From contig CALVMC010000005.1 in assembly GCA_944342015.1 (NCBI GenBank), positions 1 to 64,000 on the forward strand: a DNA stretch of 64,000 nt. The letters run 5' to 3'. The notes beneath the pieces are model-generated. The model worked only from the letters and a program-made list of their open reading frames with translations. It had not been told where the DNA came from and did no database searches. The stretch comes from an uncultured Clostridia bacterium (GTDB lineage Bacteria; Bacillota; Clostridia; Christensenellales; CALVMC01). Both the position numbers and the translations under genes were made by a program. This document shows positions 1-64,000 of this stretch, piece by piece (the stretch's first letter is position 1; each line of letters starts with the position of its first letter).

Positions 1-90
1 TTTGCCTTTTCGTTTGGCATTGTCGCATAAGCCTCTCAAAAGTAAACGGTCGAAATATCCTTGTTTGGTATTCAATGTATATTGGATATT

Positions 91-207
91 AAGCAAGGAT
101 TTTTCTTTGTCCCGTTGACTTTTGCTTTTTCAACATTAAACCAACAGAACATTTGCCGTCTTATGCTTTTTCTCTGCCTGCCGAAAGGCAAATTAACTTC
201 GGAGGTA
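91..207 (+). promoter_or_regulatory. Element leader 1 with GAAA-capped hairpin
   Basis: Leader of the HTH gene. It contains AAGCAAGGATTT at 91, TTGACT at 115-120 and, just before the ribosome binding site, a small hairpin TGCC-GAAA-GGCA at 179-190. A wider pairing TTTGCC (152-157) with GGCAAA (187-192) is also possible. The same order of motifs recurs before the recombinase (2534-2630). No -10 box lies 16-18 bases after TTGACT, so TTGACT is probably not a -35 box. Confidence 0.45.
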
Positions 208-213
208 AAGAAA

Positions 214-834
214 ATGAAAAACAACAGAAAAGGTTATGAAGTATTTGAGGAAATAATCTCTCCCGACAATGTTATGCGTATGGGAGAATTACTTGCTCTG
301 CAATCGTTAAAGTTTATGTGTCAACATAAGCATCTACACAGAATGTATGCTAATCTTGCAAGGGATATAGACTACAAGGATATACCGGGTTATGTTCTTA
401 CAGACAGCTATGACTTAGCACAAAGTGCTGCATTATTCTTATTAGACTATATGGGTAAATCTGTATACGATACTTGTTTAGATAAAAAGAGTAATAAGGT
501 ATTTACAATAAAAAGATTGGGATATAAACACCTTTGCCATTTACTATATGAAGAATGGAAACTAAAGAGATATGCAGGTAGTATAGAAGACTTGATTAAG
601 AGTGAAGAGCCATATACAGAGTTTGAGCAAGAATACAAAGGAGATTATACAAAATACGATAAGATAATTAGAAAGCTAAAACTTAACAAAGGCGAAAAAG
701 AAACACTAAACTGCTATATGCAAGGTATAGGGTTTGTACAACAAGCTAATATGCTTTCTCTTAATCCGTCTACCATATGGAGAAGAAGAAAAAGTATGCA
801 AAATAAGTATCTGAATATTGTACATACACTTTAA
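214..834 (+). CDS. HTH / sigma-like protein of mobile element
   Basis: 206-residue protein that I do not recognise by name. The reading frame is open further upstream, but the ATG at 214 is preceded by GGAGGT at 201-206 and is the likely start. The C-terminal 45 residues (KLNKGEKETLNCYMQG...LSLNPSTIWRRRK) look like a sigma-70 region 4 or LuxR-type helix-turn-helix: a helix, a turn, then a recognition helix with Trp-Arg-Arg-Arg. The rest is predicted helical with no signal peptide. It is the first gene of the element that also carries the Rep and recombinase genes. Small sigma-like proteins of this kind usually control element genes; that role is inferred here. A terminator follows at 861-895. 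Confidence 0.7.
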   Translation: MKNNRKGYEVFEEIISPDNVMRMGELLALQSLKFMCQHKHLHRMYANLARDIDYKDIPGYVLTDSYDLAQSAALFLLDYMGKSVYDTCLDKKSNKVFTIKRLGYKHLCHLLYEEWKLKRYAGSIEDLIKSEEPYTEFEQEYKGDYTKYDKIIRKLKLNKGEKETLNCYMQGIGFVQQANMLSLNPSTIWRRRKSMQNKYLNIVHTL

Positions 835-860
835 TAAACAAGTTAACACTAATTTACCAT

Positions 861-895
861 AAGGCAATCTATAACTTAGGTTGTCTTATTTTTTA
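861..895 (+). terminator. Terminator after HTH gene
   Basis: Stem AAGGCAATC (861-869) pairs with GGTTGTCTT (879-887) using two G-T wobbles, followed by ATTTTTTAT. It lies 27 bases after the stop codon of the HTH gene. Confidence 0.7.
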
Positions 896-1276
896 TGTAA
901 AATTTTCTAATTCTGACTTGACTTTTGCTATTTCCGTGCCTTTTAAATAGAGGCTTATGTGAGAAACTAACGAAAAACAAGGCTTTAGATGGAAACTTTC
1001 ACCTTTCTCATTCCCTTATAAGTGAAGGACTTTTTTCTAAAACGGACATTAGGTGTCCCGTTTGAAAGATATAATCATTAAAAAGTTTTTTGAAGTCGCA
1101 AAAACCTTGCGAGTTCAAATAGTAAAACAATATTAAAGCTATCTATGGATAAGCTAATTCAAATTTGAGATATACATCTAAGTCCAATGCTTCTTAATTC
1201 TCGAGATATGGTACCAAATATAGAAGCAATGCCGACTAAAGATGAATTATCTATATAAAATTATTGGAGGTATATA
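896..1276. other. Non-coding stretch with hairpins before rep
   Basis: No gene seen. It holds TTGACTTTTGCT near 916, which also occurs near 115. A stem CTTTCAC/GTGAAGG lies around 997-1028, and a bulged inverted repeat AAACGGAC/GTCCCGTTT at 1040-1063. Because an HUH Rep gene follows, this could hold the origin nicked by Rep, but no nick site can be assigned from one sequence. Confidence 0.35.
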
Positions 1277-1426
1277 ATGAAAATCTTTTATGACATCTGT
1301 ACCATTGGCAATCTTGATTTGGAAAATATACCTGCTGAGGAGATCAAATTATTTTGTAATGCTTTGCTTGACGGATTGTTATTGAGTCTTGACAAGGCAA
1401 ATCTTAGCAAGGATACAAACAAATAG
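1277..1426 (+). CDS. Small protein upstream of and coupled to Rep
   Basis: 49-residue ORF starting with MKIFYDICTIG. The ATG is 6 bases after a perfect GGAGG (1266-1270). Its TAG stop (1424-1426) shares its last G with the GTG start of the Rep gene, a stop-start overlap typical of translational coupling. The protein is acidic and leucine-rich in the middle with no membrane segment. Function unknown. The strong ribosome site and the coupling make it very likely to be translated. Confidence 0.7.
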   Translation: MKIFYDICTIGNLDLENIPAEEIKLFCNALLDGLLLSLDKANLSKDTNK

Positions 1427-2442
1427 TGCCCTATCCCAACGCTAAAGTATATAGTGACGGAAGTCATTATATTGCTATTCCTCAGCAACCAAATAAAATG
1501 CGTAAAAAGGTACAAACAAAAAAGAATACGGACTCTTCTGTCCTAGAAAAGCAAGTCAATGAGGTACTTGAAAAACCTAAAGATAAGCAAGAAGTTCAAC
1601 AAAACAATGTTGTTGACGACAAAACTAATCTTGGAAATATAAACCCTCAATGTAATGCAGATGCTAGAGAAACAATGCTCAAAGCTATCTTTGATGAGGC
1701 TTATAAACAAAACTACTCTCAATCAAGAAGTCAGCTAAGACACATTATGCTAGATATTATGTCAAAGCATTTTGAAGACAAAGAAAAACTAGCTACTTTT
1801 GTGGATATTAACCTAGAGAGAAAATACCACAACTATTCCAGCAGAATGACTCGGCTGTATAGAAAGGTTAATCTTCAAGAATGGAGCCATTTTTGCACTT
1901 TTACTTATGATAGTAAAAAGCATACCGAAGAGAGTTTTAGAAAAAAGCTGAGCAACTGTCTTAAGCACTTTGCCAATAGAAAAGGTTGGAGATACATAGG
2001 TGTTTGGGAAAGAGCTCCTCAAACTCAAAGATTACACTTTCACGGATTATTCTACATACCCGATGGAACACTCCCCGGTAAACTTATCGAGACAAAAGAT
2101 TATAGCATCATTACAAAGCAAGTGCAAACCACCATTCAAAGTACATACTTCAATGAGCGTTTTGGCAGAAATGATTTTGAAGAACTAGACACATCAATAT
2201 TTGTAGAAAGAGCCATAAGGTATATCGTCAAATATATGGAAAAGACAGGCGAAAAGATTGTGTATTCAAGGCATTTGCCTACTTACATAATCTCAGACAT
2301 TTTGGAAAAAGATGTAATATGCACCTGTGGTCTGGAAGATAGAAAATTATTGCTAGCCGACGACTTTAGTTGTTATGACGAAGGCTGTTATATGGGCAAA
2401 GTTAGTCCCGAAGTAATAGCAATTCTTAGAAAAGCAAACTAA
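1426..2442 (+). CDS. HUH-type replication initiator (Rep/G2P-like)
   Basis: 338 residues. Residues about 150-275 carry the HUH endonuclease signature: motif I FCTFTYD (157-163), the metal-binding His-hydrophobic-His H204-F205-H206 in RLHFHGLFY, and a downstream YxxK catalytic tyrosine motif in RYIVKYMEK (Tyr266/Lys269 or Tyr270/Lys273). Such proteins nick and covalently hold one DNA strand to start rolling-circle replication of plasmids, phages and integrative elements. The first 80 residues are polar and low in complexity. The start is GTG, overlapping the stop of the small ORF, with no separate ribosome site. The most likely role is replication or mobilisation of the excised element. The rep family is clear; the exact subfamily is not. 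Confidence 0.85.
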   Translation: MPYPNAKVYSDGSHYIAIPQQPNKMRKKVQTKKNTDSSVLEKQVNEVLEKPKDKQEVQQNNVVDDKTNLGNINPQCNADARETMLKAIFDEAYKQNYSQSRSQLRHIMLDIMSKHFEDKEKLATFVDINLERKYHNYSSRMTRLYRKVNLQEWSHFCTFTYDSKKHTEESFRKKLSNCLKHFANRKGWRYIGVWERAPQTQRLHFHGLFYIPDGTLPGKLIETKDYSIITKQVQTTIQSTYFNERFGRNDFEELDTSIFVERAIRYIVKYMEKTGEKIVYSRHLPTYIISDILEKDVICTCGLEDRKLLLADDFSCYDEGCYMGKVSPEVIAILRKAN

Positions 2443-2455
2443 ATGAATAATCTTT

Positions 2456-2489
2456 CGGCTTGGGAGAATAAAACAAATTCCCTTAGCCG
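2456..2489 (+). terminator. Imperfect hairpin after rep
   Basis: CGGCTTGGGA pairs imperfectly with TCCCTTAGCCG, starting 13 bases after the rep stop codon. There is no T-run directly after it, so it could be a weak terminator, an mRNA-stabilising hairpin or part of the recombinase leader. Confidence 0.35.
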
Positions 2490-2533
2490 TCAAGGGGAAA
2501 ATTTTTGAGCAATACATCTATCACACATACATC

Positions 2534-2630
2534 AAGCAAAAATTTATCCTTCTTCCTTGACTGCTCTTGGTTCTTTGTTTTGTCTTCTCCTTGTCGAAAG
2601 ACAAATAAATAATTAATTAATTAGGAGGTA
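2534..2630 (+). promoter_or_regulatory. Element leader 2 with GAAA-capped hairpin
   Basis: Leader of the recombinase gene, related to leader 1: AAGCAAAAATTT at 2534, TTGACT at 2557-2562, hairpin TTGTC-GAAA-GACAA at 2591-2604, then AGGAGG at 2623-2628. The hairpin stem differs from leader 1 by paired changes while the GAAA loop is the same. Confidence 0.45.
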
Positions 2631-2637
2631 ATGCCCA

Positions 2638-4183
2638 GTGAAAACAGGAGTTATATATGCCCGTTATAGTTCAGATAGTCAGACTGAATAATCTATCGAA
2701 GGTCAACTTCGTGTATGCAATGAGTACGCAAAGAAAAATAACATTATAATTATAGATACATATATCGATAGAGCCGTAAGCGGTACAACCGACAACAGAG
2801 TTGCTTTCCAGAAGATGATCAAGGACAGCTATAAAAAACAATTCGATGTCGTAATAGTATATAAATTAGACAGATTCTCCCGCAATAAGTATGAATCTGT
2901 AGTTCACAAGAAAACTCTTAAAGACAATGGAGTTAAACTCATATCAGCTATGGAAAATATCCCCGACACTCCTGAAGGTACTCTTATGGAAGCCTTACTC
3001 GAAGGTTTTAACCAGTATTATTCAGAAGAACTCGCTCAAAAAGTAAACAGAGGCATAAGAGAAAGTTGGCTCAAAGGCAACTGCACAGGCGGATATTTAA
3101 TGTATGACTATGACAGAAAAGATAAGAAACTATACATAAATGAACATGAGGCTTCTATCGTAGTAGATATATTCACTATGTATTCGCAAGGCTTTAACGC
3201 AAAGACTATTCTCAATAAATTAAATCAAAACGGTATTGTCAGAAAAACAGGCAAACCATTTAACGAAAAAGCTATTTATCTAATGCTACATAATAAAAAA
3301 TATACAGGCATATTGGAACACAAAGGTGAAATCTATGACAAAGTCTACCCTAGAATTATAAGCGATGATTTATGGGAAAAGTGCAGCTAATCAATGAAGA
3401 TAAAAAAATTGCTCCAAGCCGTAAAAAAGAGGTATTTGAATATTTCTTGTCAGGAAAACTTTATTGCGGATTATGCAAAGAACGAATGAGCGGTGAAAGC
3501 GGTACTAGCAAAACAGGAGATATACATTACTACTATGTATGTTTATCTCAAAGAAAAAATCGTCACGATTGCAAAGTAAAATCAGTAAAAAAAAGTCTCT
3601 TAGAAGATATGGTAATTAATCATACTTTTGCTTTTCTAAAAAACGATAAAGCTATAGATTTCTTGTCCGAGAAAATATACAACTTGCATATGCAAATATT
3701 AAAAGACGATACTGCTCTTAACATACTTATAAAACAAAAAGATGATGCCGTAAAAGCAAGTAACAATTTGATAAAAGCTATCGAACAAGGCATTATTACC
3801 GAACAAACAAAATCCAGACTCATAGAACTAGAGAAGTTTATTATGCAAAAAGAAATAGAGATTGACAAAGAAAAACTAAAAAACTATACTCACCTATCTT
3901 TAGACGATATAAAACAATATCTAAATCCGTAATATATGAGAATGCTGACAAAAAGCTGATAAGCAAACTGATTATAAATACTTTCATAAGAGAAGTAATC
4001 TACTACCCTGACAGAATAATTATTACATACAACTTTACTGATAATAACGATAGACCAAAAGTAACAAAAGAATATCTCGAACAAATTGAAAAACAGTCTG
4101 AAAAATCTCAGGCTGTTTATTCTTTCCCTATAAGTTCAAGCATATTGAACTTCGGTGCGCCAAAACGGTCAGACGGGTTTTGA
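2638..4183 (+). pseudogene. Large serine recombinase, disrupted by three lesions
   Basis: Original product about 515 residues: N-terminal resolvase domain (VIYARYSSDSQ with the catalytic Ser, and YKLDRFSRNKYE), a recombinase domain, a zinc ribbon (LYCGLCKERMSG...YYVC...C) and a C-terminal coiled coil. This is the domain order of integrases of the TnpX/phiC31 group that insert and excise elements. The GTG at 2638 follows AGGAGG. Three lesions break it: TAA at 2689-2691 where the family has Gln; loss of one base in GGGAAAA near 3374-3380, which moves translation into the frame starting GKVQLINEDK; and loss of one A near 3921-3926, which moves it into SVIYENADKK and on to the stop at 4181-4183. 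As written it cannot yield a full protein. The two one-base losses lie in A-rich runs and could be sequencing errors; the stop is a substitution. Confidence 0.85.
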
Positions 4184-4196
4184 CCGTTTTTTGTTT
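4162..4196 (+). terminator. Terminator at recombinase end
   Basis: Perfect stem AAAACGGTCA (4162-4171) and TGACCGTTTT (4181-4190) followed by T's. The original stop codon of the recombinase lies within the hairpin. Recombinase genes usually sit at an element end, so this may be close to the element boundary. Confidence 0.8.
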
Positions 4197-4301
4197 TCCG
4201 CATATTTTTTCGATATCTTCAAACAAACAACCGAAAAGTAACCGAAATTTTAATGTTAAAAATATAGCCTTTGAATATTTGCTTTTTCGGCAGGCATTTC
4301 G

Positions 4302-4330
4302 TTGACTTTAAAAATATACGGGTTTAAAAT
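4302..4330 (+). promoter_or_regulatory. Promoter of small membrane protein gene
   Basis: TTGACT (4302-4307), 17-base spacer, TAAAAT (4325-4330), 25 bases before the ATG at 4356. Confidence 0.55.
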
Positions 4331-4355
4331 ATCGTAGTTATAAAACGGTGCGAAT

Positions 4356-4589
4356 ATGTTGACTACTGTCGTTATCTCGGCTATTGCTTGTTTTTCGGTT
4401 ATTTTGCTTATTCTTTTATGCCCTTCGGTCAAAATCAAAGGACGCAGTTTTTCCGTATATTGGCTCCCTGCTTTAATTGCGGCAATTATTCTTATGTCGG
4501 TTGAAAATTTTGTACTTATAGGAATTATAATTTCGATACCTACCCTGTTTGCGGCGCTTGGCGGACTTTATATAAGTATGTTATTCTGA
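4356..4589 (+). CDS. Small two-to-three-helix membrane protein
   Basis: 77 residues with three hydrophobic stretches (about 3-21, 33-48 and 52-75) and a short basic loop KIKGRSF. No characterised family is certain. The segment CPSVKIKGRSFSVYWLPAL resembles, from memory, the N-terminal region of large Firmicute anion permeases of the SLC13/ArsB type, so this might be a remnant of one. It nevertheless has its own consensus-like promoter and a strong terminator, which argues for a complete small gene. There is no good Shine-Dalgarno site. The ATG at 4356 is the only in-frame start after a stop at 4341. Confidence 0.5.
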   Translation: MLTTVVISAIACFSVILLILLCPSVKIKGRSFSVYWLPALIAAIILMSVENFVLIGIIISIPTLFAALGGLYISMLF

Positions 4590-4590
4590 A

Positions 4591-4616
4591 AAAAAGCAGG
4601 CTGAGCCTGCTTTTTA
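4591..4616 (+). terminator. Terminator of small membrane protein
   Basis: Stem AAAAAGCAGGC (4591-4601), loop TGA, GCCTGCTTTTT (4605-4615). Perfect pairing; the T-run is part of the stem. Confidence 0.85.
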
Positions 4617-4668
4617 GTCCTTTTTTAAACACTGAAAATTTTATCGAAATATTATAAGTTAATTAAAC

Positions 4669-5478
4669 CTACTCGGATAACTTGATTTTTTTCGTTAAAT
4701 CATTTTTATCGACGGTTGCAAGCGCTTCGCTTTCGACAAGTTTTTTTTCCACGGACAAAGTTTTTTCTGATTCGGTTTCCGAAATGCTGTCGGAATTTAA
4801 TGCGACCGAACCTTCCTTGGAACTATCGTTATTATCGGCTGTTTCCGATTGAGCCTTAACTTTTTTAGCGAAAATTTTATTGTTCATAATCACATATTTT
4901 TCCATAAGGAAAACTATGATAAAGTCGACAAGAGAATAGGTAAATACCGATATCGTTTCCGCAGCCCCTGAAAGTGCGGGGATTGCGTTTGCGTAAGCGT
5001 CCGAAAGAATGGGCCCTATAAGCGTCTCGACAATAATGAGAACGACGCACATTATTACATAAACGCTGAAACTGAACGCAAGGTTGTTCGTTGCGGCAAA
5101 GGTTTTTTTCCTGTTAAGTATATAAGAGAGTACCTTTGCGACAATATTACCGGTAAGAAAAGCGACGAATGTCGGAACGGTATATTCTCCGAAAATCCAG
5201 GCAACGAATGTTCTTTGTCCGTCTACTCCGCAAAGGATAAGCAAATCGTCGCCGAACTGAACAATAAGTATCTGTGCAACGAATGCGAAAATACTCATAA
5301 AGATAAACCAAACAAACTGAATAAAACTCTTTTTTGCGCTTTTATCGGAATTTTTCTTTTCGCCCACGATTTCTGCCGAAGAACCGGCAACCGAATCGAT
5401 AGCAGCGGAAAGTTCACTTATATCCGAAGCATTGGTATCGGATTGCAAAATATCTTTTTCTTCTTTAATATCGCTCAT
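4669..5478 (-). CDS. GtrA-like membrane protein with charged tails
   Basis: 269 residues. Four membrane helices occupy roughly residues 55-205. The block VLSYILNRKKTF between helices 2 and 3 is typical of the GtrA family, small proteins thought to help move lipid-linked sugars across the membrane for wall or teichoic acid modification. Unusually, an acidic N-terminal tail of about 45 residues and a Ser/Glu/Lys-rich C-terminal tail of about 65 residues flank the core; ordinary GtrA proteins are 120-150 residues. The start chosen is the ATG at 5478, preceded by GAGGG five bases upstream; an in-frame TTG at 5490 lies inside the ribosome site and is rejected. No glycosyltransferase is adjacent, so the substrate is unknown. 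Confidence 0.7.
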   Translation of the reverse strand: MSDIKEEKDILQSDTNASDISELSAAIDSVAGSSAEIVGEKKNSDKSAKKSFIQFVWFIFMSIFAFVAQILIVQFGDDLLILCGVDGQRTFVAWIFGEYTVPTFVAFLTGNIVAKVLSYILNRKKTFAATNNLAFSFSVYVIMCVVLIIVETLIGPILSDAYANAIPALSGAAETISVFTYSLVDFIIVFLMEKYVIMNNKIFAKKVKAQSETADNNDSSKEGSVALNSDSISETESEKTLSVEKKLVESEALATVDKNDLTKKIKLSE

Positions 5479-5589
5479 AATATCCCTCAATTAATATTTT
5501 AATTATATCATAAACTAAATAACTAAATCAATAATTTTATAAATATAATATATTCATTAAGATTGATTAAATTAAAAAAAATTTCGGTA

Positions 5590-5618
5590 TTGCAACAGAG
5601 CGGATACAGTGGTACAAT
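5590..5618 (+). promoter_or_regulatory. Promoter of SDR gene
   Basis: TTGCAA (5590-5595), 17-base spacer, TACAAT (5613-5618), 42 bases upstream of the ATG. Confidence 0.65.
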
Positions 5619-5660
5619 ATAAATATAACATACGGCAAATTACCGTAAAGTGAGGTTTTT

Positions 5661-6710
5661 ATGGGAAGATATCTGATTACGGGTGCCTGCGGACATATAG
5701 GGAATGTAATAGTAAGAAATCTTAACAAAGAAGGAATAACTCCTTCGGTTCTGCTTATGCCTAAGGAAAGCGATATGCCGCTGCACGGACTAAAAACCGA
5801 AATACTTCGAGGCGATATATGCGACAGAAGTTTTATAAAAGACAACATAAATGAAGACGACACGGTTATTCACCTTGCCGGTATAATCGATATAGGCGGA
5901 TTTCCCGAAGAGCTTGTAAAGAAAGTCAACTTCGAAGGAACTGCGAACATAACCGACGCCTGCTGTGAAAAAGGAGCAAAAAAACTCGTGTATGTAAGCA
6001 CTTCCGATATAATAGCGCTTTCCGACGAAAATGCCGAAACTCTGAAAGAGAGAAAGGACTTTCCCGAAGAGAAAATGAAAGGCGCTTACGCCGAAAGCAA
6101 AAGTAAAGCCACCGAATATGTTTTTGAAAACAGCACAAAGAAAAATCTTAATGCCTGCGTGGTATTCCCTACCGCAATAATAGGACCTTTCGATTATAAA
6201 ATTTCGGAAGTGGGACAAGCCCTTTTAAATTTCATAAACTACAAGCTGCTTGCAAGTATTGACGGCGGATACAATTTCGTAGACGTAAGAGATGTTGCAA
6301 ACGGAATAATCTCGGCGTCAAAGATAGGAAAAAGCGGAGAAGGATATATACTCAGCGGAACTAAAATAAGCGTAACGGATTTTATAAAAAGTATGAATTC
6401 TGCAACGGGAAGGTTTTATGTGCCCCCGAAATTCATAAAAGGACTTGTTCTCGCTTTTGCCGATATTATAACCAAACAGGCAAGCAAAAAAGGCACTAAA
6501 CCTATATTCAGCAGAAAATCAATCGAATCTTTAAGTTCCAACTGCAACTTTTCATCGGCAAAAGCCGAAGAAGAATTAGGGTTCAAAGCAAGAGATATAT
6601 CTGAAACGGTAAAAGATTCTATCGATTGGCTCTTCGATAACATGCCCGACAAAATATGTTCAAGGGCAAAAAGAGAAAGAAAAAGGTATATTGAAAAGAA
6701 AAATAAATAG
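5661..6710 (+). CDS. NAD-dependent epimerase/dehydratase (extended SDR)
   Basis: 349 residues. An N-terminal Rossmann fold begins at residue 3 with the extended-SDR glycine motif TGACGHIGN, followed by the acidic stretch LRGDICD and HLAG. The catalytic Ser (VYVSTSD) and the YxxxK pair (YAESKSK) are present. The overall pattern is closest to the 3-beta-hydroxysteroid dehydrogenase/isomerase-like or nucleoside-sugar epimerase branch, acting on an unknown sugar or lipid substrate in the cytoplasm. The C-terminus is basic (RAKRERKRYIEKK). The ribosome site is GTGAGG, 6 bases before the ATG. It stands alone with its own promoter and converges on the ypeB operon. Confidence 0.8.
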   Translation: MGRYLITGACGHIGNVIVRNLNKEGITPSVLLMPKESDMPLHGLKTEILRGDICDRSFIKDNINEDDTVIHLAGIIDIGGFPEELVKKVNFEGTANITDACCEKGAKKLVYVSTSDIIALSDENAETLKERKDFPEEKMKGAYAESKSKATEYVFENSTKKNLNACVVFPTAIIGPFDYKISEVGQALLNFINYKLLASIDGGYNFVDVRDVANGIISASKIGKSGEGYILSGTKISVTDFIKSMNSATGRFYVPPKFIKGLVLAFADIITKQASKKGTKPIFSRKSIESLSSNCNFSSAKAEEELGFKARDISETVKDSIDWLFDNMPDKICSRAKRERKRYIEKKNK

Positions 6711-6811
6711 TATTTCATATACACTTTTTAAAATAAAAGAGTATAGACTTTTTTAAACAAAGGCTAAATTTTGATTTATTTAAATCATTCTTTTTCCGAT
6801 TTACCGAAAAC

Positions 6812-6840
6812 AAAAAACCGCATATTTTATGCGGTTTATG
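6812..6840 (-). terminator. Terminator of spoIIR-sleB-ypeB
   Basis: Stem AAACCGCATA (6815-6824) with TATGCGGTTT (6828-6837). On the minus strand it is followed by six T's. It may also stop transcription from the SDR gene. Confidence 0.8.
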
Positions 6841-6842
6841 TT

Positions 6843-8219
6843 TTACATTAACAGTGCCCCGTCGTCTCCGTCGATAACTCTGAGTATATTCAATTCTTCG
6901 CCCGTCTTCACGCTTACATAAATATAATAGGTGTTGTCGTCGAGAGAAGCGATAAATTCATAACATAGCGCTTCCTTTCCGCCGTCTAACGGAATAAGGG
7001 CTTTTCTTCCGCCTGTTACATTAAGAGAAGGATTGAGTTTTGCTTTGGCTTCGTCGAGGGTTATCGTCGGCGTTTCGAATTCTCTTTCGGTATGGTTGAA
7101 TATATAAGTCAGAGCCTCGAATCCTATAACGCTTAAATCGTCTGCGGTAATTTTAAGTTTTATCATATCGGGATAAATTATAGTATCGTCCTTTTTAACG
7201 GTGTAATTCACATAAACTACGCTGTTACTGTTTGACGCCCAGACTGCTTCCATATCGCTGTATCCCATTTTTTCAAGGAACTGTCTTCCGGCTTCTGCAC
7301 ACTCTTCCGCCGTGTATACAGGGTCGGTTACTTCTTTAAAAGAACTTATCTCTACAAACTGACCGCCCCTTTCGCTTATCGATATATATGTGCTTTGACC
7401 GTTTAAGTTAGCAGTGTAATTAAGCTGATTGAAATAATTGGTTGATACCGATTGAAAAACTATATCGCTAACATTTGCAAAAGAAAGTTTTTCAGCAATT
7501 ATCTGCGCTCCCTGCTCTTTGGATATTATTTCGCCGCTTAATGCTTTTGCCTCCTTATCGATAAGTCCGTCGCTGAAAGGTCCGTCGTAAATTAAGGTCG
7601 GATATTCTATGGTATTGTTTTCTATTTCCGAAATTATTTCGGTAAAAGGACTTACTTCGAGTTCAAAGGAATCCATAAAAGTAAAGTCGTTGTTAATTAT
7701 ATAAGTTTGCAAAGAGGCAATTTGCTTTCCTATGTTTTTGGTAAGTTCTGCAAAATTACTCATTGTGTTATATTCTTCGTCGGTAAGTTCTTCCCCTGCC
7801 GAAAGTTTCGAGGACAGGGCTTTTGCGTAATCGCCTACCTGATTAAAAAATTTAGAAGTGGCTTCCGTCGAACCGCTGAGTTTTAAAGAAGATAAATTGG
7901 TTTCGGAATTTGCAGCGCTTTTCTCTATTTCGTCGAGAAGTTTAATCTGCATACTCTTTGAAGAAGAGACCTTGAATTTATATAAATCGTTTTCCATAGT
8001 CGTGATTTCCGAAACCAAATCGTAGTAACTTTTCTGATACATATTTTCAAGATTAACCTTATAACTCGATTTGTCGGCGTGATTTGCATAGATAAAGTAT
8101 CCGCTGACACCAAGACCTGCAACGGCAAGGGCAAGCAGTACGGAAATAATTATTATGGCAATTGTTTTGCCTTTATCTCTTTTTTCGATTTTTTCGTTGA
8201 CATAATTTCTGTATTCCAT
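6843..8219 (-). CDS. ypeB: Spore germination protein YpeB
   Basis: 458 residues, matching YpeB in length and organisation: short cytoplasmic N-terminus, one membrane anchor (about 19-43), a helical region, then PepSY-type repeats (SGEIISKEQGAQIIAEKLSF; YTAEECAEAGRQFLEKMGY; ITLDEAKAKLNPSLNV). In Bacillus, YpeB is a spore-coat/inner-membrane protein that stabilises the cortex-lytic enzyme SleB and keeps it inactive until germination. It is encoded directly after sleB, as in Bacillus, with a GGAG ribosome site between the genes (11 bases after the sleB stop). Expression is expected in the forespore. Third gene of the operon with spoIIR and sleB. Confidence 0.9.
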   Translation of the reverse strand: MEYRNYVNEKIEKRDKGKTIAIIIISVLLALAVAGLGVSGYFIYANHADKSSYKVNLENMYQKSYYDLVSEITTMENDLYKFKVSSSKSMQIKLLDEIEKSAANSETNLSSLKLSGSTEATSKFFNQVGDYAKALSSKLSAGEELTDEEYNTMSNFAELTKNIGKQIASLQTYIINNDFTFMDSFELEVSPFTEIISEIENNTIEYPTLIYDGPFSDGLIDKEAKALSGEIISKEQGAQIIAEKLSFANVSDIVFQSVSTNYFNQLNYTANLNGQSTYISISERGGQFVEISSFKEVTDPVYTAEECAEAGRQFLEKMGYSDMEAVWASNSNSVVYVNYTVKKDDTIIYPDMIKLKITADDLSVIGFEALTYIFNHTEREFETPTITLDEAKAKLNPSLNVTGGRKALIPLDGGKEALCYEFIASLDDNTYYIYVSVKTGEELNILRVIDGDDGALLM

Positions 8220-8230
8220 AAACCTATCTC

Positions 8231-8926
8231 CTATACTGCAAAGTTATGATTTCCGATTGAAAGTTTTACCGTTCTTGACCAAATCCAGCTGCTTGTCGCA
8301 GTTGCGGGATTATAGTAGTAAATACAGCCGTTAGTGGGGTCCCAACCGTTAAGAGCGTCTCTTGCCGCACTGTATGCGGTACTATTGGGTTCTAAGTTAA
8401 TCTGTCCGTCGGTAACGGCGGTAAATGCGCCCGGCTGATAAATAACGCCCGCAATAGTGTTCGGAAAACTGCTGTGTTTAACCCTGTTCAGTACTACCGC
8501 CGCTATTGCGACTTGCCCCGTATACGGCTCGCCCCTTGCTTCGGCGTAGACGCATTTGGCAAGAAGATAAAGGTCTGACGAGTTGTAACTGCTGTTAGAC
8601 GAAGACGAACTCGTAAGAGTCATTCCGAGAGCGGCAGCCGTCTCTGCTCCTACGATACCGTCTACTTGCAGGTTATTTACTTTCTGAAAATAAATTACCG
8701 CATTGTATGTCTGAGTGCCGAATATTCCGTCAATGTTTCCCGAATAATAGCCCCAGTTTTTAAGTTTGGTCTGCATGGTTCTGACCTGAGAGCCTGTCAT
8801 TCCTTTTTTTAAAACCGCAGTTTCCGTGCTGTCGCTTCCGTACGGTATGAGCGAAAAGGCAACCGCAGCCGTAACAATCGTCAAAACCATTGCAACGGCG
8901 AAAATACTTTTTGCAACCTTTGTCAT
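8231..8926 (-). CDS. sleB: Cortex-lytic enzyme SleB (cell wall hydrolase)
   Basis: 231 residues. An N-terminal signal/anchor (about 5-27) is followed by a peptidoglycan-binding repeat at about 38-93 (LKKGMTGSQVRTMQTKLKNW...DGIFGTQTYNAV) and a Hydrolase_2 lytic transglycosylase domain at about 118-231 (KCVYAEARGEPYTGQVAIAA, with the catalytic Glu in YAEARGEP). It cleaves muramic-delta-lactam-containing cortex peptidoglycan during spore germination. The ribosome site AAGGAG lies inside the last codons of spoIIR and only 4 bases separate the spoIIR stop from this ATG, so translation is coupled. YpeB, its partner, follows. Confidence 0.93.
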   Translation of the reverse strand: MTKVAKSIFAVAMVLTIVTAAVAFSLIPYGSDSTETAVLKKGMTGSQVRTMQTKLKNWGYYSGNIDGIFGTQTYNAVIYFQKVNNLQVDGIVGAETAAALGMTLTSSSSSNSSYNSSDLYLLAKCVYAEARGEPYTGQVAIAAVVLNRVKHSSFPNTIAGVIYQPGAFTAVTDGQINLEPNSTAYSAARDALNGWDPTNGCIYYYNPATATSSWIWSRTVKLSIGNHNFAV

Positions 8927-8930
8927 AAAA

Positions 8931-9458
8931 TTACTCCTTTTCGGTAAGTTTTTTATACCATTCGTAAATAAAAGATTTATATTCGGCCTCGCTGTCTGTG
9001 GAAACGAAACATAAAGGCGGAAAAACCACGCACCACCAGTTATCGCCCTTTCCCGAACCTAACTCGACGATTAATGCGTCGTAAACATCTTCGGGAAGCA
9101 AGAGTCCTTCGTAACTTCTTGCGGGAAACTCTTCCTGCCTTACAGAAGCCTTTGCCGAATATGTAAATCCTTGACTTGATAGAACTTTGTCCGCTATCGA
9201 CTCTATTTCGGAAATATTTTTTTCCACTATGCTTATAGCTTCTTTTTTGCTCGACACGCCTTTAAGTTTTTCGGTAAGAAAAAGGACAATTTCGTCCTTT
9301 ACCGCATACTTCACGCTTTGAGCCTCTTCCAAATTGCTGTCAGCTCTTATATGTATTCTTAAAAAATCAGCATTTGACTTTGTTCCTTGTAAAACGCAGC
9401 CTGTCGCAATAACGACAACCGATATAACTAAAATTAAAACTAAAATGCTTTTTTTCAT
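8931..9458 (-). CDS. spoIIR: Stage II sporulation protein R
   Basis: 175 residues. A hydrophobic N-terminus (about 5-22, with a lipobox-like ATGC) is followed by the SpoIIR core: LRIHIRADSNLEEAQSVKY near the start and the family hallmark KGDNWWCVVFPPLCF near the end. SpoIIR is made in the forespore under sigma-F, secreted into the intermembrane space, and triggers SpoIIGA to process pro-sigma-E in the mother cell. The ATG at 9458 follows GAGGGACGG; the in-frame TTG at 9476 lies before that site and is not used. Here it heads an operon with the germination genes sleB and ypeB, an unusual partnership. Confidence 0.93.
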   Translation of the reverse strand: MKKSILVLILVISVVVIATGCVLQGTKSNADFLRIHIRADSNLEEAQSVKYAVKDEIVLFLTEKLKGVSSKKEAISIVEKNISEIESIADKVLSSQGFTYSAKASVRQEEFPARSYEGLLLPEDVYDALIVELGSGKGDNWWCVVFPPLCFVSTDSEAEYKSFIYEWYKKLTEKE

Positions 9459-9574
9459 ATTCCGTCCCTCTTTCAAGCGATTATTGACAGAAAGGATTTT
9501 TTTATACCGGAAAACAAAAAATGAAAAAAGTTGAAAAATAAAATTTTTTGTGTTAATATTTCTATATTGTTGTT

Positions 9575-10378
9575 ATGAAAAAATATCTGAAAATTTTAAC
9601 GGCTTTCCTGCTTTTGATTTCGGTTTTTTGTTTGGCAGGTTGCAATCCTAAGGCAAAAGTACAGTATATATCATCTTCGAAAGAAGGCGATGCGGTATAT
9701 GTTGCCGAAATGATTTGTGAAAAGAATCTTTCTTCGACCGTATCGATTTACAGCAGCTATTCGGAAAACGGGGAAAATGTTTACGGTACGGGAATTATAC
9801 TTACCGAAAACGGGTATGTTTTAACCACCGTTTACAGCATATTCGGAAGTTATACCGAGCGTGAAATTTCTGCCCTTCCGATATTGAGCGGTAACATAGT
9901 TGTTTCCAACAACGGCAGTTTCGTTAAGGTAAATCTTGCGGTAGTGAATATCGATTTTAAATCAGGTCTTGCAATTCTTAAAATTACCGATAACGATAAG
10001 GTTTTTGTCCCCGTTACTTTGGAAACGGAAAACCTTCCCGTTGTCGGAGAATACACCGCCTCTCTCGTGAATGCCAAGGCTATGGGAATATCGGCGGTTG
10101 AAGGTTATATATCCAAGCTTTATGTAACAAGAAATCTGAGCGACACTGAAATTACGGTAAATAATCTTATGCAGGTAGACATCAGGGCAAACGAAGGTTC
10201 TTTCGGAGGCGGGCTTTTCAACAATAAAGGCAGATTGACGGGAATAATATTAGACAGGCAAAATACCGCAAATACGAGCTCACTCGACCCGATATACAAT
10301 ATAACATACGCATACGACATAGAAAGGATAATCGATTATATCAATACCGGAAATTACGGATTTAAAATAGGAGCATAA
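9575..10378 (+). CDS. HtrA-like pseudoprotease lipoprotein
   Basis: 267 residues with a lipoprotein signal ending LAGC (lipidated Cys23). The body aligns residue by residue with the next gene, a trypsin-fold HtrA-type protease, but all three catalytic positions differ: the His position is Tyr87 (VLTTVYSI versus VITNAHVI), the Asp position is Gly131 (FKSGLAIL versus YADLALL), and the nucleophile Ser is Phe210 (EGSFGGGLF versus GNSGGPVF). The fold-forming glycines are kept, so the protein should fold but cannot cleave by the usual mechanism. It may bind substrates or regulate its active neighbour at the cell surface. A TATATT -10 box ends 6 bases before the ATG and there is no Shine-Dalgarno site. 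Two bases separate it from the next gene. Confidence 0.85.
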   Translation: MKKYLKILTAFLLLISVFCLAGCNPKAKVQYISSSKEGDAVYVAEMICEKNLSSTVSIYSSYSENGENVYGTGIILTENGYVLTTVYSIFGSYTEREISALPILSGNIVVSNNGSFVKVNLAVVNIDFKSGLAILKITDNDKVFVPVTLETENLPVVGEYTASLVNAKAMGISAVEGYISKLYVTRNLSDTEITVNNLMQVDIRANEGSFGGGLFNNKGRLTGIILDRQNTANTSSLDPIYNITYAYDIERIIDYINTGNYGFKIGA

Positions 10379-10380
10379 CT

Positions 10381-11220
10381 ATGAAAAGATTGGGAAAACT
10401 ATTTATGCTTTCAGCAGCCTTAATACTCTCGATAGCAATCTTTGCAGGCTGCACTACAACCGTTACGGAAAAGGTTTATGTGGAAAACGGCTTTGTTTAC
10501 GAAGCGGAAAACATAGCCAAAGAAAATATAAGTTCCTGTCTTGCGATAGAAGTAATTTACGACAGTATTCTTGCGACCAAAACCTTGACGGGTTCGGGAT
10601 TTATAATATCCGAAGACGGCTATGTAATAACGAACGCCCATGTAATTTACGGCGACGATTGGGAAGGAGCAGGCTCGACATATCCGCAGAATCTGAAATC
10701 CATCACGGGAACAATCGACAACGGCGACGGCACTACGCAAAGTTATAACTTGACGCTCGTTGCAAAATACAACCCTTACGCAGACCTTGCACTTTTGAAA
10801 ATGAATTTAGGCGAAGGGGAAACGGTAAAAGCCGTTAAGTTCAGAGATTCGTCTACTGCAAAATACGGAGAAGCCGTGCTTATGATAGGAAACCCCAAAG
10901 GACTCGGAATATCTGCGGTAAGAGGAATAATTTCCCAGCCGTCTTTAACCGACAATTCGTCGTCGCCTGCAAAAGAATACATTCTTCTCGATATTGCAAT
11001 GAACCACGGAAACAGCGGAGGGCCGGTATTCGACAAGAACGGATTCGTAATCGGCGTTGCGGCAATGAGATATAAAACGAGCGCTGCAAGCTCTTCCGAT
11101 TCGAGCATTGACCTTGCCGTGGGGATAGGATATGCGGTACCGTCGCTGCTTGTACAAAAATTTATAAGTACATTGAATCTTGAAGGACTTGAAGTCGAAT
11201 TCAGCGTAATCGAAGAATAA
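10381..11220 (+). CDS. HtrA-type trypsin-like serine protease lipoprotein
   Basis: 279 residues. The lipobox IFAGC gives a lipidated Cys24, so the protein should sit on the outer face of the membrane. A trypsin-like domain spans about residues 45-275 with an intact triad: His87 in VITNAHV, Asp135 in YADLALL and Ser212 in GNSGGPVF. Unlike DegP/HtrA it ends after the protease domain with no PDZ domain. The HtrA family degrades or processes misfolded exported proteins. The ribosome site AGGAG is in the 3' end of the preceding pseudoprotease gene, 2 bases away, so the two are co-expressed. The S51-type peptidase gene follows 7 bases later and probably belongs to the same operon. Confidence 0.88.
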   Translation: MKRLGKLFMLSAALILSIAIFAGCTTTVTEKVYVENGFVYEAENIAKENISSCLAIEVIYDSILATKTLTGSGFIISEDGYVITNAHVIYGDDWEGAGSTYPQNLKSITGTIDNGDGTTQSYNLTLVAKYNPYADLALLKMNLGEGETVKAVKFRDSSTAKYGEAVLMIGNPKGLGISAVRGIISQPSLTDNSSSPAKEYILLDIAMNHGNSGGPVFDKNGFVIGVAAMRYKTSAASSSDSSIDLAVGIGYAVPSLLVQKFISTLNLEGLEVEFSVIEE

Positions 11221-11227
11221 TTTATCT

Positions 11228-11932
11228 ATGGAAGAAAATCTTTATATAATGAGCGGCGGAACCGTCCCTGCCGAATTTAACAGATTTTTATATATGAAAA
11301 CAGCCGAGTATAAAAACGGCGTTAAAAATCCTTGTTTAAGGAAATATTCAAACGGTGAAATTTCAAACATAATCGGACAAATCGGTACCGATAACAATGC
11401 GGCGGCTTTTACCGAAAAGCCGGTCGCTCTTATTATGCCTCAGGCGTCCTACGAAGGGAAAAGACAGGTAAACGCATTTTACAGAGATTATAAAAAAGCG
11501 GGCTTTAAACCGTCTTCGATACTTTTCAAAAACGGAGAAATGAACGACGAAGAGATATTAAAAAGAATAAACAATGCCTCTTTGATATATATAAGCGGCG
11601 GCAGACTCGATATTCTTCTTGAAAGCTTTAAAAGCAAAGGAATAGACAAAATTCTGAAATCTTTAAAAGGAAAGATTATAGTCGGCGTTTCTGCGGGGGC
11701 TTCCTGTCTTTTCGAATACGCAGTAAGCGACTGCAATATGGAAGAGTCCTCAAAATACACTCTCATAAAAGGATTAGGACTTATTAAAGGTATATACTGC
11801 CCCCACGCAGAAGAAGAGAAAAGAGAAGAGGCTCTTAAAAACAAGGATTTAATTTTCAAAGACGCAGACAAAAGTATTTTCGATAAACTTTCTCTTACAA
11901 AAAACATATCGGAAGAAGTTATAATTATCTGA
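11228..11932 (+). CDS. Peptidase S51 family (dipeptidase E-like)
   Basis: 234 residues, cytoplasmic. It has the glutamine-amidotransferase-like fold of peptidase family S51: ISGGR at about 122-126, the nucleophile elbow GVSAGA with Ser155, and a later CPHA that matches the family His position. S51 enzymes include alpha-aspartyl dipeptidase (PepE) and cyanophycinase; the substrate here is not determined. There is only a weak purine stretch before the ATG, and the gene starts 7 bases after the HtrA-like gene, so it is likely translated by coupling. It could recycle peptides, but a direct link to the surface protease is only inferred from the operon. Confidence 0.78.
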   Translation: MEENLYIMSGGTVPAEFNRFLYMKTAEYKNGVKNPCLRKYSNGEISNIIGQIGTDNNAAAFTEKPVALIMPQASYEGKRQVNAFYRDYKKAGFKPSSILFKNGEMNDEEILKRINNASLIYISGGRLDILLESFKSKGIDKILKSLKGKIIVGVSAGASCLFEYAVSDCNMEESSKYTLIKGLGLIKGIYCPHAEEEKREEALKNKDLIFKDADKSIFDKLSLTKNISEEVIII

Positions 11933-11960
11933 TTTTATTATAATAAATTATTTAAAAAAA

Positions 11961-12008
11961 ATTAATATCAAAGTTAAAAGATATTAAATATTAATATCAA
12001 AGTTAAAA
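11961..12008 (+). repeat. Direct repeat upstream of transketolase genes
   Basis: The 19-base unit ATTAATATCAAAGTTAAAA occurs at 11961-11979 and again at 11990-12008, 29 bases apart (nearly three helical turns), just upstream of the promoter of the transketolase operon. Confidence 0.7.
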
Positions 12009-12038
12009 AATTTATTGACGAAAGCAGTTACAATACAC

Positions 12039-12067
12039 TTGTAAAAACAAACGAATTGGATTATAAT
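12039..12067 (+). promoter_or_regulatory. Promoter of transketolase operon
   Basis: TTGTAA (12039-12044), 17-base spacer, TATAAT (12062-12067). The ATG follows 19 bases later with AGGTGA as a possible ribosome site. Confidence 0.6.
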
Positions 12068-12086
12068 AAAACTATTCAGGTGACAA

Positions 12087-12899
12087 ATGAAAGTGAACGA
12101 AAACAGTTATTTAAATACTCAGGCAAAAAAAATCAGAAATCTTACAATCGAGACAATCGGTAAGTTCGGAGTAGGACATTTAGGCGGCTCTGTGTCGATA
12201 GCCGAAGCGCTTAGCGCAATATACTTTGACGCCGCAAATGTCGACCCGAAAAATCCCAAATGGTCTGAAAGGGACAGAATAGTTCTTTCAAAAGGACACG
12301 CAGGGAGCGCGCTTTACTGCGCTTTGGCTCTTAAAGGATACTTCGATATTTCCCTTCTCGATACATTGAACCGCAACGGAACCACCCTTCCCTCGCACTG
12401 CGATATGAATAAGACTACGGGCGTAGATATGACGGCAGGTTCTTTGGGACAAGGTCTTTCGGCGGCAGTAGGAATGGCTCTTGCGGGAAAAATAGATAAA
12501 AAAGATTATACCGTATATTGCATAATCGGCGACGGAGAATGTCAGGAAGGGCAAATCTGGGAAGCTTCGATGTTCGCCGCTTCGAGAAAACTCGATAATT
12601 TAATAGTTCTTTTAGACAACAACAAAATGCAGATTGACGGACTTACCAAAGATATAAACAATATAGAACCTTTGGACGAAAAATTTAAAAGCTTCGGATT
12701 TAATGTATATAGTATATACGGACACGACGCAGACTTAATAGCAAAAACCATAAAGAAAGCTAAAAAGGTATCAGGCAAACCGACGGTAATAATTCTCGAT
12801 ACGGTCAAAGGAAAAGGGGTTCATTTTTGCGAAGGGCAGGTATCTTCGCACAGCATAACTATGACCGAAGAAATGTGGAAAAGCGCAATAAAGGAGTAA
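12087..12899 (+). CDS. Transketolase, N-terminal subunit
   Basis: 270 residues, covering only the thiamine diphosphate-binding half: GHLGGSVSIAEALSAIYFD near the start, the KGHAGSALYCAL block, and the ThDP/Mg site GDGECQEGQIWEA followed by DNNKMQIDG. The pyrimidine-binding half is encoded by the next gene, two bases downstream. Split transketolases are common in Clostridia and archaea. The heterodimer transfers two-carbon ketol units between pentose and hexose phosphates in the non-oxidative pentose phosphate pathway. It may act on general sugar phosphates or on a pathway-specific ketose; no other sugar genes are adjacent. Confidence 0.92.
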   Translation: MKVNENSYLNTQAKKIRNLTIETIGKFGVGHLGGSVSIAEALSAIYFDAANVDPKNPKWSERDRIVLSKGHAGSALYCALALKGYFDISLLDTLNRNGTTLPSHCDMNKTTGVDMTAGSLGQGLSAAVGMALAGKIDKKDYTVYCIIGDGECQEGQIWEASMFAASRKLDNLIVLLDNNKMQIDGLTKDINNIEPLDEKFKSFGFNVYSIYGHDADLIAKTIKKAKKVSGKPTVIILDTVKGKGVHFCEGQVSSHSITMTEEMWKSAIKE

Positions 12900-12901
12900 T
12901 T

Positions 12902-13852
12902 ATGACAGACGAAAGAGAAATGCGGCAGGTATACACCGAAAAACTTATGGAACTTGCCGAAAAAGACGACAGCATTTGCGTACTTGAAGCAGACCTTATG
13001 AAATCTACGGGAACTGCTCCCTTTTTTGAAAAATATCCGGAAAGGAGTTTCGATGTCGGCATCGCCGAAGCGAATATGATAGGCGTTGCGGCAGGGCTTG
13101 CTTCCTGCGGAAAAAAGCCTTTTTGTGCGTCATTTACCCCTTTCATAACGAGAAGGTGCTTTGACCAGATAGCAATCAGCGTATGCTACTCTAATCTCAA
13201 TGTAAAACTTATTGGAACAGACCCCTCCATTATGGCTGAAATAAACGGCGGCACCCATATGAGTATGGAAGATATCGGAATTATGAGAAGTCTTGCCAAT
13301 ATGGTAATATTCGAGCCTTGCGACAGTGCAATGCTGAGTGCGTCAATGGAACAGGTGGTAAATTATAAAGGACCTTTGTATTTAAGGCTTTTCAGAAAGA
13401 AAGCGGAAAAGGTATTCGACAAAATAGATAACTTCGATTTATTCAAAGGAATAGAAATAAGCAAAGGTAAAGACTGTACGATAATTGCAAGCGGAATAAT
13501 GGTTGCAAGAGCGATTAACGCCGCAAAGACTTTAAAGAAAGAAGGAATAAGCGTAGGCGTTAGCGAAATACACACAATAAAGCCTATCGACAAAGATATA
13601 ATAATATCGGCGGCAAAAAGAAGCGGTGCGATAGTGACGGCTGAAAACCACAGTATATATAACGGACTTTCGAGCGCAGTCAGCGAAGTGCTTTCGGAAC
13701 ACTTCCCCGTACCCCTTTCAAGAGTGGGAATAAACGACAGATTCGGCGAAGTCGGAAAAGCTCAGTATCTTTCCGAAGTATTCCATATTACCGAAAACGA
13801 TATATGCGACGCCGTAAAAGACTGTATAAAGAAAAAGAAAGCAAAAAAATAA
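12902..13852 (+). CDS. Transketolase, C-terminal subunit
   Basis: 316 residues. It contains the pyrimidine-binding domain with the catalytic Glu (DVGIAEANMIGVAAGLA) and the C-terminal transketolase domain (VAENH-like block IVTAENHSIYNGLSSA). The start is the ATG at 12902, preceded by AAGGAG overlapping the stop of the N-terminal subunit gene; a longer in-frame extension upstream lies inside that gene and is rejected. It forms the active enzyme with the N-terminal subunit. A terminator follows at 13876. Confidence 0.92.
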   Translation: MTDEREMRQVYTEKLMELAEKDDSICVLEADLMKSTGTAPFFEKYPERSFDVGIAEANMIGVAAGLASCGKKPFCASFTPFITRRCFDQIAISVCYSNLNVKLIGTDPSIMAEINGGTHMSMEDIGIMRSLANMVIFEPCDSAMLSASMEQVVNYKGPLYLRLFRKKAEKVFDKIDNFDLFKGIEISKGKDCTIIASGIMVARAINAAKTLKKEGISVGVSEIHTIKPIDKDIIISAAKRSGAIVTAENHSIYNGLSSAVSEVLSEHFPVPLSRVGINDRFGEVGKAQYLSEVFHITENDICDAVKDCIKKKKAKK

Positions 13853-13875
13853 AAACATTATAAATCAATATATCA

Positions 13876-13906
13876 AAAAAGCGGAAATATATTTTCCGTT
13901 TTTTTT
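13876..13906 (+). terminator. Terminator of transketolase operon
   Basis: CGGAAA (13882-13887) pairs with TTTCCG (13893-13898), flanked by A's on the left and eight T's on the right. Confidence 0.8.
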
Positions 13907-14072
13907 ATGGAATATAAATAAATTTTAAACTGCAAAAAATGTACTGCCTTAAAAACCTTTCATTTAGGTAGGTATTTGAAAAACCTTAAAAATACGATAA
14001 GCTCAAAATTTTTTAAACTTAAAATTTTTACCGATACTTTGCAAATTCTATTAACTTTAATCAACGGCTGTT

Positions 14073-14951
14073 TTATTCGGTATCGTTATTTGTTTTTTGT
14101 AAAGGGTCGCCTACGACAATGCCTTCCAAAGCTTTATTTATAAACTTGCCCGCATATCTGTAATAACAGTCGGCAAATCTCGTATACGCAAAATCGAGTT
14201 CGGCTTTGGTCGGAAACAATCCGAAGACTGCGCTGCCGCTGCCGCTGAGGGAAGCAAGAGAAGTGACTTTTTTCATTCTTTCATATAAAGGCTCGATATT
14301 AGGATTGATTTTGATTGCAGGTTTTAAAAGTACATTTTCTATGTTTTTAGGTAATACGCCGCTTTTAAAAGCTTCGACTATATGTGAAATACAGTCTGTG
14401 GTTGTATTGTATTCGTCGTAATAGCTGTAACACTTTGAAGTCAACACTCCTTCCTTAGGCTTTACGATAAGTACGAAAAACTCGCCTTTATAATCTATCG
14501 GCTCTAACCGCTCGCCCTTGCCCTTTCCTCTTTGAAGACCGCCTTCCATCATAAAAGGAACATCGCTTCCGAGGTGGGCGCCTATTCTTTTTGCATCTTC
14601 GAAATTTGTCTCCGTAAGAAGACTGAGCGCATACAGAACTCCTGCAATATCGGCGGAAGAGCCGCCGAGTCCCGCTTCGTAAGGAATATTTTTGGTTACG
14701 GTTATTTTATAGCAGCCGCCGTAAATACCGGAAAAGGCTCGTGCGGTTTTTGACGCAGAATCGAGTAGACCTGCACTTTTACCGTCAACTATGATATTAT
14801 TTTCCTTCTCGCAGAATTCAGCGGTAACGGTATCGTACAAATTAACCGACGCAAAAACGGTATCGATTAAATGATAATTGTCATCAGTTCTACCTAAAAT
14901 ATTAAGTCCGATATTTATTTTGGCATAAGCCTTAACCTGTGCTTTTCTCAT
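14073..14951 (-). CDS. ispE: 4-diphosphocytidyl-2-C-methyl-D-erythritol kinase
   Basis: 292 residues, a GHMP kinase. It has the N-terminal KAYAKINIGLNILG motif, the ATP-binding loop EAGLGGSSADIAGVLYAL and the C-terminal SLSGSGSAVFGLF motif. It phosphorylates the 2-hydroxyl of CDP-methylerythritol in the MEP pathway for isoprenoids. The gene lies next to the SPOCS/LysM gene and veg, a neighbourhood also seen in other Clostridia. There is no Shine-Dalgarno site: a TATAAT box ends 6 bases before the ATG, suggesting a leaderless mRNA. Confidence 0.93.
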   Translation of the reverse strand: MRKAQVKAYAKINIGLNILGRTDDNYHLIDTVFASVNLYDTVTAEFCEKENNIIVDGKSAGLLDSASKTARAFSGIYGGCYKITVTKNIPYEAGLGGSSADIAGVLYALSLLTETNFEDAKRIGAHLGSDVPFMMEGGLQRGKGKGERLEPIDYKGEFFVLIVKPKEGVLTSKCYSYYDEYNTTTDCISHIVEAFKSGVLPKNIENVLLKPAIKINPNIEPLYERMKKVTSLASLSGSGSAVFGLFPTKAELDFAYTRFADCYYRYAGKFINKALEGIVVGDPLQKTNNDTE

Positions 14952-14957
14952 AAAGAT

Positions 14958-14985
14958 ATTATATCATAAAAATAAAATAAGTAAA
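14958..14985 (-). promoter_or_regulatory. Leaderless promoter of ispE
   Basis: On the minus strand: TTTACT (14980-14985), 16-base spacer, TATAAT (14958-14963), then 6 bases to the ATG. Transcription would begin at or within a base or two of the start codon. Confidence 0.5.
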
Positions 14986-15094
14986 TTATTTTTATTTTTT
15001 ATAAAACTAAATCAATTCGATTATCTAAAATATATTAATTAAATTACCGAATTTTTAATAAACGGATTAAACAAAAAAATCCTTAAATTTAACA

Positions 15095-15116
15095 GAGACT
15101 GTTATATAACAGTCTC
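15095..15116. repeat. Perfect 22-base palindrome after sipL
   Basis: GAGACTGTTA/TAACAGTCTC with central TA, about 60 bases downstream of the sipL stop. It is probably an RNA hairpin that ends or protects the sipL transcript, although no clear T-run follows on the minus strand. Confidence 0.6.
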
Positions 15117-15176
15117 CGCCGTGCAATTATGCAATATATCAGCAATTTAGCTTGATTTGTTTAAATATCCGTAAAC

Positions 15177-16694
15177 TTAATCCAGCGATATTTTTCTGAA
15201 AATACACACAGGCATATTACTTTCGACAGGCTCTTTAAGGTCGGGATTTTGTTTTAAAATTTCTTCGGGCTTCATATTAAGAGCCTTTGCGATATCCCAC
15301 ATTGTTTCGCCTTTTTCTGCAAGATATACGCTTATTGCGTTTTTGGAAGATATTTTATCTTCTCCTTCTTCTAAGGCGGAAATATACTCGATACTGCCGC
15401 TGTCGAAAATTTCGAGGCAGAATTTAAGTTCTGCGATAGCTTCGATTTCTTTATCTCTTTTTGCCCTTGCATAAATGTTTGAAAGGGTAACCGTACCTTT
15501 TATTTTGCTGTTTGCGGTAACATTATCGGCTCTGAGCTCTATCGAATAGGGAAGTTCAACCTGAACGGAATTGATATCTGAGTTATCGTCTTCGTAAATT
15601 ACCGCTGCGCTGACTACGCCTTCTGCCGTTACGGAGTCTTTATTCGGAATAAGATTTACAAGGACGCTTTTGCTTGCGCTGGTTGTAATTATGTCTTTGA
15701 TAGCCGTCATCTGAACATCAAGCTGAGCGGTTCCGTTAATTTTTTCATCGAAAAATTTACAGCCCGTATAATATTCGGTTTCTTTAACAAGTGTTTCCTT
15801 TATCAACTCTTTTTCCGCACAGTAAATATCGCTGACAACTTCTATACTTTTGTCTTCGTAAGTATTTGCGCAGATTTTAAGCTGTATCTGAGCCTTGATA
15901 AGATTATTTGTTTCGTTTCCGCTGAGAATGATTTTGCTGTCGGTAATTTCGGCTCTGACGCTTACCTTCTGACCGGCGAATGCGCCGTTAACGGTAACTT
16001 CTTCGCTGAAAGGCATTGAAAAACATTTGGTAATTATACCGGTAGTTCCTTTATATATAATGTCGGTAATAATTTCGCCCGAAACAAGCACGCTGTCAAT
16101 ACCGCACTTGATATCGGTAACGACTGCCGCACTGTCAAAAAGAAGCACTTTATCTATATTGGTATTTGTTTCGAACTCTTCGGCAATTTCGAAGCTGCCC
16201 TCGCCGCTTCCCGTTAAATTCTGAACTCTTATGTCCTTAATCTGTTTAAGACAGTTATCGGAAACATCTACAAGAACTTTCATTTCGTCAAAAGACAGCT
16301 CGTCGATATTAAGTTCTGTTAATGCCATAAGCTTAATCTGATTATCGGTTGCGCTGACAGAAATATCCCCGACAGACGCAGTCGGAATGATTTTACTTTG
16401 CAAAGCAACGCCTTCCTGCTGAATGGTATCGGTGAACTCGGCAATATAATCGAGAGAAAGTACCTCGTTTTCCGAATCGAGATAGAGTACCTTGAAATTC
16501 ACAAGTCCGTTAAGTTTGATTTCGTCGACCAATGCCTCTGAATTTGTAATTCTTGCAGCACCTTCGACTCCGAGTATTTTTTTAATAACTTTTTGTTCAT
16601 GAGGGGAAATATTACACCCTACCGAAATCTGCTTTTTGGCAAGAGATTTTCTGCCGTCGATTTTTATATTATCGAAATTTGGTTGAATATACAT
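15177..16694 (-). CDS. sipL: SPOCS-domain/LysM spore morphogenesis protein (SipL-like)
   Basis: 505 residues. Repeated DUF3794 (SPOCS) units fill residues 1-440 (for example KQISVGCNISPHEQKVIKK and LFDSAAVVTDIKCGIDSVLV), and a single LysM domain ends the protein (YLAEKGETMWDIAKALNMKP). The length and order match SipL of Clostridioides difficile, which binds the coat ATPase SpoIVA through its LysM domain to attach the coat and drive engulfment. The start is the ATG at 16694 with GGAGG seven bases upstream; the open frame extends further but without a start signal. It would be made in the mother cell. ispE lies downstream, and the divergent veg gene upstream. Confidence 0.85.
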   Translation of the reverse strand: MYIQPNFDNIKIDGRKSLAKKQISVGCNISPHEQKVIKKILGVEGAARITNSEALVDEIKLNGLVNFKVLYLDSENEVLSLDYIAEFTDTIQQEGVALQSKIIPTASVGDISVSATDNQIKLMALTELNIDELSFDEMKVLVDVSDNCLKQIKDIRVQNLTGSGEGSFEIAEEFETNTNIDKVLLFDSAAVVTDIKCGIDSVLVSGEIITDIIYKGTTGIITKCFSMPFSEEVTVNGAFAGQKVSVRAEITDSKIILSGNETNNLIKAQIQLKICANTYEDKSIEVVSDIYCAEKELIKETLVKETEYYTGCKFFDEKINGTAQLDVQMTAIKDIITTSASKSVLVNLIPNKDSVTAEGVVSAAVIYEDDNSDINSVQVELPYSIELRADNVTANSKIKGTVTLSNIYARAKRDKEIEAIAELKFCLEIFDSGSIEYISALEEGEDKISSKNAISVYLAEKGETMWDIAKALNMKPEEILKQNPDLKEPVESNMPVCIFRKISLD

Positions 16695-16819
16695 AATTGC
16701 CTCCAAAGATAAATTCAATATATTATACTTTGAAAGGTAAAATTTATTACAAAAATTTGAAATTTGTTTTTTTCGGTATTTTTTCCGCAAAAAGGGAAAT
16801 ACTTTTTTTGGAGGCGTCT

Positions 16820-17068
16820 ATGCGTGAAATTATATATGAAATGGAACTGTCCAAAAAACGGGTACTGCTGCTTAAAGATAAAAAAATAGGTTTTAAAGTA
16901 AATAAAGGCAGAAACAAATTTATTACATTCGACGGTTATATAGATAAACTTTATCCTTCCATATTTACCGTTAAGACAATAATCGACGGAAAAGAAATAA
17001 TATTGTCATTTTCATACAGCGATGTGCTGACCAAAAATATAATGTTTTTTCAAAAATGTTTTAATTGA
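16820..17068 (+). CDS. veg: Veg family protein
   Basis: 82 residues, the usual Veg length (about 80-90). The family pattern is clear: KVNKGRNKFITFDGYIDKLY, then PSIFTVK and SFSYSDVLTKNI. Veg is a small SH3-like cytoplasmic protein linked in Bacillus to biofilm gene control and spore outgrowth. The start is the ATG at 16820 after GGAGG (16810-16814); a longer in-frame extension upstream is rejected. It is divergent from sipL with its own terminator at 17086-17110. Confidence 0.85.
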   Translation: MREIIYEMELSKKRVLLLKDKKIGFKVNKGRNKFITFDGYIDKLYPSIFTVKTIIDGKEIILSFSYSDVLTKNIMFFQKCFN

Positions 17069-17085
17069 GTATCCGATTAAAATAC

Positions 17086-17112
17086 AAAAAGAGCCGAAAA
17101 GCTCTTTTTTTT
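17086..17112 (+). terminator. Terminator of veg
   Basis: Stem AAAAAGAGC (17086-17094) and GCTCTTTTT (17101-17109) with further T's. Confidence 0.85.
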
Positions 17113-17167
17113 ATCGATATTTTATGAATAACGAATTACTTTTAACTTTAACTGTTTAAAGGCACGA

Positions 17168-17653
17168 TTAAATGTCTTCTGCGTCGTCGTCGCTTTCTTC
17201 GTAATCTTCAAGGTCTCCGTCGTCGATAGCGTCAATTTCTATATCGTCGAAATCGTCTTTCAAGCCGTCCTCTTCGTCCATTTCCTCGCTTTCTTCTTCC
17301 TGCATTGCGTTGAGAGAAATGAGTTTTTCCTCGTCTTCGTCTTCTATCTCGCAGGTTTCGTCCTTTTCGTTATCGTCCCATTCTTCTTCGGATTTTTCGA
17401 TATCGTCAAGACCTCTGTACTTTGAGCGCCTGCAACTTTCGCACATGGTTTCTTTGCCGTGAATATAATTGGACTTGCATACAGGACAAAGCTCTTCGAT
17501 ATCGTCGAGAAATTCTTCTATTTCCTCTTCTTCTTCATAATTCTGGGAACCATCATAGTTAAGTTCGGCTTTACAAACATCGCAAAGATCTTGCTTTTTC
17601 AATATCCAGTTAAGTTCACATCTCGGACATTTTATATATTCTTGTTTACCCAT
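17168..17653 (-). CDS. Double zinc-ribbon protein with acidic tail
   Basis: 161 residues, no family recognised. Two short zinc-ribbon modules are visible: CPRC...CDVC at about residues 9-27 and CPVC...CESC at about 56-74. They are separated and followed by very acidic segments; the last 70 residues are mostly Glu and Asp. No membrane segment or signal peptide. AAGGAG lies 7 bases before the ATG. Such a protein could bind nucleic acid or another protein through the ribbons, with the acidic tail blocking nonspecific DNA contact, but no function can be assigned. It sits directly downstream of spo0A (82 bases) on the same strand and could be co-transcribed. Confidence 0.65.
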   Translation of the reverse strand: MGKQEYIKCPRCELNWILKKQDLCDVCKAELNYDGSQNYEEEEEIEEFLDDIEELCPVCKSNYIHGKETMCESCRRSKYRGLDDIEKSEEEWDDNEKDETCEIEDEDEEKLISLNAMQEEESEEMDEEDGLKDDFDDIEIDAIDDGDLEDYEESDDDAEDI

Positions 17654-17735
17654 AAAACACTCCTTGTCGGTTATAACGAGAATATTATATTTATTTATAA
17701 CCTAAATGTAAACTGTTTAACCGTAATTTTTTTAA

Positions 17736-18527
17736 TTATGCGCCTTCGATTAACATTTTATCAGCAATTAAAGCGATAAATTCGCCGTTTGTGGGCTTTT
17801 CGGTACTCGAATAAACCTTAATTCCGAAAAGATTATTGATTTTTTCGATTTTACCTCTGTTCCAGGCAACTTCGATAGCATGTCTTATCGCCCTTTCAAC
17901 CTTGCTTGCCGTCGTGTTGAAATGCTCGGCTATTGTGGGATAAAGTTTTTTTGTTATAGCGTTGATAAACTCAGGCTTTTCGACGGTAAGTTTTATAGCT
18001 TCTCTTAAAAACTGATACCCTTTGACATGAGCGGGTATACCTACCATAATAAACAAATTGGAAAGTTTTTCATCGAGAAAATTCTTGTTTTTCTGAGCGG
18101 GAAATTTTTTAAGTTCGATTTCGGGCGCAACGGGTTTTACATCGTTTACGGGCGCTGTATTAAAGTCAAAAAGTCTTGACCTTAAATTTTCCAGGCTGAA
18201 AGGCTTAGCCATAATATAACTTGCTCCGCACTGAAAAGCTTTTGTAACATAACTGTCCTTAATGACTCTTGAAAGAACAATAATAACAGGTTTTACGCCT
18301 ATATTTGTTCTTTGAATTACCTCCAAAACGCCGAAGCCGTCAAGGCCCGGCAAAATCAGATCGAGAACGACTGCGTCGGGGACAACGGAATTATACATAT
18401 CGAGTAAATCGTATCCGTTAGAAGCTATTCCGCATATTTCAACTGCGCTGTCTTTTTTAAAAAAATCCGTGATTTGTTTTACTTGCTCTTCATTTTCTTC
18501 ACCAACAATTACTTTCAGCTTGCCCAT
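17736..18527 (-). CDS. spo0A: Sporulation master regulator Spo0A
   Basis: 263 residues. Receiver domain at 1-125: phospho-acceptor Asp56 (VVLDLILPGLDG), Ser in place of the usual Thr (IVLSR) and the conserved Lys (MAKPFS). The Mg-binding acidic pair at residues 10-11 is Glu-Glu (GEENEE) instead of Asp-Asp (ADDN in Bacillus). The C-terminal effector domain is strongly conserved: ITKKLYPTIAEHF, TTASKVERAIRHAIEVAW and KPTNGEFIALIADK, with its DNA-recognition helix intact. Phosphorylated Spo0A starts sporulation by binding 0A boxes. AAGGAG is 15 bases from the ATG, too far for a good ribosome site, and a TATAAT lies 7 bases upstream of the ATG, so the start mechanism is uncertain. spoIVB, its usual neighbour, is not here. 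Confidence 0.95.
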   Translation of the reverse strand: MGKLKVIVGEENEEQVKQITDFFKKDSAVEICGIASNGYDLLDMYNSVVPDAVVLDLILPGLDGFGVLEVIQRTNIGVKPVIIVLSRVIKDSYVTKAFQCGASYIMAKPFSLENLRSRLFDFNTAPVNDVKPVAPEIELKKFPAQKNKNFLDEKLSNLFIMVGIPAHVKGYQFLREAIKLTVEKPEFINAITKKLYPTIAEHFNTTASKVERAIRHAIEVAWNRGKIEKINNLFGIKVYSSTEKPTNGEFIALIADKMLIEGA

Positions 18528-19055
18528 AAATTTAATTATATACTCCTTTATCTTTAATGATTATATAATATCATCTTATTGTACAAAAAGTAAAGTGATT
18601 GTTTTATAATAATTATCTTTTTTTGTAAAAACATAATAAATTTCCCGTAAAATTGTAAAAAGTATATCCTTTTTATTGCAGATTAATATATATCTTTTAA
18701 CTTTTCACGAAAAGAGTTTAAAAAAAGAAAAACATTTTTTTATTTTTAAGAATATTATGCAATGAATTTTATAAATATAAACTTTTTGAGTTGTTTTTGA
18801 AAGATATTATGAATAAATAAAGAAATTCATAAATAAAAAAATTACTTTGCATTTAATTGAATTTAATTGAAATAAAACGGCAAATTCCTTTTGAGTACAA
18901 ACAGGACGGCAAAGAATTTTGATTTTTCCCCTTTCGTAAGTTAACGGCTTTTTGCCGAAAGACTCAAAATTTAATGCTTGAAATAAAAAAACCGAAAATT
19001 CATTCGGTTTTTCAGTCGCTTTTCTTTTTTCGATTTTCAATTCCTTTTCTTCAAA
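18528..19055. other. Long AT-rich intergenic region upstream of spo0A
   Basis: No gene seen. It holds the spo0A promoter region (TATAAT on the minus strand at 18535-18540), a short hairpin CGGC-TTTTT-GCCG near 18945, a doubled TTAATTGAA near 18853, and the terminator of the downstream-ending lipoprotein gene at 18987-19012. I found no convincing 0A box or sigma-H promoter by eye. Confidence 0.4.
18987..19012 (-). terminator. Terminator of lipoprotein gene 19056-20495
   Basis: Stem AAAAACCGAA (18987-18996) and TTCGGTTTTT (19003-19012), 43 bases after the stop on the minus strand, followed by T's. Confidence 0.8.
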
Positions 19056-20495
19056 TTATGCGGAAGTCTCCTCGTTTGTTTCTGCGCTTTCATCGATTAT
19101 TCCGACAAAGACATCTATATCCTGATTTTCGTCAGACGCAGAATATTCTTTGTACCTTGCCATATCGAATATATGGACATAAGTATTATCCGAAGAGCTG
19201 ATATAATACAGCTTTCCGCCTAATATAACAGGACTTGTAAAGTCGGTAGAAATTCCTTCGGGAAGGATTTGCTTTTCGTTTTCGGCTGTTGTAAAGGACA
19301 AATCGGAATTCATTATAAGAAGTTTGTAAATTGCAGACTCTCTTAAATAATATAAATAATACCCTTCCTGCCCTGCGTCGTTATTTTCTTTGATAATTTT
19401 AATCGGTGTTATGCTGCCCGTGTTTACGGCGGTTCTGGTTCCGTTTACAAGTACAAGCGCACTGTCATAAACTATTGCGCCGGCAGCATAGGATATAGGA
19501 TAAACCTTGGAAACATCTGTCGCTGTGGGAAGAAGTTCTTTTTCTCCGCTTGCGGTAAATGTTAAATTTGAGTCAAACTTATATGCGTAAAGTCCTTTAA
19601 CCGTACTTGTATCGCCTACCGTATAACTTTTGGAATAATAAACCGTTACACTGCCGTCACTCTCTTCTACGGAAGTTTTTAAGGTTATTTTGAATGTTTC
19701 TCTTTCGGAAGGATTTTCCGAATAAGCGGTTTTGCCGATTAACAGCTTGTTTTCGGTGCCGTCGGCTTTTACCGCATATACTTCGTTATAATTTTGCGTC
19801 AGTCCGTCTTCGTTTGTTACCGACTTTGCATAGAAAACATAATTGCTTAAAGGATATGCGCCTTGCGGATCATAGTTTGCAGTCTGCGTGAATAAAACTC
19901 CGCTGACGCTGTCGCTTATCAAAGTTGCGTTTTCGTCGTTCATTTTGTCTTTATAAATAACAGTATATAAGGAAGAGTTGACATAATATACAAGAGCCGT
20001 CTCGGTAAATTTATATGTTATAGAACTTCCCTGTACGATTTTTATAAGCTGAGTGCCCGTACCGTCGATTTTGGTGCGGTAAAACATATATTCGTCTGTA
20101 TTCAATACCCCTTTATTATCGGTTTTCGTAGTACTGCTTACATAGTATATCCATTCGCCGAAAATGCTTATAGCCCCTGCTCCCATAGAAGAAACCTGTT
20201 TGGGTACTATCATTTTAAAATCGGAAAGAGAACCGTTTTCCGAAACGGCAGCACGGACTATACCGCCTTTTGTAACCTTTCCGAAATAATTTGCTTCCGC
20301 TTCGCTGAACCCTGCGCTCGCTCCGTTTACAAAGTAAATGTATCCGCCCTGTTTTACAACGAAACTGCCGTTGTTTTCAACCTTTGCGGTAGGGTCTCCC
20401 CCTTCGACTTTTTTTGCGGAAAAACTTTCGCAGGCGCAAAGAGCAAATATCATAACAAGTATTGCCGCTATTATTGCCGTAATTTTTTTTGCCAT
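19056..20495 (-). CDS. Lipoprotein, probable beta-propeller, unknown function
   Basis: 479 residues. A signal peptide ends in LCAC (lipidated Cys near residue 22), so it should be a surface lipoprotein. The body consists of repeated units containing a Tyr-Phe/Tyr pair before a short loop and a sensor-like turn (GGYIYFVNGAS; GEWIYYVSSTT; NYVFYAKSV; GGKLYYISSSDN). These are like the DUF5050/YncE-type beta-propeller repeats found in many clostridial lipoproteins. No enzymatic motif seen. The C-terminus is acidic. Its ribosome site is GGGAG and it has a clear promoter 50-80 bases upstream. Confidence 0.65.
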   Translation of the reverse strand: MAKKITAIIAAILVMIFALCACESFSAKKVEGGDPTAKVENNGSFVVKQGGYIYFVNGASAGFSEAEANYFGKVTKGGIVRAAVSENGSLSDFKMIVPKQVSSMGAGAISIFGEWIYYVSSTTKTDNKGVLNTDEYMFYRTKIDGTGTQLIKIVQGSSITYKFTETALVYYVNSSLYTVIYKDKMNDENATLISDSVSGVLFTQTANYDPQGAYPLSNYVFYAKSVTNEDGLTQNYNEVYAVKADGTENKLLIGKTAYSENPSERETFKITLKTSVEESDGSVTVYYSKSYTVGDTSTVKGLYAYKFDSNLTFTASGEKELLPTATDVSKVYPISYAAGAIVYDSALVLVNGTRTAVNTGSITPIKIIKENNDAGQEGYYLYYLRESAIYKLLIMNSDLSFTTAENEKQILPEGISTDFTSPVILGGKLYYISSSDNTYVHIFDMARYKEYSASDENQDIDVFVGIIDESAETNEETSA

Positions 20496-20547
20496 ATTTA
20501 AAACTCCCGTAAAAGTTTATAACTTTTATTGTTGATTAATATCTTAT

Positions 20548-20576
20548 AGTATATACTATCGAAAAAATATTTGCAA
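20548..20576 (-). promoter_or_regulatory. Promoter of lipoprotein gene 19056-20495
   Basis: Minus strand: TTGCAA (20571-20576), 17-base spacer, TATACT (20548-20553). Confidence 0.6.
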
Positions 20577-20797
20577 TTATTTAATTGCTCTTAATTTAAT
20601 TATTAAATATATAATACAGAATATACTTGAAACAAACTTTAATGAATTTTCTGTTTTATAAAACTGTTGCGGTAAACTATTTATAAATTTATATTGAATA
20701 GTTGTCTATGAAATTTCGAAAAAATATTTCAATTTGATTAACCTAGCTGAATTTTATTTTATTCAAAGTTTATTATATCGTTATTAAGACAATAAAA
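20577..20797. other. AT-rich spacer between two lipoprotein genes
   Basis: Part of the 344-base gap 20496-20839. Apart from the promoter at 20548-20576 and the terminator at 20798-20823, I see nothing in it. Confidence 0.4.
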
Positions 20798-20823
20798 AAA
20801 CAGGCTTCAAAAGAAGCCTGTTT
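20798..20823 (-). terminator. Terminator of lipoprotein gene 20840-21916
   Basis: Perfect 11-base stem AAACAGGCTTC (20798-20808) and GAAGCCTGTTT (20813-20823), with a seven-base T-run on the minus strand. Confidence 0.9.
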
Positions 20824-20839
20824 ATTTCATTTTACAATC

Positions 20840-21916
20840 TTAAAGAGTTGTGAATTTAGCGTCACCGTAGGTGAAAGCAGATTCAATCTTCAAAGAAGTT
20901 GTAAGTTTGATACCAGTACCGTCAACGAGCCAACCTCTAACCAAGTCTAATACTGTTCCGATTACACTGTCAAATTCAGAAATATCCAAATCATCGAAGA
21001 AGGAAACAACAAATTCAACGGTTTCTCTTGAAACCAATTTTAGTGCATCTTCTTCTGAAATTGAAAGTAAAGTTACATCTTTCTGTTCGGTTTTAAGAGA
21101 CTGAATGAGTTCGCCTTTCATATCTGCAGTACAAGCGATATCAAAACCTTTCCAGGTGATAACATAATCGAAGAGCTGCTGTGCATTCATCTTTCTGCTT
21201 TCGCCGAGAAGGGTTTCTGTAACAGCTTCGCACATTTCGTTCATTGTGAGCATCTGTTCTTCTCCGCCGCCGGTATATTTGTATTTTGTAGTGTTGTTAA
21301 CAACGCCGTCTACAAACTGGTCATACCAACCTTTGAAAGCAACATCGCTCTTAACGGTTCCGGTTGTTGCAACATCGTTGGAGTAAAGAACGCTTACAGC
21401 GTCTCTCGAGAAAGATACATACTGTTCGATAGTTGCAGCGTCGATTTCAACGGGAGCGGAAGCGCTGCCTAAGGTATAAGAGAAGGTTCCTACTTTAACG
21501 GTACCGAAACCTTTATATTTGCTCTGAGCTGCGTTATAGCCTAATGTTACATCGAGATTGACTTTCATATTCTCTGTGATCCAAGAAAGGTCGGTTCCCA
21601 TATTTTGTCCTACTGTGCTTATAACTGATGAAAGACCAGCAAGTCCAGGAATGCTGAGATTGATATCGCCTTTAATGGTGACGTTCATATCCCCTGCTTC
21701 GTTGTATTGTCTTACTACATTGAGTTTGCTTTCCTTGATTTCTACAAGGAAGTTACCGATATTCAGTTTAGCGCTGAAAGTGTAAACTTCGGTAGCTGTT
21801 TTGTTTTCAGCTTCCGCCCAGGATTTGGGGCTGTTACAAGCAGTAAGCAAGCAAACTGAAAGTATCGAAACGATAGCGACAACAGCTATCATGATCTTTT
21901 TAACTGTTTTGCTCAT
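20840..21916 (-). CDS. Abundant lipoprotein of unknown function
   Basis: 358 residues with lipobox LLTAC (lipidated Cys27). No recognised domain. The mature part is predicted mainly beta, with repeated patterns of the kind VNLDVTLGYN and FKGWYDQFVDGV, and could be a LolA/YcdR-like lipid-binding or structural lipoprotein; this is a guess from appearance only. The ATG at 21916 follows AGGAGG; an upstream in-frame Met is rejected. Expression looks strong: near-consensus promoter (TTGACA-17-TACAAT), ideal ribosome site, long-stem terminator, and codon use that favours ATC, AAC, TTC, GGT and GCT while neighbours favour ATA and GGA. It is a single-gene transcript. Confidence 0.7.
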   Translation of the reverse strand: MSKTVKKIMIAVVAIVSILSVCLLTACNSPKSWAEAENKTATEVYTFSAKLNIGNFLVEIKESKLNVVRQYNEAGDMNVTIKGDINLSIPGLAGLSSVISTVGQNMGTDLSWITENMKVNLDVTLGYNAAQSKYKGFGTVKVGTFSYTLGSASAPVEIDAATIEQYVSFSRDAVSVLYSNDVATTGTVKSDVAFKGWYDQFVDGVVNNTTKYKYTGGGEEQMLTMNEMCEAVTETLLGESRKMNAQQLFDYVITWKGFDIACTADMKGELIQSLKTEQKDVTLLSISEEDALKLVSRETVEFVVSFFDDLDISEFDSVIGTVLDLVRGWLVDGTGIKLTTSLKIESAFTYGDAKFTTL

Positions 21917-21957
21917 AAAATCCTCCATAAAAATTTTTTTTAGATTTATTATATTAT

Positions 21958-21986
21958 ATTGTAGAGTAAAATGTTTATGCTGTCAA
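21958..21986 (-). promoter_or_regulatory. Strong promoter of lipoprotein gene 20840-21916
   Basis: Minus strand: perfect -35 TTGACA (21981-21986), 17-base spacer, TACAAT (21958-21963), about 40 bases upstream of the ATG. Confidence 0.8.
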
Positions 21987-22258
21987 CGATTTTTCGAGAA
22001 AAACTTTATATATAAATATTTATATAATTATACATTAAATGAACTTTAAATTTATATATTTATTATTTTCTTTATAGTTTAATGCCGAAAATTATTTAAC
22101 GATGATTTAAAACTGTTCGGAAATTAAAGTACGGCTTATAATAACCTGCAAAGACACTTTAAAAGAAAAAATATAAACTAAATCAGCAAAATTACCGTTA
22201 CAACGAAAAAAGCAATTAAATAAGTAATTTCAGATTCAAAAACCCGTTTGCAGGATAT
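21987..22258. other. Divergent intergenic region
   Basis: Between the lipoprotein and ATP-grasp promoters. AT-rich; nothing further recognised. Confidence 0.4.
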
Positions 22259-22287
22259 TTGACAGTTTTTTTCTAAAAATATATCAT
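22259..22287 (+). promoter_or_regulatory. Leaderless promoter of ATP-grasp gene
   Basis: TTGACA (22259-22264), 17-base spacer, TATCAT (22282-22287), then 6 bases to the ATG at 22294. There is no Shine-Dalgarno site, so the mRNA probably starts at or next to the start codon. Confidence 0.7.
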
Positions 22288-22293
22288 ATTTTT

Positions 22294-23133
22294 ATGATAA
22301 CAATTATATTCAACAGTCATATAAAATCAGAAAATTACAACAAGACAATCGATCTTTTAAAAGAAGCCATATCCAAAAGAACGGAATGTAAAGCCATTCC
22401 CTCATCATCGCTTTACTTCGGGGACAGATTTGTTTTTCCTGAAACAGACGGGGTACTCTTTTGGGATAAAGATAAAACCCTTATTAAATATATCGCCGCT
22501 CCCACGGTTAACAGCGACGAGGCTTTAACGGTATGCGACGATAAAGGCTTCACTTTGGAAAGACTTTATAAAAACAACATACCCGTTCCGAAAAGCTATA
22601 TTGTGCCAGAAAAATTTTATCTCGAAGCAAACCGTGAAATTTATGAAACAATAAAAAATAATTTTACCTATCCTTATATTCTCAAAGAAAGGTGCAGCAG
22701 TTACGGAATGGGGGTATTTAAAATAAATTCGGAAAAGGAACTTAAAGAAAAACTGAAAAGCGAAAGAAAATTTATTGTTCAGGAATTTATAGAAAACAAA
22801 CCTGCCTTTGACATAAGAGTATATATAGTCGGAAACAAAGTAATAGGCGGATTTAAAAGAATAAACGAAAACAACTTTCTTACCAACTGCGAAAGGGGCG
22901 CAAGAGAGGAATTTCATACCGTAACCGATGAAGAAAAAGAAATTGCTTTAAAAAGCGCAAAAGCATGTAAAGCCGAAATATGCGGGGTAGATATAATATA
23001 TAAAGGAAAAAGTCCTCTTGTTTTAGAAGTCAATGCTTGCGCAGGTTTTATAGCTTTAAACAAAGCCGCAGGTATAAAGAGCGAAGAAATAATTGCCGAT
23101 TATCTATTAAAGAAATTCAAAATCAAAAATTGA
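22294..23133 (+). CDS. RimK-like ATP-grasp ligase
   Basis: 279 residues. ATP-grasp fold from about residue 90: the lysine-bearing strand YPYILKERCSSYGMGV, the hinge KFIVQEFIE, the Arg-containing DIRVYIVGNKVIGGFKR, the NCERGA loop and the metal-binding GVDIIYKGK...LEVNACAG near the C-terminus (Asp, Glu and Asn in place). RimK-type enzymes join an amino acid to a carboxyl group on a protein or small molecule using ATP. The acceptor is unknown. The gene is alone, with a strong promoter placed so close to the ATG that the message is probably leaderless. Confidence 0.82.
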   Translation: MITIIFNSHIKSENYNKTIDLLKEAISKRTECKAIPSSSLYFGDRFVFPETDGVLFWDKDKTLIKYIAAPTVNSDEALTVCDDKGFTLERLYKNNIPVPKSYIVPEKFYLEANREIYETIKNNFTYPYILKERCSSYGMGVFKINSEKELKEKLKSERKFIVQEFIENKPAFDIRVYIVGNKVIGGFKRINENNFLTNCERGAREEFHTVTDEEKEIALKSAKACKAEICGVDIIYKGKSPLVLEVNACAGFIALNKAAGIKSEEIIADYLLKKFKIKN

Positions 23134-23313
23134 TATTTTCCTATATAAAAACTAAAATTTTTAATTGATTTAAAAACAAGTTTTTTATCTCTGATAACTA
23201 AGGAAATTAAATATTGCGCTGACTTACGCTTATATTTTTAAGTCGGTTAAAAATACGATTAAATGAAATTTTGTGTTATATTAAAATACATTTTATGTAA
23301 TTAATTTAATAAT

Positions 23314-24120
23314 TTATCTGATACCTATTTTCATAATCTTTCTGCCTTTATAGCAAGTCCAATACTCGAAGCCGCAATTTAATGCAAGTTCTTTTGCATA
23401 CTCGTAATTTCGGCAGATATCTTTTGCCCTGTGTGCGTCAGAGCCGAATACAATATTTTCTCCGCCGAGCTGACGGTACCTTTTCAGAATGTCTTCGGGC
23501 GGAAAACAGAAAAGTCCCGTTCCCTCGCTGTGCGAATTAAGTTCGATGGTTTTATTTTTCTTAATTGTTAAAGCGAGTATCTCGTCTATAATATCCGAGT
23601 GGTCTTTGTATTTCATGATTTTATCTTTATAAGGCGCCTTGCGCATTATGTATCCGATATGACCTATAATGTCATAATCGTATGCCGATAAACTTTCCTT
23701 TACGGTAAGAAGATATTTGGTGTAAATTTCATTCTTTTCCTTATCTTTGAAAAAGGACGGATAATATATATCGGTACTCGAAACATTATGTACGGAATTG
23801 ATTATCACGTCGAAAGGATACTTTTTCAAAACCTTTTCGTCGTCTTTCTGAGAGGGAATATCGAACCCTATTTCAAGACCCAAAGCAAGATTTATTCTGT
23901 TTCCGTATTCCTCTTTAAGTCTTTTTATTTCACTTATCCAACCGTTGACATCGAGAGGCTCAATATTTCCGAGTCCTATATAATTGTATCTGCAATCGTT
24001 GTCCAGATGATTGGTTATGGCAAAATAATCGAGTCCCAAAGATATTGCCTGCTCTATGAGTTTTGCCGAAATTTCGAAGCTGTCGTGTGAAAAAAGAGAA
24101 TGTGTATGACTGTCAATCAT
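23314..24120 (-). CDS. PHP-domain phosphatase, HisJ-like
   Basis: 268 residues. The PHP metallophosphoesterase pattern begins at residue 2 with DSHTHSLFSHDS, then AITNHLDND, IINSVHNV, HIGYI, IELNSHSEG and the final VFGSDAHRAKD. These supply the His/Asp/Glu ligands for three metals. The closest family is histidinol-phosphatase HisJ/HisK; related proteins act on other phosphates, and no histidine genes are nearby, so the substrate is uncertain. The ribosome site is GGAAGG. Transcribed alone. Confidence 0.82.
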   Translation of the reverse strand: MIDSHTHSLFSHDSFEISAKLIEQAISLGLDYFAITNHLDNDCRYNYIGLGNIEPLDVNGWISEIKRLKEEYGNRINLALGLEIGFDIPSQKDDEKVLKKYPFDVIINSVHNVSSTDIYYPSFFKDKEKNEIYTKYLLTVKESLSAYDYDIIGHIGYIMRKAPYKDKIMKYKDHSDIIDEILALTIKKNKTIELNSHSEGTGLFCFPPEDILKRYRQLGGENIVFGSDAHRAKDICRNYEYAKELALNCGFEYWTCYKGRKIMKIGIR

Positions 24121-24250
24121 TTTTCCTTCCTTTGTATTCCTTATCGGAAATCAGTATATTTTTTGCTTTTTTGAAGCTGAATTGACTATAATATAACCTG
24201 TTGTTAATAAGAATAATTAAAGACGAAATTAAACTGAATCACGGTACAGT

Positions 24251-25408
24251 TTATAATTTTTCATTTTCGGCTGATTTTTCATTATCCTGAATTTTTCGGA
24301 TGCCGCTTTTATTTTCAAAGTCCGACGCTGCTGCCGTCATTTCTGTAATATTTATATTGATTTGTTGCTCTGCGGCGATTTTTTCGGATATGTTTTTTCG
24401 GGCGGCAACGGTATCGGCGTCTTTTTGATTCGGAATGTTTTCTTTTTTATTCTTTTTTCCGAAATATGAACCTATATCTCTTAAAGAAAAAGCCTTACCC
24501 CCTTTCTTTATACCGAGCGAACTTTTAGGTGTGACGGACTGATTGAATCCGAAACCTATAACATCACTTACCGAAGTCATAAAGAAGAATGCCGACTCGT
24601 CGGTTTCCTTAATGAATTTTTTAAGATTTACAGCCTGTCTTTTTCTGAGCACGGTAATTAAAAGTTTTTTTTCGTCGCCCGTGTAATAACCCGTTGCGGA
24701 AATTACCGTCAAATCTCTTTTTAACTGTTTGATAATAAAATCGGCGATTTTCTCTACTTTGTCGGTAACTATTTTAACTTCGACTGTGGACACAAAGCTT
24801 TTTTGAAGAATGTCTGCGGTAAAGGTACTTGCAAGCATAGTTATAACAGAGTAAACAAGCAAGGTAAAATCTTCAAAAACTATCGCACCGATAACGGCAA
24901 TAATTGCGTCAACGCCGAACAATAAAAATATTACCTTGGCGTTCGGGAATCTGTTTTGTATAAGAAGGCTTACGATATCGGTTCCGCCGGTACTGCAATT
25001 TACCTTTAAAAGTATCCCGATTGCCGCTCCCGTCAGCGCACCGCCGCATACTGCCGAAACGAAAAGGTCGCCTCTGAAATCGGCAAAGTTCTCTATCGGC
25101 ACAACTTCCAAAATTAAAATAAATAAAGATGTAACCGCCGTACATATTAAAGTAGATATCGCAAATTTTTTGTTTATGTAAATATATGCGAGTATTATCA
25201 AAGGAATATTCATTAAAAGGGTGGAAAGCGATATATTAAAGCCTGTTTTATTGTAAATAATAGAGGCAATACCGGATATTCCCCCGGGCGCAAGTTCCGA
25301 CGGCGCAATAAAAATTTTAATTGCAACAGCCCTTAAAATGCTTGTGAACACTATTGCGAGCGCAAGCATTAATATTTCTTTGGTTTTTTTGTTTATGTTT
25401 AATTTCAT
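24251..25408 (-). CDS. YitT family membrane protein with long tail
   Basis: 385 residues. Five to six membrane helices in the first 210 residues (including APGGISGIASIIYN and NCSTGGTDIVSLLIQ, the family signatures) are followed by the cytoplasmic DUF2179 domain at about 215-290 (KRDLTVISATGYYTGDEKKL...VLRKRQ). Typical YitT proteins end there. This one continues for about 90 polar residues rich in Lys, Asn, Ala and Glu. YitT proteins are abundant in Bacillota but have no agreed function. It follows ftsH, separated by a terminator, and has no clear Shine-Dalgarno site; TATATATCGGTATAAA directly precedes the ATG. Confidence 0.82.
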   Translation of the reverse strand: MKLNINKKTKEILMLALAIVFTSILRAVAIKIFIAPSELAPGGISGIASIIYNKTGFNISLSTLLMNIPLIILAYIYINKKFAISTLICTAVTSLFILILEVVPIENFADFRGDLFVSAVCGGALTGAAIGILLKVNCSTGGTDIVSLLIQNRFPNAKVIFLLFGVDAIIAVIGAIVFEDFTLLVYSVITMLASTFTADILQKSFVSTVEVKIVTDKVEKIADFIIKQLKRDLTVISATGYYTGDEKKLLITVLRKRQAVNLKKFIKETDESAFFFMTSVSDVIGFGFNQSVTPKSSLGIKKGGKAFSLRDIGSYFGKKNKKENIPNQKDADTVAARKNISEKIAAEQQININITEMTAAASDFENKSGIRKIQDNEKSAENEKL

Positions 25409-25424
25409 TTTATACCGATATATA

Positions 25425-25446
25425 AAAATGCCCGTTAAGGCATTTT
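25425..25446 (-). terminator. Terminator of ftsH
   Basis: Stem AAAATGCC (25425-25432) and GGCATTTT (25439-25446), followed by T's on the minus strand. It leaves only about 16 bases before the yitT-like ATG. Confidence 0.75.
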
Positions 25447-25462
25447 AAAAAATTATTTATTG

Positions 25463-27667
25463 TCAATCTTCTTTCTTTTCAGTATTGACGGTCTTTTTTT
25501 CCGATTCGGAATTTTTTACGGACTCTTTTTTATCCGTCTTGTCTTTTTCCTTTAAAGTCGGTTTTTTAACCTTGCTTTCCGCAGCCGTTTTCTGAGCATC
25601 TTTTGCGCCGTCTTTTTTTTCATCGTCTTTTAAAGAAGCGTCTTTGTTTTCGGTTTCGGATTTTGCGTTGTCGGAATTTTCCGATTTTATTTCCTTTTTA
25701 TCAGGTTCGGCTTTTGCAGGTGAAGTTTTAGCCTCATCCTTTTTGACGGTTATTACCGCAGGCATTTCGGCTTTGCTTCTTGCGTTAATGGCGTCTATTA
25801 CCTCTTTTGCATCGGCTCCGTTGAAGAGCATATCCACTTCGTCGGTATATATAGTATCCTTTTCGAAAAGTACTTTTACCATATTTTCAAGTATGCTGCG
25901 GTTTTTATTGAGAATATCGAGAGCTTTCTTATAACAGCCGTCCATTATCTTTTTAATTTCCGCGTCTACCTTTCCTGCCATTTCTTCGCTGCTGTATGAA
26001 TGTTGCTGGTAATCTCTTCCTAAAAAGACTTCCTGACTTCCTCCTAAATATATGTTCCCGATCTCGTCGCTCATACCCCATTCTGCAACCATATTTCTTG
26101 CAATCTGAGTCGCTCTCTGAATATCGTTCGAAGCGCCGGATGAGATGTCTTTTATAACGATTGCTTCTGCTCCCCTGCCGCCGAGCATCATTGTTATGTT
26201 GTCGAGAAGTTTTTGTTTCGTTACATGATTATCGTCGTTTTCCGGCCTTGTAAGAGTATATCCTGCCGCCATTCCTCTCGGAACTATCGATACTTCCTGA
26301 ACCTCGTCGCAGCCCTCCAAGGTTTTTGCAATAATTGCGTGACCTGCTTCGTGGTATGCGGTTATTCTCTTGTCGTTTTCCGTTACTACTCTGCTCTTCT
26401 TTTTAGGTCCTGCAATTACCTTGTTGATACCTTCGAGAACATCTGCCATAAGTATCTGAGTTCTGCCGTTTCTTGCGGCAAGTATTGCGGCTTCGTTAAG
26501 AAGATTTTCAATGTCGGCTCCCGTAAATCCGCTTGTCATACGGGCAACGGTTTTAAAGTTTACGTCGGGGGCGAGTATCTTGTTTCTCGAATGTACTTTG
26601 AGAATAAGTTCCCTTCCTTTAACATCGGGAGGACTTACATAAATCTGTCTGTCGAATCTGCCCGGTCTTAAAAGGGCGGGATCCAATACATCGGCTCTGT
26701 TTGTTGCCGCCATTATTATTATTTCGTCGCTTGTCTCGAAGCCGTCCATCTGAACAAGAAGCTGGTTCAGAGTCTGCTCCCTTTCGTCGTTGCCGCCGCC
26801 TAAGCCTGCCCCTCTCTGTCTTCCCACGGCGTCGATTTCGTCAATAAATATAATACAAGGCATATTGTGTTTTGCCTGGTCGAACAAGTCTCTTACCCTG
26901 CTTGCGCCGATACCTACAAACATTTCGACAAAGTCGCTTCCGCTGATAGAAAAGAAGGCTACATTCGCTTCGCCCGCTACGGCTTTTGCAAATAAAGTTT
27001 TACCCGTTCCGGGCGGACCTACCAAAAGCACCCCTTTGGGAACCCTTGCTCCGAGCGCTTTGAATTTCTGCGGATTTTTGAGAAATTCAACAATTTCCTG
27101 TAATTCTTCCTTCTCTTCGTCGGCTCCCGCAACATCGCTGAATCTTACCTTTATATCGGTATTGAGTCTTGCTTTGGTCTTTCCGAAACTCATTGCCTTG
27201 TTATTTGCGCCGTTGGACATTCTCATAAGTATCACGAACATTATAATGATAAGCACAAATCCGCCAAGGGTAATAAGTACATTAGACCACATTGCGCTTT
27301 TGCTGGGGTCGTTATAGGAAACCGTCGGTTTGTTAAGAGGGGTTTCCACTCCGTCTACGATAACCGTATCGGGAAGAGAATCAAACCATTCGGTAAAGTT
27401 CGCTCTCGAAGAAATCTTTGCGACATAATCGGCTTTCGAAGGAAATTGACTTTCTTCTATTTTGCTGCCTACCTTTCTTGCATATACGGTATAACTTCCT
27501 TCCACATAGACATTGGTTATTCCGTTAGACTTTATCATCTGTTGAAGTTCGGTATAATCCACGGTTTCGGGGCTGTTTGCGTTATTGAGTAAAATCGATA
27601 CCATAACTATGGCAACTATCAAAAGCGCTATAATTAAAACTGTATTTATAATTTTTCTGGTTTTCAA
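25463..27667 (-). CDS. ftsH: ATP-dependent zinc metalloprotease FtsH
   Basis: 734 residues. Two N-terminal membrane helices (about 8-28 and 129-149) enclose an extracytoplasmic domain. The AAA module carries Walker A GPPGTGKT (217-224), Walker B IIFIDEID (272-279) and the arginine-finger region LLRPGRFDR. The zinc site HEAGH is at 439-443. FtsH extracts and degrades damaged membrane proteins and short-lived regulators and is needed for sporulation in Bacillus. The start is TTG, with GGAG 8 bases upstream. From about residue 637 a 100-residue Lys/Glu/Asp/Ser-rich tail extends beyond the normal C-terminus. In many Firmicutes ftsH follows tilS-hpt; here tilS is 8 kb away. Confidence 0.96.
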
Positions 27668-27697
27668 TTGATATCTCCGTAAAATAATATTTAAATA

Positions 27698-27725
27698 ATT
27701 ATAACATATAATTTATTTTTGGCAA
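27698..27725 (-). promoter_or_regulatory. Promoter of ftsH
   Basis: Minus strand: TTGCCA (27720-27725), 16-base spacer, TATAAT (27698-27703). Confidence 0.6.
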
Positions 27726-27802
27726 ACTTTTTATATAAAAATTCGTTTTCAAAAAGTCTTTATATATACTTACAATAATTGCCTTAAAAAAATAACCGTG
27801 TT

Positions 27803-28234
27803 TTATACGCACATTTTTAATGCGAGCGCAATTTTTTCCGCCATATTTTCGACAAACGCCAGTTCTACGTTAAGAAGCTGTTTCAAAAAATTTTTTTCGT
27901 AATTGTTTACTATCCCCATAATACCTATATCCCCTACTTTTTCTTCCTTTTTCGCAACTCCTCCCGGATACAGTCCCCCTTCGACCACCTTTATAACTCC
28001 GATATCCTCTTTTGCTCCGAGCGCTGCGTCCACTGCTATAATTTTACTTCCCTTATGGTTTTCTTTTACATGGGTTAAATAATCTTTTAAATTCTGTCTG
28101 TTTATCGGTCTTTCTACCGTTCCGTACACATATGCGTCTACCGAGTACTTTGCAGTCAGTTTGCTCCCCACAATAGGGCCTAAACTGTCCCCGCAAATTT
28201 TTTCGCTCCCTATACAAAGTATTACAGCCTTCAT
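27803..28234 (-). CDS. yyaC: Spore protease YyaC-like
   Basis: 143 residues, slightly shorter than Bacillus YyaC. The signature runs CIGSEKICGDSLGPIVGSKL at the start, then VYGTVERPINRQNL, IIAVDAALG and VGDIGIMGIVNN. The fold resembles hydrogenase-maturation and GPR-type proteases, with the conserved Asp in GDSLGP and the Asp in VDAALG as candidate metal or catalytic residues. The role in spores is poorly known. The ribosome site is AAGGAAGG. Divergent from cvpA. Confidence 0.85.
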   Translation of the reverse strand: MKAVILCIGSEKICGDSLGPIVGSKLTAKYSVDAYVYGTVERPINRQNLKDYLTHVKENHKGSKIIAVDAALGAKEDIGVIKVVEGGLYPGGVAKKEEKVGDIGIMGIVNNYEKNFLKQLLNVELAFVENMAEKIALALKMCV

Positions 28235-28550
28235 GTTTCCTTCCTTTTGACTTGTATGTCGAAAATTATCTTATTTTTTCATATAACGGTTTTTTGACTT
28301 CGTCTTTTTCTATAAAATTATTGACAAATTCTTTCTCGTTATTCTGTAAACTTTTTTCGCTGTTGTTTCCTTTTTCGGTTTTTTTTGTGAATTTTGAAAA
28401 GATATATAAAATTTTTTCGGGTTACCTCTTGATTTTTTTTATAATTATGTTTAAAATTAATACATAATATATACAAATATATTAGTTTAAAGTTTTCGGT
28501 ATATCGCTACCGTTTCGGGTAATCATTTATAAAGATTTAAAAGGAGCAAT
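28235..28550. other. Divergent intergenic region yyaC/cvpA
   Basis: AT-rich. A 71-codon plus-strand frame (28252-28467) is low-complexity Phe/Ser with no ribosome site and is not accepted as a gene. Nothing else recognised. Confidence 0.4.
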
Positions 28551-29360
28551 ATGAGCTGGATTGTCGATGTAGTTATTGTCGCATTTCTTATTATCGCAAC
28601 GGTTATCGGCGTTTATAAAGGCGCTATCAAAGGCTTTTTAGGTCTTGCCTTTCTCGTCGCTAATATAGTACTGTCTATATGGCTTTCCAAATATCTTGCT
28701 TCTTATCTTATGGGAACTTCATTCGGCGATACCCTTCAAATATGGGTGAACACTTGGTTTACCGGCTCAAACGAAGCTCTTTTCAATTCCGTTTTAACTA
28801 AAACGGACAGCGAACTGTTTATTTTATACGAAGGGGTTCAGGTGCCTTTTGCGACAGCTCTCGAATATGCTAAAATTCCCTCCTTTCTTGCCCCCACTAT
28901 AACCTCGGCAGTATTTGCGGTTGCAGAAAGCGGATACACTCTTGCACAGGTGTTGGTTCCTTCGATATCGTCTTTTATTATGATTATTTTATCTTGCGTG
29001 ATACTTCTTATATTTTTTGCTATCGTATTCGGTATAATAAAAGCCTTTCTGAAAAAACTTCTCGTAAACAAAGCGGCAAGAGGTATCGACAGAGTACTCG
29101 GGGCGGTTTTCGGTCTTTTAAAAGGCGTTCTTCTTGTCCTTATATTCTTCCTTGCACTGAATATGTTCAGCAATATTCCGGCTCTCGAAAGTACCTTTGC
29201 GGCAATAAATTCTTCGTTTATAGGCGGCTTTATTTATTCGACGAATATTCTGCAACTTATGCTCGACGCATTTGCAAATCTGCAACAGTTTTTCTCGGAA
29301 GCCATAACGTCGATGTTCGATACCGCTCAGATTTTTTCACTCGCCATCAAGGCGGTTTAA
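28551..29360 (+). CDS. CvpA family membrane protein
   Basis: 269 residues with four to five membrane helices. The family pattern appears near the N-terminus (IVDVVIVAFLIIATVIGVYK, then AIKGFLGL) and in the C-terminal half (ARGIDRVLGAVFGLLKGVLL). An extra loop of about 50 residues sits between helices 2 and 3. CvpA proteins are linked to colicin V export in E. coli and more widely to envelope maintenance; in Bacillota the relative YshB has no fixed role. AAGGAGC lies 6 bases before the ATG. Single gene. Confidence 0.8.
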   Translation: MSWIVDVVIVAFLIIATVIGVYKGAIKGFLGLAFLVANIVLSIWLSKYLASYLMGTSFGDTLQIWVNTWFTGSNEALFNSVLTKTDSELFILYEGVQVPFATALEYAKIPSFLAPTITSAVFAVAESGYTLAQVLVPSISSFIMIILSCVILLIFFAIVFGIIKAFLKKLLVNKAARGIDRVLGAVFGLLKGVLLVLIFFLALNMFSNIPALESTFAAINSSFIGGFIYSTNILQLMLDAFANLQQFFSEAITSMFDTAQIFSLAIKAV

Positions 29361-29392
29361 AAAAGTCTTTCCGTTTATATTTTTCGGCTTTG

Positions 29393-29552
29393 TTTAATTC
29401 TAGCGTTATTTACAGTCAAACAGGTTTTTTGGGGAGAAAAATAGCCGTCGTCTGAAAGTTTAATTCTACCGTTATTTACCGTCAAACAGGTGCCTATTTG
29501 TCGCCATAAATTACTTCAATTTAATTCTCCCTCTTTTACTACCAAATAAGCT
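29393..29552 (+). repeat. Three direct repeats of about 33 bases
   Basis: Copies start at 29393, 29459 and 29520 (periods 66 and 61). Copies 1 and 2 differ at 2 of 33 positions; both begin TTTAATTCTA and end GTCAAACAGGT. Copy 3 keeps the first 9 bases (TTTAATTCT) and is degenerate after that. They lie in the non-coding 29361-29824 gap after cvpA. Confidence 0.75.
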
Positions 29553-29824
29553 ACCCGTTTGTTTTACGAAATTAAGATTAAATTCAATCTTTTTGCAGCG
29601 TTAAATTATCAAGTACTTATTGAAAATCAGACACTTTTTAATAAACTTTCCGAATCCTTTTCCTTGTTCTTCATATTATTTTTAAAATTTTTAAATAACC
29701 GATAGTTATTATTATTTCTTTTGTTGTATTTTCCTTTGTTAAATGATAAAATATTCTTAAAATAAAATTTTTTGACAGTAACCCCGAAACTCAATCGGGC
29801 ATAATATTTAAATCAGGTGCTTTT
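29553..29824. other. Intergenic region upstream of cysE
   Basis: AT-rich. TTGACA at 29772-29777 is followed by a short inverted repeat CCCGA/TCGGG and TAATAT at 29802-29807. The spacing (24) is too long for a standard promoter, so regulation of cysE cannot be read with confidence. No T-box or S-box seen. Confidence 0.35.
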
Positions 29825-30493
29825 ATGAATAAATACGATAGATCAATAATAGACGCTATTATGCAGCGGGATCCTGCGGCAAGAAGTAAGTTCGAAGTGT
29901 ATTTTACTTACAGCGGATTCAAAGCCCTTAAAAGACACAGAAGGGCTCATTGGTTTTATAAACACAATATGAAATTTATCGCCCGTTGCATAAGTCAGCG
30001 AACAAAATTTCTTACAGGTATAGAAATACATCCGGGAGCAACAATAGGAACAGGTGTATTTATCGATCACGGTTCGGGAGTCGTAATAGGCGAAACGGCA
30101 GTTATCGGAAACAATGTCACCATTTATCAGGGCGTCACTTTGGGCGGTACCGGTAAAGATATAGGAAAAAGGCACCCTACCATAGAAGACAATGTCGTAA
30201 TTTCTGCGGGGGCAAAAATATTGGGACCTTTTACCGTAGGCCATGACAGCAAGATAGGCGCAGGAAGCGTGGTTCTTAAAGAAGTTCCTCCCTTCTGCAC
30301 GGTTGTAGGAGTTCCCGGAAGAATAGTCAAAATGTCGGGCGAAAGGGTTGACGACCTTAATCATATCAAACTTCCCGACCCTGCTCTCGAAGAGTTCAGA
30401 AGACTGAACAACAGACTCACCGCCCTTGAAGAGCAACACAATATTCAGAACAAATATACTATAACCAACGACTTTGAGGAGAAAGAAAATTAA
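29825..30493 (+). CDS. cysE: Serine O-acetyltransferase
   Basis: 222 residues. N-terminal helical domain, then left-handed beta-helix hexapeptide repeats (IHPGATIGTGVFIDHGSGVV; IGETAVIGNNVTIYQGVTLG) with the catalytic Asp-His pair of the IDHG motif, and a C-terminal tail. It makes O-acetylserine from serine and acetyl-CoA, the first step of cysteine synthesis. The stop codon overlaps the cysS start (TAATG), so cysteine supply and tRNA-Cys charging are co-expressed, an arrangement common in Firmicutes. The ribosome site AGGTGC is modest. Confidence 0.93.
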   Translation: MNKYDRSIIDAIMQRDPAARSKFEVYFTYSGFKALKRHRRAHWFYKHNMKFIARCISQRTKFLTGIEIHPGATIGTGVFIDHGSGVVIGETAVIGNNVTIYQGVTLGGTGKDIGKRHPTIEDNVVISAGAKILGPFTVGHDSKIGAGSVVLKEVPPFCTVVGVPGRIVKMSGERVDDLNHIKLPDPALEEFRRLNNRLTALEEQHNIQNKYTITNDFEEKEN

Positions 30494-31881
30494 TGCTTAA
30501 ACTGTATAACACCCTTTCCAGAAAAAAAGAGATTTTCAATCCGCTATCGGATAACACCGTAAAAATGTATTCGTGCGGTCCTACGGTATACAACTTTGCC
30601 CATATCGGAAATATGCGCACCTATATTTTTATGGATATATTGAGAAGAACATTGAAATTCTGCGGCTATAAACTCAAAGGCGTTATGAATGTAACCGATG
30701 TAGGACACCTTCTTTCGGACAGCGACGACGGCGAAGATAAAATGGAAGTCGCCGCAAGGAAGCAACAGAAATCGGTTAAGGAAATAGCCGATACTTATGC
30801 CAAGGCTTTTTTTGAAGACCTTGAAAAATTAAATATCGAAAAACCCGAAATAATTGCTTACGCAACCGAACATATCAAGGAAATGATAGAATATGTCAAG
30901 GAACTTCAAAAGGCGGGATACGCATACGAAATAAGCGACGGAATATACTTTGACACATCGAAGTTCAAAGACTACGGAAAACTTTCCGGTATAGATATCG
31001 AAAATCAGCTTGCGGGAGCAAGAGTTGAAGTAAACGACGAAAAAAGGAACAGCATAGATTTTGCTCTTTGGAAGAAAGCCGATCCCAATCACATAATGCA
31101 ATGGGAAAGTCCTTGGGGTATGGGTTATCCCGGCTGGCATATAGAATGCAGCGCCATGAGCAGAAAATACCTTGGTATGCCCTTCGATATTCACACCGGC
31201 GGAGTGGACCATATACCCATACATCACGAAAACGAAATTGCTCAGAACGAAGCGCTGACTAAAAACAAATCGGTAAACTTCTGGATGCACGGAGAGTTCA
31301 TGCTCGTTGATAACGGAAAAATGAGCAAAAGCCTTAACAATACTTACACTATAAGCGACCTTAAAGAAAAAGGTTACTCTGCAATGGATTTCAGATATTT
31401 TTGCCTTAATACCCATTACCGCAAAAAACTTAACTTCACTTTCGATTCCATGAATTTTGCAAAAACTTCGTACAGAAGACTTAAAGAACAGCTTCTTCTG
31501 CACAAAAACTCAAAAGCCGTTACCGATAAAAAAGTCATAGAAGAATATAAAGAAAAATTCAAAAATGCCGTTGAAGACGATTTGAACATACCCCTTGCGC
31601 TCGGAATACTTTGGACAATGCTGAAAGAAGAAAAGAGCAAGGATATTTACGATACCGCAATATATTTCGATAAGGTTTTAGGTCTTAATCTCGACAAAGA
31701 AGAGTCGGAAGAAAAACCGCAAACAACCCTTCCTCAGGAAATAACCGAACTTGCCGAAAAGAGAAAAAAGGCAAAAGCCGAAAAAAACTTTGCCCTTGCC
31801 GACAGTTTAAGAAATGAAATAGAAAACAAAGGATATTCCATAATCGACAAACCGGGATGTTATGAAATTATTAAAAAATAA
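30493..31881 (+). CDS. cysS: Cysteinyl-tRNA synthetase
   Basis: 462 residues, normal for CysRS. HIGH-type motif in GPTVYNFAHIGNMRTY, zinc ligands including Cys in MYSCGPTV and in GWHIECSAM, KMSKS as GKMSKSLNN, and the C-terminal helical anticodon domain ending PGCYEI. It charges tRNA-Cys. The start overlaps the stop of cysE by one base, with a purine-rich ribosome site in the end of cysE. A terminator follows at 31904. Confidence 0.96.
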   Translation: MLKLYNTLSRKKEIFNPLSDNTVKMYSCGPTVYNFAHIGNMRTYIFMDILRRTLKFCGYKLKGVMNVTDVGHLLSDSDDGEDKMEVAARKQQKSVKEIADTYAKAFFEDLEKLNIEKPEIIAYATEHIKEMIEYVKELQKAGYAYEISDGIYFDTSKFKDYGKLSGIDIENQLAGARVEVNDEKRNSIDFALWKKADPNHIMQWESPWGMGYPGWHIECSAMSRKYLGMPFDIHTGGVDHIPIHHENEIAQNEALTKNKSVNFWMHGEFMLVDNGKMSKSLNNTYTISDLKEKGYSAMDFRYFCLNTHYRKKLNFTFDSMNFAKTSYRRLKEQLLLHKNSKAVTDKKVIEEYKEKFKNAVEDDLNIPLALGILWTMLKEEKSKDIYDTAIYFDKVLGLNLDKEESEEKPQTTLPQEITELAEKRKKAKAEKNFALADSLRNEIENKGYSIIDKPGCYEIIKK

Positions 31882-31903
31882 AATTGTTAAATCGTAACGA
31901 TTG

Positions 31904-31933
31904 AAAGGAAACAATAAAATGTTTCCTTTTTTT
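31904..31933 (+). terminator. Terminator of cysE-cysS
   Basis: Perfect stem AAAGGAAACA (31904-31913) and TGTTTCCTTT (31920-31929) with further T's. Confidence 0.9.
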
Positions 31934-31994
31934 ATACTTTTTTAAATTGTTATGCTTTAAAAGCAATTATAAAATATCGATAATAATCAATAAG

Positions 31995-32031
31995 TATTTT
32001 CTGTGAAGCAATATATTTCTGTGAAACAATA
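31995..32031. repeat. Tandem repeat of 18-19 bases
   Basis: TATTTTCTGTGAAGCAATA followed directly by TATTTCTGTGAAACAATA. It lies in the non-coding 31882-32313 gap, which also holds two copies of the CCCGTCAAACGC-type motif and otherwise nothing I recognise. Confidence 0.6.
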
Positions 32032-32071
32032 TTATTTTATTTTACAACATAAACCTTACATTTTTTAATTT

Positions 32072-32092
32072 AACCCCGTAAAACGCAAGGTT
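32072..32092 (+). repeat. CCCGTCAAACGCA-family motif, copy a
   Basis: AACCCCGTAAAACGCAAGGTT: a short hairpin AACC/GGTT around a variant of the core. Same family as copies at 32240, 41143, 52206 and, inverted, 40974 and 41014. Confidence 0.5.
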
Positions 32093-32239
32093 TGCCTTTA
32101 TTTGAGTAACTTTTTTATAGATAAATCAAATTATTTTATATTTTTTCGATTAAAAATCATTGAAAAGAGAATTTTAAAAACTTTAATTCATTCTGATTTC
32201 AGCACCTTTCCACATACTTTTCCACTTTTAAAAACAAAT

Positions 32240-32262
32240 AAACCCCGTCAAACGCAGGGTTT
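32240..32262 (-). terminator. CCCGTCAAACGCA-family hairpin, likely rmuC terminator
   Basis: AAACCC and GGGTTT pair around the loop CCGTCAAACGCA(plus strand). On the minus strand T-rich sequence follows, 51 bases after the rmuC stop. It is both a repeat copy and a plausible terminator. Confidence 0.55.
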
Positions 32263-32313
32263 ATGTTTGTTTTGACGCTTAACATTAAATTAAAAATACA
32301 TAATGTTTGTATT

Positions 32314-33606
32314 TCAGATAATATCGCCGCTGTCAATGAGTTTAATATCGTCGTCTTTTCCTTCTTCGATATATTCGACTTTGCTGAGTTTCTTTTGTAT
32401 CATATTAGTTCTGTCGCTTGCCTTTTTTATGGTTTCGGTAACCTCTTCGGCTTTGGTCTGAGTTCTCGAAAGCAAATCGGCAAACTTATAAAACTCCCTT
32501 TTGAATATCCCGAGAAGCTGCCATATTTCCGAACTTCTCTTTTCTATCGCCAAAGTTTTAAAGCCCATTTGCAAACTGTTCAAAAATGCGCCGAGAGTAG
32601 TAGGTCCGCATATCATTATTCTGTACTTACTTTGTATTTCTTCTAAAAGCCCGCTTCTTTTCGCTATCTCCGCATATAAACCCTCTACCGGAAGATACAG
32701 TACTCCGAAATCGGTAGTCTTCGGCGGCGCTATGTATTTTTCCTTAATCTTCTTTGCTTCTTCTTTTATTCTTCTTTCAAGATTTTTAGACGCCACTTCA
32801 CAGGCAAATCCGTCGCCCTTTTCCGATGCGTCAACAAGCCTTTGATAATCTTCGAGAGGGAATTTACTGTCTATCGGAAGAAGAATTTTGCCGTTGTCTT
32901 TTCCGGGAAGTATCAATGCAAAGTCAACCTGTTCTTTCCCTTCGACTTGCGGAAATTTTACGAACTGCTCTTCTACAAGAACCTGTTTAAGTAAATTTTC
33001 CAAAGCCACTTCGCCCCATACTCCCCTTGTTTTTACATTGGAAAATACCTTCTTTATATCCGCCACAGAACTTGCAAGGCTTTGTATTTCGCCGAACCCT
33101 TTCTGTACGGCGTCGATTCTTTCCCCTATCAGACTGAACGAACGGTTTAATCTGGTTTCAAGGGTTTCGGAAAGTTTTTCGTCAACAGTAAGCCTCATTT
33201 TTTCAAGTTGTTTTTCGTTGTCGCTTCTGACCTCGGTTAGATTTAAAGATACTTCTTTTCCGAGTTTTTCTATTTTGCTTTCCACGGTTTTTACAAGCTC
33301 GTCTACCCTTCTTTCTATATTCTCGAAGTTGCTGCGCTCCAACTGCGTTATGTTCATTATGTTTCTGTTTATGCTTTCGGCAAATACATTGAGTCCGTTC
33401 TGCTGTATTCTGTTATAAAGCATATCTGAGTTTTTTCTCTCTTCTTCACGAAAGCTGTCTTTTATCTCTTCAACGGCTCCGTGCAGAAGTTCGCCGTCAA
33501 GACCGCCTTTTTCAATGTTTAATTTTCTTATTTTATAAATACAATAACAAAGTCCGATTAATGTAAGTACACATATTACCGTTACGGCTATCAACAGTAT
33601 ATCCAT
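32314..33606 (-). CDS. rmuC: DNA recombination protein RmuC
   Basis: 430 residues. One N-terminal membrane helix (about 2-22), a long coiled coil to about residue 170, then the RmuC nuclease-like domain (KTRGVWGEVALENLLKQVL, IDSKFPLEDYQRLVDA and ICGPTTLGAFLNSLQMGFKT). RmuC limits inversions at short repeats in E. coli; its core belongs to the PD-(D/E)xK-like group. AGGAGG lies 8 bases before the ATG. Single gene, followed by cca upstream on the same strand. Confidence 0.92.
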   Translation of the reverse strand: MDILLIAVTVICVLTLIGLCYCIYKIRKLNIEKGGLDGELLHGAVEEIKDSFREEERKNSDMLYNRIQQNGLNVFAESINRNIMNITQLERSNFENIERRVDELVKTVESKIEKLGKEVSLNLTEVRSDNEKQLEKMRLTVDEKLSETLETRLNRSFSLIGERIDAVQKGFGEIQSLASSVADIKKVFSNVKTRGVWGEVALENLLKQVLVEEQFVKFPQVEGKEQVDFALILPGKDNGKILLPIDSKFPLEDYQRLVDASEKGDGFACEVASKNLERRIKEEAKKIKEKYIAPPKTTDFGVLYLPVEGLYAEIAKRSGLLEEIQSKYRIMICGPTTLGAFLNSLQMGFKTLAIEKRSSEIWQLLGIFKREFYKFADLLSRTQTKAEEVTETIKKASDRTNMIQKKLSKVEYIEEGKDDDIKLIDSGDII

Positions 33607-33720
33607 TTTATTTCCTCCTTTGCTTTTTCGTTGTTTTGTAAATTATTTATCTTTTTTCCTTTGCTTGCAGATAAAACATATTGAATACCTATTCTTTATT
33701 ATAAAAGATTTATTTAATGG

Positions 33721-35094
33721 TTATAGTAAGAAATCAAAGGTTAAAAGCTCGTCTTTATTTTCTAAAAGTTTAAGACATTCTTTTTTAGTATATCTTTTCA
33801 GCATAAAAACACCTTTATACAAAACCGAATTTAAGGCTTTTTTTATTTCCGTTCCTTTATATCCTAAGTTCAGTAAGTCCTCTCCGTTTATAGGAAGTTC
33901 TCTTACGGTTATAGGAATCTTTTGTTCTCTCATTATTTCGTATTGCTCTTTGATTCTCTTTGCTCCCAAGGCATTATTATAAGGTTCTTTTTTTGCAGCA
34001 GCGTCACATTCCATAAGTTTTATAAGTTTTTCTATTATACCGCTGTGCCTGCATATGAACATTCTGACATTTTCTACTTTTTCGCTGCACTTTATATCGA
34101 ATTCGTGACAGGATATCAATTCGTAAACTTCTTTTCTTTCATTTGACGAAAAACCGGTTCTTTTAAGTATCCCGTCTGCAAGCTGCGCGCCGAGCTGTGC
34201 GTGACCTGTGCATTTGAAATATTTTTTTATTCTGTCCGGCTTTCCAATATCGTGAAGAAGAGCGGGCAATCTGACATCTATATCGGAATATTTAAAAGCA
34301 TACAGACTGTGTTCGTAAACATCGAAGCAGTGGAAATTTTTATTCTGCCCGATTCCCTTGCAATCGGTAAGTTCGGGCATTATATAGGAAAGCACTCCGA
34401 TTTCGTCCGCAAATCTTATAGCGCTGTAATGCGCAAAAGGTATTTTTGCATACATTTTGTCAAGATTAATCAGGTATTTCAATTCCTGTCCTATTCTTTC
34501 TTTTGCTATTTCTTTTATTTTAAAGGCGCATTTTTTTGCCGAAAGAATAACTTCTTCGCTTGCTTTGTAGTTTAATCCTTCTTTAAACCTTATAAGTCTC
34601 AAAAGCCTTAATCCGTCTTCGGAAAATGTTTGCATTGCGTTTTTAGGGGTTTTTAATATTTTGTTTTTCAAATCTTCGGCTCCGCCGACAGGGTTTTCTA
34701 TTTTATTTTCAAGAATATCGTAGTAAATTGCGTTAACGGTAAAATCACGGCGTAAAGCGTCTGTTTCAATATCTTCGGTAAAAGCCGTATCGTAAGGTCT
34801 GTGCTTTCCGCTCATATCGTAACTGTCGGTTCTGAACGAAGTGAATTCGTATTTTTCTTTTCCTTTGCTTACGGAAATTGTCCTGAATTTAGGACTTTCT
34901 GCCGTTATTTTAAAGTCACAAGCGCATTCTTTTATAACTCTTTCGGAAAATGCGCCTGTAATATCGATGTCTTCGGTTTCTCTTCCTTCCAGTCCGTCAC
35001 GAACCGCACCGCCTACAATATAAAGTTTTTTATTGCAGTTCTTAAATATTTTTTCGGCAAGAATTTTTAAATTTTCGCTGACCTTAATCAACAA
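33721..35094 (-). CDS. cca: CCA tRNA nucleotidyltransferase (with HD domain)
   Basis: 457 residues. Class II nucleotidyltransferase head: IVGGAVRDGLEGRETEDIDI (catalytic Asp pair in DID), RRDFTVNAIYYD and RLLRLIRF. A C-terminal HD phosphohydrolase domain is present (LLHDIGKPDRIKKYFKC and GHAQLGAQ). It adds or repairs the CCA end of tRNAs. The start is TTG: two consecutive TTG codons (35094 and 35091) follow AAGGAG, and the second has the better spacing. It lies 49 bases downstream of tilS, so two tRNA-maturation genes may share a transcript. Confidence 0.93.
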   Translation of the reverse strand: MLIKVSENLKILAEKIFKNCNKKLYIVGGAVRDGLEGRETEDIDITGAFSERVIKECACDFKITAESPKFRTISVSKGKEKYEFTSFRTDSYDMSGKHRPYDTAFTEDIETDALRRDFTVNAIYYDILENKIENPVGGAEDLKNKILKTPKNAMQTFSEDGLRLLRLIRFKEGLNYKASEEVILSAKKCAFKIKEIAKERIGQELKYLINLDKMYAKIPFAHYSAIRFADEIGVLSYIMPELTDCKGIGQNKNFHCFDVYEHSLYAFKYSDIDVRLPALLHDIGKPDRIKKYFKCTGHAQLGAQLADGILKRTGFSSNERKEVYELISCHEFDIKCSEKVENVRMFICRHSGIIEKLIKLMECDAAAKKEPYNNALGAKRIKEQYEIMREQKIPITVRELPINGEDLLNLGYKGTEIKKALNSVLYKGVFMLKRYTKKECLKLLENKDELLTFDFLL

Positions 35095-35143
35095 TTTTCT
35101 CCTTCATTTCAAAAATAAATACGGTAAGGTTTTAAAGAAATAT

Positions 35144-36439
35144 TTATTCGTCTTCGGACTCGTTTGAACTGAATACAAATGTATACGGCTCGCCTTTTTT
35201 GTCGTCTTTGATAAGGGCGGATATCTCTACGGAACAAATTGCAAGTATTTCGTTTTTCGAAGCTATCAAAGGAAGCCGGTCTCTTTGCCTTACGGGAAAT
35301 TTTATATCGGTAAGATAGTCGTTGAGTTTTTTACTTCCGCCGCCGAATTTTCTGAAAACATCGCCCTCTCTTCTGTTTCTTATAACTGCGTCTTTGGGTA
35401 TTTTGTCTATATCGAAACGGATTTTGTCGCCTTCTTTGTATTTTCTTACAAGCACACTTTCTCCGTTTTCAATTTCAGTCTTTCCTGTTTTAAACGGTTT
35501 GGAAAACGGTTCGGTTTTTAATTCTCTGTAAAGCACTATATATCCGTTTTCCACCACGGCGGTTATTCCGAAAGGCATTGAAAGTTTGTTTGCGTTATCC
35601 TTTTTAAGATTCAATATGCTTTCGATATGTTTTTGTTCTATATCTTTATATATTCCGAGTTTTTCAAAAGCCTTTAATATATTTCTCGAACAAACAGCCC
35701 TCGGACTTGTCAGCTCGTCAAAAGATATGTAAACGGCGCCGTTCTTTTCCGTTCCGCCCGTTACGAAACCGTCGATAAACTCCTCGTCGTATCTTGCGCT
35801 TTTTGACAGGCGCAAAAGAGAAGTTTCCACATCTGAAAATCTGCTTTTTATAAGAGGCATAAGTTCGTTTCTTATAAAATTCCTTGTAAAGGTATTATCG
35901 AAATTAGAACTGTCCGTAATATACGGCACCTTTTTTTCTTTTACATATTCTTGAATTTCTTCTTTGGATACCGAAAGAAACGGCCTTACGAAAATATCCC
36001 GTTTTAAAGCTATACCTTTAAGCCCCGAAGGAGATGTCCCTCTGAATATTCTCATAAGAAGGGTTTCTGCGTTATCGAGTTCGTGGTGAGCCGTTGCGAT
36101 TATGTCGCATATTCCCTCCGAAACAAGACTGTAAAAAACAGAAAGACGGAAATTTCTTGCCGCAAGCTCTATGCTTTCAGAACTTTCTTTCGCCAATTCT
36201 TTTACATTGCCCCTTTCGACAAAACAAGGTATATTGTTTTCCAAACAATATCCTTTTACAAAATTTTCGTCACGGTCGCTTTCTGCGTCTCTCAGATTGT
36301 GATTGATATGAACGGCAACGGTATCTATTCCGCTTTCGGTCAGATAATGCAAAAGCGCCATCGAATCCATACCGCCGCTTACGGCAACTCCGACTCTTTT
36401 ATAGCCTGACAGTAATTTTAAATTTGCATTGTCTAACAT
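35144..36439 (-). CDS. tilS: tRNA(Ile)-lysidine synthetase
   Basis: 431 residues. PP-loop ATPase motif SGGMDSMALL at about 21-30, TAHHELDNAETLLMR, and GLKGI near 150. The TilS C-terminal domain is present (RNRREGDVFRKFGGGSKKLND and PVRQRDRLPLIAS). It converts C34 of the minor tRNA-Ile to lysidine so that it reads AUA; this genome uses ATA codons heavily, so the enzyme should matter here. The ribosome site is AAGGA. Confidence 0.94.
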   Translation of the reverse strand: MLDNANLKLLSGYKRVGVAVSGGMDSMALLHYLTESGIDTVAVHINHNLRDAESDRDENFVKGYCLENNIPCFVERGNVKELAKESSESIELAARNFRLSVFYSLVSEGICDIIATAHHELDNAETLLMRIFRGTSPSGLKGIALKRDIFVRPFLSVSKEEIQEYVKEKKVPYITDSSNFDNTFTRNFIRNELMPLIKSRFSDVETSLLRLSKSARYDEEFIDGFVTGGTEKNGAVYISFDELTSPRAVCSRNILKAFEKLGIYKDIEQKHIESILNLKKDNANKLSMPFGITAVVENGYIVLYRELKTEPFSKPFKTGKTEIENGESVLVRKYKEGDKIRFDIDKIPKDAVIRNRREGDVFRKFGGGSKKLNDYLTDIKFPVRQRDRLPLIASKNEILAICSVEISALIKDDKKGEPYTFVFSSNESEDE

Positions 36440-36551
36440 AATTATCCTTCTGTTTTCACGATTTGCCTTTCTGTTTTTCGATTGATTTTTATCGCAGCAA
36501 GTAATTTAATTGCGCCTTCTTAACATGTTTACTTTTTGTCCGCAGATTGCT

Positions 36552-38006
36552 TTAATTTTTTAAAGCATTTTCAAGAAGCTTTCTCGAAAATTCAAGTCTT
36601 TTCAAACTCTCTTCTTTTCCTAAAATATTGCACATTTCCACGCCGCCGCCGGGAGTAGACTGCTTTCCTGTAACGGCAAGTCTCAAAGTCAGATAGACCT
36701 GCCCTTTTTTCGCCTCGGCTTTTTCCGCTATTTTTTCTACTGCGCATTGAAGTTTTTCTTCGTCAAAACCGTCAAGTTTTTTTAATTCCTTCTCCGACTC
36801 TTTGATAATTTTTAAGGAAAGCTCTTTGTCGCATTTCATTTTTTTGTTATCGAACCACTCGGGATCGTAACTTTCAAACTCTTCGAGAAAATTAACCTTT
36901 TCTTCTATTTCGCTGAAAAGCGATACTCGGGTTATCAATAGTTTTGCAAGTTCGGTATAATCATACTTTCCCTTTATTTTACTTCTTTCAAAATAGGAAA
37001 TACTTCTTTTAACGAATTCTTCGGGCGTCAGCTTTTTAATGTATTCGCCGTTCATCCATTTCATTTTCTCTTCGTCGAATATGCTCGGCGAGTGGCTTAT
37101 TCCGTCAACGGAAAAATGTTCGATAAGTTCCTGCATGCTCATAATTTCAACATTGTTTTTAGGACTCCATCCCAAAAGCGCTATATAGTTTACTATTGCC
37201 TCGGGAAGATATCCTTTTTCAATAAAATCTTCGAAGTTGGCGTCTCCGTATCTTTTCGATAATTTCCTGTTTGCGTCTTTCATTATAGGAGGCAGATGAA
37301 TGTATTTAGGTCTTTCCCAACCGAATGCGTCGTAAATAAGATTGTATTTAGGCGTGCTTGACAAATATTCCATACCCCTTATAACATGGGTAATTCCCAT
37401 AGTGTGGTCGTCGATTACATTTGCAAAGTTATATGTCGGCATAAGATCGCTCTTTATTAAAATGTTATCTTCCATGTCCTCGTTTTTAACGCTGATATGA
37501 CCGAATACCATATCGTCGTAACTGCTCTCCCCCTTTTGCGGAATATTTTGTCTTATAACAAATTTTTCGCCTTTTGAAAGTCTTTCTTGAACTTCTTTTT
37601 CGGAAAGAGACAAACAATGCTTATCGTACTTTCTGTTCCCGTTTTCGTCGGTAAGAGATTCCAGCCTTTCTTTTGAACAGAAACAATAATAGGCGCCCCC
37701 TTTTTTGACAAGTTCTTTTGCGTATTCCAGATACATTTCCTTTCTTTGGCTTTGAATATACGGGCCGTAATTTCCGCCTACATCGGGTCCCTCGTCGTGT
37801 TTGATTCCCGCCGTTTCCAAAGTACGGTAAATTAAATCAACCGCACCTTCCACATACCTTTCCCTGTCGGTATCTTCTATTCTTAAAATAAAAGTTCCCT
37901 TTTCTTTCTTTGCAAACAAATAGGCATAAAGGCAGGTTCTTAAATTTCCTATATGCATAAATCCCGTAGGACTCGGGGCAAATCTCGTTCTGACTTTACC
38001 GTTCAT
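36552..38006 (-). CDS. gltX: Glutamyl-tRNA synthetase
   Basis: 484 residues. HIGH-type motif in FAPSPTGFMHIGNLRTCLYA, zinc-site region YYCFCSKERL, and KMSKS as RKLSKRYGD. The C-terminal anticodon-binding helices end at residue 484. The start is the ATG at 38006 with AAGGAG six bases upstream; an in-frame TTG at 38036 is before the ribosome site. Firmicutes without GlnRS use this enzyme for tRNA-Gln too, followed by amidation; no gatCAB is in the window. Confidence 0.95.
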   Translation of the reverse strand: MNGKVRTRFAPSPTGFMHIGNLRTCLYAYLFAKKEKGTFILRIEDTDRERYVEGAVDLIYRTLETAGIKHDEGPDVGGNYGPYIQSQRKEMYLEYAKELVKKGGAYYCFCSKERLESLTDENGNRKYDKHCLSLSEKEVQERLSKGEKFVIRQNIPQKGESSYDDMVFGHISVKNEDMEDNILIKSDLMPTYNFANVIDDHTMGITHVIRGMEYLSSTPKYNLIYDAFGWERPKYIHLPPIMKDANRKLSKRYGDANFEDFIEKGYLPEAIVNYIALLGWSPKNNVEIMSMQELIEHFSVDGISHSPSIFDEEKMKWMNGEYIKKLTPEEFVKRSISYFERSKIKGKYDYTELAKLLITRVSLFSEIEEKVNFLEEFESYDPEWFDNKKMKCDKELSLKIIKESEKELKKLDGFDEEKLQCAVEKIAEKAEAKKGQVYLTLRLAVTGKQSTPGGGVEMCNILGKEESLKRLEFSRKLLENALKN

Positions 38007-38106
38007 AATAACTCCTTGAATTAGGACTTTGTCCAATATATAATATTTTAATATATTTTAACATTATTTTAGCATATTTTAATAATAATAACTATTGAAT
38101 ACATAA

Positions 38107-38139
38107 AAAAATACCGCTTTAATTTGCTGCGGCATTTTT
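38107..38139 (-). terminator. Terminator of XRE regulator
   Basis: On the minus strand AAAAATGCCGC pairs with GCGGTATTTTT (one G-T wobble) and runs into further T's. Confidence 0.75.
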
Positions 38140-38162
38140 AAGTATTAAGATTTTTTCCTTTT

Positions 38163-38480
38163 TTAATTTTCACTTTTTTCCATTTTTTTTAGGAATTCTA
38201 TCAATGCATCCTGCTGTTTTAAATCAAGAGCCTCGAAAGCTTTTAAAAGTTCTTTTTGTTTTTCCGTAAGTTCCGCCGTAACGCCGTCGTCGGAAAAAAA
38301 TTGCGAACAGGTTATTCCGAATGCGTCGCATATTGCTACAAGAGAATTTAAAGTCGGAACGGCACTTTTTCTGAACCAGGAAGAAATGGTGGACTGAGGA
38401 ATACCCGATTCCAAACTGAGCCTGTATTCTGACCATCCTTTTTTCTTTCTGAGTTCAAATATTCTTTCTAAAATATCCAT
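38163..38480 (-). CDS. XRE-family transcriptional regulator
   Basis: 105 residues. A Cro/C1-type helix-turn-helix occupies residues 5-60 (RIFELRKKKGWSEYRLSLES, then IPQSTISSWFRKSAVPTLNS), followed by a helical tail (LTEKQKELLKAFEALD) of the kind seen in many Firmicute single-domain repressors. The ribosome site is AAGGAAGG. It is divergent from the TM2/DUF2752 genes. Two copies of TCGTA-N7-TACGA lie in the shared intergenic region and probably are its operators, controlling itself and the TM2 gene. Confidence 0.85.
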   Translation of the reverse strand: MDILERIFELRKKKGWSEYRLSLESGIPQSTISSWFRKSAVPTLNSLVAICDAFGITCSQFFSDDGVTAELTEKQKELLKAFEALDLKQQDALIEFLKKMEKSEN

Positions 38481-38568
38481 TTTACCTTCCTTTAACTTAC
38501 CTGAAATATTTTAATTAGTAGTTTTAAAATATTTTTATATTTTTAATAAACATTTCTTTTTATTGTGC

Positions 38569-38632
38569 TTTATCGTATATTTTATACGATAAATATTGAC
38601 ATTTAATTAATTATTTCGTATAATAATTACGA
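38569..38632. promoter_or_regulatory. Double operator between XRE regulator and TM2 gene
   Basis: TCGTA-N7-TACGA occurs at 38573-38589 and 38616-38632, centres 43 bases apart (about four helical turns). The first sits in a longer perfect inverted repeat TTTATCGTATA/TATACGATAAA (38569-38593); the second overlaps the -10 box of the TM2 promoter. Confidence 0.75.
38596..38624 (+). promoter_or_regulatory. Consensus promoter of TM2 gene
   Basis: TTGACA (38596-38601), 17-base spacer, TATAAT (38619-38624): both hexamers perfect. The -10 lies inside the second operator, so repressor binding would block it. Confidence 0.85.
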
Positions 38633-38657
38633 TATATCATTATAAAAGGAGAAAGTT

Positions 38658-39014
38658 ATGAACGAACAAAACATTAACAATTTTTTATCTACACATTCTA
38701 AATATTTCCCGCAGGAAAAAATTATTGCCGTTAAAGACGCCCTTTCCAGATGTTCCGACGATAAACTTACCTTGATATTATCCGAAAAATACCTGAGCAG
38801 CGGCGCAATGACTGCTCTTTCCTTTTTTTTAGGAGGTTTAGGAATAGACAGATTTGTGCTCAAAGACACCGGTCTAGGATTGCTTAAATTTTTTACAGGC
38901 GGTTGCTGCGGCTTGCTTTGGCTAATAGATTTATTTATTATCGGCAAAAAAACCAAAGAAAAGAACTTTGAAACATTCTGCAAGGCAATTTCCTTTGCTT
39001 CCGTATTACAATAA
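38658..39014 (+). CDS. TM2-domain membrane protein
   Basis: 118 residues. A polar N-terminal region (1-50) is followed by the TM2 pattern: a first helix AMTALSFFLGGLGIDRFVLK with the characteristic Gly-Asp-Arg-Phe-type turn, then LLKFFTGGCCGLLWLIDLFI. TM2 proteins are small membrane proteins of unknown biochemical role. AAGGAGA lies 7 bases before the ATG. It has a perfect-consensus promoter with an overlapping operator, so it should be strongly expressed once the XRE repressor is released. A DUF2752-like gene follows. Confidence 0.85.
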   Translation: MNEQNINNFLSTHSKYFPQEKIIAVKDALSRCSDDKLTLILSEKYLSSGAMTALSFFLGGLGIDRFVLKDTGLGLLKFFTGGCCGLLWLIDLFIIGKKTKEKNFETFCKAISFASVLQ

Positions 39015-39033
39015 GACAAGATTAACTTTTATA

Positions 39034-39366
39034 GTGTTTGGGAGAAGAACGGTCTGCTTTCTTCTCCTTATTCTTTTAGTTCTCGTTTTGAAAGACTTTG
39101 ACATTCATTGTATTTTTAAATTTATAACGGGTATACCTTGTCCTACCTGCTATATGACAAGAGCAATGATTTGTCTACTTAATTTTGACGGGAAAGGCTA
39201 TATAAGAAACAACATTTTTGCATTTCCTTTTTTCTGCCTTTTTACTCTTTTATTTTTCAGACACGAATATTTAAAAACTAAAAACTTTTTTTTATTGTGT
39301 TTGACTTTACTTTTTTCTAATTTTATTTACTATATTTTTAGATTAATTTATATTTTTAAAGCATAA
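39034..39366 (+). CDS. DUF2752-like membrane protein
   Basis: About 110 residues with three membrane helices. The motif GIPCPTCYMTRAMICLLNFD followed by IRNNIFAFPFF matches the DUF2752 pattern (normally G-x-x-CP-x-CG-x-TRA). The usual Gly after the second Cys is Tyr here. The start is uncertain: GTG at 39034 gives a normal N-terminus, while a TTG at 38968 would overlap the TM2 gene by 47 bases; neither has a good ribosome site. TM2 and DUF2752 genes are often neighbours. Function unknown. Confidence 0.7.
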   Translation: MFGRRTVCFLLLILLVLVLKDFDIHCIFKFITGIPCPTCYMTRAMICLLNFDGKGYIRNNIFAFPFFCLFTLLFFRHEYLKTKNFFLLCLTLLFSNFIYYIFRLIYIFKA

Positions 39367-39519
39367 AAATTTAAAATCTATTAATTCTTATTTTTTTCAT
39401 TATATAAAATATAATTAAAAGGAAAAATTTTTTAAATATTAAATAAGGTGAAAATTTTAATTTAATGTAGCATTTTATAGGTATTTTGGTATAATATATT
39501 GTATTGACTGAGGTGAAAT

Positions 39520-40800
39520 ATGGATTATTTTGATACAGCCGTAAAAAAGACTATGGAATTTCTTGCCGTTGACAGTGTGCAAAAAGAGCCTTGCGCACAA
39601 AGTCCTTTCGGTATAGGCGTTGCCAAATGTTTGTCTATGGCGGAAGATATTGCAAAGGAAAATCTTTTCAGAACCTTCAATAACGGCTATTATGTGTGGG
39701 CGGAAAAAGGCGACGGGGAACTTTTCGGAATTTTAGGTCATCTCGATACCGTCCCTTTCGAAGGCAACTGGACGGCTAATCCCCTTGGGGAAATAAAAGG
39801 CGACTATATATACGGAAGAGGAATACTCGACGATAAAGGTCCTATGATTGCCTCGTTTTATGCTTTTTGCGAACTTTTATCGCAAGGACTGGTGCCTAAA
39901 AAAAGAGTCCGCTTTATCTTCGGAGGTAACGAGGAAAGCGGCTGGAAATGTATGGAAAAATACTGTGAATGCGACGAAGTTCCTTTAAAAGGTATATCTC
40001 CCGACGGAGATTTTCCGGTAATAAACTGCGAAAAAGGCGTTGCTCATCTGAAAGCGGAAATCAAAAAGCCCGCAACCCTTGTCTTTATAAAAGGCGGAGT
40101 CAGAGTAAACATTGTAATGGACGAATGCCATGCAAAGGTCAAAGCCCGTCTTAAAGAAAGAGACCTTGAAGACTTTAAGGTAAAATACGAAGACGGATAT
40201 TCCGTAATAACGGCAAAGGGAAAACCTGCACACGGCTCCACCCCCGATATAGGCGACAACGCCTGTCATAAAATTTTAAAATATCTTGCAGAAGAACTTA
40301 AAGGGGAATATAAAATACTCGAACAACTGTTATGTCATACCGACGGCAAATCTCTCGGTATCGCTTTCAAAGACGGAAGCGGTACCCTTACCTTCAATTT
40401 GGGAACAATCGAAAACAACGACAAAAGCATTATGGCCGGAATAGACATAAGGCACCCTATAAGTATTGAAAGAAAGGTTATAGAAGAGATTTTAAAATCT
40501 TCGCCGTATATAGACAGTATTGAAACATTAAATTTCCACGACCCTCATTTTGTTTCGCCGCAATCCGAACTCGTCAGAGAACTTCTGAAAGCTTATAACA
40601 GTGTATGCTGTGAAAAAGCAAAACCGATAAGCATAGGCGGCGCAACATACGCAAGAGTTATGAAAGAGGGCGTTGCTTTCGGCCCGATATTCCCGGGAGA
40701 AGAAAGCACAATACACCAAAAGGACGAAAGGGTTTCTTTGACTTTGTTCAGAAAAATGTACGATATATACAAGCAGGCTTTTAAAAATCTTTTATTTTAA
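39520..40800 (+). CDS. M20 family dipeptidase (PepV/Sapep-like)
   Basis: 426 residues. Zinc peptidase motifs: LGHLDTVPFEGNW, GRGILDDKGPMIASFYAFCE (metal Asp) and FGGNEESGWKCMEKY (catalytic Glu pair). A lid domain with AKGKPAHGSTPDIGDNAC is followed by late metal-binding TLFRKMYD and FGPIFPGEESTIHQKDE. It matches PepV/Sapep-type cytosolic dipeptidases with broad specificity, somewhat shorter than the usual 460-470 residues. GAGGTGA lies before the ATG. A strong terminator follows at 40866. Confidence 0.88.
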   Translation: MDYFDTAVKKTMEFLAVDSVQKEPCAQSPFGIGVAKCLSMAEDIAKENLFRTFNNGYYVWAEKGDGELFGILGHLDTVPFEGNWTANPLGEIKGDYIYGRGILDDKGPMIASFYAFCELLSQGLVPKKRVRFIFGGNEESGWKCMEKYCECDEVPLKGISPDGDFPVINCEKGVAHLKAEIKKPATLVFIKGGVRVNIVMDECHAKVKARLKERDLEDFKVKYEDGYSVITAKGKPAHGSTPDIGDNACHKILKYLAEELKGEYKILEQLLCHTDGKSLGIAFKDGSGTLTFNLGTIENNDKSIMAGIDIRHPISIERKVIEEILKSSPYIDSIETLNFHDPHFVSPQSELVRELLKAYNSVCCEKAKPISIGGATYARVMKEGVAFGPIFPGEESTIHQKDERVSLTLFRKMYDIYKQAFKNLLF

Positions 40801-40865
40801 TCGGTAAACCTTATATGCTGTCGAAAGATAAATAATGCGGTTATTAACGGCTTTATAAACAGACT

Positions 40866-40895
40866 AAAAGACTTTTATAAAAGTCTTTTTTATTA
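40866..40895 (+). terminator. Terminator of dipeptidase gene
   Basis: Perfect 11-base stem AAAAGACTTTT (40866-40876) and AAAAGTCTTTT (40879-40889), then T's. The stem halves are themselves nearly palindromic. Confidence 0.8.
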
Positions 40896-40973
40896 TTAAT
40901 TTAAAGTCTTTTTTATTATAAGTTAAGATTTTATCCCGAAATACACAACGATATCCACAATATCGCTTTAATA

Positions 40974-41034
40974 AACCGTGCGTTTTGCGTTACTAAACAT
41001 ATTAAACGACGGTTTACCGTGCGTTTTGTGGGGG
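40974..41034 (-). repeat. Inverted copies of CCCGTCAAACGCA-like motif
   Basis: ACCGTGCGTTTTG occurs twice, at 40975-40987 and 41016-41028. On the minus strand these read CAAAACGCACGGT, the same core as the intergenic motif family. The second is preceded by CCCCCA on the minus strand, close to CCCCGT in other copies. They lie in the 40801-41175 gap, which otherwise holds only terminators. Confidence 0.5.
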
Positions 41035-41110
41035 TAATATAAAATTTACGACTTTTTCTTTTACAAAATATTTTTAAAAGCCGTATTCTAAACAAGATAT
41101 TAAAAAAATA

Positions 41111-41132
41111 AAAACGGAATAATTTCCGTTTT
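41111..41132 (-). terminator. Terminator of argS-alaS
   Basis: Stem AAAACGGAA (41111-41119) and TTCCGTTTT (41124-41132), T-rich on the minus strand. It is 44 bases after the alaS stop. Confidence 0.8.
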
Positions 41133-41142
41133 TATCGATTAG

Positions 41143-41157
41143 TCCCGTCAAACGCAG
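41143..41157 (+). repeat. CCCGTCAAACGCA motif, copy next to alaS
   Basis: TCCCGTCAAACGCAG with no obvious local pairing, between the alaS stop and its terminator. Confidence 0.45.
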
Positions 41158-41175
41158 AGTATAACGCCGTTTTCT

Positions 41176-42972
41176 CTATTTATTTTCTTCCGTAATAAGT
41201 ACGGCTTTTATTCTTCTTACTCCTGCGCTGCTGCTCTGCTCTTTGATTATTTTAAATCTTCCGAGTTCTCCCGTTCTTGCTGCGTGAGGCCCGCCGCATA
41301 TTTCCTTTGAATATTTTCCGATTGTATATACTTTGACCTTTTCTCCGTATTTGCTTTCAAAGACGCCCAAAGCCCCTTTCTTCTTGGCTTCGGCAACGCT
41401 CATTTCCTCGCAGGTAATTTCGACATTGTCTTTTATCGCTTTATTGACTTCGTTTTCTATCTCGGATATTTCTTCGGCAGTAAGAGGTCTCGGGAAATTA
41501 AAATCGAATCTCAATCTTTCCGCCGTTATATTGCTTCCCTTTTGGAAAATATCGTCGCCTAAAAGCTTTCTTATAGACGCAAGCATTAAATGGGTTGCGG
41601 TATGAAGATTTGTGGTTTCCTTCTGATGGTCGATAAGTCCGCCTTTGAACTTCTGCTCGGAACCTGCTTTTGATTTTTCCTGATGTTCCTTTTCGGCTTT
41701 CTTATAACCTTCTCTGTCAACCTTGAAACCTTTTTCTCTGCATATCTCTTCCGTCATTTCAAGAGGAAATCCGAAAGTGTCATATAGTCTGAAAGCTGTT
41801 TTTCCGTTAAGTACTCCGTCTTTGGAAAAACTTAATACCTTTTCAAGTTCTTTTATTCCCTGTTGAAGAGCGCTTTCAAACTTGCTTTCTTCCGTGTTGA
41901 GTTCGGAAATTATTTTGTCTTTATTATCCGAAAGTTCTTTATAAGTATCCTTATATATATCGATATATAATAAAGCGATTTTCTCTATTGTTCCGCTTTC
42001 CAGGTTAAGCTGCCTGCAAAATCTTATTGCCCTTCTTATAAGTCTTCTTAACACATAGCCCTGGTCGGTATTGGACGGAGTTATTCCTTTTTCGTCTCCT
42101 AATAAAAATACCGCCGTTCTTATATGGTCGGCTATAATTCTTACCGCCCTGTCACGGCTTTCGTCTTTTCCGTATTCCGTATCCGAAAGTTTACATAAAA
42201 GCGCAATAACCGGCGCAAATAAATCGGTCTCGTAAACAGAAGAATATCCGTTCAGAATACATACCGTTCTTTCAAGTCCCATTCCGGTATCGACATTTTT
42301 TTGCTTTAACATGCTGAAACTGCCGTCGGCTTCCTTAAAATATTCCATAAATACATTGTTCCATATTTCAACGAACTTTCCGCAGTCGCAGGCAGGCGAA
42401 CAGTCTTTACAGCATTTTCCCTTTCCGGTATCTATAAAAATTTCGGTATCGGGACCGCAAGGACCGGTTTGACCGGCAGGGCCCCACCAGTTGTTTTTCT
42501 TGGGAAGATAATATATATTTTCCTTTTTTATCCCTTGCTTTTCCCATATCGATGCGCTTAATGTGTCTTTCGGACAGTCGCTGTCGCCGGCAAACACCGA
42601 AACGGCAATTTTATCCAAAGGTATTTCAAGTACTTCCGTTAAAAATTCCTTGCTCCAACTTATAGCTTCTTCTTTAAAATAATCTCCGAGAGACCAGTTT
42701 CCCAGCATTTCGAAAAATGTGCAGTGGGTTGCGTCGCCCACTTCTTCGATATCGCCCGTTCTTACGCATTTCTGTACATCGGCAAGCCTTTTTCCCAAAG
42801 GATGTTTTTGTCCCGTAAGATAAGGAACGAGCGGATGCATTCCGGCAGTTGTGAACAATACCGTCGGGTCGTTTTCGGGCATAAGCGACGCCGATTGTAT
42901 TATTGCGTGGTTTTTGCTTTTAAAAAAGTCAAGATATTTTTTTCTGAGTTCGTAAGATTTTAACTTTAACAT
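41176..42972 (-). CDS. alaS: Alanyl-tRNA synthetase, short form
   Basis: 598 residues; standard bacterial AlaRS is about 870. It has the class II catalytic core (LFTTAGMHPLVPYLTGQ; THCTFFEMLGNWSLGDYF; GMGLERTVCILNGYSS), a Cys-rich insertion (CCKDCSPACDCG) and the editing domain with HTATH and CGGPH zinc ligands. It ends right after GRFKIIKEQSSSAGVRRI and therefore lacks the C-terminal C-Ala domain that links editing to tRNA binding. The same architecture occurs in some other bacterial lineages. It is 13 bases downstream of argS in one operon. Whether a second, full-length AlaRS exists elsewhere in the genome cannot be seen. Confidence 0.93.
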   Translation of the reverse strand: MLKLKSYELRKKYLDFFKSKNHAIIQSASLMPENDPTVLFTTAGMHPLVPYLTGQKHPLGKRLADVQKCVRTGDIEEVGDATHCTFFEMLGNWSLGDYFKEEAISWSKEFLTEVLEIPLDKIAVSVFAGDSDCPKDTLSASIWEKQGIKKENIYYLPKKNNWWGPAGQTGPCGPDTEIFIDTGKGKCCKDCSPACDCGKFVEIWNNVFMEYFKEADGSFSMLKQKNVDTGMGLERTVCILNGYSSVYETDLFAPVIALLCKLSDTEYGKDESRDRAVRIIADHIRTAVFLLGDEKGITPSNTDQGYVLRRLIRRAIRFCRQLNLESGTIEKIALLYIDIYKDTYKELSDNKDKIISELNTEESKFESALQQGIKELEKVLSFSKDGVLNGKTAFRLYDTFGFPLEMTEEICREKGFKVDREGYKKAEKEHQEKSKAGSEQKFKGGLIDHQKETTNLHTATHLMLASIRKLLGDDIFQKGSNITAERLRFDFNFPRPLTAEEISEIENEVNKAIKDNVEITCEEMSVAEAKKKGALGVFESKYGEKVKVYTIGKYSKEICGGPHAARTGELGRFKIIKEQSSSAGVRRIKAVLITEENK

Positions 42973-42985
42973 ATTTTTCTCCGTA

Positions 42986-44668
42986 TCACATTCTGTCGGG
43001 TGCTTTTATCCCGAGCAGATTAAATCCGTTTATTATTACCCTTCTTACCGCATAAGTAAGACAGAGTTTTGCGTTTATTTCCTCTTTGCTGCCTTCGATA
43101 ATCTTATGTTCGATATAAAATTTATTGAAGCGCTGAGCTATATCGGTTATATATCTTGTAATTACGCAAGGTTCGTTTTTTTCCGCCGCTTCTTTAACCT
43201 TTTCGGGAAAAAGGGCTAAGGCTGAATATATGCTTCTTCCTTCCTGATTTAAAATGGCGGAAGGATTGAATTTTTTAAAATCGTATTTTCCCCCTTTTTC
43301 AAGTATGCTCGAACACCTTGCGCAGGTATACTGAACATAAGGACCGGTTTCTCCGTCGAAAGTCAGAACCTTGTCGTATGAAAAAACTATATCTTTTATC
43401 CTTCCGTTAAACAAAGCGAAAAATATTACGGCACCGACTCCTATCATTTCGGCGATTTTTTCCCTGTCTTTTAAATCGGGATTTTTTTCGGTTATTATTT
43501 TAAGGGATTTTTCAACAGCTTTGTTCAGAACTTCGTCAAGAAGAACCACCTTTCCTTTTCTTGTAGATAAAGTGCCGTCTTCCAAAGATACCATTCCGAA
43601 AGCTATATGTTGAAGATCCTTTGCCCAATCATAGCCCATAAGTTCTATTACTTTAAAAAACTGTTTAAAGTGCAGGTTTTGCTGATATGCGACAACATAA
43701 AGACATTTGTAAAAATCGTATGTTTTCTTTCTGTAAAAGGCAGCCGCTATATCTCTTGTTGCGTAAAGTGTTGCGCCGTCAGCCTTTTTAAGAAGACAAG
43801 GCGGCATTCCATCAAGTTCGACGACCTGCGCCCCGTCGCTTTCTTTGAGCAATCCTTTTTGAGATAACTCTTCGAGTACCGGCTCCATTTTATCGTTATA
43901 AAAACTTTCTCCGTTATAACTGTCGAATTTTACTCCGAGTCTTTCATAAACCTTATTGACTTCTTCCAAGGTTATTTTTTTGAACCACTCGAATATTTTA
44001 ACGCATTCACTGTCCCCTTGCTCGATAAGTTTGAAATAATGTCTTCCTTCATCGTTAAGGCTCTCGTCCTTTTCGGCTTCGGAGTGGAATCTGACATAAA
44101 GTTCGTTTAAGGCGGTTACGCCCCTTTTTTCTATATCGTCCTTATTTCCCCAACGCTTATATGCGCTGATCATTTTACCGAACTGGGTTCCGTAATCTCC
44201 GAGGTGATTTATTCCGTACGGCTTATATCCTAAAAACCCGTATATTCTGTATAAAGCTGCGCCTATTACAGTTGTAAGCAAATGTCCTATATGGAAAGGT
44301 TTTGCTATATTGATTGAAGAGTAATCTATACAAATCACACGGCCTTTGCCTTCGTCGGAAGAGCCGTAATTTTCGCCTTTTTCGAATATTTCGCCTATTA
44401 CGCTTGTTGCAAGCTCTTCGTCCTTAATTTTAAAGTTCAAAAATCCGCCGGCAGGCTCTATTGATGAAATAAAAGAAGGTCTTTCAAGAGTTTCGGAAAA
44501 CTTTTTGGCAAGCGCCACAGGATTTTCACCCGCTTTTTTTGCAAGAGTAAAACACGGAAGGGCAAAATCTCCCATTTTTTCCTCTTTCGGTCTTGCAAGT
44601 AAAGAATAGATTTCCTTTCTGTCGAAGGGTTCTTCGAAAAGCAAACTTATTTTTTTTCTGTAATCCAT
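42986..44668 (-). CDS. argS: Arginyl-tRNA synthetase
   Basis: 560 residues. Add1 domain at the N-terminus; HIGH motif in NIAKPFHIGHLLTTVIG; the KMSKS loop is replaced by LSTRKGKVVLLDEVL as is usual in ArgRS; C-terminal DALR helical domain ending with Met (GIKAPDRM, class I ArgRS typically end with a conserved Met). It charges tRNA-Arg. Only a weak ribosome site (ACGGAT) precedes the ATG. First gene of argS-alaS. Confidence 0.95.
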   Translation of the reverse strand: MDYRKKISLLFEEPFDRKEIYSLLARPKEEKMGDFALPCFTLAKKAGENPVALAKKFSETLERPSFISSIEPAGGFLNFKIKDEELATSVIGEIFEKGENYGSSDEGKGRVICIDYSSINIAKPFHIGHLLTTVIGAALYRIYGFLGYKPYGINHLGDYGTQFGKMISAYKRWGNKDDIEKRGVTALNELYVRFHSEAEKDESLNDEGRHYFKLIEQGDSECVKIFEWFKKITLEEVNKVYERLGVKFDSYNGESFYNDKMEPVLEELSQKGLLKESDGAQVVELDGMPPCLLKKADGATLYATRDIAAAFYRKKTYDFYKCLYVVAYQQNLHFKQFFKVIELMGYDWAKDLQHIAFGMVSLEDGTLSTRKGKVVLLDEVLNKAVEKSLKIITEKNPDLKDREKIAEMIGVGAVIFFALFNGRIKDIVFSYDKVLTFDGETGPYVQYTCARCSSILEKGGKYDFKKFNPSAILNQEGRSIYSALALFPEKVKEAAEKNEPCVITRYITDIAQRFNKFYIEHKIIEGSKEEINAKLCLTYAVRRVIINGFNLLGIKAPDRM

Positions 44669-44715
44669 ATTTTTATCCGTTGATATTTTGTTTTTAATTT
44701 ATCATTATATAAATA

Positions 44716-44755
44716 AAAAGGCAAGCGTTTAATAATCAATCTTACCTTTTCAATT
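44716..44755 (-). terminator. Terminator of ychF
   Basis: On the minus strand AAAAGGTAAG (44741-44750) pairs with CTTGCCTTTT (44716-44725) with one G-T wobble, then T's. Confidence 0.65.
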
Positions 44756-44818
44756 ATTATTAATTATTATATAACGAAGTGTTTTTTATTTCAATAAATT
44801 TTAGCCTTATGTTATAAA

Positions 44819-45907
44819 TCAGACATTGAATCTGAAAAGTATCACATCGCCGTCCTGAACGACATAGTCTTTTCCTTCGCTTCTGACCTTGCCTTTTTCC
44901 TTTGCGGCGTTGTATCCGCCCGCTTCGAGAAGCACCTTATAATTTACTACTTCGGCACGGATAAATCCCTTTTCAAAGTCGGTATGAATTTTCCCTGCCG
45001 CCTGCGGCGCCTTTGTTCCCTTTTCTATTGTCCACGCCCTTGTTTCTTTTTCGCCTGCGGTAAGATAGCTGATAAGACCTAAAAGGTCATAGCAAGCGGT
45101 AACAAGTTTATCGAGTCCGCTTTTTTCAATATTAAGTTCGCTTTGAAAAATCTCCCTTTCTTCTTTGGGAAGGGCGCTGAGTTCTTCTTCTATTTTTGCG
45201 CACAGAGTTATTACTCCCCTTCCTTCTTCTTTCGCTTTCTTTTCTACCTGTTTTACAAATTCGCTTTCTTTGCCTATCTCGTCTTCCTTTATGTTTGCGG
45301 CATATATTACAGGCTTGTCCGTAAGAAGAAATAAATCGTTTACCGTTTCTCTCTCTTCTTTGGTAAATTCTATTTTCCTTATAAGTTCGCCCTTTTCAAG
45401 ACTCTCTTTCAATTTCTTTAAAACTTCAAGCTCTGCGATAAACTTTTTATCGCCGCCTTTTGCCTGTTTTTCGGTTTTTTCTATTCTTTTCTGAACGGTT
45501 TCCAAATCCGCTAAGGCAAGTTCGAGATTGATTATATCCATATCCCGAACGGGATTGACGCTCCCTTCCACATGGGTAATGTTTTCGTCTTCGTAGCAGC
45601 GCACTACATGGACGATTGCGTCAACCTGTCTTATGTGGGATAAAAACTTGTTTCCGAGTCCTTCGCCCGAAGCTGCGCCTTTTACAAGCCCTGCAATGTC
45701 GACAAATTCCAAAGTGGTAGGCGTAACCTTTTTGCTGTTATAAAGGTTAGCTAAAAGGTCAAGTCTTTCATCGGGAACGGGCACTACTCCGACATTGGGC
45801 TCTATGGTACAAAACGGATAATTTGCGCACTCTGCGCCTGCATTTGTTATAGCGTTAAAAAGGGTGCTTTTTCCTACATTGGGAAGCCCTACTACCCCTA
45901 ACTTCAT
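44819..45907 (-). CDS. ychF: Ribosome-binding ATPase YchF
   Basis: 362 residues, the standard YchF/OLA1 length. P-loop GLPNVGKSTLFNAIT, switch region TIEPNVGVVPVPDERL, DIAGLVKGAASGEGLGN, and the C-terminal TGS domain ending RSEGKDYVVQDGDVILFRFN. An Obg-like GTPase-fold protein that prefers ATP and associates with ribosomes. GGAG lies before the ATG. It lies 15 bases downstream of the GH2-like gene on the same strand, so the two may be co-transcribed. Confidence 0.96.
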   Translation of the reverse strand: MKLGVVGLPNVGKSTLFNAITNAGAECANYPFCTIEPNVGVVPVPDERLDLLANLYNSKKVTPTTLEFVDIAGLVKGAASGEGLGNKFLSHIRQVDAIVHVVRCYEDENITHVEGSVNPVRDMDIINLELALADLETVQKRIEKTEKQAKGGDKKFIAELEVLKKLKESLEKGELIRKIEFTKEERETVNDLFLLTDKPVIYAANIKEDEIGKESEFVKQVEKKAKEEGRGVITLCAKIEEELSALPKEEREIFQSELNIEKSGLDKLVTACYDLLGLISYLTAGEKETRAWTIEKGTKAPQAAGKIHTDFEKGFIRAEVVNYKVLLEAGGYNAAKEKGKVRSEGKDYVVQDGDVILFRFNV

Positions 45908-45922
45908 ATTATCAACTCCGAA

Positions 45923-48250
45923 TTAATTTTTTTTGACAAGAATTTCTAAGGTCTGCGTTCCGAACTCGGAAGTTACCGTAATCTTTCCCTTTCCGCTTTT
46001 TCCGTTGGTTCTTACCCAAAAAGCCCTTCTTCCGCCTATCAACGGAAAGATGTCGGGGCCTATCACTTTTAAAGCGTCGTTGGTTTTAACTGCGACAATA
46101 TCGAAACTGTAATTGGAAAGCCCGGTTTGTCCTTTCTGTTCGACAAGAATTCTGCATGTGTCGTAAGTATCGTCTTCTACAAGCTCGCTGCTTGCACAGT
46201 TTACTATAAGTTTCTTCTCTTCGTCGCCGCCTTTTAAAACGGTTATTTGCAGTTTGTCTTTGATATAGCCTTCGAATTTATAAATTTTACAGTCTCTGTT
46301 ACAAATGTATTTATCGTAGAGTTTCAAAAGTTCGTGTAAAGATATGTCTTCTTTCTTTAAAGCTTTGTTTAAAGGCATTAATTTGAATTTCTTTCCGCCG
46401 ATATAATCTCCGCCGTTCTCCGCAAGATAAAGAAGTCCTTTTTTTATAGTCTCGGAATTTTTAGCGGAAAAGTTTTCCTTTTCTTTTAATTCGTTTCCGA
46501 TAAAATCGCTGAGTTCGATTGGCGGGTGGGCAATTTTTTTGTATTTTTTTCTGTCGGGATAAAATGTCCCGATAAGTTCCTCTCCTTTATAGAATTTTAC
46601 ATAATCGCAGTTTGTAAGAATAAATACCTTTCCGTATCCTTTTTTATATCTTTCTGCGGTTTTTAAAGACGAGGTTAGTTCGAGAACAGGCTCTTTTTCA
46701 GTCTGACTTTTATAAAACAGCCCCGCCGTTTTTGCGGTTCTGAACATGTCTAGCACTCCGCTGTATTTGATATTGTTTCCGCCGCCGTAAGTTTCGGCGC
46801 AGTTATAATCGCTCATTGACTGTCCCATGGTTCCGCAATAGCATTTTTTAAGTAGAGCCTTGTTTATGTCTTCTGCATAACTTAAAGCCTGATTCTGACG
46901 GATTAATTCCCCGTCATAACTTCTTGCGTCTATATTGGTAAGTCCTATTTCCGGAATTATGCACATTTTTTTGTTTTTATTATCCCGTTTTTCGATATAA
47001 AAGTCGGAAGAAAATAATTTACTACCGCTAAACGCACGGTTTCCCGCCGTTTGACGGGATTCGTCAAGCGAACTTGCAAGCTCTATCGCTTCATAATAAA
47101 AAGCCGAATTAATATCCGTTCTTTTAATTCTTACCCCCCAAAGTACTATGGAAGGATGATTGTAGTTTTCATATATCATATCTTTGATTTTCATCAAAGT
47201 TAACTGCCTGTTTTCGAAATTAACGCAAAGAGCGTCGTTGCCCGGCATTTCCACAAATACCATAAGCCCTATTTCGTCGCACTTTTTTAAAAAGTGTTTC
47301 GACGGCGGCTCGGTGCATCTTACTATGTTTATACCGAGATTTTTCAGTATTTCCGCATCTTCCTGCTGAGCGGATTTCGGCATGGCAAGGCTTGCAAAGG
47401 GATAGCTTTGTTTTCTGGTAAGCCCGTTAAGTACGGTTTCCGCTCCGCTTAAATAGAATTTTCCGTCCTTGAACTCGGCTGTCCTGAGTCCGCACTTTAC
47501 ATATTCCTTTTCGAATCCCAACGCAATTTCGACAGTGTAAAGATTGGGATTTGCGCAGCTCCAAAGTTCGGGCTCGTCGATAGAAATTTCCGTTTCATAC
47601 TCGTCGGTATATCCCGTTTCTTTTTCTCCGCTCGATATTATGTTTCCGCCCGGGTCTTTTATCTGACAGAATATTTTTTTGCCGGATTTTATTTTTGTAT
47701 TGAATTTACAGTTGATTTTTAACTTCCATCTTCCGTTTTCGTCAACCGTCGGCGTGACAAGAACATTTTTAAAATACTCTTCGTCGCAGATTTTGAGATA
47801 TACTTCCCTGAATATTCCCGAACTTACCGCAAAGTCTTCGTTGTCGCAAGGAACGGGTTTTTCTTCGCTTTTTACACTGTCTACTTTTACCGTGAGAAAA
47901 TTCCTTACTCCGAATTCCACAAAATTTGTTATATCGAAATTAAAAGATGTATAGCTGCCGTTATCGGATACGACAAGATTTCCGTTTATATAAACTTTAA
48001 AAAAGCCTTGAACCCCTTCGAAGTTTAAAATAATTCTCTTTCCGTTGTATTTGTCGTCTAATTGAAATTCTCTTTTATAGCATACGACTTTTTCCGTTTC
48101 GTTTTTTGAAAAATTATCGAGCGGCAAAAAAGGACTGTGAGGTATATCTACCTTTTCAAACTCGTTTACCGAATAACTGCTTAAAACATATTCCTGATTA
48201 AATCCTTGTTTAAAGTACCAATCATAATTCAAATTAATACAATCTATCAT
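45923..48250 (-). CDS. GH2-like protein, probably altered catalysis
   Basis: 775 residues. N-terminal jelly-roll and immunoglobulin-like domains (to about 260), then a TIM-barrel region with GH2 landmarks: LNGLTRKQSYP (family RHQSYP), PPSKHFLKKCDEIGLMVFVE, HPSIVLWGV at 365-373, and IIPEIGL for the nucleophile region. The Asn-Glu acid/base pair expected after WGVRI is Lys376-Arg377-Thr378 instead, and the His of RHQ is Lys280. The Glu of the nucleophile strand is kept. It may be an inactive or functionally changed beta-galactosidase/glucuronidase relative. No signal peptide, so cytoplasmic. AAGGAG precedes the ATG. Just upstream of ychF. Confidence 0.8.
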   Translation of the reverse strand: MIDCINLNYDWYFKQGFNQEYVLSSYSVNEFEKVDIPHSPFLPLDNFSKNETEKVVCYKREFQLDDKYNGKRIILNFEGVQGFFKVYINGNLVVSDNGSYTSFNFDITNFVEFGVRNFLTVKVDSVKSEEKPVPCDNEDFAVSSGIFREVYLKICDEEYFKNVLVTPTVDENGRWKLKINCKFNTKIKSGKKIFCQIKDPGGNIISSGEKETGYTDEYETEISIDEPELWSCANPNLYTVEIALGFEKEYVKCGLRTAEFKDGKFYLSGAETVLNGLTRKQSYPFASLAMPKSAQQEDAEILKNLGINIVRCTEPPSKHFLKKCDEIGLMVFVEMPGNDALCVNFENRQLTLMKIKDMIYENYNHPSIVLWGVRIKRTDINSAFYYEAIELASSLDESRQTAGNRAFSGSKLFSSDFYIEKRDNKNKKMCIIPEIGLTNIDARSYDGELIRQNQALSYAEDINKALLKKCYCGTMGQSMSDYNCAETYGGGNNIKYSGVLDMFRTAKTAGLFYKSQTEKEPVLELTSSLKTAERYKKGYGKVFILTNCDYVKFYKGEELIGTFYPDRKKYKKIAHPPIELSDFIGNELKEKENFSAKNSETIKKGLLYLAENGGDYIGGKKFKLMPLNKALKKEDISLHELLKLYDKYICNRDCKIYKFEGYIKDKLQITVLKGGDEEKKLIVNCASSELVEDDTYDTCRILVEQKGQTGLSNYSFDIVAVKTNDALKVIGPDIFPLIGGRRAFWVRTNGKSGKGKITVTSEFGTQTLEILVKKN

Positions 48251-48520
48251 AACCGCTCCTTAATACTTTATATTATAAACAAATATTTTTTAATTGTAAA
48301 TAGTTTTGCTTTTATTAAACCCATAAAGCCGCTTTACGAAAGTTTGTTCAAAGGTATTTCCGATTCGTTAATATAAATTTTTCCTTTCTTTTCTTATCGT
48401 TATATTTAAATAACTTGTTTTAAAAATGACGAACCTTACTTTAATAATATTATATAATATAAATAAAGTAAAATTGACATTTAAAACAATGTAATGTAAA
48501 ATCATAGAAAAGGTGATATT

Positions 48521-49726
48521 ATGAAAACTATTGTAATTTTAGGCGACGGAATGGCGGATTTGCCTCTTAAAAATTTCGGCGGAAGAACCCCGCTCGAAAT
48601 AGCAAAAAAGCCTAACATGGACAGATTATGTAAAGACGGGGAAACAGGTCTTGTAAAAACCGTACCCGATACGCTGAAACCCGGAAGCGATGTGGCAAAC
48701 CTTGCCGTAATGGGATATAATCCCGAAAAATATTATACGGGGCGCTCTCCTCTCGAAGCCGTAAGTATGGGAATAAAGATGAAAGCCGACGATATAGCTT
48801 TAAGGTGTAATCTCGTAACTTTATCGGACGAAGAAAATTATCGGGATAAAACTATGCTCGATTACAGCGCAGGCGAAATTTCCACCGAGGAAGCGGCAAT
48901 TCTTATCGACGCCGTAAATAAAGAATTATCCGAAAAGGATTTGAACTTTTATCCCGGTATAAGTTACCGTCACTGTCTTATCGCAAAAGGTCACGACACG
49001 AAAGCCGAACTTACTCCCCCCCACGACATTTCCGATAAGCAGATAAAGGACTATCTTCCCAAAGGCGGATTCGGTGAGATTTACGAAAAACTTATGAGAA
49101 AGTCTTATGAGATACTGAAAGACCACCCCGTAAATTTAAAAAGAAAGCAAAAAGGACTTAATCCCGCAAACTCAATATGGCTTTGGGGTGCGGGAAGCAA
49201 GCCTGAGCTCGACGATTTTAAAAAGAAAAACGGAGTCAGCGGCGCAGTTATAAGCGCAGTGGATCTTGTTAAGGGTATAGGTATCTGCGCAGGAATGAAG
49301 ATATTTAATGTGGATGGGGCAACGGGAAATATAAATACCAATTTTTCCGGCAAAGCAAAAACGGCAATAGACGCTCTTTCGGAATACGATTTTGTCTATC
49401 TCCATATCGAAGCGCCCGACGAATGCGGTCATCACGGGGATACGGAAGGAAAAATCAAGTCGATAGAGCTAATAGACGAAAAAGTAGTTGCTCCCGTTGC
49501 CGATTATCTCGAAAGACGGGGCAACAAGTTCAATATACTGATTATGCCCGACCACCCTACTCCTATCGGGCTGAAAACTCATACAAAAGAGCCTGTGCCT
49601 TACCTTTTGTACAGAAATTACAGACCTATGGAATGCGGTCTTGCCTACAACGAAAAAAACGCTTTAAAAAGCGGTAATTTTATCGAATATGGTTATACTC
49701 TGATAGATAAGGTATTAAATGGCTGA
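48521..49726 (+). CDS. apgM: Cofactor-independent phosphoglycerate mutase (ApgM type)
   Basis: 401 residues, matching the archaeal-type ApgM rather than the ~510-residue GpmI. Alkaline-phosphatase fold: N-terminal metal site VILGDGMADLP, GSDVANLAVMGY with the phospho-acceptor Ser, HIEAPDECGHHGD and MPDHPTPI. It interconverts 3- and 2-phosphoglycerate in glycolysis. AAGGTGAT precedes the ATG. The surface protein gene follows 23 bases later and may be co-transcribed. Confidence 0.93.
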   Translation: MKTIVILGDGMADLPLKNFGGRTPLEIAKKPNMDRLCKDGETGLVKTVPDTLKPGSDVANLAVMGYNPEKYYTGRSPLEAVSMGIKMKADDIALRCNLVTLSDEENYRDKTMLDYSAGEISTEEAAILIDAVNKELSEKDLNFYPGISYRHCLIAKGHDTKAELTPPHDISDKQIKDYLPKGGFGEIYEKLMRKSYEILKDHPVNLKRKQKGLNPANSIWLWGAGSKPELDDFKKKNGVSGAVISAVDLVKGIGICAGMKIFNVDGATGNINTNFSGKAKTAIDALSEYDFVYLHIEAPDECGHHGDTEGKIKSIELIDEKVVAPVADYLERRGNKFNILIMPDHPTPIGLKTHTKEPVPYLLYRNYRPMECGLAYNEKNALKSGNFIEYGYTLIDKVLNG

Positions 49727-49749
49727 AATTCTGAATAAAGGAGGCCGAA

Positions 49750-51834
49750 GTGAAAAATTTAAAGAATAAAGATAAATCTTTAAAAGAACAAAATAGCGAA
49801 AACCTTGTTACCGAAGATAAAAGCAATATAAGCTCCGTCGCTGCGGAAACGGATACAAACGAAAACGGTCTTGACCTTTCAATGGCGGAAGAAAAAAATA
49901 AGGTTGCGGATAAGGACGACTTTTCCGAACAAAAAGGTGAAACCAAAATAACCGCCGACGAACTTGCGGAAAAAGAAAAAGACGGCTTACTGGATACCGC
50001 TTTCGGAATATTTATTTCGGAGAAAAAACAGAAAGAAGAAATATTGCCTGACGAAAAATCCGAAGATACAAAAAATCAAACAAAAACGCAAGATGTTTTT
50101 TCTCTAAGCGAAGATAAAAAAAACGACTCTCTTTTTGAGCCGTCGGATAACGCCGATGAAAAAAAGAAAAAGAAGGACGGGAAAAAGAGCGGCGATTTAC
50201 AAAAAAGCGATTCGAAAAAAGAAAATTCCTTTGTAATTTTCAGTAAAAAATACTGGTGGACATATTTGATAGTGTTTGCCGTCGTAATCGCTATCGTAGT
50301 AACGGTTACCGTACTCGTGCTGACAAAAGATTACATTAACATATACGAAGCCGAAGACTTTTCTGATATCGATAAAGGAAACATTTATGTTCTGAAAAAA
50401 GATATTACTGTCGAAGGCGATTTGACAATCGATGTCCCCTATCCTATTAATTTTAACGGACACACATTGAATGTTAAAGGAAATCTTACCGTCAACGCAG
50501 AGAAAGAAGGAACTATTTATTACGGTTCGGAAAAAGACGGTAAAGAAAAATCAGTCAAAAGCAAATTGATCGCAGACAGTTTAACGATTAATGCAGTTAA
50601 ATCCGATATTCTTTTCAGAGTTCCCGTTGAAAGCGGAGCGATTAACGTTACAGCAAGTTCTGTATCGTCGGAAAAAAATCTTTCTTCTTTGAATATTACT
50701 TTAAGCGCTATTAATATATCGCTTAACGGAACGGCTGGTCAAGACGGCGGCTCGATTACCATATTAGGCTCAACCGAATGTCAAGTAAACAATGTTCTGT
50801 CGGATATAAAAGCCGTAAACACAAACTTAATAGTAAACCAAAATGCTGCCGTTAAAAACATAGTTCTGGAAAAATCCAATCTCGATATTTACGGTTCGGC
50901 GGAAAATATTTCGGGTGGAAATACCGTTCATTTCAGGCAAGGGGCTTATGCTTTTTCGGTAAAAGAGGCTCAGACTTTGAAAAGTTACGATTATTCTTTG
51001 CCGGACTACATTGACGGCAATGTGCAAATAGTAAATGTATTAACTCTTTCTACGCCTTGGAACATAACTTTTACTCAGATAAACGGCGGACTGTACTGTC
51101 TGTTTCCTTCTGTTTCAAATGCCACAGGCTATGAAATTTCAGTGGACGGAAAAGACCCGTTCGTATTTCCTTACGAGACCGATAACTCAACCGTCGCTGT
51201 CAACCTTACCGATTATATCAACACGGCAGGGGAACATACGGTTACCGTTAAAGCCGTTTCGGATAAAGAAAATTTTGTCTCTTCACAGTCGGTGACGGCA
51301 AGCTATGTTTTTACATCGAAATTGTCTATTCCGTCGGATATAAAAACCTATGAAGAGAACGGAAGAGTTCTCATTACTTTCAATAAAGTTTCTTTTGCCG
51401 ACCTGTACAAAATAACGGTAACGGGAACTGACGGTACGGAAAATTCCTTTACCGTCAACGCAACGAGCGATACCGTTCAGTCTTTTGACATAACTAATTA
51501 TATACAGAGCGGAGCGGGGCTTTACGGAATAACGGTTTCTTCTGCTTCGAATTATCCCGATTACTACTCAGAGTCGGACGAGGCTGTGCTGAGTTTTGCA
51601 AAATACGAAAAAATTCAGGCTCCTTCCTTGGTTTTAACTTCATCGGAATTAAATATTACCGCAAGCGCAAACTCTCTTGCGTTTGAAATTTATGAAAACG
51701 GAATCCTTACGGCTGTTACTAAAAATTCCACATATACTTTAAAAAGTTATGAGTCCGGTACCGTTATCACGGTAAAAGCAATCGGACACGGATACTATAC
51801 CGAATCGGACTTTGCTCAGATAACAGTTCCCTGA
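49750..51834 (+). CDS. Membrane-anchored surface protein, unknown
   Basis: 694 residues. A very charged Lys/Glu/Asp-rich cytoplasmic region at 1-165 is followed by one membrane helix at about 169-191 and an extracellular part of about 500 residues. The first extracellular section (200-400) is rich in beta turns with repeated Asn/Val-rich strands (SLTINAVKSDIL; NISLNGTAGQDGGSITIL), like a right-handed beta-helix. Three fibronectin-III-like modules follow (about 435-525, 526-620 and 625-694). No catalytic motif and no sortase signal. The start is GTG with GGAGG upstream. It could be an adhesin or wall-associated sensor; no function can be assigned. Confidence 0.65.
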   Translation: MKNLKNKDKSLKEQNSENLVTEDKSNISSVAAETDTNENGLDLSMAEEKNKVADKDDFSEQKGETKITADELAEKEKDGLLDTAFGIFISEKKQKEEILPDEKSEDTKNQTKTQDVFSLSEDKKNDSLFEPSDNADEKKKKKDGKKSGDLQKSDSKKENSFVIFSKKYWWTYLIVFAVVIAIVVTVTVLVLTKDYINIYEAEDFSDIDKGNIYVLKKDITVEGDLTIDVPYPINFNGHTLNVKGNLTVNAEKEGTIYYGSEKDGKEKSVKSKLIADSLTINAVKSDILFRVPVESGAINVTASSVSSEKNLSSLNITLSAINISLNGTAGQDGGSITILGSTECQVNNVLSDIKAVNTNLIVNQNAAVKNIVLEKSNLDIYGSAENISGGNTVHFRQGAYAFSVKEAQTLKSYDYSLPDYIDGNVQIVNVLTLSTPWNITFTQINGGLYCLFPSVSNATGYEISVDGKDPFVFPYETDNSTVAVNLTDYINTAGEHTVTVKAVSDKENFVSSQSVTASYVFTSKLSIPSDIKTYEENGRVLITFNKVSFADLYKITVTGTDGTENSFTVNATSDTVQSFDITNYIQSGAGLYGITVSSASNYPDYYSESDEAVLSFAKYEKIQAPSLVLTSSELNITASANSLAFEIYENGILTAVTKNSTYTLKSYESGTVITVKAIGHGYYTESDFAQITVP

Positions 51835-51853
51835 TTTTAATTGATTTTACCTG

Positions 51854-51882
51854 AAAGCTGCCGTATCGGCAGCTTTTTTATT
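51854..51882 (+). terminator. Terminator of surface protein gene
   Basis: Stem AAAGCTGCCG (51854-51863), loop TAT, CGGCAGCTTT (51867-51876), then T's. Confidence 0.9.
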
Positions 51883-52039
51883 TTATTTAGCTTTAATACA
51901 AATATCTGTAATACAAATAAATGATTTTAAATTATAATTGAATTTAATAATATTCGATTATAAGGTTTACTTTCATTTTTTTCCTATATTTACCTGTATT
52001 ATGTTGTTTTTATGTAACAAAATAATATCGGAGGTAATT

Positions 52040-52183
52040 ATGAAAAAGAAAAAAATAAAAAAGGTCGTTTCCGTAAAACACGCAGCATATAATAATTTCG
52101 ACCCTCTCGGCTCTTATACGGGAAATAATACCGTAAGCGATGATTTTCGTTCAAGACCTATGCAAGACGCAGACGACCTGTAA
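52040..52183 (+). CDS. Small conserved-type protein ending QDADDL
   Basis: 47 residues: a basic start (MKKKKIKKVVS), then YNNFDPLGSYTGN and the end MQDADDL. The pattern DP-x-GSYTG...QDADDL recurs in many small clostridial proteins that I recall only as hypothetical. GGAGG lies 7 bases before the ATG at 52040; a longer in-frame start upstream is rejected. It is followed by a hairpin terminator. The highly charged halves of opposite sign suggest a binding peptide; function unknown. Confidence 0.7.
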   Translation: MKKKKIKKVVSVKHAAYNNFDPLGSYTGNNTVSDDFRSRPMQDADDL

Positions 52184-52205
52184 AAATGATATTACCTTAA
52201 AATAT

Positions 52206-52250
52206 GCCCCGCCAAACAATTATCGTGCGTTTGACGGGGCTATTTTTATT
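52206..52250 (+). terminator. CCCGTCAAACGCA-family hairpin as terminator
   Basis: GCCCCGCCAAAC (52206-52217) pairs with GTTTGACGGGGC (52229-52240) with one mismatch, then TATTTTTATTTTTTTG. The minus strand of the right arm reads GCCCCGTCAAACGCA, the core shared with the other copies. Confidence 0.75.
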
Positions 52251-52354
52251 TTTTTGTTTTTTCCGCAGACTGCCTGCTTTTTAATTATTTGTTTTTTTAT
52301 TGAATATTTTTTTATTTTTTCTTTTAACAGTTGGCTGACTTCATATTTTTATCT

Positions 52355-54985
52355 TTACTCTGTTTGCTGCGTTCCGTCGGTCTGAGTTTGACTGTCAACA
52401 ACATTGTTTTCGGTTGACTGGTTTTGTTGATTTTCTGCGGCTGTTTCCTCTTCGTTCTCTTCATCTATATGAGGGGTTACGCTGAAACTTACTACTTTTG
52501 CATTGTTTCTTATTCTCATCAGTCTTACGCCCTGGGTATCTCTGGATATCTTGCTTATTTCGGAAGCCTGAATCCTTATAACCGTTCCGCTGTCGGCAAT
52601 AATCATAACATCGTCTTCGGGATTTATTAGTTTCAAGTTTACAAGATCTCCTGTTTTTTCATTGAAGTTTCCTGCTTTGATTCCCTTACCTGCTCTCGAC
52701 TGCAAACGGTATTCATCGATATCGCTTCTTTTGCCGTATCCGTTTTCGGTAATGGTTAATACCTCTACTCCTTCACGGACGACGGTTGCGTCGACTATGC
52801 GTTCGCCTTTATCGAGCTTCATGCTTTTTACGCCCTGACTCGTTCTTCCTATGCTTCTTAAATTGCTTTCGGAAAATCTTATACATTTTCCGGACGATGA
52901 GGCAATAAGAATTTCATCGTTTCCCGAGGTCAGACTTGCGGAAATAAGTTCGTCGCCTTCGAGAAGACTTATCGCAATTTTACCGTTGGCTCTTATTCTG
53001 TCGAACTCTTCGATTTTGGTCTTTTTGATAAGTCCCTGTTTTGTTGCAAGAACCAGATATCCTTCTCTTTTTTCGCCTTCCTGCAATTCTTTAAGCGGAA
53101 GGGATGCGGTTATCTTCTCTCCGTCGGCAAGCTGTAACAGATTAATTATAGCCCTGCCTTTTGCGCTTCTTTGGGCTTCGGGTACTTCGAAGGCTTTTAT
53201 TCTGTAAACTTTACCGAAGTTGCTGAAAAACAGCATATCGTCGTGGGTGCATGTAATAAAGAGATTTTCGACGAAATCGTCTTCCTTTGTTTTATGAGCG
53301 CTTATACCGACTCCTCCTCTTTTTTGGGCTCTGTATTCGTCGACGGGAAGTCTTTTGATATAGCCGCCGTGAGTCATGGATATTACGACATCTTCTCTTT
53401 CGATAAGGTCGGCTATGTTGATTTCGCTGCTGTCGTAAGTAAGTTCGGATCTTCTCGGGGTTGCGTATTTCCTTTTGATTTCCGTCATTTCGTCGATAAT
53501 TATTTTATCGATGAGTTCTTCGGAAGCGAGAATCTGTCTGTACCAATCTATTGCTTTTTTGAGTTCGGCAAGTTCTTCGTTAAGTTTTTCGACTTCTAAT
53601 GCGGTAAGCCTTTGAAGTCTCATTTCGAGTATTGCGTTTGCCTGCTTGTCGGAAAGGGTAAAGGAAGCCATAAGTTTATCCTGTGCGTCTTGTTTATCGG
53701 ACGAACTTTTTATAATTTTTATAACTTCGTCTATATTGGCAAGGGCGATAACAAGCCCTTCAACGATATGTTCTCTTTCGAGAGCCCTTTCCAAATCGAA
53801 TTTAGTGCGTCTTACTATAACTTCCCTTTGATGTAAAATGTAATAATGAAGTATTTCTTTAAGTGAACAGATTTTAGGTCTTCCGTTAACCAAGGCAAGA
53901 AGTATCATACTGTTTGTTATCTGCATGTTGGTCTGTTTGTAAAGTTTGTTTAAAACCACTTCTGCGACAGCGTCTTTTTTTACTTCGATAACTATACGCA
54001 TACCTTTGCGGTCTGATTCTTCCTTAATATCGGAAATACCTTCGATTTTCTTGTCCTTTACCTGATCTGCGATATTTTCGATTAATTTTGCCTTGTTTAC
54101 CTGATAAGGAATTTCCGTAACTACGATTCTTGTGCGCTGGTTGTTGTTATAGGTTTCTATTTCCGCCTTAGCCCTTATAATAGCGCCGCCGTGTCCTGTT
54201 TTATAAGCCTGTCTTATTGCGGCTCTTCCCATAACGAGACCGCCGGTCGGATAGTCGGGACAAGGTATGTATTCCATAAGTTCTTCGTCGGTAAGTTCGG
54301 GATTTTTAATAAGGGCTACCGTTCCGTCTATAACTTCGCCTAAGTTGTGAGGAGGGATAGAAGTTGCCATACCTACTGCGATACCGTCGCTTCCGTTTAC
54401 GAGAAGGTTGGGAAATCTTGCGGGTAAAACTACGGGCTGCTCTAAGGTATCGTCGAAGTTAGGATAGAAATCAACGGTTTTTTTGTCTATATCTCTCAGC
54501 ATTTCCGAAGCGATTTTAGAAAGCCTTGCTTCGGTATACCTTTGAGCTGCGGCTGGGTCGCCGTCGACGGAACCGAAGTTCCCGTGTCCGTCAACAAGCG
54601 GACACCTTATCGAAAAGTCCTGCGCAAGCCTGACCAAGGCTCCATAAACCGCACTGTCTCCGTGCGGATGATATTTACCGAGAACATCGCCGACAATTCT
54701 TGCGCACTTTCTGTGCGGTTTGTCGGAATATAATCCGAGTTCGCTCATTGCGTAAAGTATTCTTCTGTGAACGGGTTTGAGTCCGTCTCGGACATCGGGA
54801 ATAGCACGGCTGACATTGACCGCCATAGCGTAGGCAATAAAAGACTTTTTCATTTCGTCTTCTACATTGACCTTAACTATTTTGCTCGCTTTAAGCTCGA
54901 TAACTCCGTTTTCTCCGTCGGGTTCTTCTATTATTTTTTCTTCTTCGCCATCGGGGGTATTATTCAAGTTTTCTTTTTCGTCCAT
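52355..54985 (-). CDS. gyrA: DNA gyrase subunit A
   Basis: 876 residues. Breakage-reunion domain with the catalytic Tyr in [26 protein letters not shown] and [12 protein letters not shown] near the active site; and a C-terminal beta-pinwheel with repeats of the [10 protein letters not shown] / SQGVKSMKL type, including the GyrA-box-like QRSAKGR. Together with GyrB it introduces negative supercoils. The C-terminal 35 residues are Glu/Gln/Asn-rich. GAGGT precedes the ATG. 11 bases after gyrB, same operon. Confidence 0.97.
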
Positions 54986-54996
54986 TTTATTACCTC

Positions 54997-57006
<2,010 letters not shown>

Positions 57007-57076
57007 TTATTTCTTGCGTTATTTATAATGTTTTGTCGTTTTTGACTGAATTTTAAAAAAAGCTTTATATCGGCTT

Positions 57077-58159
57077 TTAAATGGGTTTTATATTGCTGCT
57101 GTTTTCTGTTTTTTCGGCAAGGAAAAGTTTGTGCGGAATATCTTTGAATTCTTCGAACTCGGTGCAGGAAATTATACACTGTATCTTGGAAGTTTCGTTC
57201 AGTAAAGCTCTTTTTCTTTCATCGTCGAGTTCGCTTAAAACATCGTCCAACAATACTACGGGACTTTCTCCCGTTTGGCTTTTGAGATATTCTATTTCGG
57301 CAAGCTTCAACGAAAGCGTTGCTCCTCTTTGCTGACCTTGCGATCCGTATTTTCTTAAATCGATACCGTTTATTTTTATTGAAATATCGTCTTTCTGAAT
57401 TCCTTCCGTGGTATATTTGAAGATTAAATCTTTTTGGATACTTTCGTTGAGTCTTTTTAAAATTTCTTCTTCCGGTTTTTCGCATAAATAGGGTGAGTCG
57501 AGTTCTATTTCGAGATTTTCGGTATCGGCGCTTAATGCGCTGTGTTTTTCTTTTGCGAATATTTTAACTGCGTCTATAAAATTTTTCCGTTCTTTTACGA
57601 TAAACGAACCTTCTTTTGCAAGTTGAACATCCCATATATACAAGGATTCTCCGCTGCACCCTTCTTTTAACTGTTTATTTCTCTGCGCTAATATTTTATT
57701 GTATTTTGTAAGAGAATAAAAATAATTTTTATTTTGCTGACAAAGACATATATCCATAAAACGGCGTCTTTCCTGAGGACTTCTTTTTATTACCGCTATT
57801 TCGTCAGGAGAAAAGTAAACGGCGTTGAAAAAGCCTATAAGCTCGCCTGTTCTTAAAAGAGGTATCCCGTCTACCAAAATTTTTTTTCCTTCTTGACTAT
57901 ACTTTATTTCGACGGTGTGTTCTATATTTCTTTTACTGGCGATAAGTTTTACCGAAAAGCCATCTTTGCCCCATTTGATAAGTTCTTTATCTCTGACCGC
58001 CCGTACCGATTTTCCTATTGCGCACATAAAAACTGCTTCGAGTATATTGGTTTTTCCCGAAGCGTTTTTACCGGAAATTATATTAAGACCTTTATCGAAC
58101 TTTAAAAAACAGTTTTCGTAACTTCTGAAATTTTTTAAAGTTATTTCCTTTATTTCCAT
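57077..58159 (-). CDS. recF: Recombination mediator RecF
   Basis: 360 residues. SMC-like ABC fold: LKNFRSYENC, Walker A SGKNASGKTNILEAVF (about 31-46), signature YGSQGQQRGATLSLKL and Walker B VVLLDDVLSELDDERK. RecF loads RecA at single-strand gaps. There is no Shine-Dalgarno; a promoter with TATAAT ends 6 bases before the ATG, so the mRNA is probably leaderless. It faces away from dnaA, unlike the usual dnaA-dnaN-recF-gyrB-gyrA order on one strand. Confidence 0.95.
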   Translation of the reverse strand: MEIKEITLKNFRSYENCFLKFDKGLNIISGKNASGKTNILEAVFMCAIGKSVRAVRDKELIKWGKDGFSVKLIASKRNIEHTVEIKYSQEGKKILVDGIPLLRTGELIGFFNAVYFSPDEIAVIKRSPQERRRFMDICLCQQNKNYFYSLTKYNKILAQRNKQLKEGCSGESLYIWDVQLAKEGSFIVKERKNFIDAVKIFAKEKHSALSADTENLEIELDSPYLCEKPEEEILKRLNESIQKDLIFKYTTEGIQKDDISIKINGIDLRKYGSQGQQRGATLSLKLAEIEYLKSQTGESPVVLLDDVLSELDDERKRALLNETSKIQCIISCTEFEEFKDIPHKLFLAEKTENSSNIKPI

Positions 58160-58165
58160 AATTTA

Positions 58166-58194
58166 ATTATACTATTATTACCTTTTTTCTTCAA
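58166..58194 (-). promoter_or_regulatory. Leaderless promoter of recF
   Basis: Minus strand: TTGAAG (58189-58194), 17-base spacer, TATAAT (58166-58171), then 6 bases to the ATG at 58159. Confidence 0.65.
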
Positions 58195-58287
58195 TCGATT
58201 ATAAAATATTGATTTAATTTTATATTTGGTTTAAAAAATCCGATATATTTAAAAATTTTTCTTTTTTTATAATTTCAATCGGTTTTG

Positions 58288-58316
58288 TTGTGCTTTTTCG
58301 GGCGCTATTGTATAAT
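58288..58316 (+). promoter_or_regulatory. Leaderless promoter of dnaA
   Basis: TTGTGC (58288-58293), 17-base spacer, TATAAT (58311-58316), then 7 bases to the ATG at 58324. No purine-rich ribosome site is present. Confidence 0.7.
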
Positions 58317-58323
58317 AGAAACT

Positions 58324-59664
58324 ATGATAGATATTAACAAAATATGGACGGAAATGAAAAAACAGCTTTCGTCAAAAATGAATTCAGTTTCTTTTGCAAT
58401 GTGGGTGGAAAAGTGTTCGCCTTATTGTATAAAAGATAACGTACTTATTCTTCTTTCTAAAAACGAACTTACCAAAACTCAGATCTCTACTTTGTATGCT
58501 GAGGATTTTTCCAATGCTTTAAAAAGCTGTAATTCCGTTTTAAGCGAAGTCTGCATTATTACGGAAGACGAAAAAGATGCTTTTGAAAACGACAGGCAAA
58601 CCGATTTAAATAAAGAGAACAGCTTTAAAGATAACGCTATTAAAAAATATAATTTCGACTCTTTTGTCGTCGCCCCTTGCAATACCTTTGCATTCAACGC
58701 AGCAAGAGCGGTTGCGGAAGCTCCGGGATCGAGTTTTAATCCTTTGTTTATATACGGCGGAGTTGGCCTTGGTAAAACTCACCTTCTTTTATCTATTTAT
58801 AACTATGTTAAGACTAATTTTCCGCAAATGAAGGTACTTTACGCAAATTCCGAAACCTTTGTCAACGACCTTATAGACAGTATAAGAAATTCCAAAGACG
58901 CATTACTTTCAAGAGCTTTCAGAGACAAGTACAGAAATTTAGATGTATTTATTCTCGACGACGTTCAGTTTCTTTCAAATAAAGATTCCACACAGGAAGC
59001 TCTTTTTCATACATTTAACGAACTTCATCAACAAGGAAAACAAATTATTTTCTCTTCGGACAGAGCCCCTAAGGATATAGTTTACCTTGAAGAAAGATTA
59101 TCCTCTCGTTTTTCCTGGGGATTGGTTGTGGACATTCAACCTCCCGATGTAGAAACAAGAATAGCTATTTTAAGAAAAAAGGCACTTTCTCAGAACTTTG
59201 TAGTTGACGATTCGGTACTTAAATTTATTGCCGAAAAATCAAACTCAAATGTAAGAGAACTTGAAAGTATTCTTCAAAGAGTAAAACTTTACTGTTCTTT
59301 GATTAATAAACCTGCCGACAGTTTGGAAATTGCAAAAGAAGCCCTTAAAGATTTTCTTTCAGATTCTCTTGAAAGGGTTACTATCGACAGTATTGTAAAT
59401 ACGGTATGTAATTATTTCGGCGTAAATAAAGCCGATGTTATAGGTAAGAAAAAAACAAAGGATTTAGTAGAACCGAGACAGATAGCAATGTTTCTTATTA
59501 CTGATATTTTAACCGTTCCTTTGGCGTCGATAGGAAATTATTTCAGCGGAAGAGACCATACAACCATAATGCACGCAAGAGATAAAGTTTTCACTGAAAT
59601 GAAAACTAACACAAAGTTAAAATTACAGATATCTGACCTTAAAGATATGATAATGAATAAATAA
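58324..59664 (+). CDS. dnaA: Chromosomal replication initiator DnaA
   Basis: 446 residues. Domain I (MIDINKIWTEMKKQL...SFAMWVE), linker domain II at about 75-110, AAA+ domain III with Walker A GGVGLGKTHLLLSIYN and Walker B VFILDDVQFLSN, and domain IV with the DnaA signature GRDHTTIMHARDKV. It binds DnaA boxes and opens the origin. The ATG at 58324 is chosen because domain I starts there; a longer in-frame frame upstream runs through the promoter. The likely oriC lies directly downstream, before dnaN. Confidence 0.97.
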   Translation: MIDINKIWTEMKKQLSSKMNSVSFAMWVEKCSPYCIKDNVLILLSKNELTKTQISTLYAEDFSNALKSCNSVLSEVCIITEDEKDAFENDRQTDLNKENSFKDNAIKKYNFDSFVVAPCNTFAFNAARAVAEAPGSSFNPLFIYGGVGLGKTHLLLSIYNYVKTNFPQMKVLYANSETFVNDLIDSIRNSKDALLSRAFRDKYRNLDVFILDDVQFLSNKDSTQEALFHTFNELHQQGKQIIFSSDRAPKDIVYLEERLSSRFSWGLVVDIQPPDVETRIAILRKKALSQNFVVDDSVLKFIAEKSNSNVRELESILQRVKLYCSLINKPADSLEIAKEALKDFLSDSLERVTIDSIVNTVCNYFGVNKADVIGKKKTKDLVEPRQIAMFLITDILTVPLASIGNYFSGRDHTTIMHARDKVFTEMKTNTKLKLQISDLKDMIMNK

Positions 59665-59984
59665 ATTATTCACTTATCCACATTATTGTGCACAAAATTT
59701 TATATTGTTGATTATGTGGATAATTTACATAAAATTTATACTTAATATGGTGGATAAAAATTACAATATATTGTGTTTAAAAAATATATAAAACTCTAAT
59801 TGTTGTGTTTTTATGAACTTGTCCACATATATACAGAGCTTATTATTATTGTTATTATAAAAACTATATAATTAATAAGATTAAATGAAGGGTTTGAAGA
59901 ATTTCTTTATTTAAATATATATTAAATAATAAATATATTTAATTATATTAATCTTAATAAGTAAAAATTTTAACGGAGGAAAAT
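59665..59984. other. oriC: Replication origin (oriC)
   Basis: Between dnaA and dnaN. DnaA boxes: perfect TTATCCACA at 59674-59682 (plus) and 59715-59723 (minus), and one-mismatch boxes at 59749-59757 (minus, TTATCCACC) and 59819-59827 (plus, TTGTCCACA). A palindrome TTGTGCACAA lies at 59687-59696. They are followed by a trio-like tract (59840-59858) and an almost pure A/T stretch to 59973, a good DNA-unwinding element. Confidence 0.88.
59840..59858 (+). other. DnaA-trio-like tract
   Basis: Read 3'-5' on the bottom strand this is a run of AAT/AAC triplets, 12 bases after the last DnaA box with the short GC-containing spacer CAGAGC between. This is the order box, GC-richer spacer, trios, unwinding element described for the Bacillus basal unwinding system. 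Confidence 0.6.
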
Positions 59985-61097
59985 ATGAATATTATTTGTT
60001 CGGGAGCAGAACTTAACGATGCAGTTCAGACTGTAATAAGAGCAATAAGCGGAAAGGTGGTAAGTCCTATACTTGAAGGAATAAAAATTGAAGCATTTTC
60101 CGACAAAATAACGCTTACTGCAACCGATAAGGAATTATCTATAATAAAAACAATTAAGGGAGATATAATAACGGGAGGAACCATAGTAGTTCCCGGAAGA
60201 ATGTTTTCCGAATACATTAAAAGTCTTTACACGGAAGATAAAATAGAGTTAAACAGAAGCGGCGACAGAGAATTAGAAATTAAATCCGGAACATCCGATG
60301 CTAAAATTAAAATACTTAACGCTGACGAATATCCGTATATAATGGAAGAAAATGAAAATCTTTGTGCATATCTATATCAAAAAGATTTAAAAACCCTTAT
60401 AACCAAAACAATATTCTGTTGTGCAACAAACGATAACAGGCCGATGTTAAAAGCTGTATTTTTAGAAATAAACAGAAATAAAATATCAACGGTAGCAACA
60501 GACGGATATCAACTTGCTTTTTGTGAAAAGGAATTGGAAAAGGAATACGACAGCAGAAAATTTCTTATTCCCGCAAGAAGTCTTAACGAAATAATAAAAA
60601 GTTTAAATGAAGAAGAAAAGTTAGTAAATATATATATGGGAAAAAAGGTAATGTTCGATATCGGACATACAAAAATAATAACTAACTTAATAAACAGCGA
60701 TTATATAAATTACAGAGAGATGTTGAAAAGCGAAAGCACAACAAAGGTTTATATTGAAAAGGAAAAATTACTTAACGCTTTGGAAAGAGCGTCTATAATT
60801 TCAAGAGATAACAGAGAAAATATAGTAAAAATAGATATAAAAGAAAACAATATGAAAGTCACTGCAAAATCGGAAATGGGTGACTTAAAAGAAAATATAA
60901 AAATTAAAATAGACGGAAAAGATATAGAAATATCCTTTAACTGTAAATTTTTACAGGACGGAATAAAAAATATTGACGGACAGATAATAGAAATGAATTT
61001 AAAAACTCCGTCATCGTCGTGTATAATAAAACCTGACGAAAAAGAAAATAACAAATACAATATGATATTTTTACTTTTACCTGTGTTTACAAGATAA
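59985..61097 (+). CDS. dnaN: DNA polymerase III beta sliding clamp
   Basis: 370 residues. Three clamp domains with AISGKVVSPILEGIKIEA near the start, LITKTIFCCATNDNRPMLKAV in domain II (close to the family pattern), TDGYQLAF, and the C-terminal MIFLLLPVFTR (close to the usual MPMR-like end). A processivity clamp for replication and repair. GGAGG lies 7 bases before the ATG. A perfect hairpin terminator follows. Confidence 0.96.
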   Translation: MNIICSGAELNDAVQTVIRAISGKVVSPILEGIKIEAFSDKITLTATDKELSIIKTIKGDIITGGTIVVPGRMFSEYIKSLYTEDKIELNRSGDRELEIKSGTSDAKIKILNADEYPYIMEENENLCAYLYQKDLKTLITKTIFCCATNDNRPMLKAVFLEINRNKISTVATDGYQLAFCEKELEKEYDSRKFLIPARSLNEIIKSLNEEEKLVNIYMGKKVMFDIGHTKIITNLINSDYINYREMLKSESTTKVYIEKEKLLNALERASIISRDNRENIVKIDIKENNMKVTAKSEMGDLKENIKIKIDGKDIEISFNCKFLQDGIKNIDGQIIEMNLKTPSSSCIIKPDEKENNKYNMIFLLLPVFTR

Positions 61098-61104
61098 AAA
61101 AAAC

Positions 61105-61132
61105 AAAAAAGCTCGAAAGAGCTTTTTTTTTA
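61105..61132 (+). terminator. Terminator of dnaN
   Basis: Stem AAAAAAGCTC (61105-61114), loop GAAA, GAGCTTTTTT (61119-61128) and more T's. It also separates dnaN from the convergent alpha-galactosidase-like gene. Confidence 0.92.
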
Positions 61133-61152
61133 TAATTTTAAAAAGATTAAAA

Positions 61153-63219
61153 TTAAGATTTTTTAATAAGATACCAAACAAAAGAATTTTTAGGAACAAA
61201 AACTTCGAGATTTACAAAACCTGCTTCGTCTGCAAAAACAGCTTCGTGTAAAAGATTGAAAAGTGAAAAATAATAATATTTTTTACCGGTATTGTATTCT
61301 TTTATATTTTTAATTTCTTCTATATGGTTATAAGTAAGAGAATTATTAGAGCCGAAACTGAATTGTTTTGTTGTTTCATACTTATTAAGTTTTATATTTT
61401 TAAAAGGAATGTAAGGCGGATCTTTTCTTTCTGTAAGACCGGTATAATAAAGAGGCACTTTTATTACTTTATTTATATTTTTATCGGTATTATTGAATAT
61501 TGAAATAATACCTCTGTTAAATCCTTTATTGTGAGCAGAAACCGAGTAATCGAGATTTTCTCCGTCGTAAAAATTAAGAGTTACACTGTTTGAATTGAGA
61601 AGTTCGTTAAGTTCTTTAAAAATTTTAACAACCGATAAAAGAAGTTCTTTACTTTCTTTGTTATAAAAAAGTCTTGTTCCGAAAACAAAGGGAGAAATAC
61701 CCAATAATACCGAACTTGTTAATGTTTTTAAAAATAAATCGAATTTATCTTCCAATGGTTCAAAAGTTGAATTTTTATTTTCAGAAATAAGATTATTTAA
61801 TATAACCGGTGTAAAAAGCATAGAAGAAAGTTTAAGATTTCTGTTTTTATAGCCGTAATTTCTTATATTTTTAATCTGATTTTTTATATCTTCGGAAAGA
61901 AGGTCGTTTCCAAGACCGGTAGAAGTTTTACTTACGCCGTTCAGATAGAAATCAACATCGCTGTAAATAGAGATATTTTTATTTTTAAGTTCTTTAAAGA
62001 AACTGTTATTTAAAACCTTCCACTGTGTATAAGTAACGTCTTCAAGGTCGGTATGGTTATAAAAATTACCTCCGATAAAGTTTTTAACATCGGAAATATA
62101 AATAACCTGAGCTCCGCAAAGTTCTATAAAAGAGTTAAGTTTTAAAATATAATTTTTTACAAAGGTAAAAAGAGTCCTTATATCTCTGCCGTTAACATAG
62201 GAATTTTCGATATTTGAAACGAAAGATTTTGTAGGCTTTTTATTTAATTTAGTATAGGTATTTCCCAAAGATGCGAAAAATCCGAGTTTTATATCATTCT
62301 TTTTAGCAAACGAATAAACTTCTTTATAAGTATTTAGTTGTTTATCGTTTAATTTCTGAAAATCGAAGTAATCTAAAAATCCGTGAATAACGGTATCGAA
62401 ACCGCCTTCTTTTGCGTGAATAACGGCATTTTTAATATTATCGGTATTATTATCGGGAATACATAAGACCAAAGGATTTTCCAAGGTCCAGGGAGCGATA
62501 GTACGGTAAACTTCTTTAATCTCATTGGTTTTTGCGTAAGTATATTCCGAACAGTGAAGAATTTCGAAGATAACAAAGCCTTCGAAGATACCGCCGCTTA
62601 AAACTTCGGAATAAGGTCCGTTATCGAAAGCAATGTTTAAAATATTATTATTGTAAAATTTACTGTTATCTTTGCTTAAAGAATTCATTCCGTTAAAGTT
62701 TGTTTCGAAATAAAACATATCTTTTTTTTCGGAAGAGATATCCAGAATTTCAGAAATAACCTTTGAAAGAATAAAGTTTTTAGTGTTATTATTAACGACA
62801 TACAGTTTTTTTGAAATTAAAGGAAGAGAGTCGTAGATTTCGTACCTTATAATAACATTGATATTTTGTAATGCGCCTGTAAGAGAAGGACTCGGAACAT
62901 AGGTAAGTTCCAAGGTTCTGCCTTTCGGGCTTTCCTGACTTTTATCGATTGAAACCAAAGGATAAATTTCGTCAATTATTTTATAAGAAGAAAATTTAAA
63001 ATCGCCGGGAATTGTATAATCGTTATTTGAAATTCCTATTATAGCTTCCTTTGAATTTCCGTTATTTATCTGATAATCGAGATAGAGATTTTTATAACTT
63101 ATTGTACCGGTATTAACATTGATAATTCTTTCTACTATACCGTTTGACAGAATAAAATTATCTTCGTTTTTTACAATGGAAGCGACACAGCCCGATTTAT
63201 CCAAAACAAAATATTTCAT
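61153..63219 (-). CDS. Diverged alpha-galactosidase-like glycosidase relative
   Basis: 688 residues. The N-terminal half resembles the beta-sandwich of large GH36-type alpha-galactosidase-like proteins (LSNGIVERIINVNTGTISYK; IRYEIYDSLPLISKKLYVVN). A TIM barrel follows (FDTVIHGFLDYFDFQKLN; KKNDIKLGFFASLGN; HTDLEDVTYTQWKVLN; IYSDVDFYLNGVSKTSTGLG), and a beta-rich C-terminus. In the relatives I recall, the last motif reads PDWYFLNGSNKTGMGYRE; the tail of that motif and the other catalytic Asp region (here IYISDVKNF) are diverged, so activity is doubtful. No signal peptide. AAGGGG lies before the ATG. It sits between dnaN and parB, an odd place for a sugar enzyme, and probably shares a transcript with parB. 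Confidence 0.6.
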   Translation of the reverse strand: MKYFVLDKSGCVASIVKNEDNFILSNGIVERIINVNTGTISYKNLYLDYQINNGNSKEAIIGISNNDYTIPGDFKFSSYKIIDEIYPLVSIDKSQESPKGRTLELTYVPSPSLTGALQNINVIIRYEIYDSLPLISKKLYVVNNNTKNFILSKVISEILDISSEKKDMFYFETNFNGMNSLSKDNSKFYNNNILNIAFDNGPYSEVLSGGIFEGFVIFEILHCSEYTYAKTNEIKEVYRTIAPWTLENPLVLCIPDNNTDNIKNAVIHAKEGGFDTVIHGFLDYFDFQKLNDKQLNTYKEVYSFAKKNDIKLGFFASLGNTYTKLNKKPTKSFVSNIENSYVNGRDIRTLFTFVKNYILKLNSFIELCGAQVIYISDVKNFIGGNFYNHTDLEDVTYTQWKVLNNSFFKELKNKNISIYSDVDFYLNGVSKTSTGLGNDLLSEDIKNQIKNIRNYGYKNRNLKLSSMLFTPVILNNLISENKNSTFEPLEDKFDLFLKTLTSSVLLGISPFVFGTRLFYNKESKELLLSVVKIFKELNELLNSNSVTLNFYDGENLDYSVSAHNKGFNRGIISIFNNTDKNINKVIKVPLYYTGLTERKDPPYIPFKNIKLNKYETTKQFSFGSNNSLTYNHIEEIKNIKEYNTGKKYYYFSLFNLLHEAVFADEAGFVNLEVFVPKNSFVWYLIKKS

Positions 63220-63300
63220 AAATACCCCTTATACTGTTAAGATACGAAACAAAAGAATTTTGTCTTTTTAAGATTAAAAAAATCAAAATCGATTATTATT

Positions 63301-64000
63301 TTAATTCTTCTCTTTGTTAAGAGAGCAAATCAAATCGTAAATTCTGTTAAGATCGTCTTTTGTATAGTAATCGATAAAAATACGGCCTTTATTATCGTTA
63401 CCTATAATTTTTACCTTAGTAGCAAATATATGTTGTAATTTATGACAAAATTCTCTTAAATCGCTTGATTGTTCTTTATTTTTATTAACCGATTTAGGCG
63501 AAGACGGTTCAGGGTTGAGATAACGGTTAACCATAGTTTCGAGTTCTCTTACGCTCATTTTATTATCGCAGGCTGCGTTGGCGTAACTGCGCTGAGTGTC
63601 GAGATTACTTATAGAAACAAGAGCTCTTGCGTGTCCTGCGCTTAAACGGTTATTTTTGACGAGATCTATAACTGCGTCGTCGAGACTCAGAAGACGCAAT
63701 GTATTTGTTATAACGGGACGGCTTTTACCGAGAACCTGAGCAAGTTCGGTCTGAGAAATTTTATATTCGTCAATCAAAGCTTTCAAAGCATAGGCTTCTT
63801 CGATAGGATTGAGATTTTCTCTTTGAAGGTTTTCGATAAGAGCTATTTCTTTTTGTTCTCTGTCGGTAATATCTTTTACGATAGCGGGAACGGAAGAGAG
63901 ACCGGCAATGGAAGCGGCACGGAATCTTCTTTCACCTGCAACGATTTCATAGCCGTCGTCTTTTTTTCTGACGACAATAGGCTGAATTATACCTACGCTT
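63301..64000 (-). CDS. parB: Chromosome partitioning protein ParB (partial, N-terminus cut)
   Basis: About 233 residues inside the window; the frame stays open through 64000 and the N-terminus is outside. Visible ParB features: GIIQPIVVRKKDDGYEIVAG followed by ERRFRAA (the CTP/arginine-rich patch), IENLQRENLNPIEEAYA, the helix-turn-helix SQTELAQVLGKSRPVITNT, RLLSLD and the C-terminal dimer domain. ParB/Spo0J clamps on parS DNA and organises the origin for segregation and spore entry. parA and further origin genes should follow upstream, beyond the window. No parS site was seen by eye in the window. Confidence 0.95.
   Translation of the reverse strand, partial: SVGIIQPIVVRKKDDGYEIVAGERRFRAASIAGLSSVPAIVKDITDREQKEIALIENLQRENLNPIEEAYALKALIDEYKISQTELAQVLGKSRPVITNTLRLLSLDDAVIDLVKNNRLSAGHARALVSISNLDTQRSYANAACDNKMSVRELETMVNRYLNPEPSSPKSVNKNKEQSSDLREFCHKLQHIFATKVKIIGNDNKGRIFIDYYTKDDLNRIYDLICSLNKEKN

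Follow-up and report, generated by a model that had tools for sequence, protein, structure and literature searches.

Why genomes retain dead enzymes beside live ones is an open question, and two adjacent genes of an uncultured Clostridia bacterium raise it for the HtrA-type proteases. The genes, here called A and B, lie in the window, that is, the whole 64,000-nucleotide stretch of contig CALVMC010000005.1 that was analysed. An earlier note described them as tandem HtrA-type lipoproteins, one with a catalytic triad and one without, followed by an S51-type peptidase, and regarded A as a retained pseudoprotease rather than a gene in decay, one that could regulate B or present substrates to it. 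The features of the locus are as follows.

9531–9560, plus strand: likely extended −10 promoter of the A-B operon (TTGAAA, 17 nt, TG.TAATAT), from a consensus scan and from identity within 9523–9600 between two species
9575–10378, plus strand: gene A, HtrA-fold lipoprotein pseudoprotease of 267 aa; Y87/G131/F210 instead of H/D/S; lipobox Cys23; no PDZ domain
10369–10373, plus strand: Shine-Dalgarno-like AGGAG for B, within the final codons of A, read from the sequence
10381–11220, plus strand: gene B, HtrA-type serine protease lipoprotein of 279 aa; triad H87/D135/S212; no PDZ domain
11228–11932, plus strand: Peptidase S51 family protein (dipeptidase E / cyanophycinase type), third gene in the block; GVSAGAS nucleophile motif

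Catalytic residues and fold of A and B

Both open reading frames and the S51 gene are present as described. Pfam Trypsin_2 extends across the whole domain of each protein of the pair (48 bits in A and 91 bits in B, with a cut-off of 27.6), and each has a lipobox Cys (LAGC / FAGC). Neither protein has a Pfam match to a PDZ domain; both stop shortly past the protease domain, and the PDZ that characterizes S1C proteases C-terminal to that domain is absent from both. The NCBIfam HtrA models match the protease part of A and B only, far under cut-off. The genes are tightly spaced, with a 2-nt gap between the stop of A and the start of B, and the S51 gene starts 7 nt past the end of B. Its product matches PF03575 at 78.5 bits and has the GxSAGA nucleophile motif in the form GVSAGAS.

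In a BLASTP alignment, A and B are identical at 71 of 241 positions (29%, E 3e-17). The alignment contains 18 gap positions, so the earlier claim of almost no gaps was a slight overstatement, but around the three catalytic motifs it is unambiguous, and the residues assigned to the triad positions (Tyr87, Gly131 and Phe210 in A; His87, Asp135 and Ser212 in B) are correct. The contexts in A are LTTV-Y-SIFG, DFKS-G-LAIL and NEGS-F-GGGL. When A is aligned with about 46 other HtrA domains, positions 87, 131 and 210 fall in the near-invariant H, D and S columns. B therefore has the His-Asp-Ser triad of an S1C protease and A lacks it. There is no histidine in the entire A protein of the window, and thus no alternative His-based triad is possible.

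AlphaFold2 models of the two proteins, built on an alignment of 50 HtrA-type domains, are confident for both A (pLDDT 83.9, pTM 0.80) and B (pLDDT 81.7, pTM 0.78). The top PDB match of the A model is DegS (Z 26.2, 2.4 Å over 200 residues) and that of the B model is HtrA1 (Z 27.7). The models, compared by secondary-structure register and not by residue-by-residue coordinate superposition, place three elements in the same register, namely the short helix that carries position 87, the strand that follows 131/135 and the loop that carries 210/212, so that realignment restores no triad. A misalignment concealing a triad is ruled out, since two MAFFT modes, the 50-sequence HtrA alignment and the structure registers agree and A has no His. 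By both sequence and models, A and B have the HtrA (S1C) double beta-barrel fold. With His, Asp and Ser all replaced and no His anywhere, the sequence of the window's A implies that it cannot work as a serine protease.

Distribution and maintenance of the pair

If A were a chance remnant, it should be truncated or absent at random in related genomes. In three genera of two families it is intact throughout: all 11 genomes examined have a dead copy upstream and a live one directly after it. These are two genomes of family f1 (genus g1, to which the window belongs), three of g89 and six of g6, the latter two genera belonging to family f6 of the same order. The spacing between A and B ranges from −11 to +14 nt, i.e., from an overlap of 11 nt to a gap of at most 14 nt, in 11 of 11. 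Thus, the proposed two-gene block holds in both f1 genomes and in nine genomes of two f6 genera, and an inactive paralogue is conserved beside an active one, as in a MamE/MamO-like pair, in every one of them. The gene order is A-B preceded by an epimerase-like gene in g6, and the same followed by S51 in g89, where the epimerase-like gene has no Pfam match. The three-gene A-B-S51 block is common to f1 and g89.

Other genera of f6 differ. The examined genomes of g36, g51 and g73 have one live copy and no A; in g36 and several g73 genomes the live copy lies directly 3' of the epimerase-like gene, with no room for an A remnant. Profile searches with the g6 and g89 A copies across 396 genomes of the order found no dead/live pair in other genera, and a scan of genome contigs yielded nothing beyond the sister genome and a single unrelated HtrA. 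Weak Trypsin_2 matches in G025 and G040 were rejected as dead partners; they are other trypsin-like proteins that retain the serine motif.

Several further observations concern the surroundings of these genes. The protein upstream of the f6 protease genes is conserved, 280–300 aa long (L115 4591–5499, L114 4190–5047, L061 652–1497), and aldose-epimerase-like by eye; two copies tested have no Pfam match. In two g89 genomes (L108 5072–5857, L109 5809–6588) the live protease has no lipobox, and an N-terminal membrane helix apparently anchors it instead; its dead partner is still a lipoprotein. The window itself is rich in sporulation genes around the pair (15177–16790 and 6843–9476, both on the minus strand): spoIIR, sleB and ypeB lie just upstream and divergent, and a SipL/SPOCS-LysM protein is encoded a few kb downstream. 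The same genome has a second tandem of HtrA-type lipoproteins on contig C1 (L003 343–2517, L002 1048–2463), with both triads intact and longer C-termini. In the 724-aa protein of this tandem, long collagen-like (GEKGDTGAQG) repeats at the N-terminus alternate with SAYQ..GTEQEWLESLKG repeats.

The selection acting on the pair could be estimated by comparing the window's genome with G001, the only other known genome of f1, in which the A-B-S51 block recurs in the same surroundings (the same genes are on CASFOZ010000001.1). The dN/dS of A is 0.113 (bootstrap 0.069–0.179), with values up to 0.13 elsewhere in the analysis of these two genomes, and that of B is 0.109 (bootstrap 0.053–0.189). The S51 gene is under looser constraint (0.31). 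A is therefore under strong purifying selection equal to that on B; it is a maintained gene and not a decaying one, which bears out the earlier view of it as a retained pseudoprotease.

Conservation extends to the start of the operon. A stretch of 57 bp around the promoter and start of A, comprising the last 52 bases before the start and the first codons, is identical between the two f1 species, where about 29% neutral difference is expected; given the observed synonymous distance, such identity is hardly obtainable by neutral drift. The candidate promoter lies in this stretch, although matches in the consensus scan are not above chance by count. No Shine-Dalgarno sequence is present upstream of A (9531–9575), and only about 15 nt separate the likely −10 box from the ATG, so that the mRNA of A may be nearly leaderless. 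From the gene arrangement, A is very probably translated together with B.

Sequence pattern and origin of the dead copies

The residues at the H/D/S positions of the A copies are as follows.

g1: YGF, YGF
g89: TGT, QGT, RGS (in the RGS copy the surrounding GNSGG motif is destroyed)
g6: AGI, AGL, QGI, SGV, GGV, HDA

All 19 active relatives (11 B copies and 8 single copies) have HDS. The catalytic Ser is lost in each of the 11 A copies and all three triad residues in 10. The His and Ser positions vary freely, and Asp is replaced by Gly in 10 of 11; no other column is conserved among the A copies (at least 9 of 11) while differing from the active proteins. Most A copies also lack T84/N85, the G170-N171-P172 loop and N208-G210-N211. 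Retained, as had been claimed for the window's A, are the scaffold glycines (73, 163, 225) and the lipid anchor, the lipobox Cys being present in 11 of 11. Of the three g89 A copies, two go unmatched by Pfam and one scores under the cut-off, but profile-profile comparison recognises the A copies (probability 99.0 for g89 and 99.7 for g6).

The HDA copy, from the g6 genome G264 (L114 5070–5954), keeps His and Asp, and only its Ser is replaced, by Ala (CCAGG for GNSGG). Judged by these residues, it is a plausible intermediate and possibly an early stage of inactivation. Its mature part contains 8 Cys.

The nearest profile to an A is always the B of the same genus or an active relative of that B, and never the A of another genus. 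For example, A of g6 scores 117 against B of g6 and 23 against A of g89, and cross-genus A-A scores range between 23 and 43. The tree unites A with B within g6 (99/98) and likewise within g89 (93/85). An AU test in which the unplaceable f1 A was left out and signal peptides were trimmed rules out that the A copies of g6 and g89 form one clade (p 0.003); with all rows in, a single origin of all A copies is not rejected (p 0.124). The f1 copy cannot be placed (p 0.263), and given the shared A-B-S51 synteny, f1 and g89 could share an A origin. Since one origin of the g6 and g89 copies is rejected, the dead/live pairing appears to have arisen at least twice, gene conversion aside. The A of G264 branches with the other g6 copies, which indicates that the Asp-to-Gly change also occurred more than once. 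Because of long branches, all these inferences on origin are weaker than their numbers imply. Over long distances A evolves faster than B, as reflected by its longer branches.

Proposed role and comparison with known systems

HtrA proteases are trimers built from the protease domain. We propose, at about even chances, that A is a retained, catalytically dead HtrA-fold lipoprotein that acts as a non-catalytic partner of the active protease B. The two proteins would be made together, be exposed at the outer side of the cytoplasmic membrane, and associate with each other. A would then set the activity, assembly or substrate access of B, replacing the role of the PDZ domains missing from B, as inactive MamO switches on MamE; control of B is most likely what A does. 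The location of A directly upstream of B, with the Shine-Dalgarno-like site of B inside A, supports the partnership. The emergence of a dead and live pair at least twice among relatives suggests that the dead copy has its own job, probably that of controlling the live one. A partner is not indispensable to every B-type protease, as g73, g36 and g51 have a single live copy and no A, and the faster evolution of A could also mean an unrelated function.

It is unlikely that A instead serves as a substrate adaptor or chaperone-like holder, which would bind unfolded or particular secreted proteins and pass them to B or protect them, leaving B itself unchanged. HtrA proteins combine chaperone and protease roles (PMC12826053), and A is lipid-anchored, encoded with B and retains the scaffold glycines. 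However, it has no PDZ or other substrate-binding domain, bulky aromatics stand at the cleft in g1, and most A copies have lost the GNP loop as well as the N-x-G-N motifs. In the window's A the cleft would be filled by Tyr and Phe, which makes a decoy role through substrate binding in the cleft less likely.

We consider it similarly improbable that A is repurposed for a function independent of B, such as binding to a cell-wall component or some ligand, so that the two genes would share no more than their expression. A does diverge fast and is strongly different in each genus (the A-A profile scores given above), and MamO gained metal binding besides its effect on MamE (PMC4794232). Yet the feature constant over at least two origins is that a live paralogue follows immediately downstream, an arrangement for which an unrelated function would have no need, and metal binding through a MamO-type di-His site is excluded for the window's A by its lack of His.

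An extension of the partner model, which we regard as quite doubtful, is that the f1 pair acts on spore germination. The Bacillus serine endopeptidase HtrC cleaves YpeB (PMC13393411), possibly freeing the cortex-lytic enzyme SleB, and in both f1 genomes A-B is adjacent to and divergent from spoIIR-sleB-ypeB. However, ypeB is on a different contig from the pair in g6 and g89 and is also found in genera without A. The YpeB link is thus confined to f1 and could be chance; a functional link across all pair-bearing genomes is unsupported. Finally, it is scarcely credible that A is a decaying duplicate heading for loss, as the missing triad and long branches might suggest, since random decay is ruled out by the dN/dS shared with B, by reading frames intact in 11 of 11 genomes, including pairs near synonymous saturation, and by the identical promoter/start stretch.

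The partner reading can be generalized, although we would sooner expect the broader statement to fail than to hold: PDZ-less HtrA lipoproteins of this order may repeatedly evolve an obligate dead regulatory subunit by upstream tandem duplication, with an inactivation that can start at Ser, a convergent Asp-to-Gly change coming afterwards. If true, this would be a second independent natural series of recurrent protease-pseudoprotease pairing, outside magnetosomes.

Several known systems can be compared with A and B. Deg5 and Deg8 of plant thylakoids are both regarded as active proteases, unlike A. They resemble the pair as two different HtrA paralogues that work together (PMC3640471). DegS, DegP and HtrA1 (S1C) share the protease-domain fold (VIA Z 26–28) and the Trypsin_2 profile, but A and B have a lipoprotein anchor and no PDZ, and A lacks H, D and S. 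HtrC is an HtrA-type protease acting on YpeB, and the f1 pair adjoins sleB-ypeB; however, this adjacency is found only in f1, cleavage of YpeB by B would be by analogy only, and the available part of the source (PMC13393411) mentions no pseudoprotease partner for HtrC. No account of degenerate HtrA lipoproteins in Firmicutes turned up in a search of the literature.

The closest precedent is MamO/MamE, the sole worked-out bacterial case found of a dead HtrA protease kept beside a live one. MamO has lost its activity and promotes MamE-dependent proteolysis, and the active/inactive HtrA pairs of magnetotactic bacteria reflect three independent degenerations (PMC4794232). Like A and B, MamO/MamE and the inactive MamE paralogues are active and inactive HtrA-fold proteases encoded together, with a degenerate triad in the inactive member and repeated evolution (PMC4794232). 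A does not show the surface di-His metal site and the C-terminal transporter-like domain of the MamO family; it has no His and no second domain in its 267 aa. A and B are short lipoproteins of a different phylum and context, A lacks the transporter domain, PDZ and di-His metal site, and whereas H and D of the triad survive in MamO, no triad residue does in the window's A. Beside the magnetosome case, the locus thus places an unrelated series from uncultured Clostridia-type bacteria, one that had at least two independent origins and shows both a recurrent Asp-to-Gly signature and, in G264, a possible intermediate. What a dead subunit contributes to a live one is directly testable there, on just two small genes.
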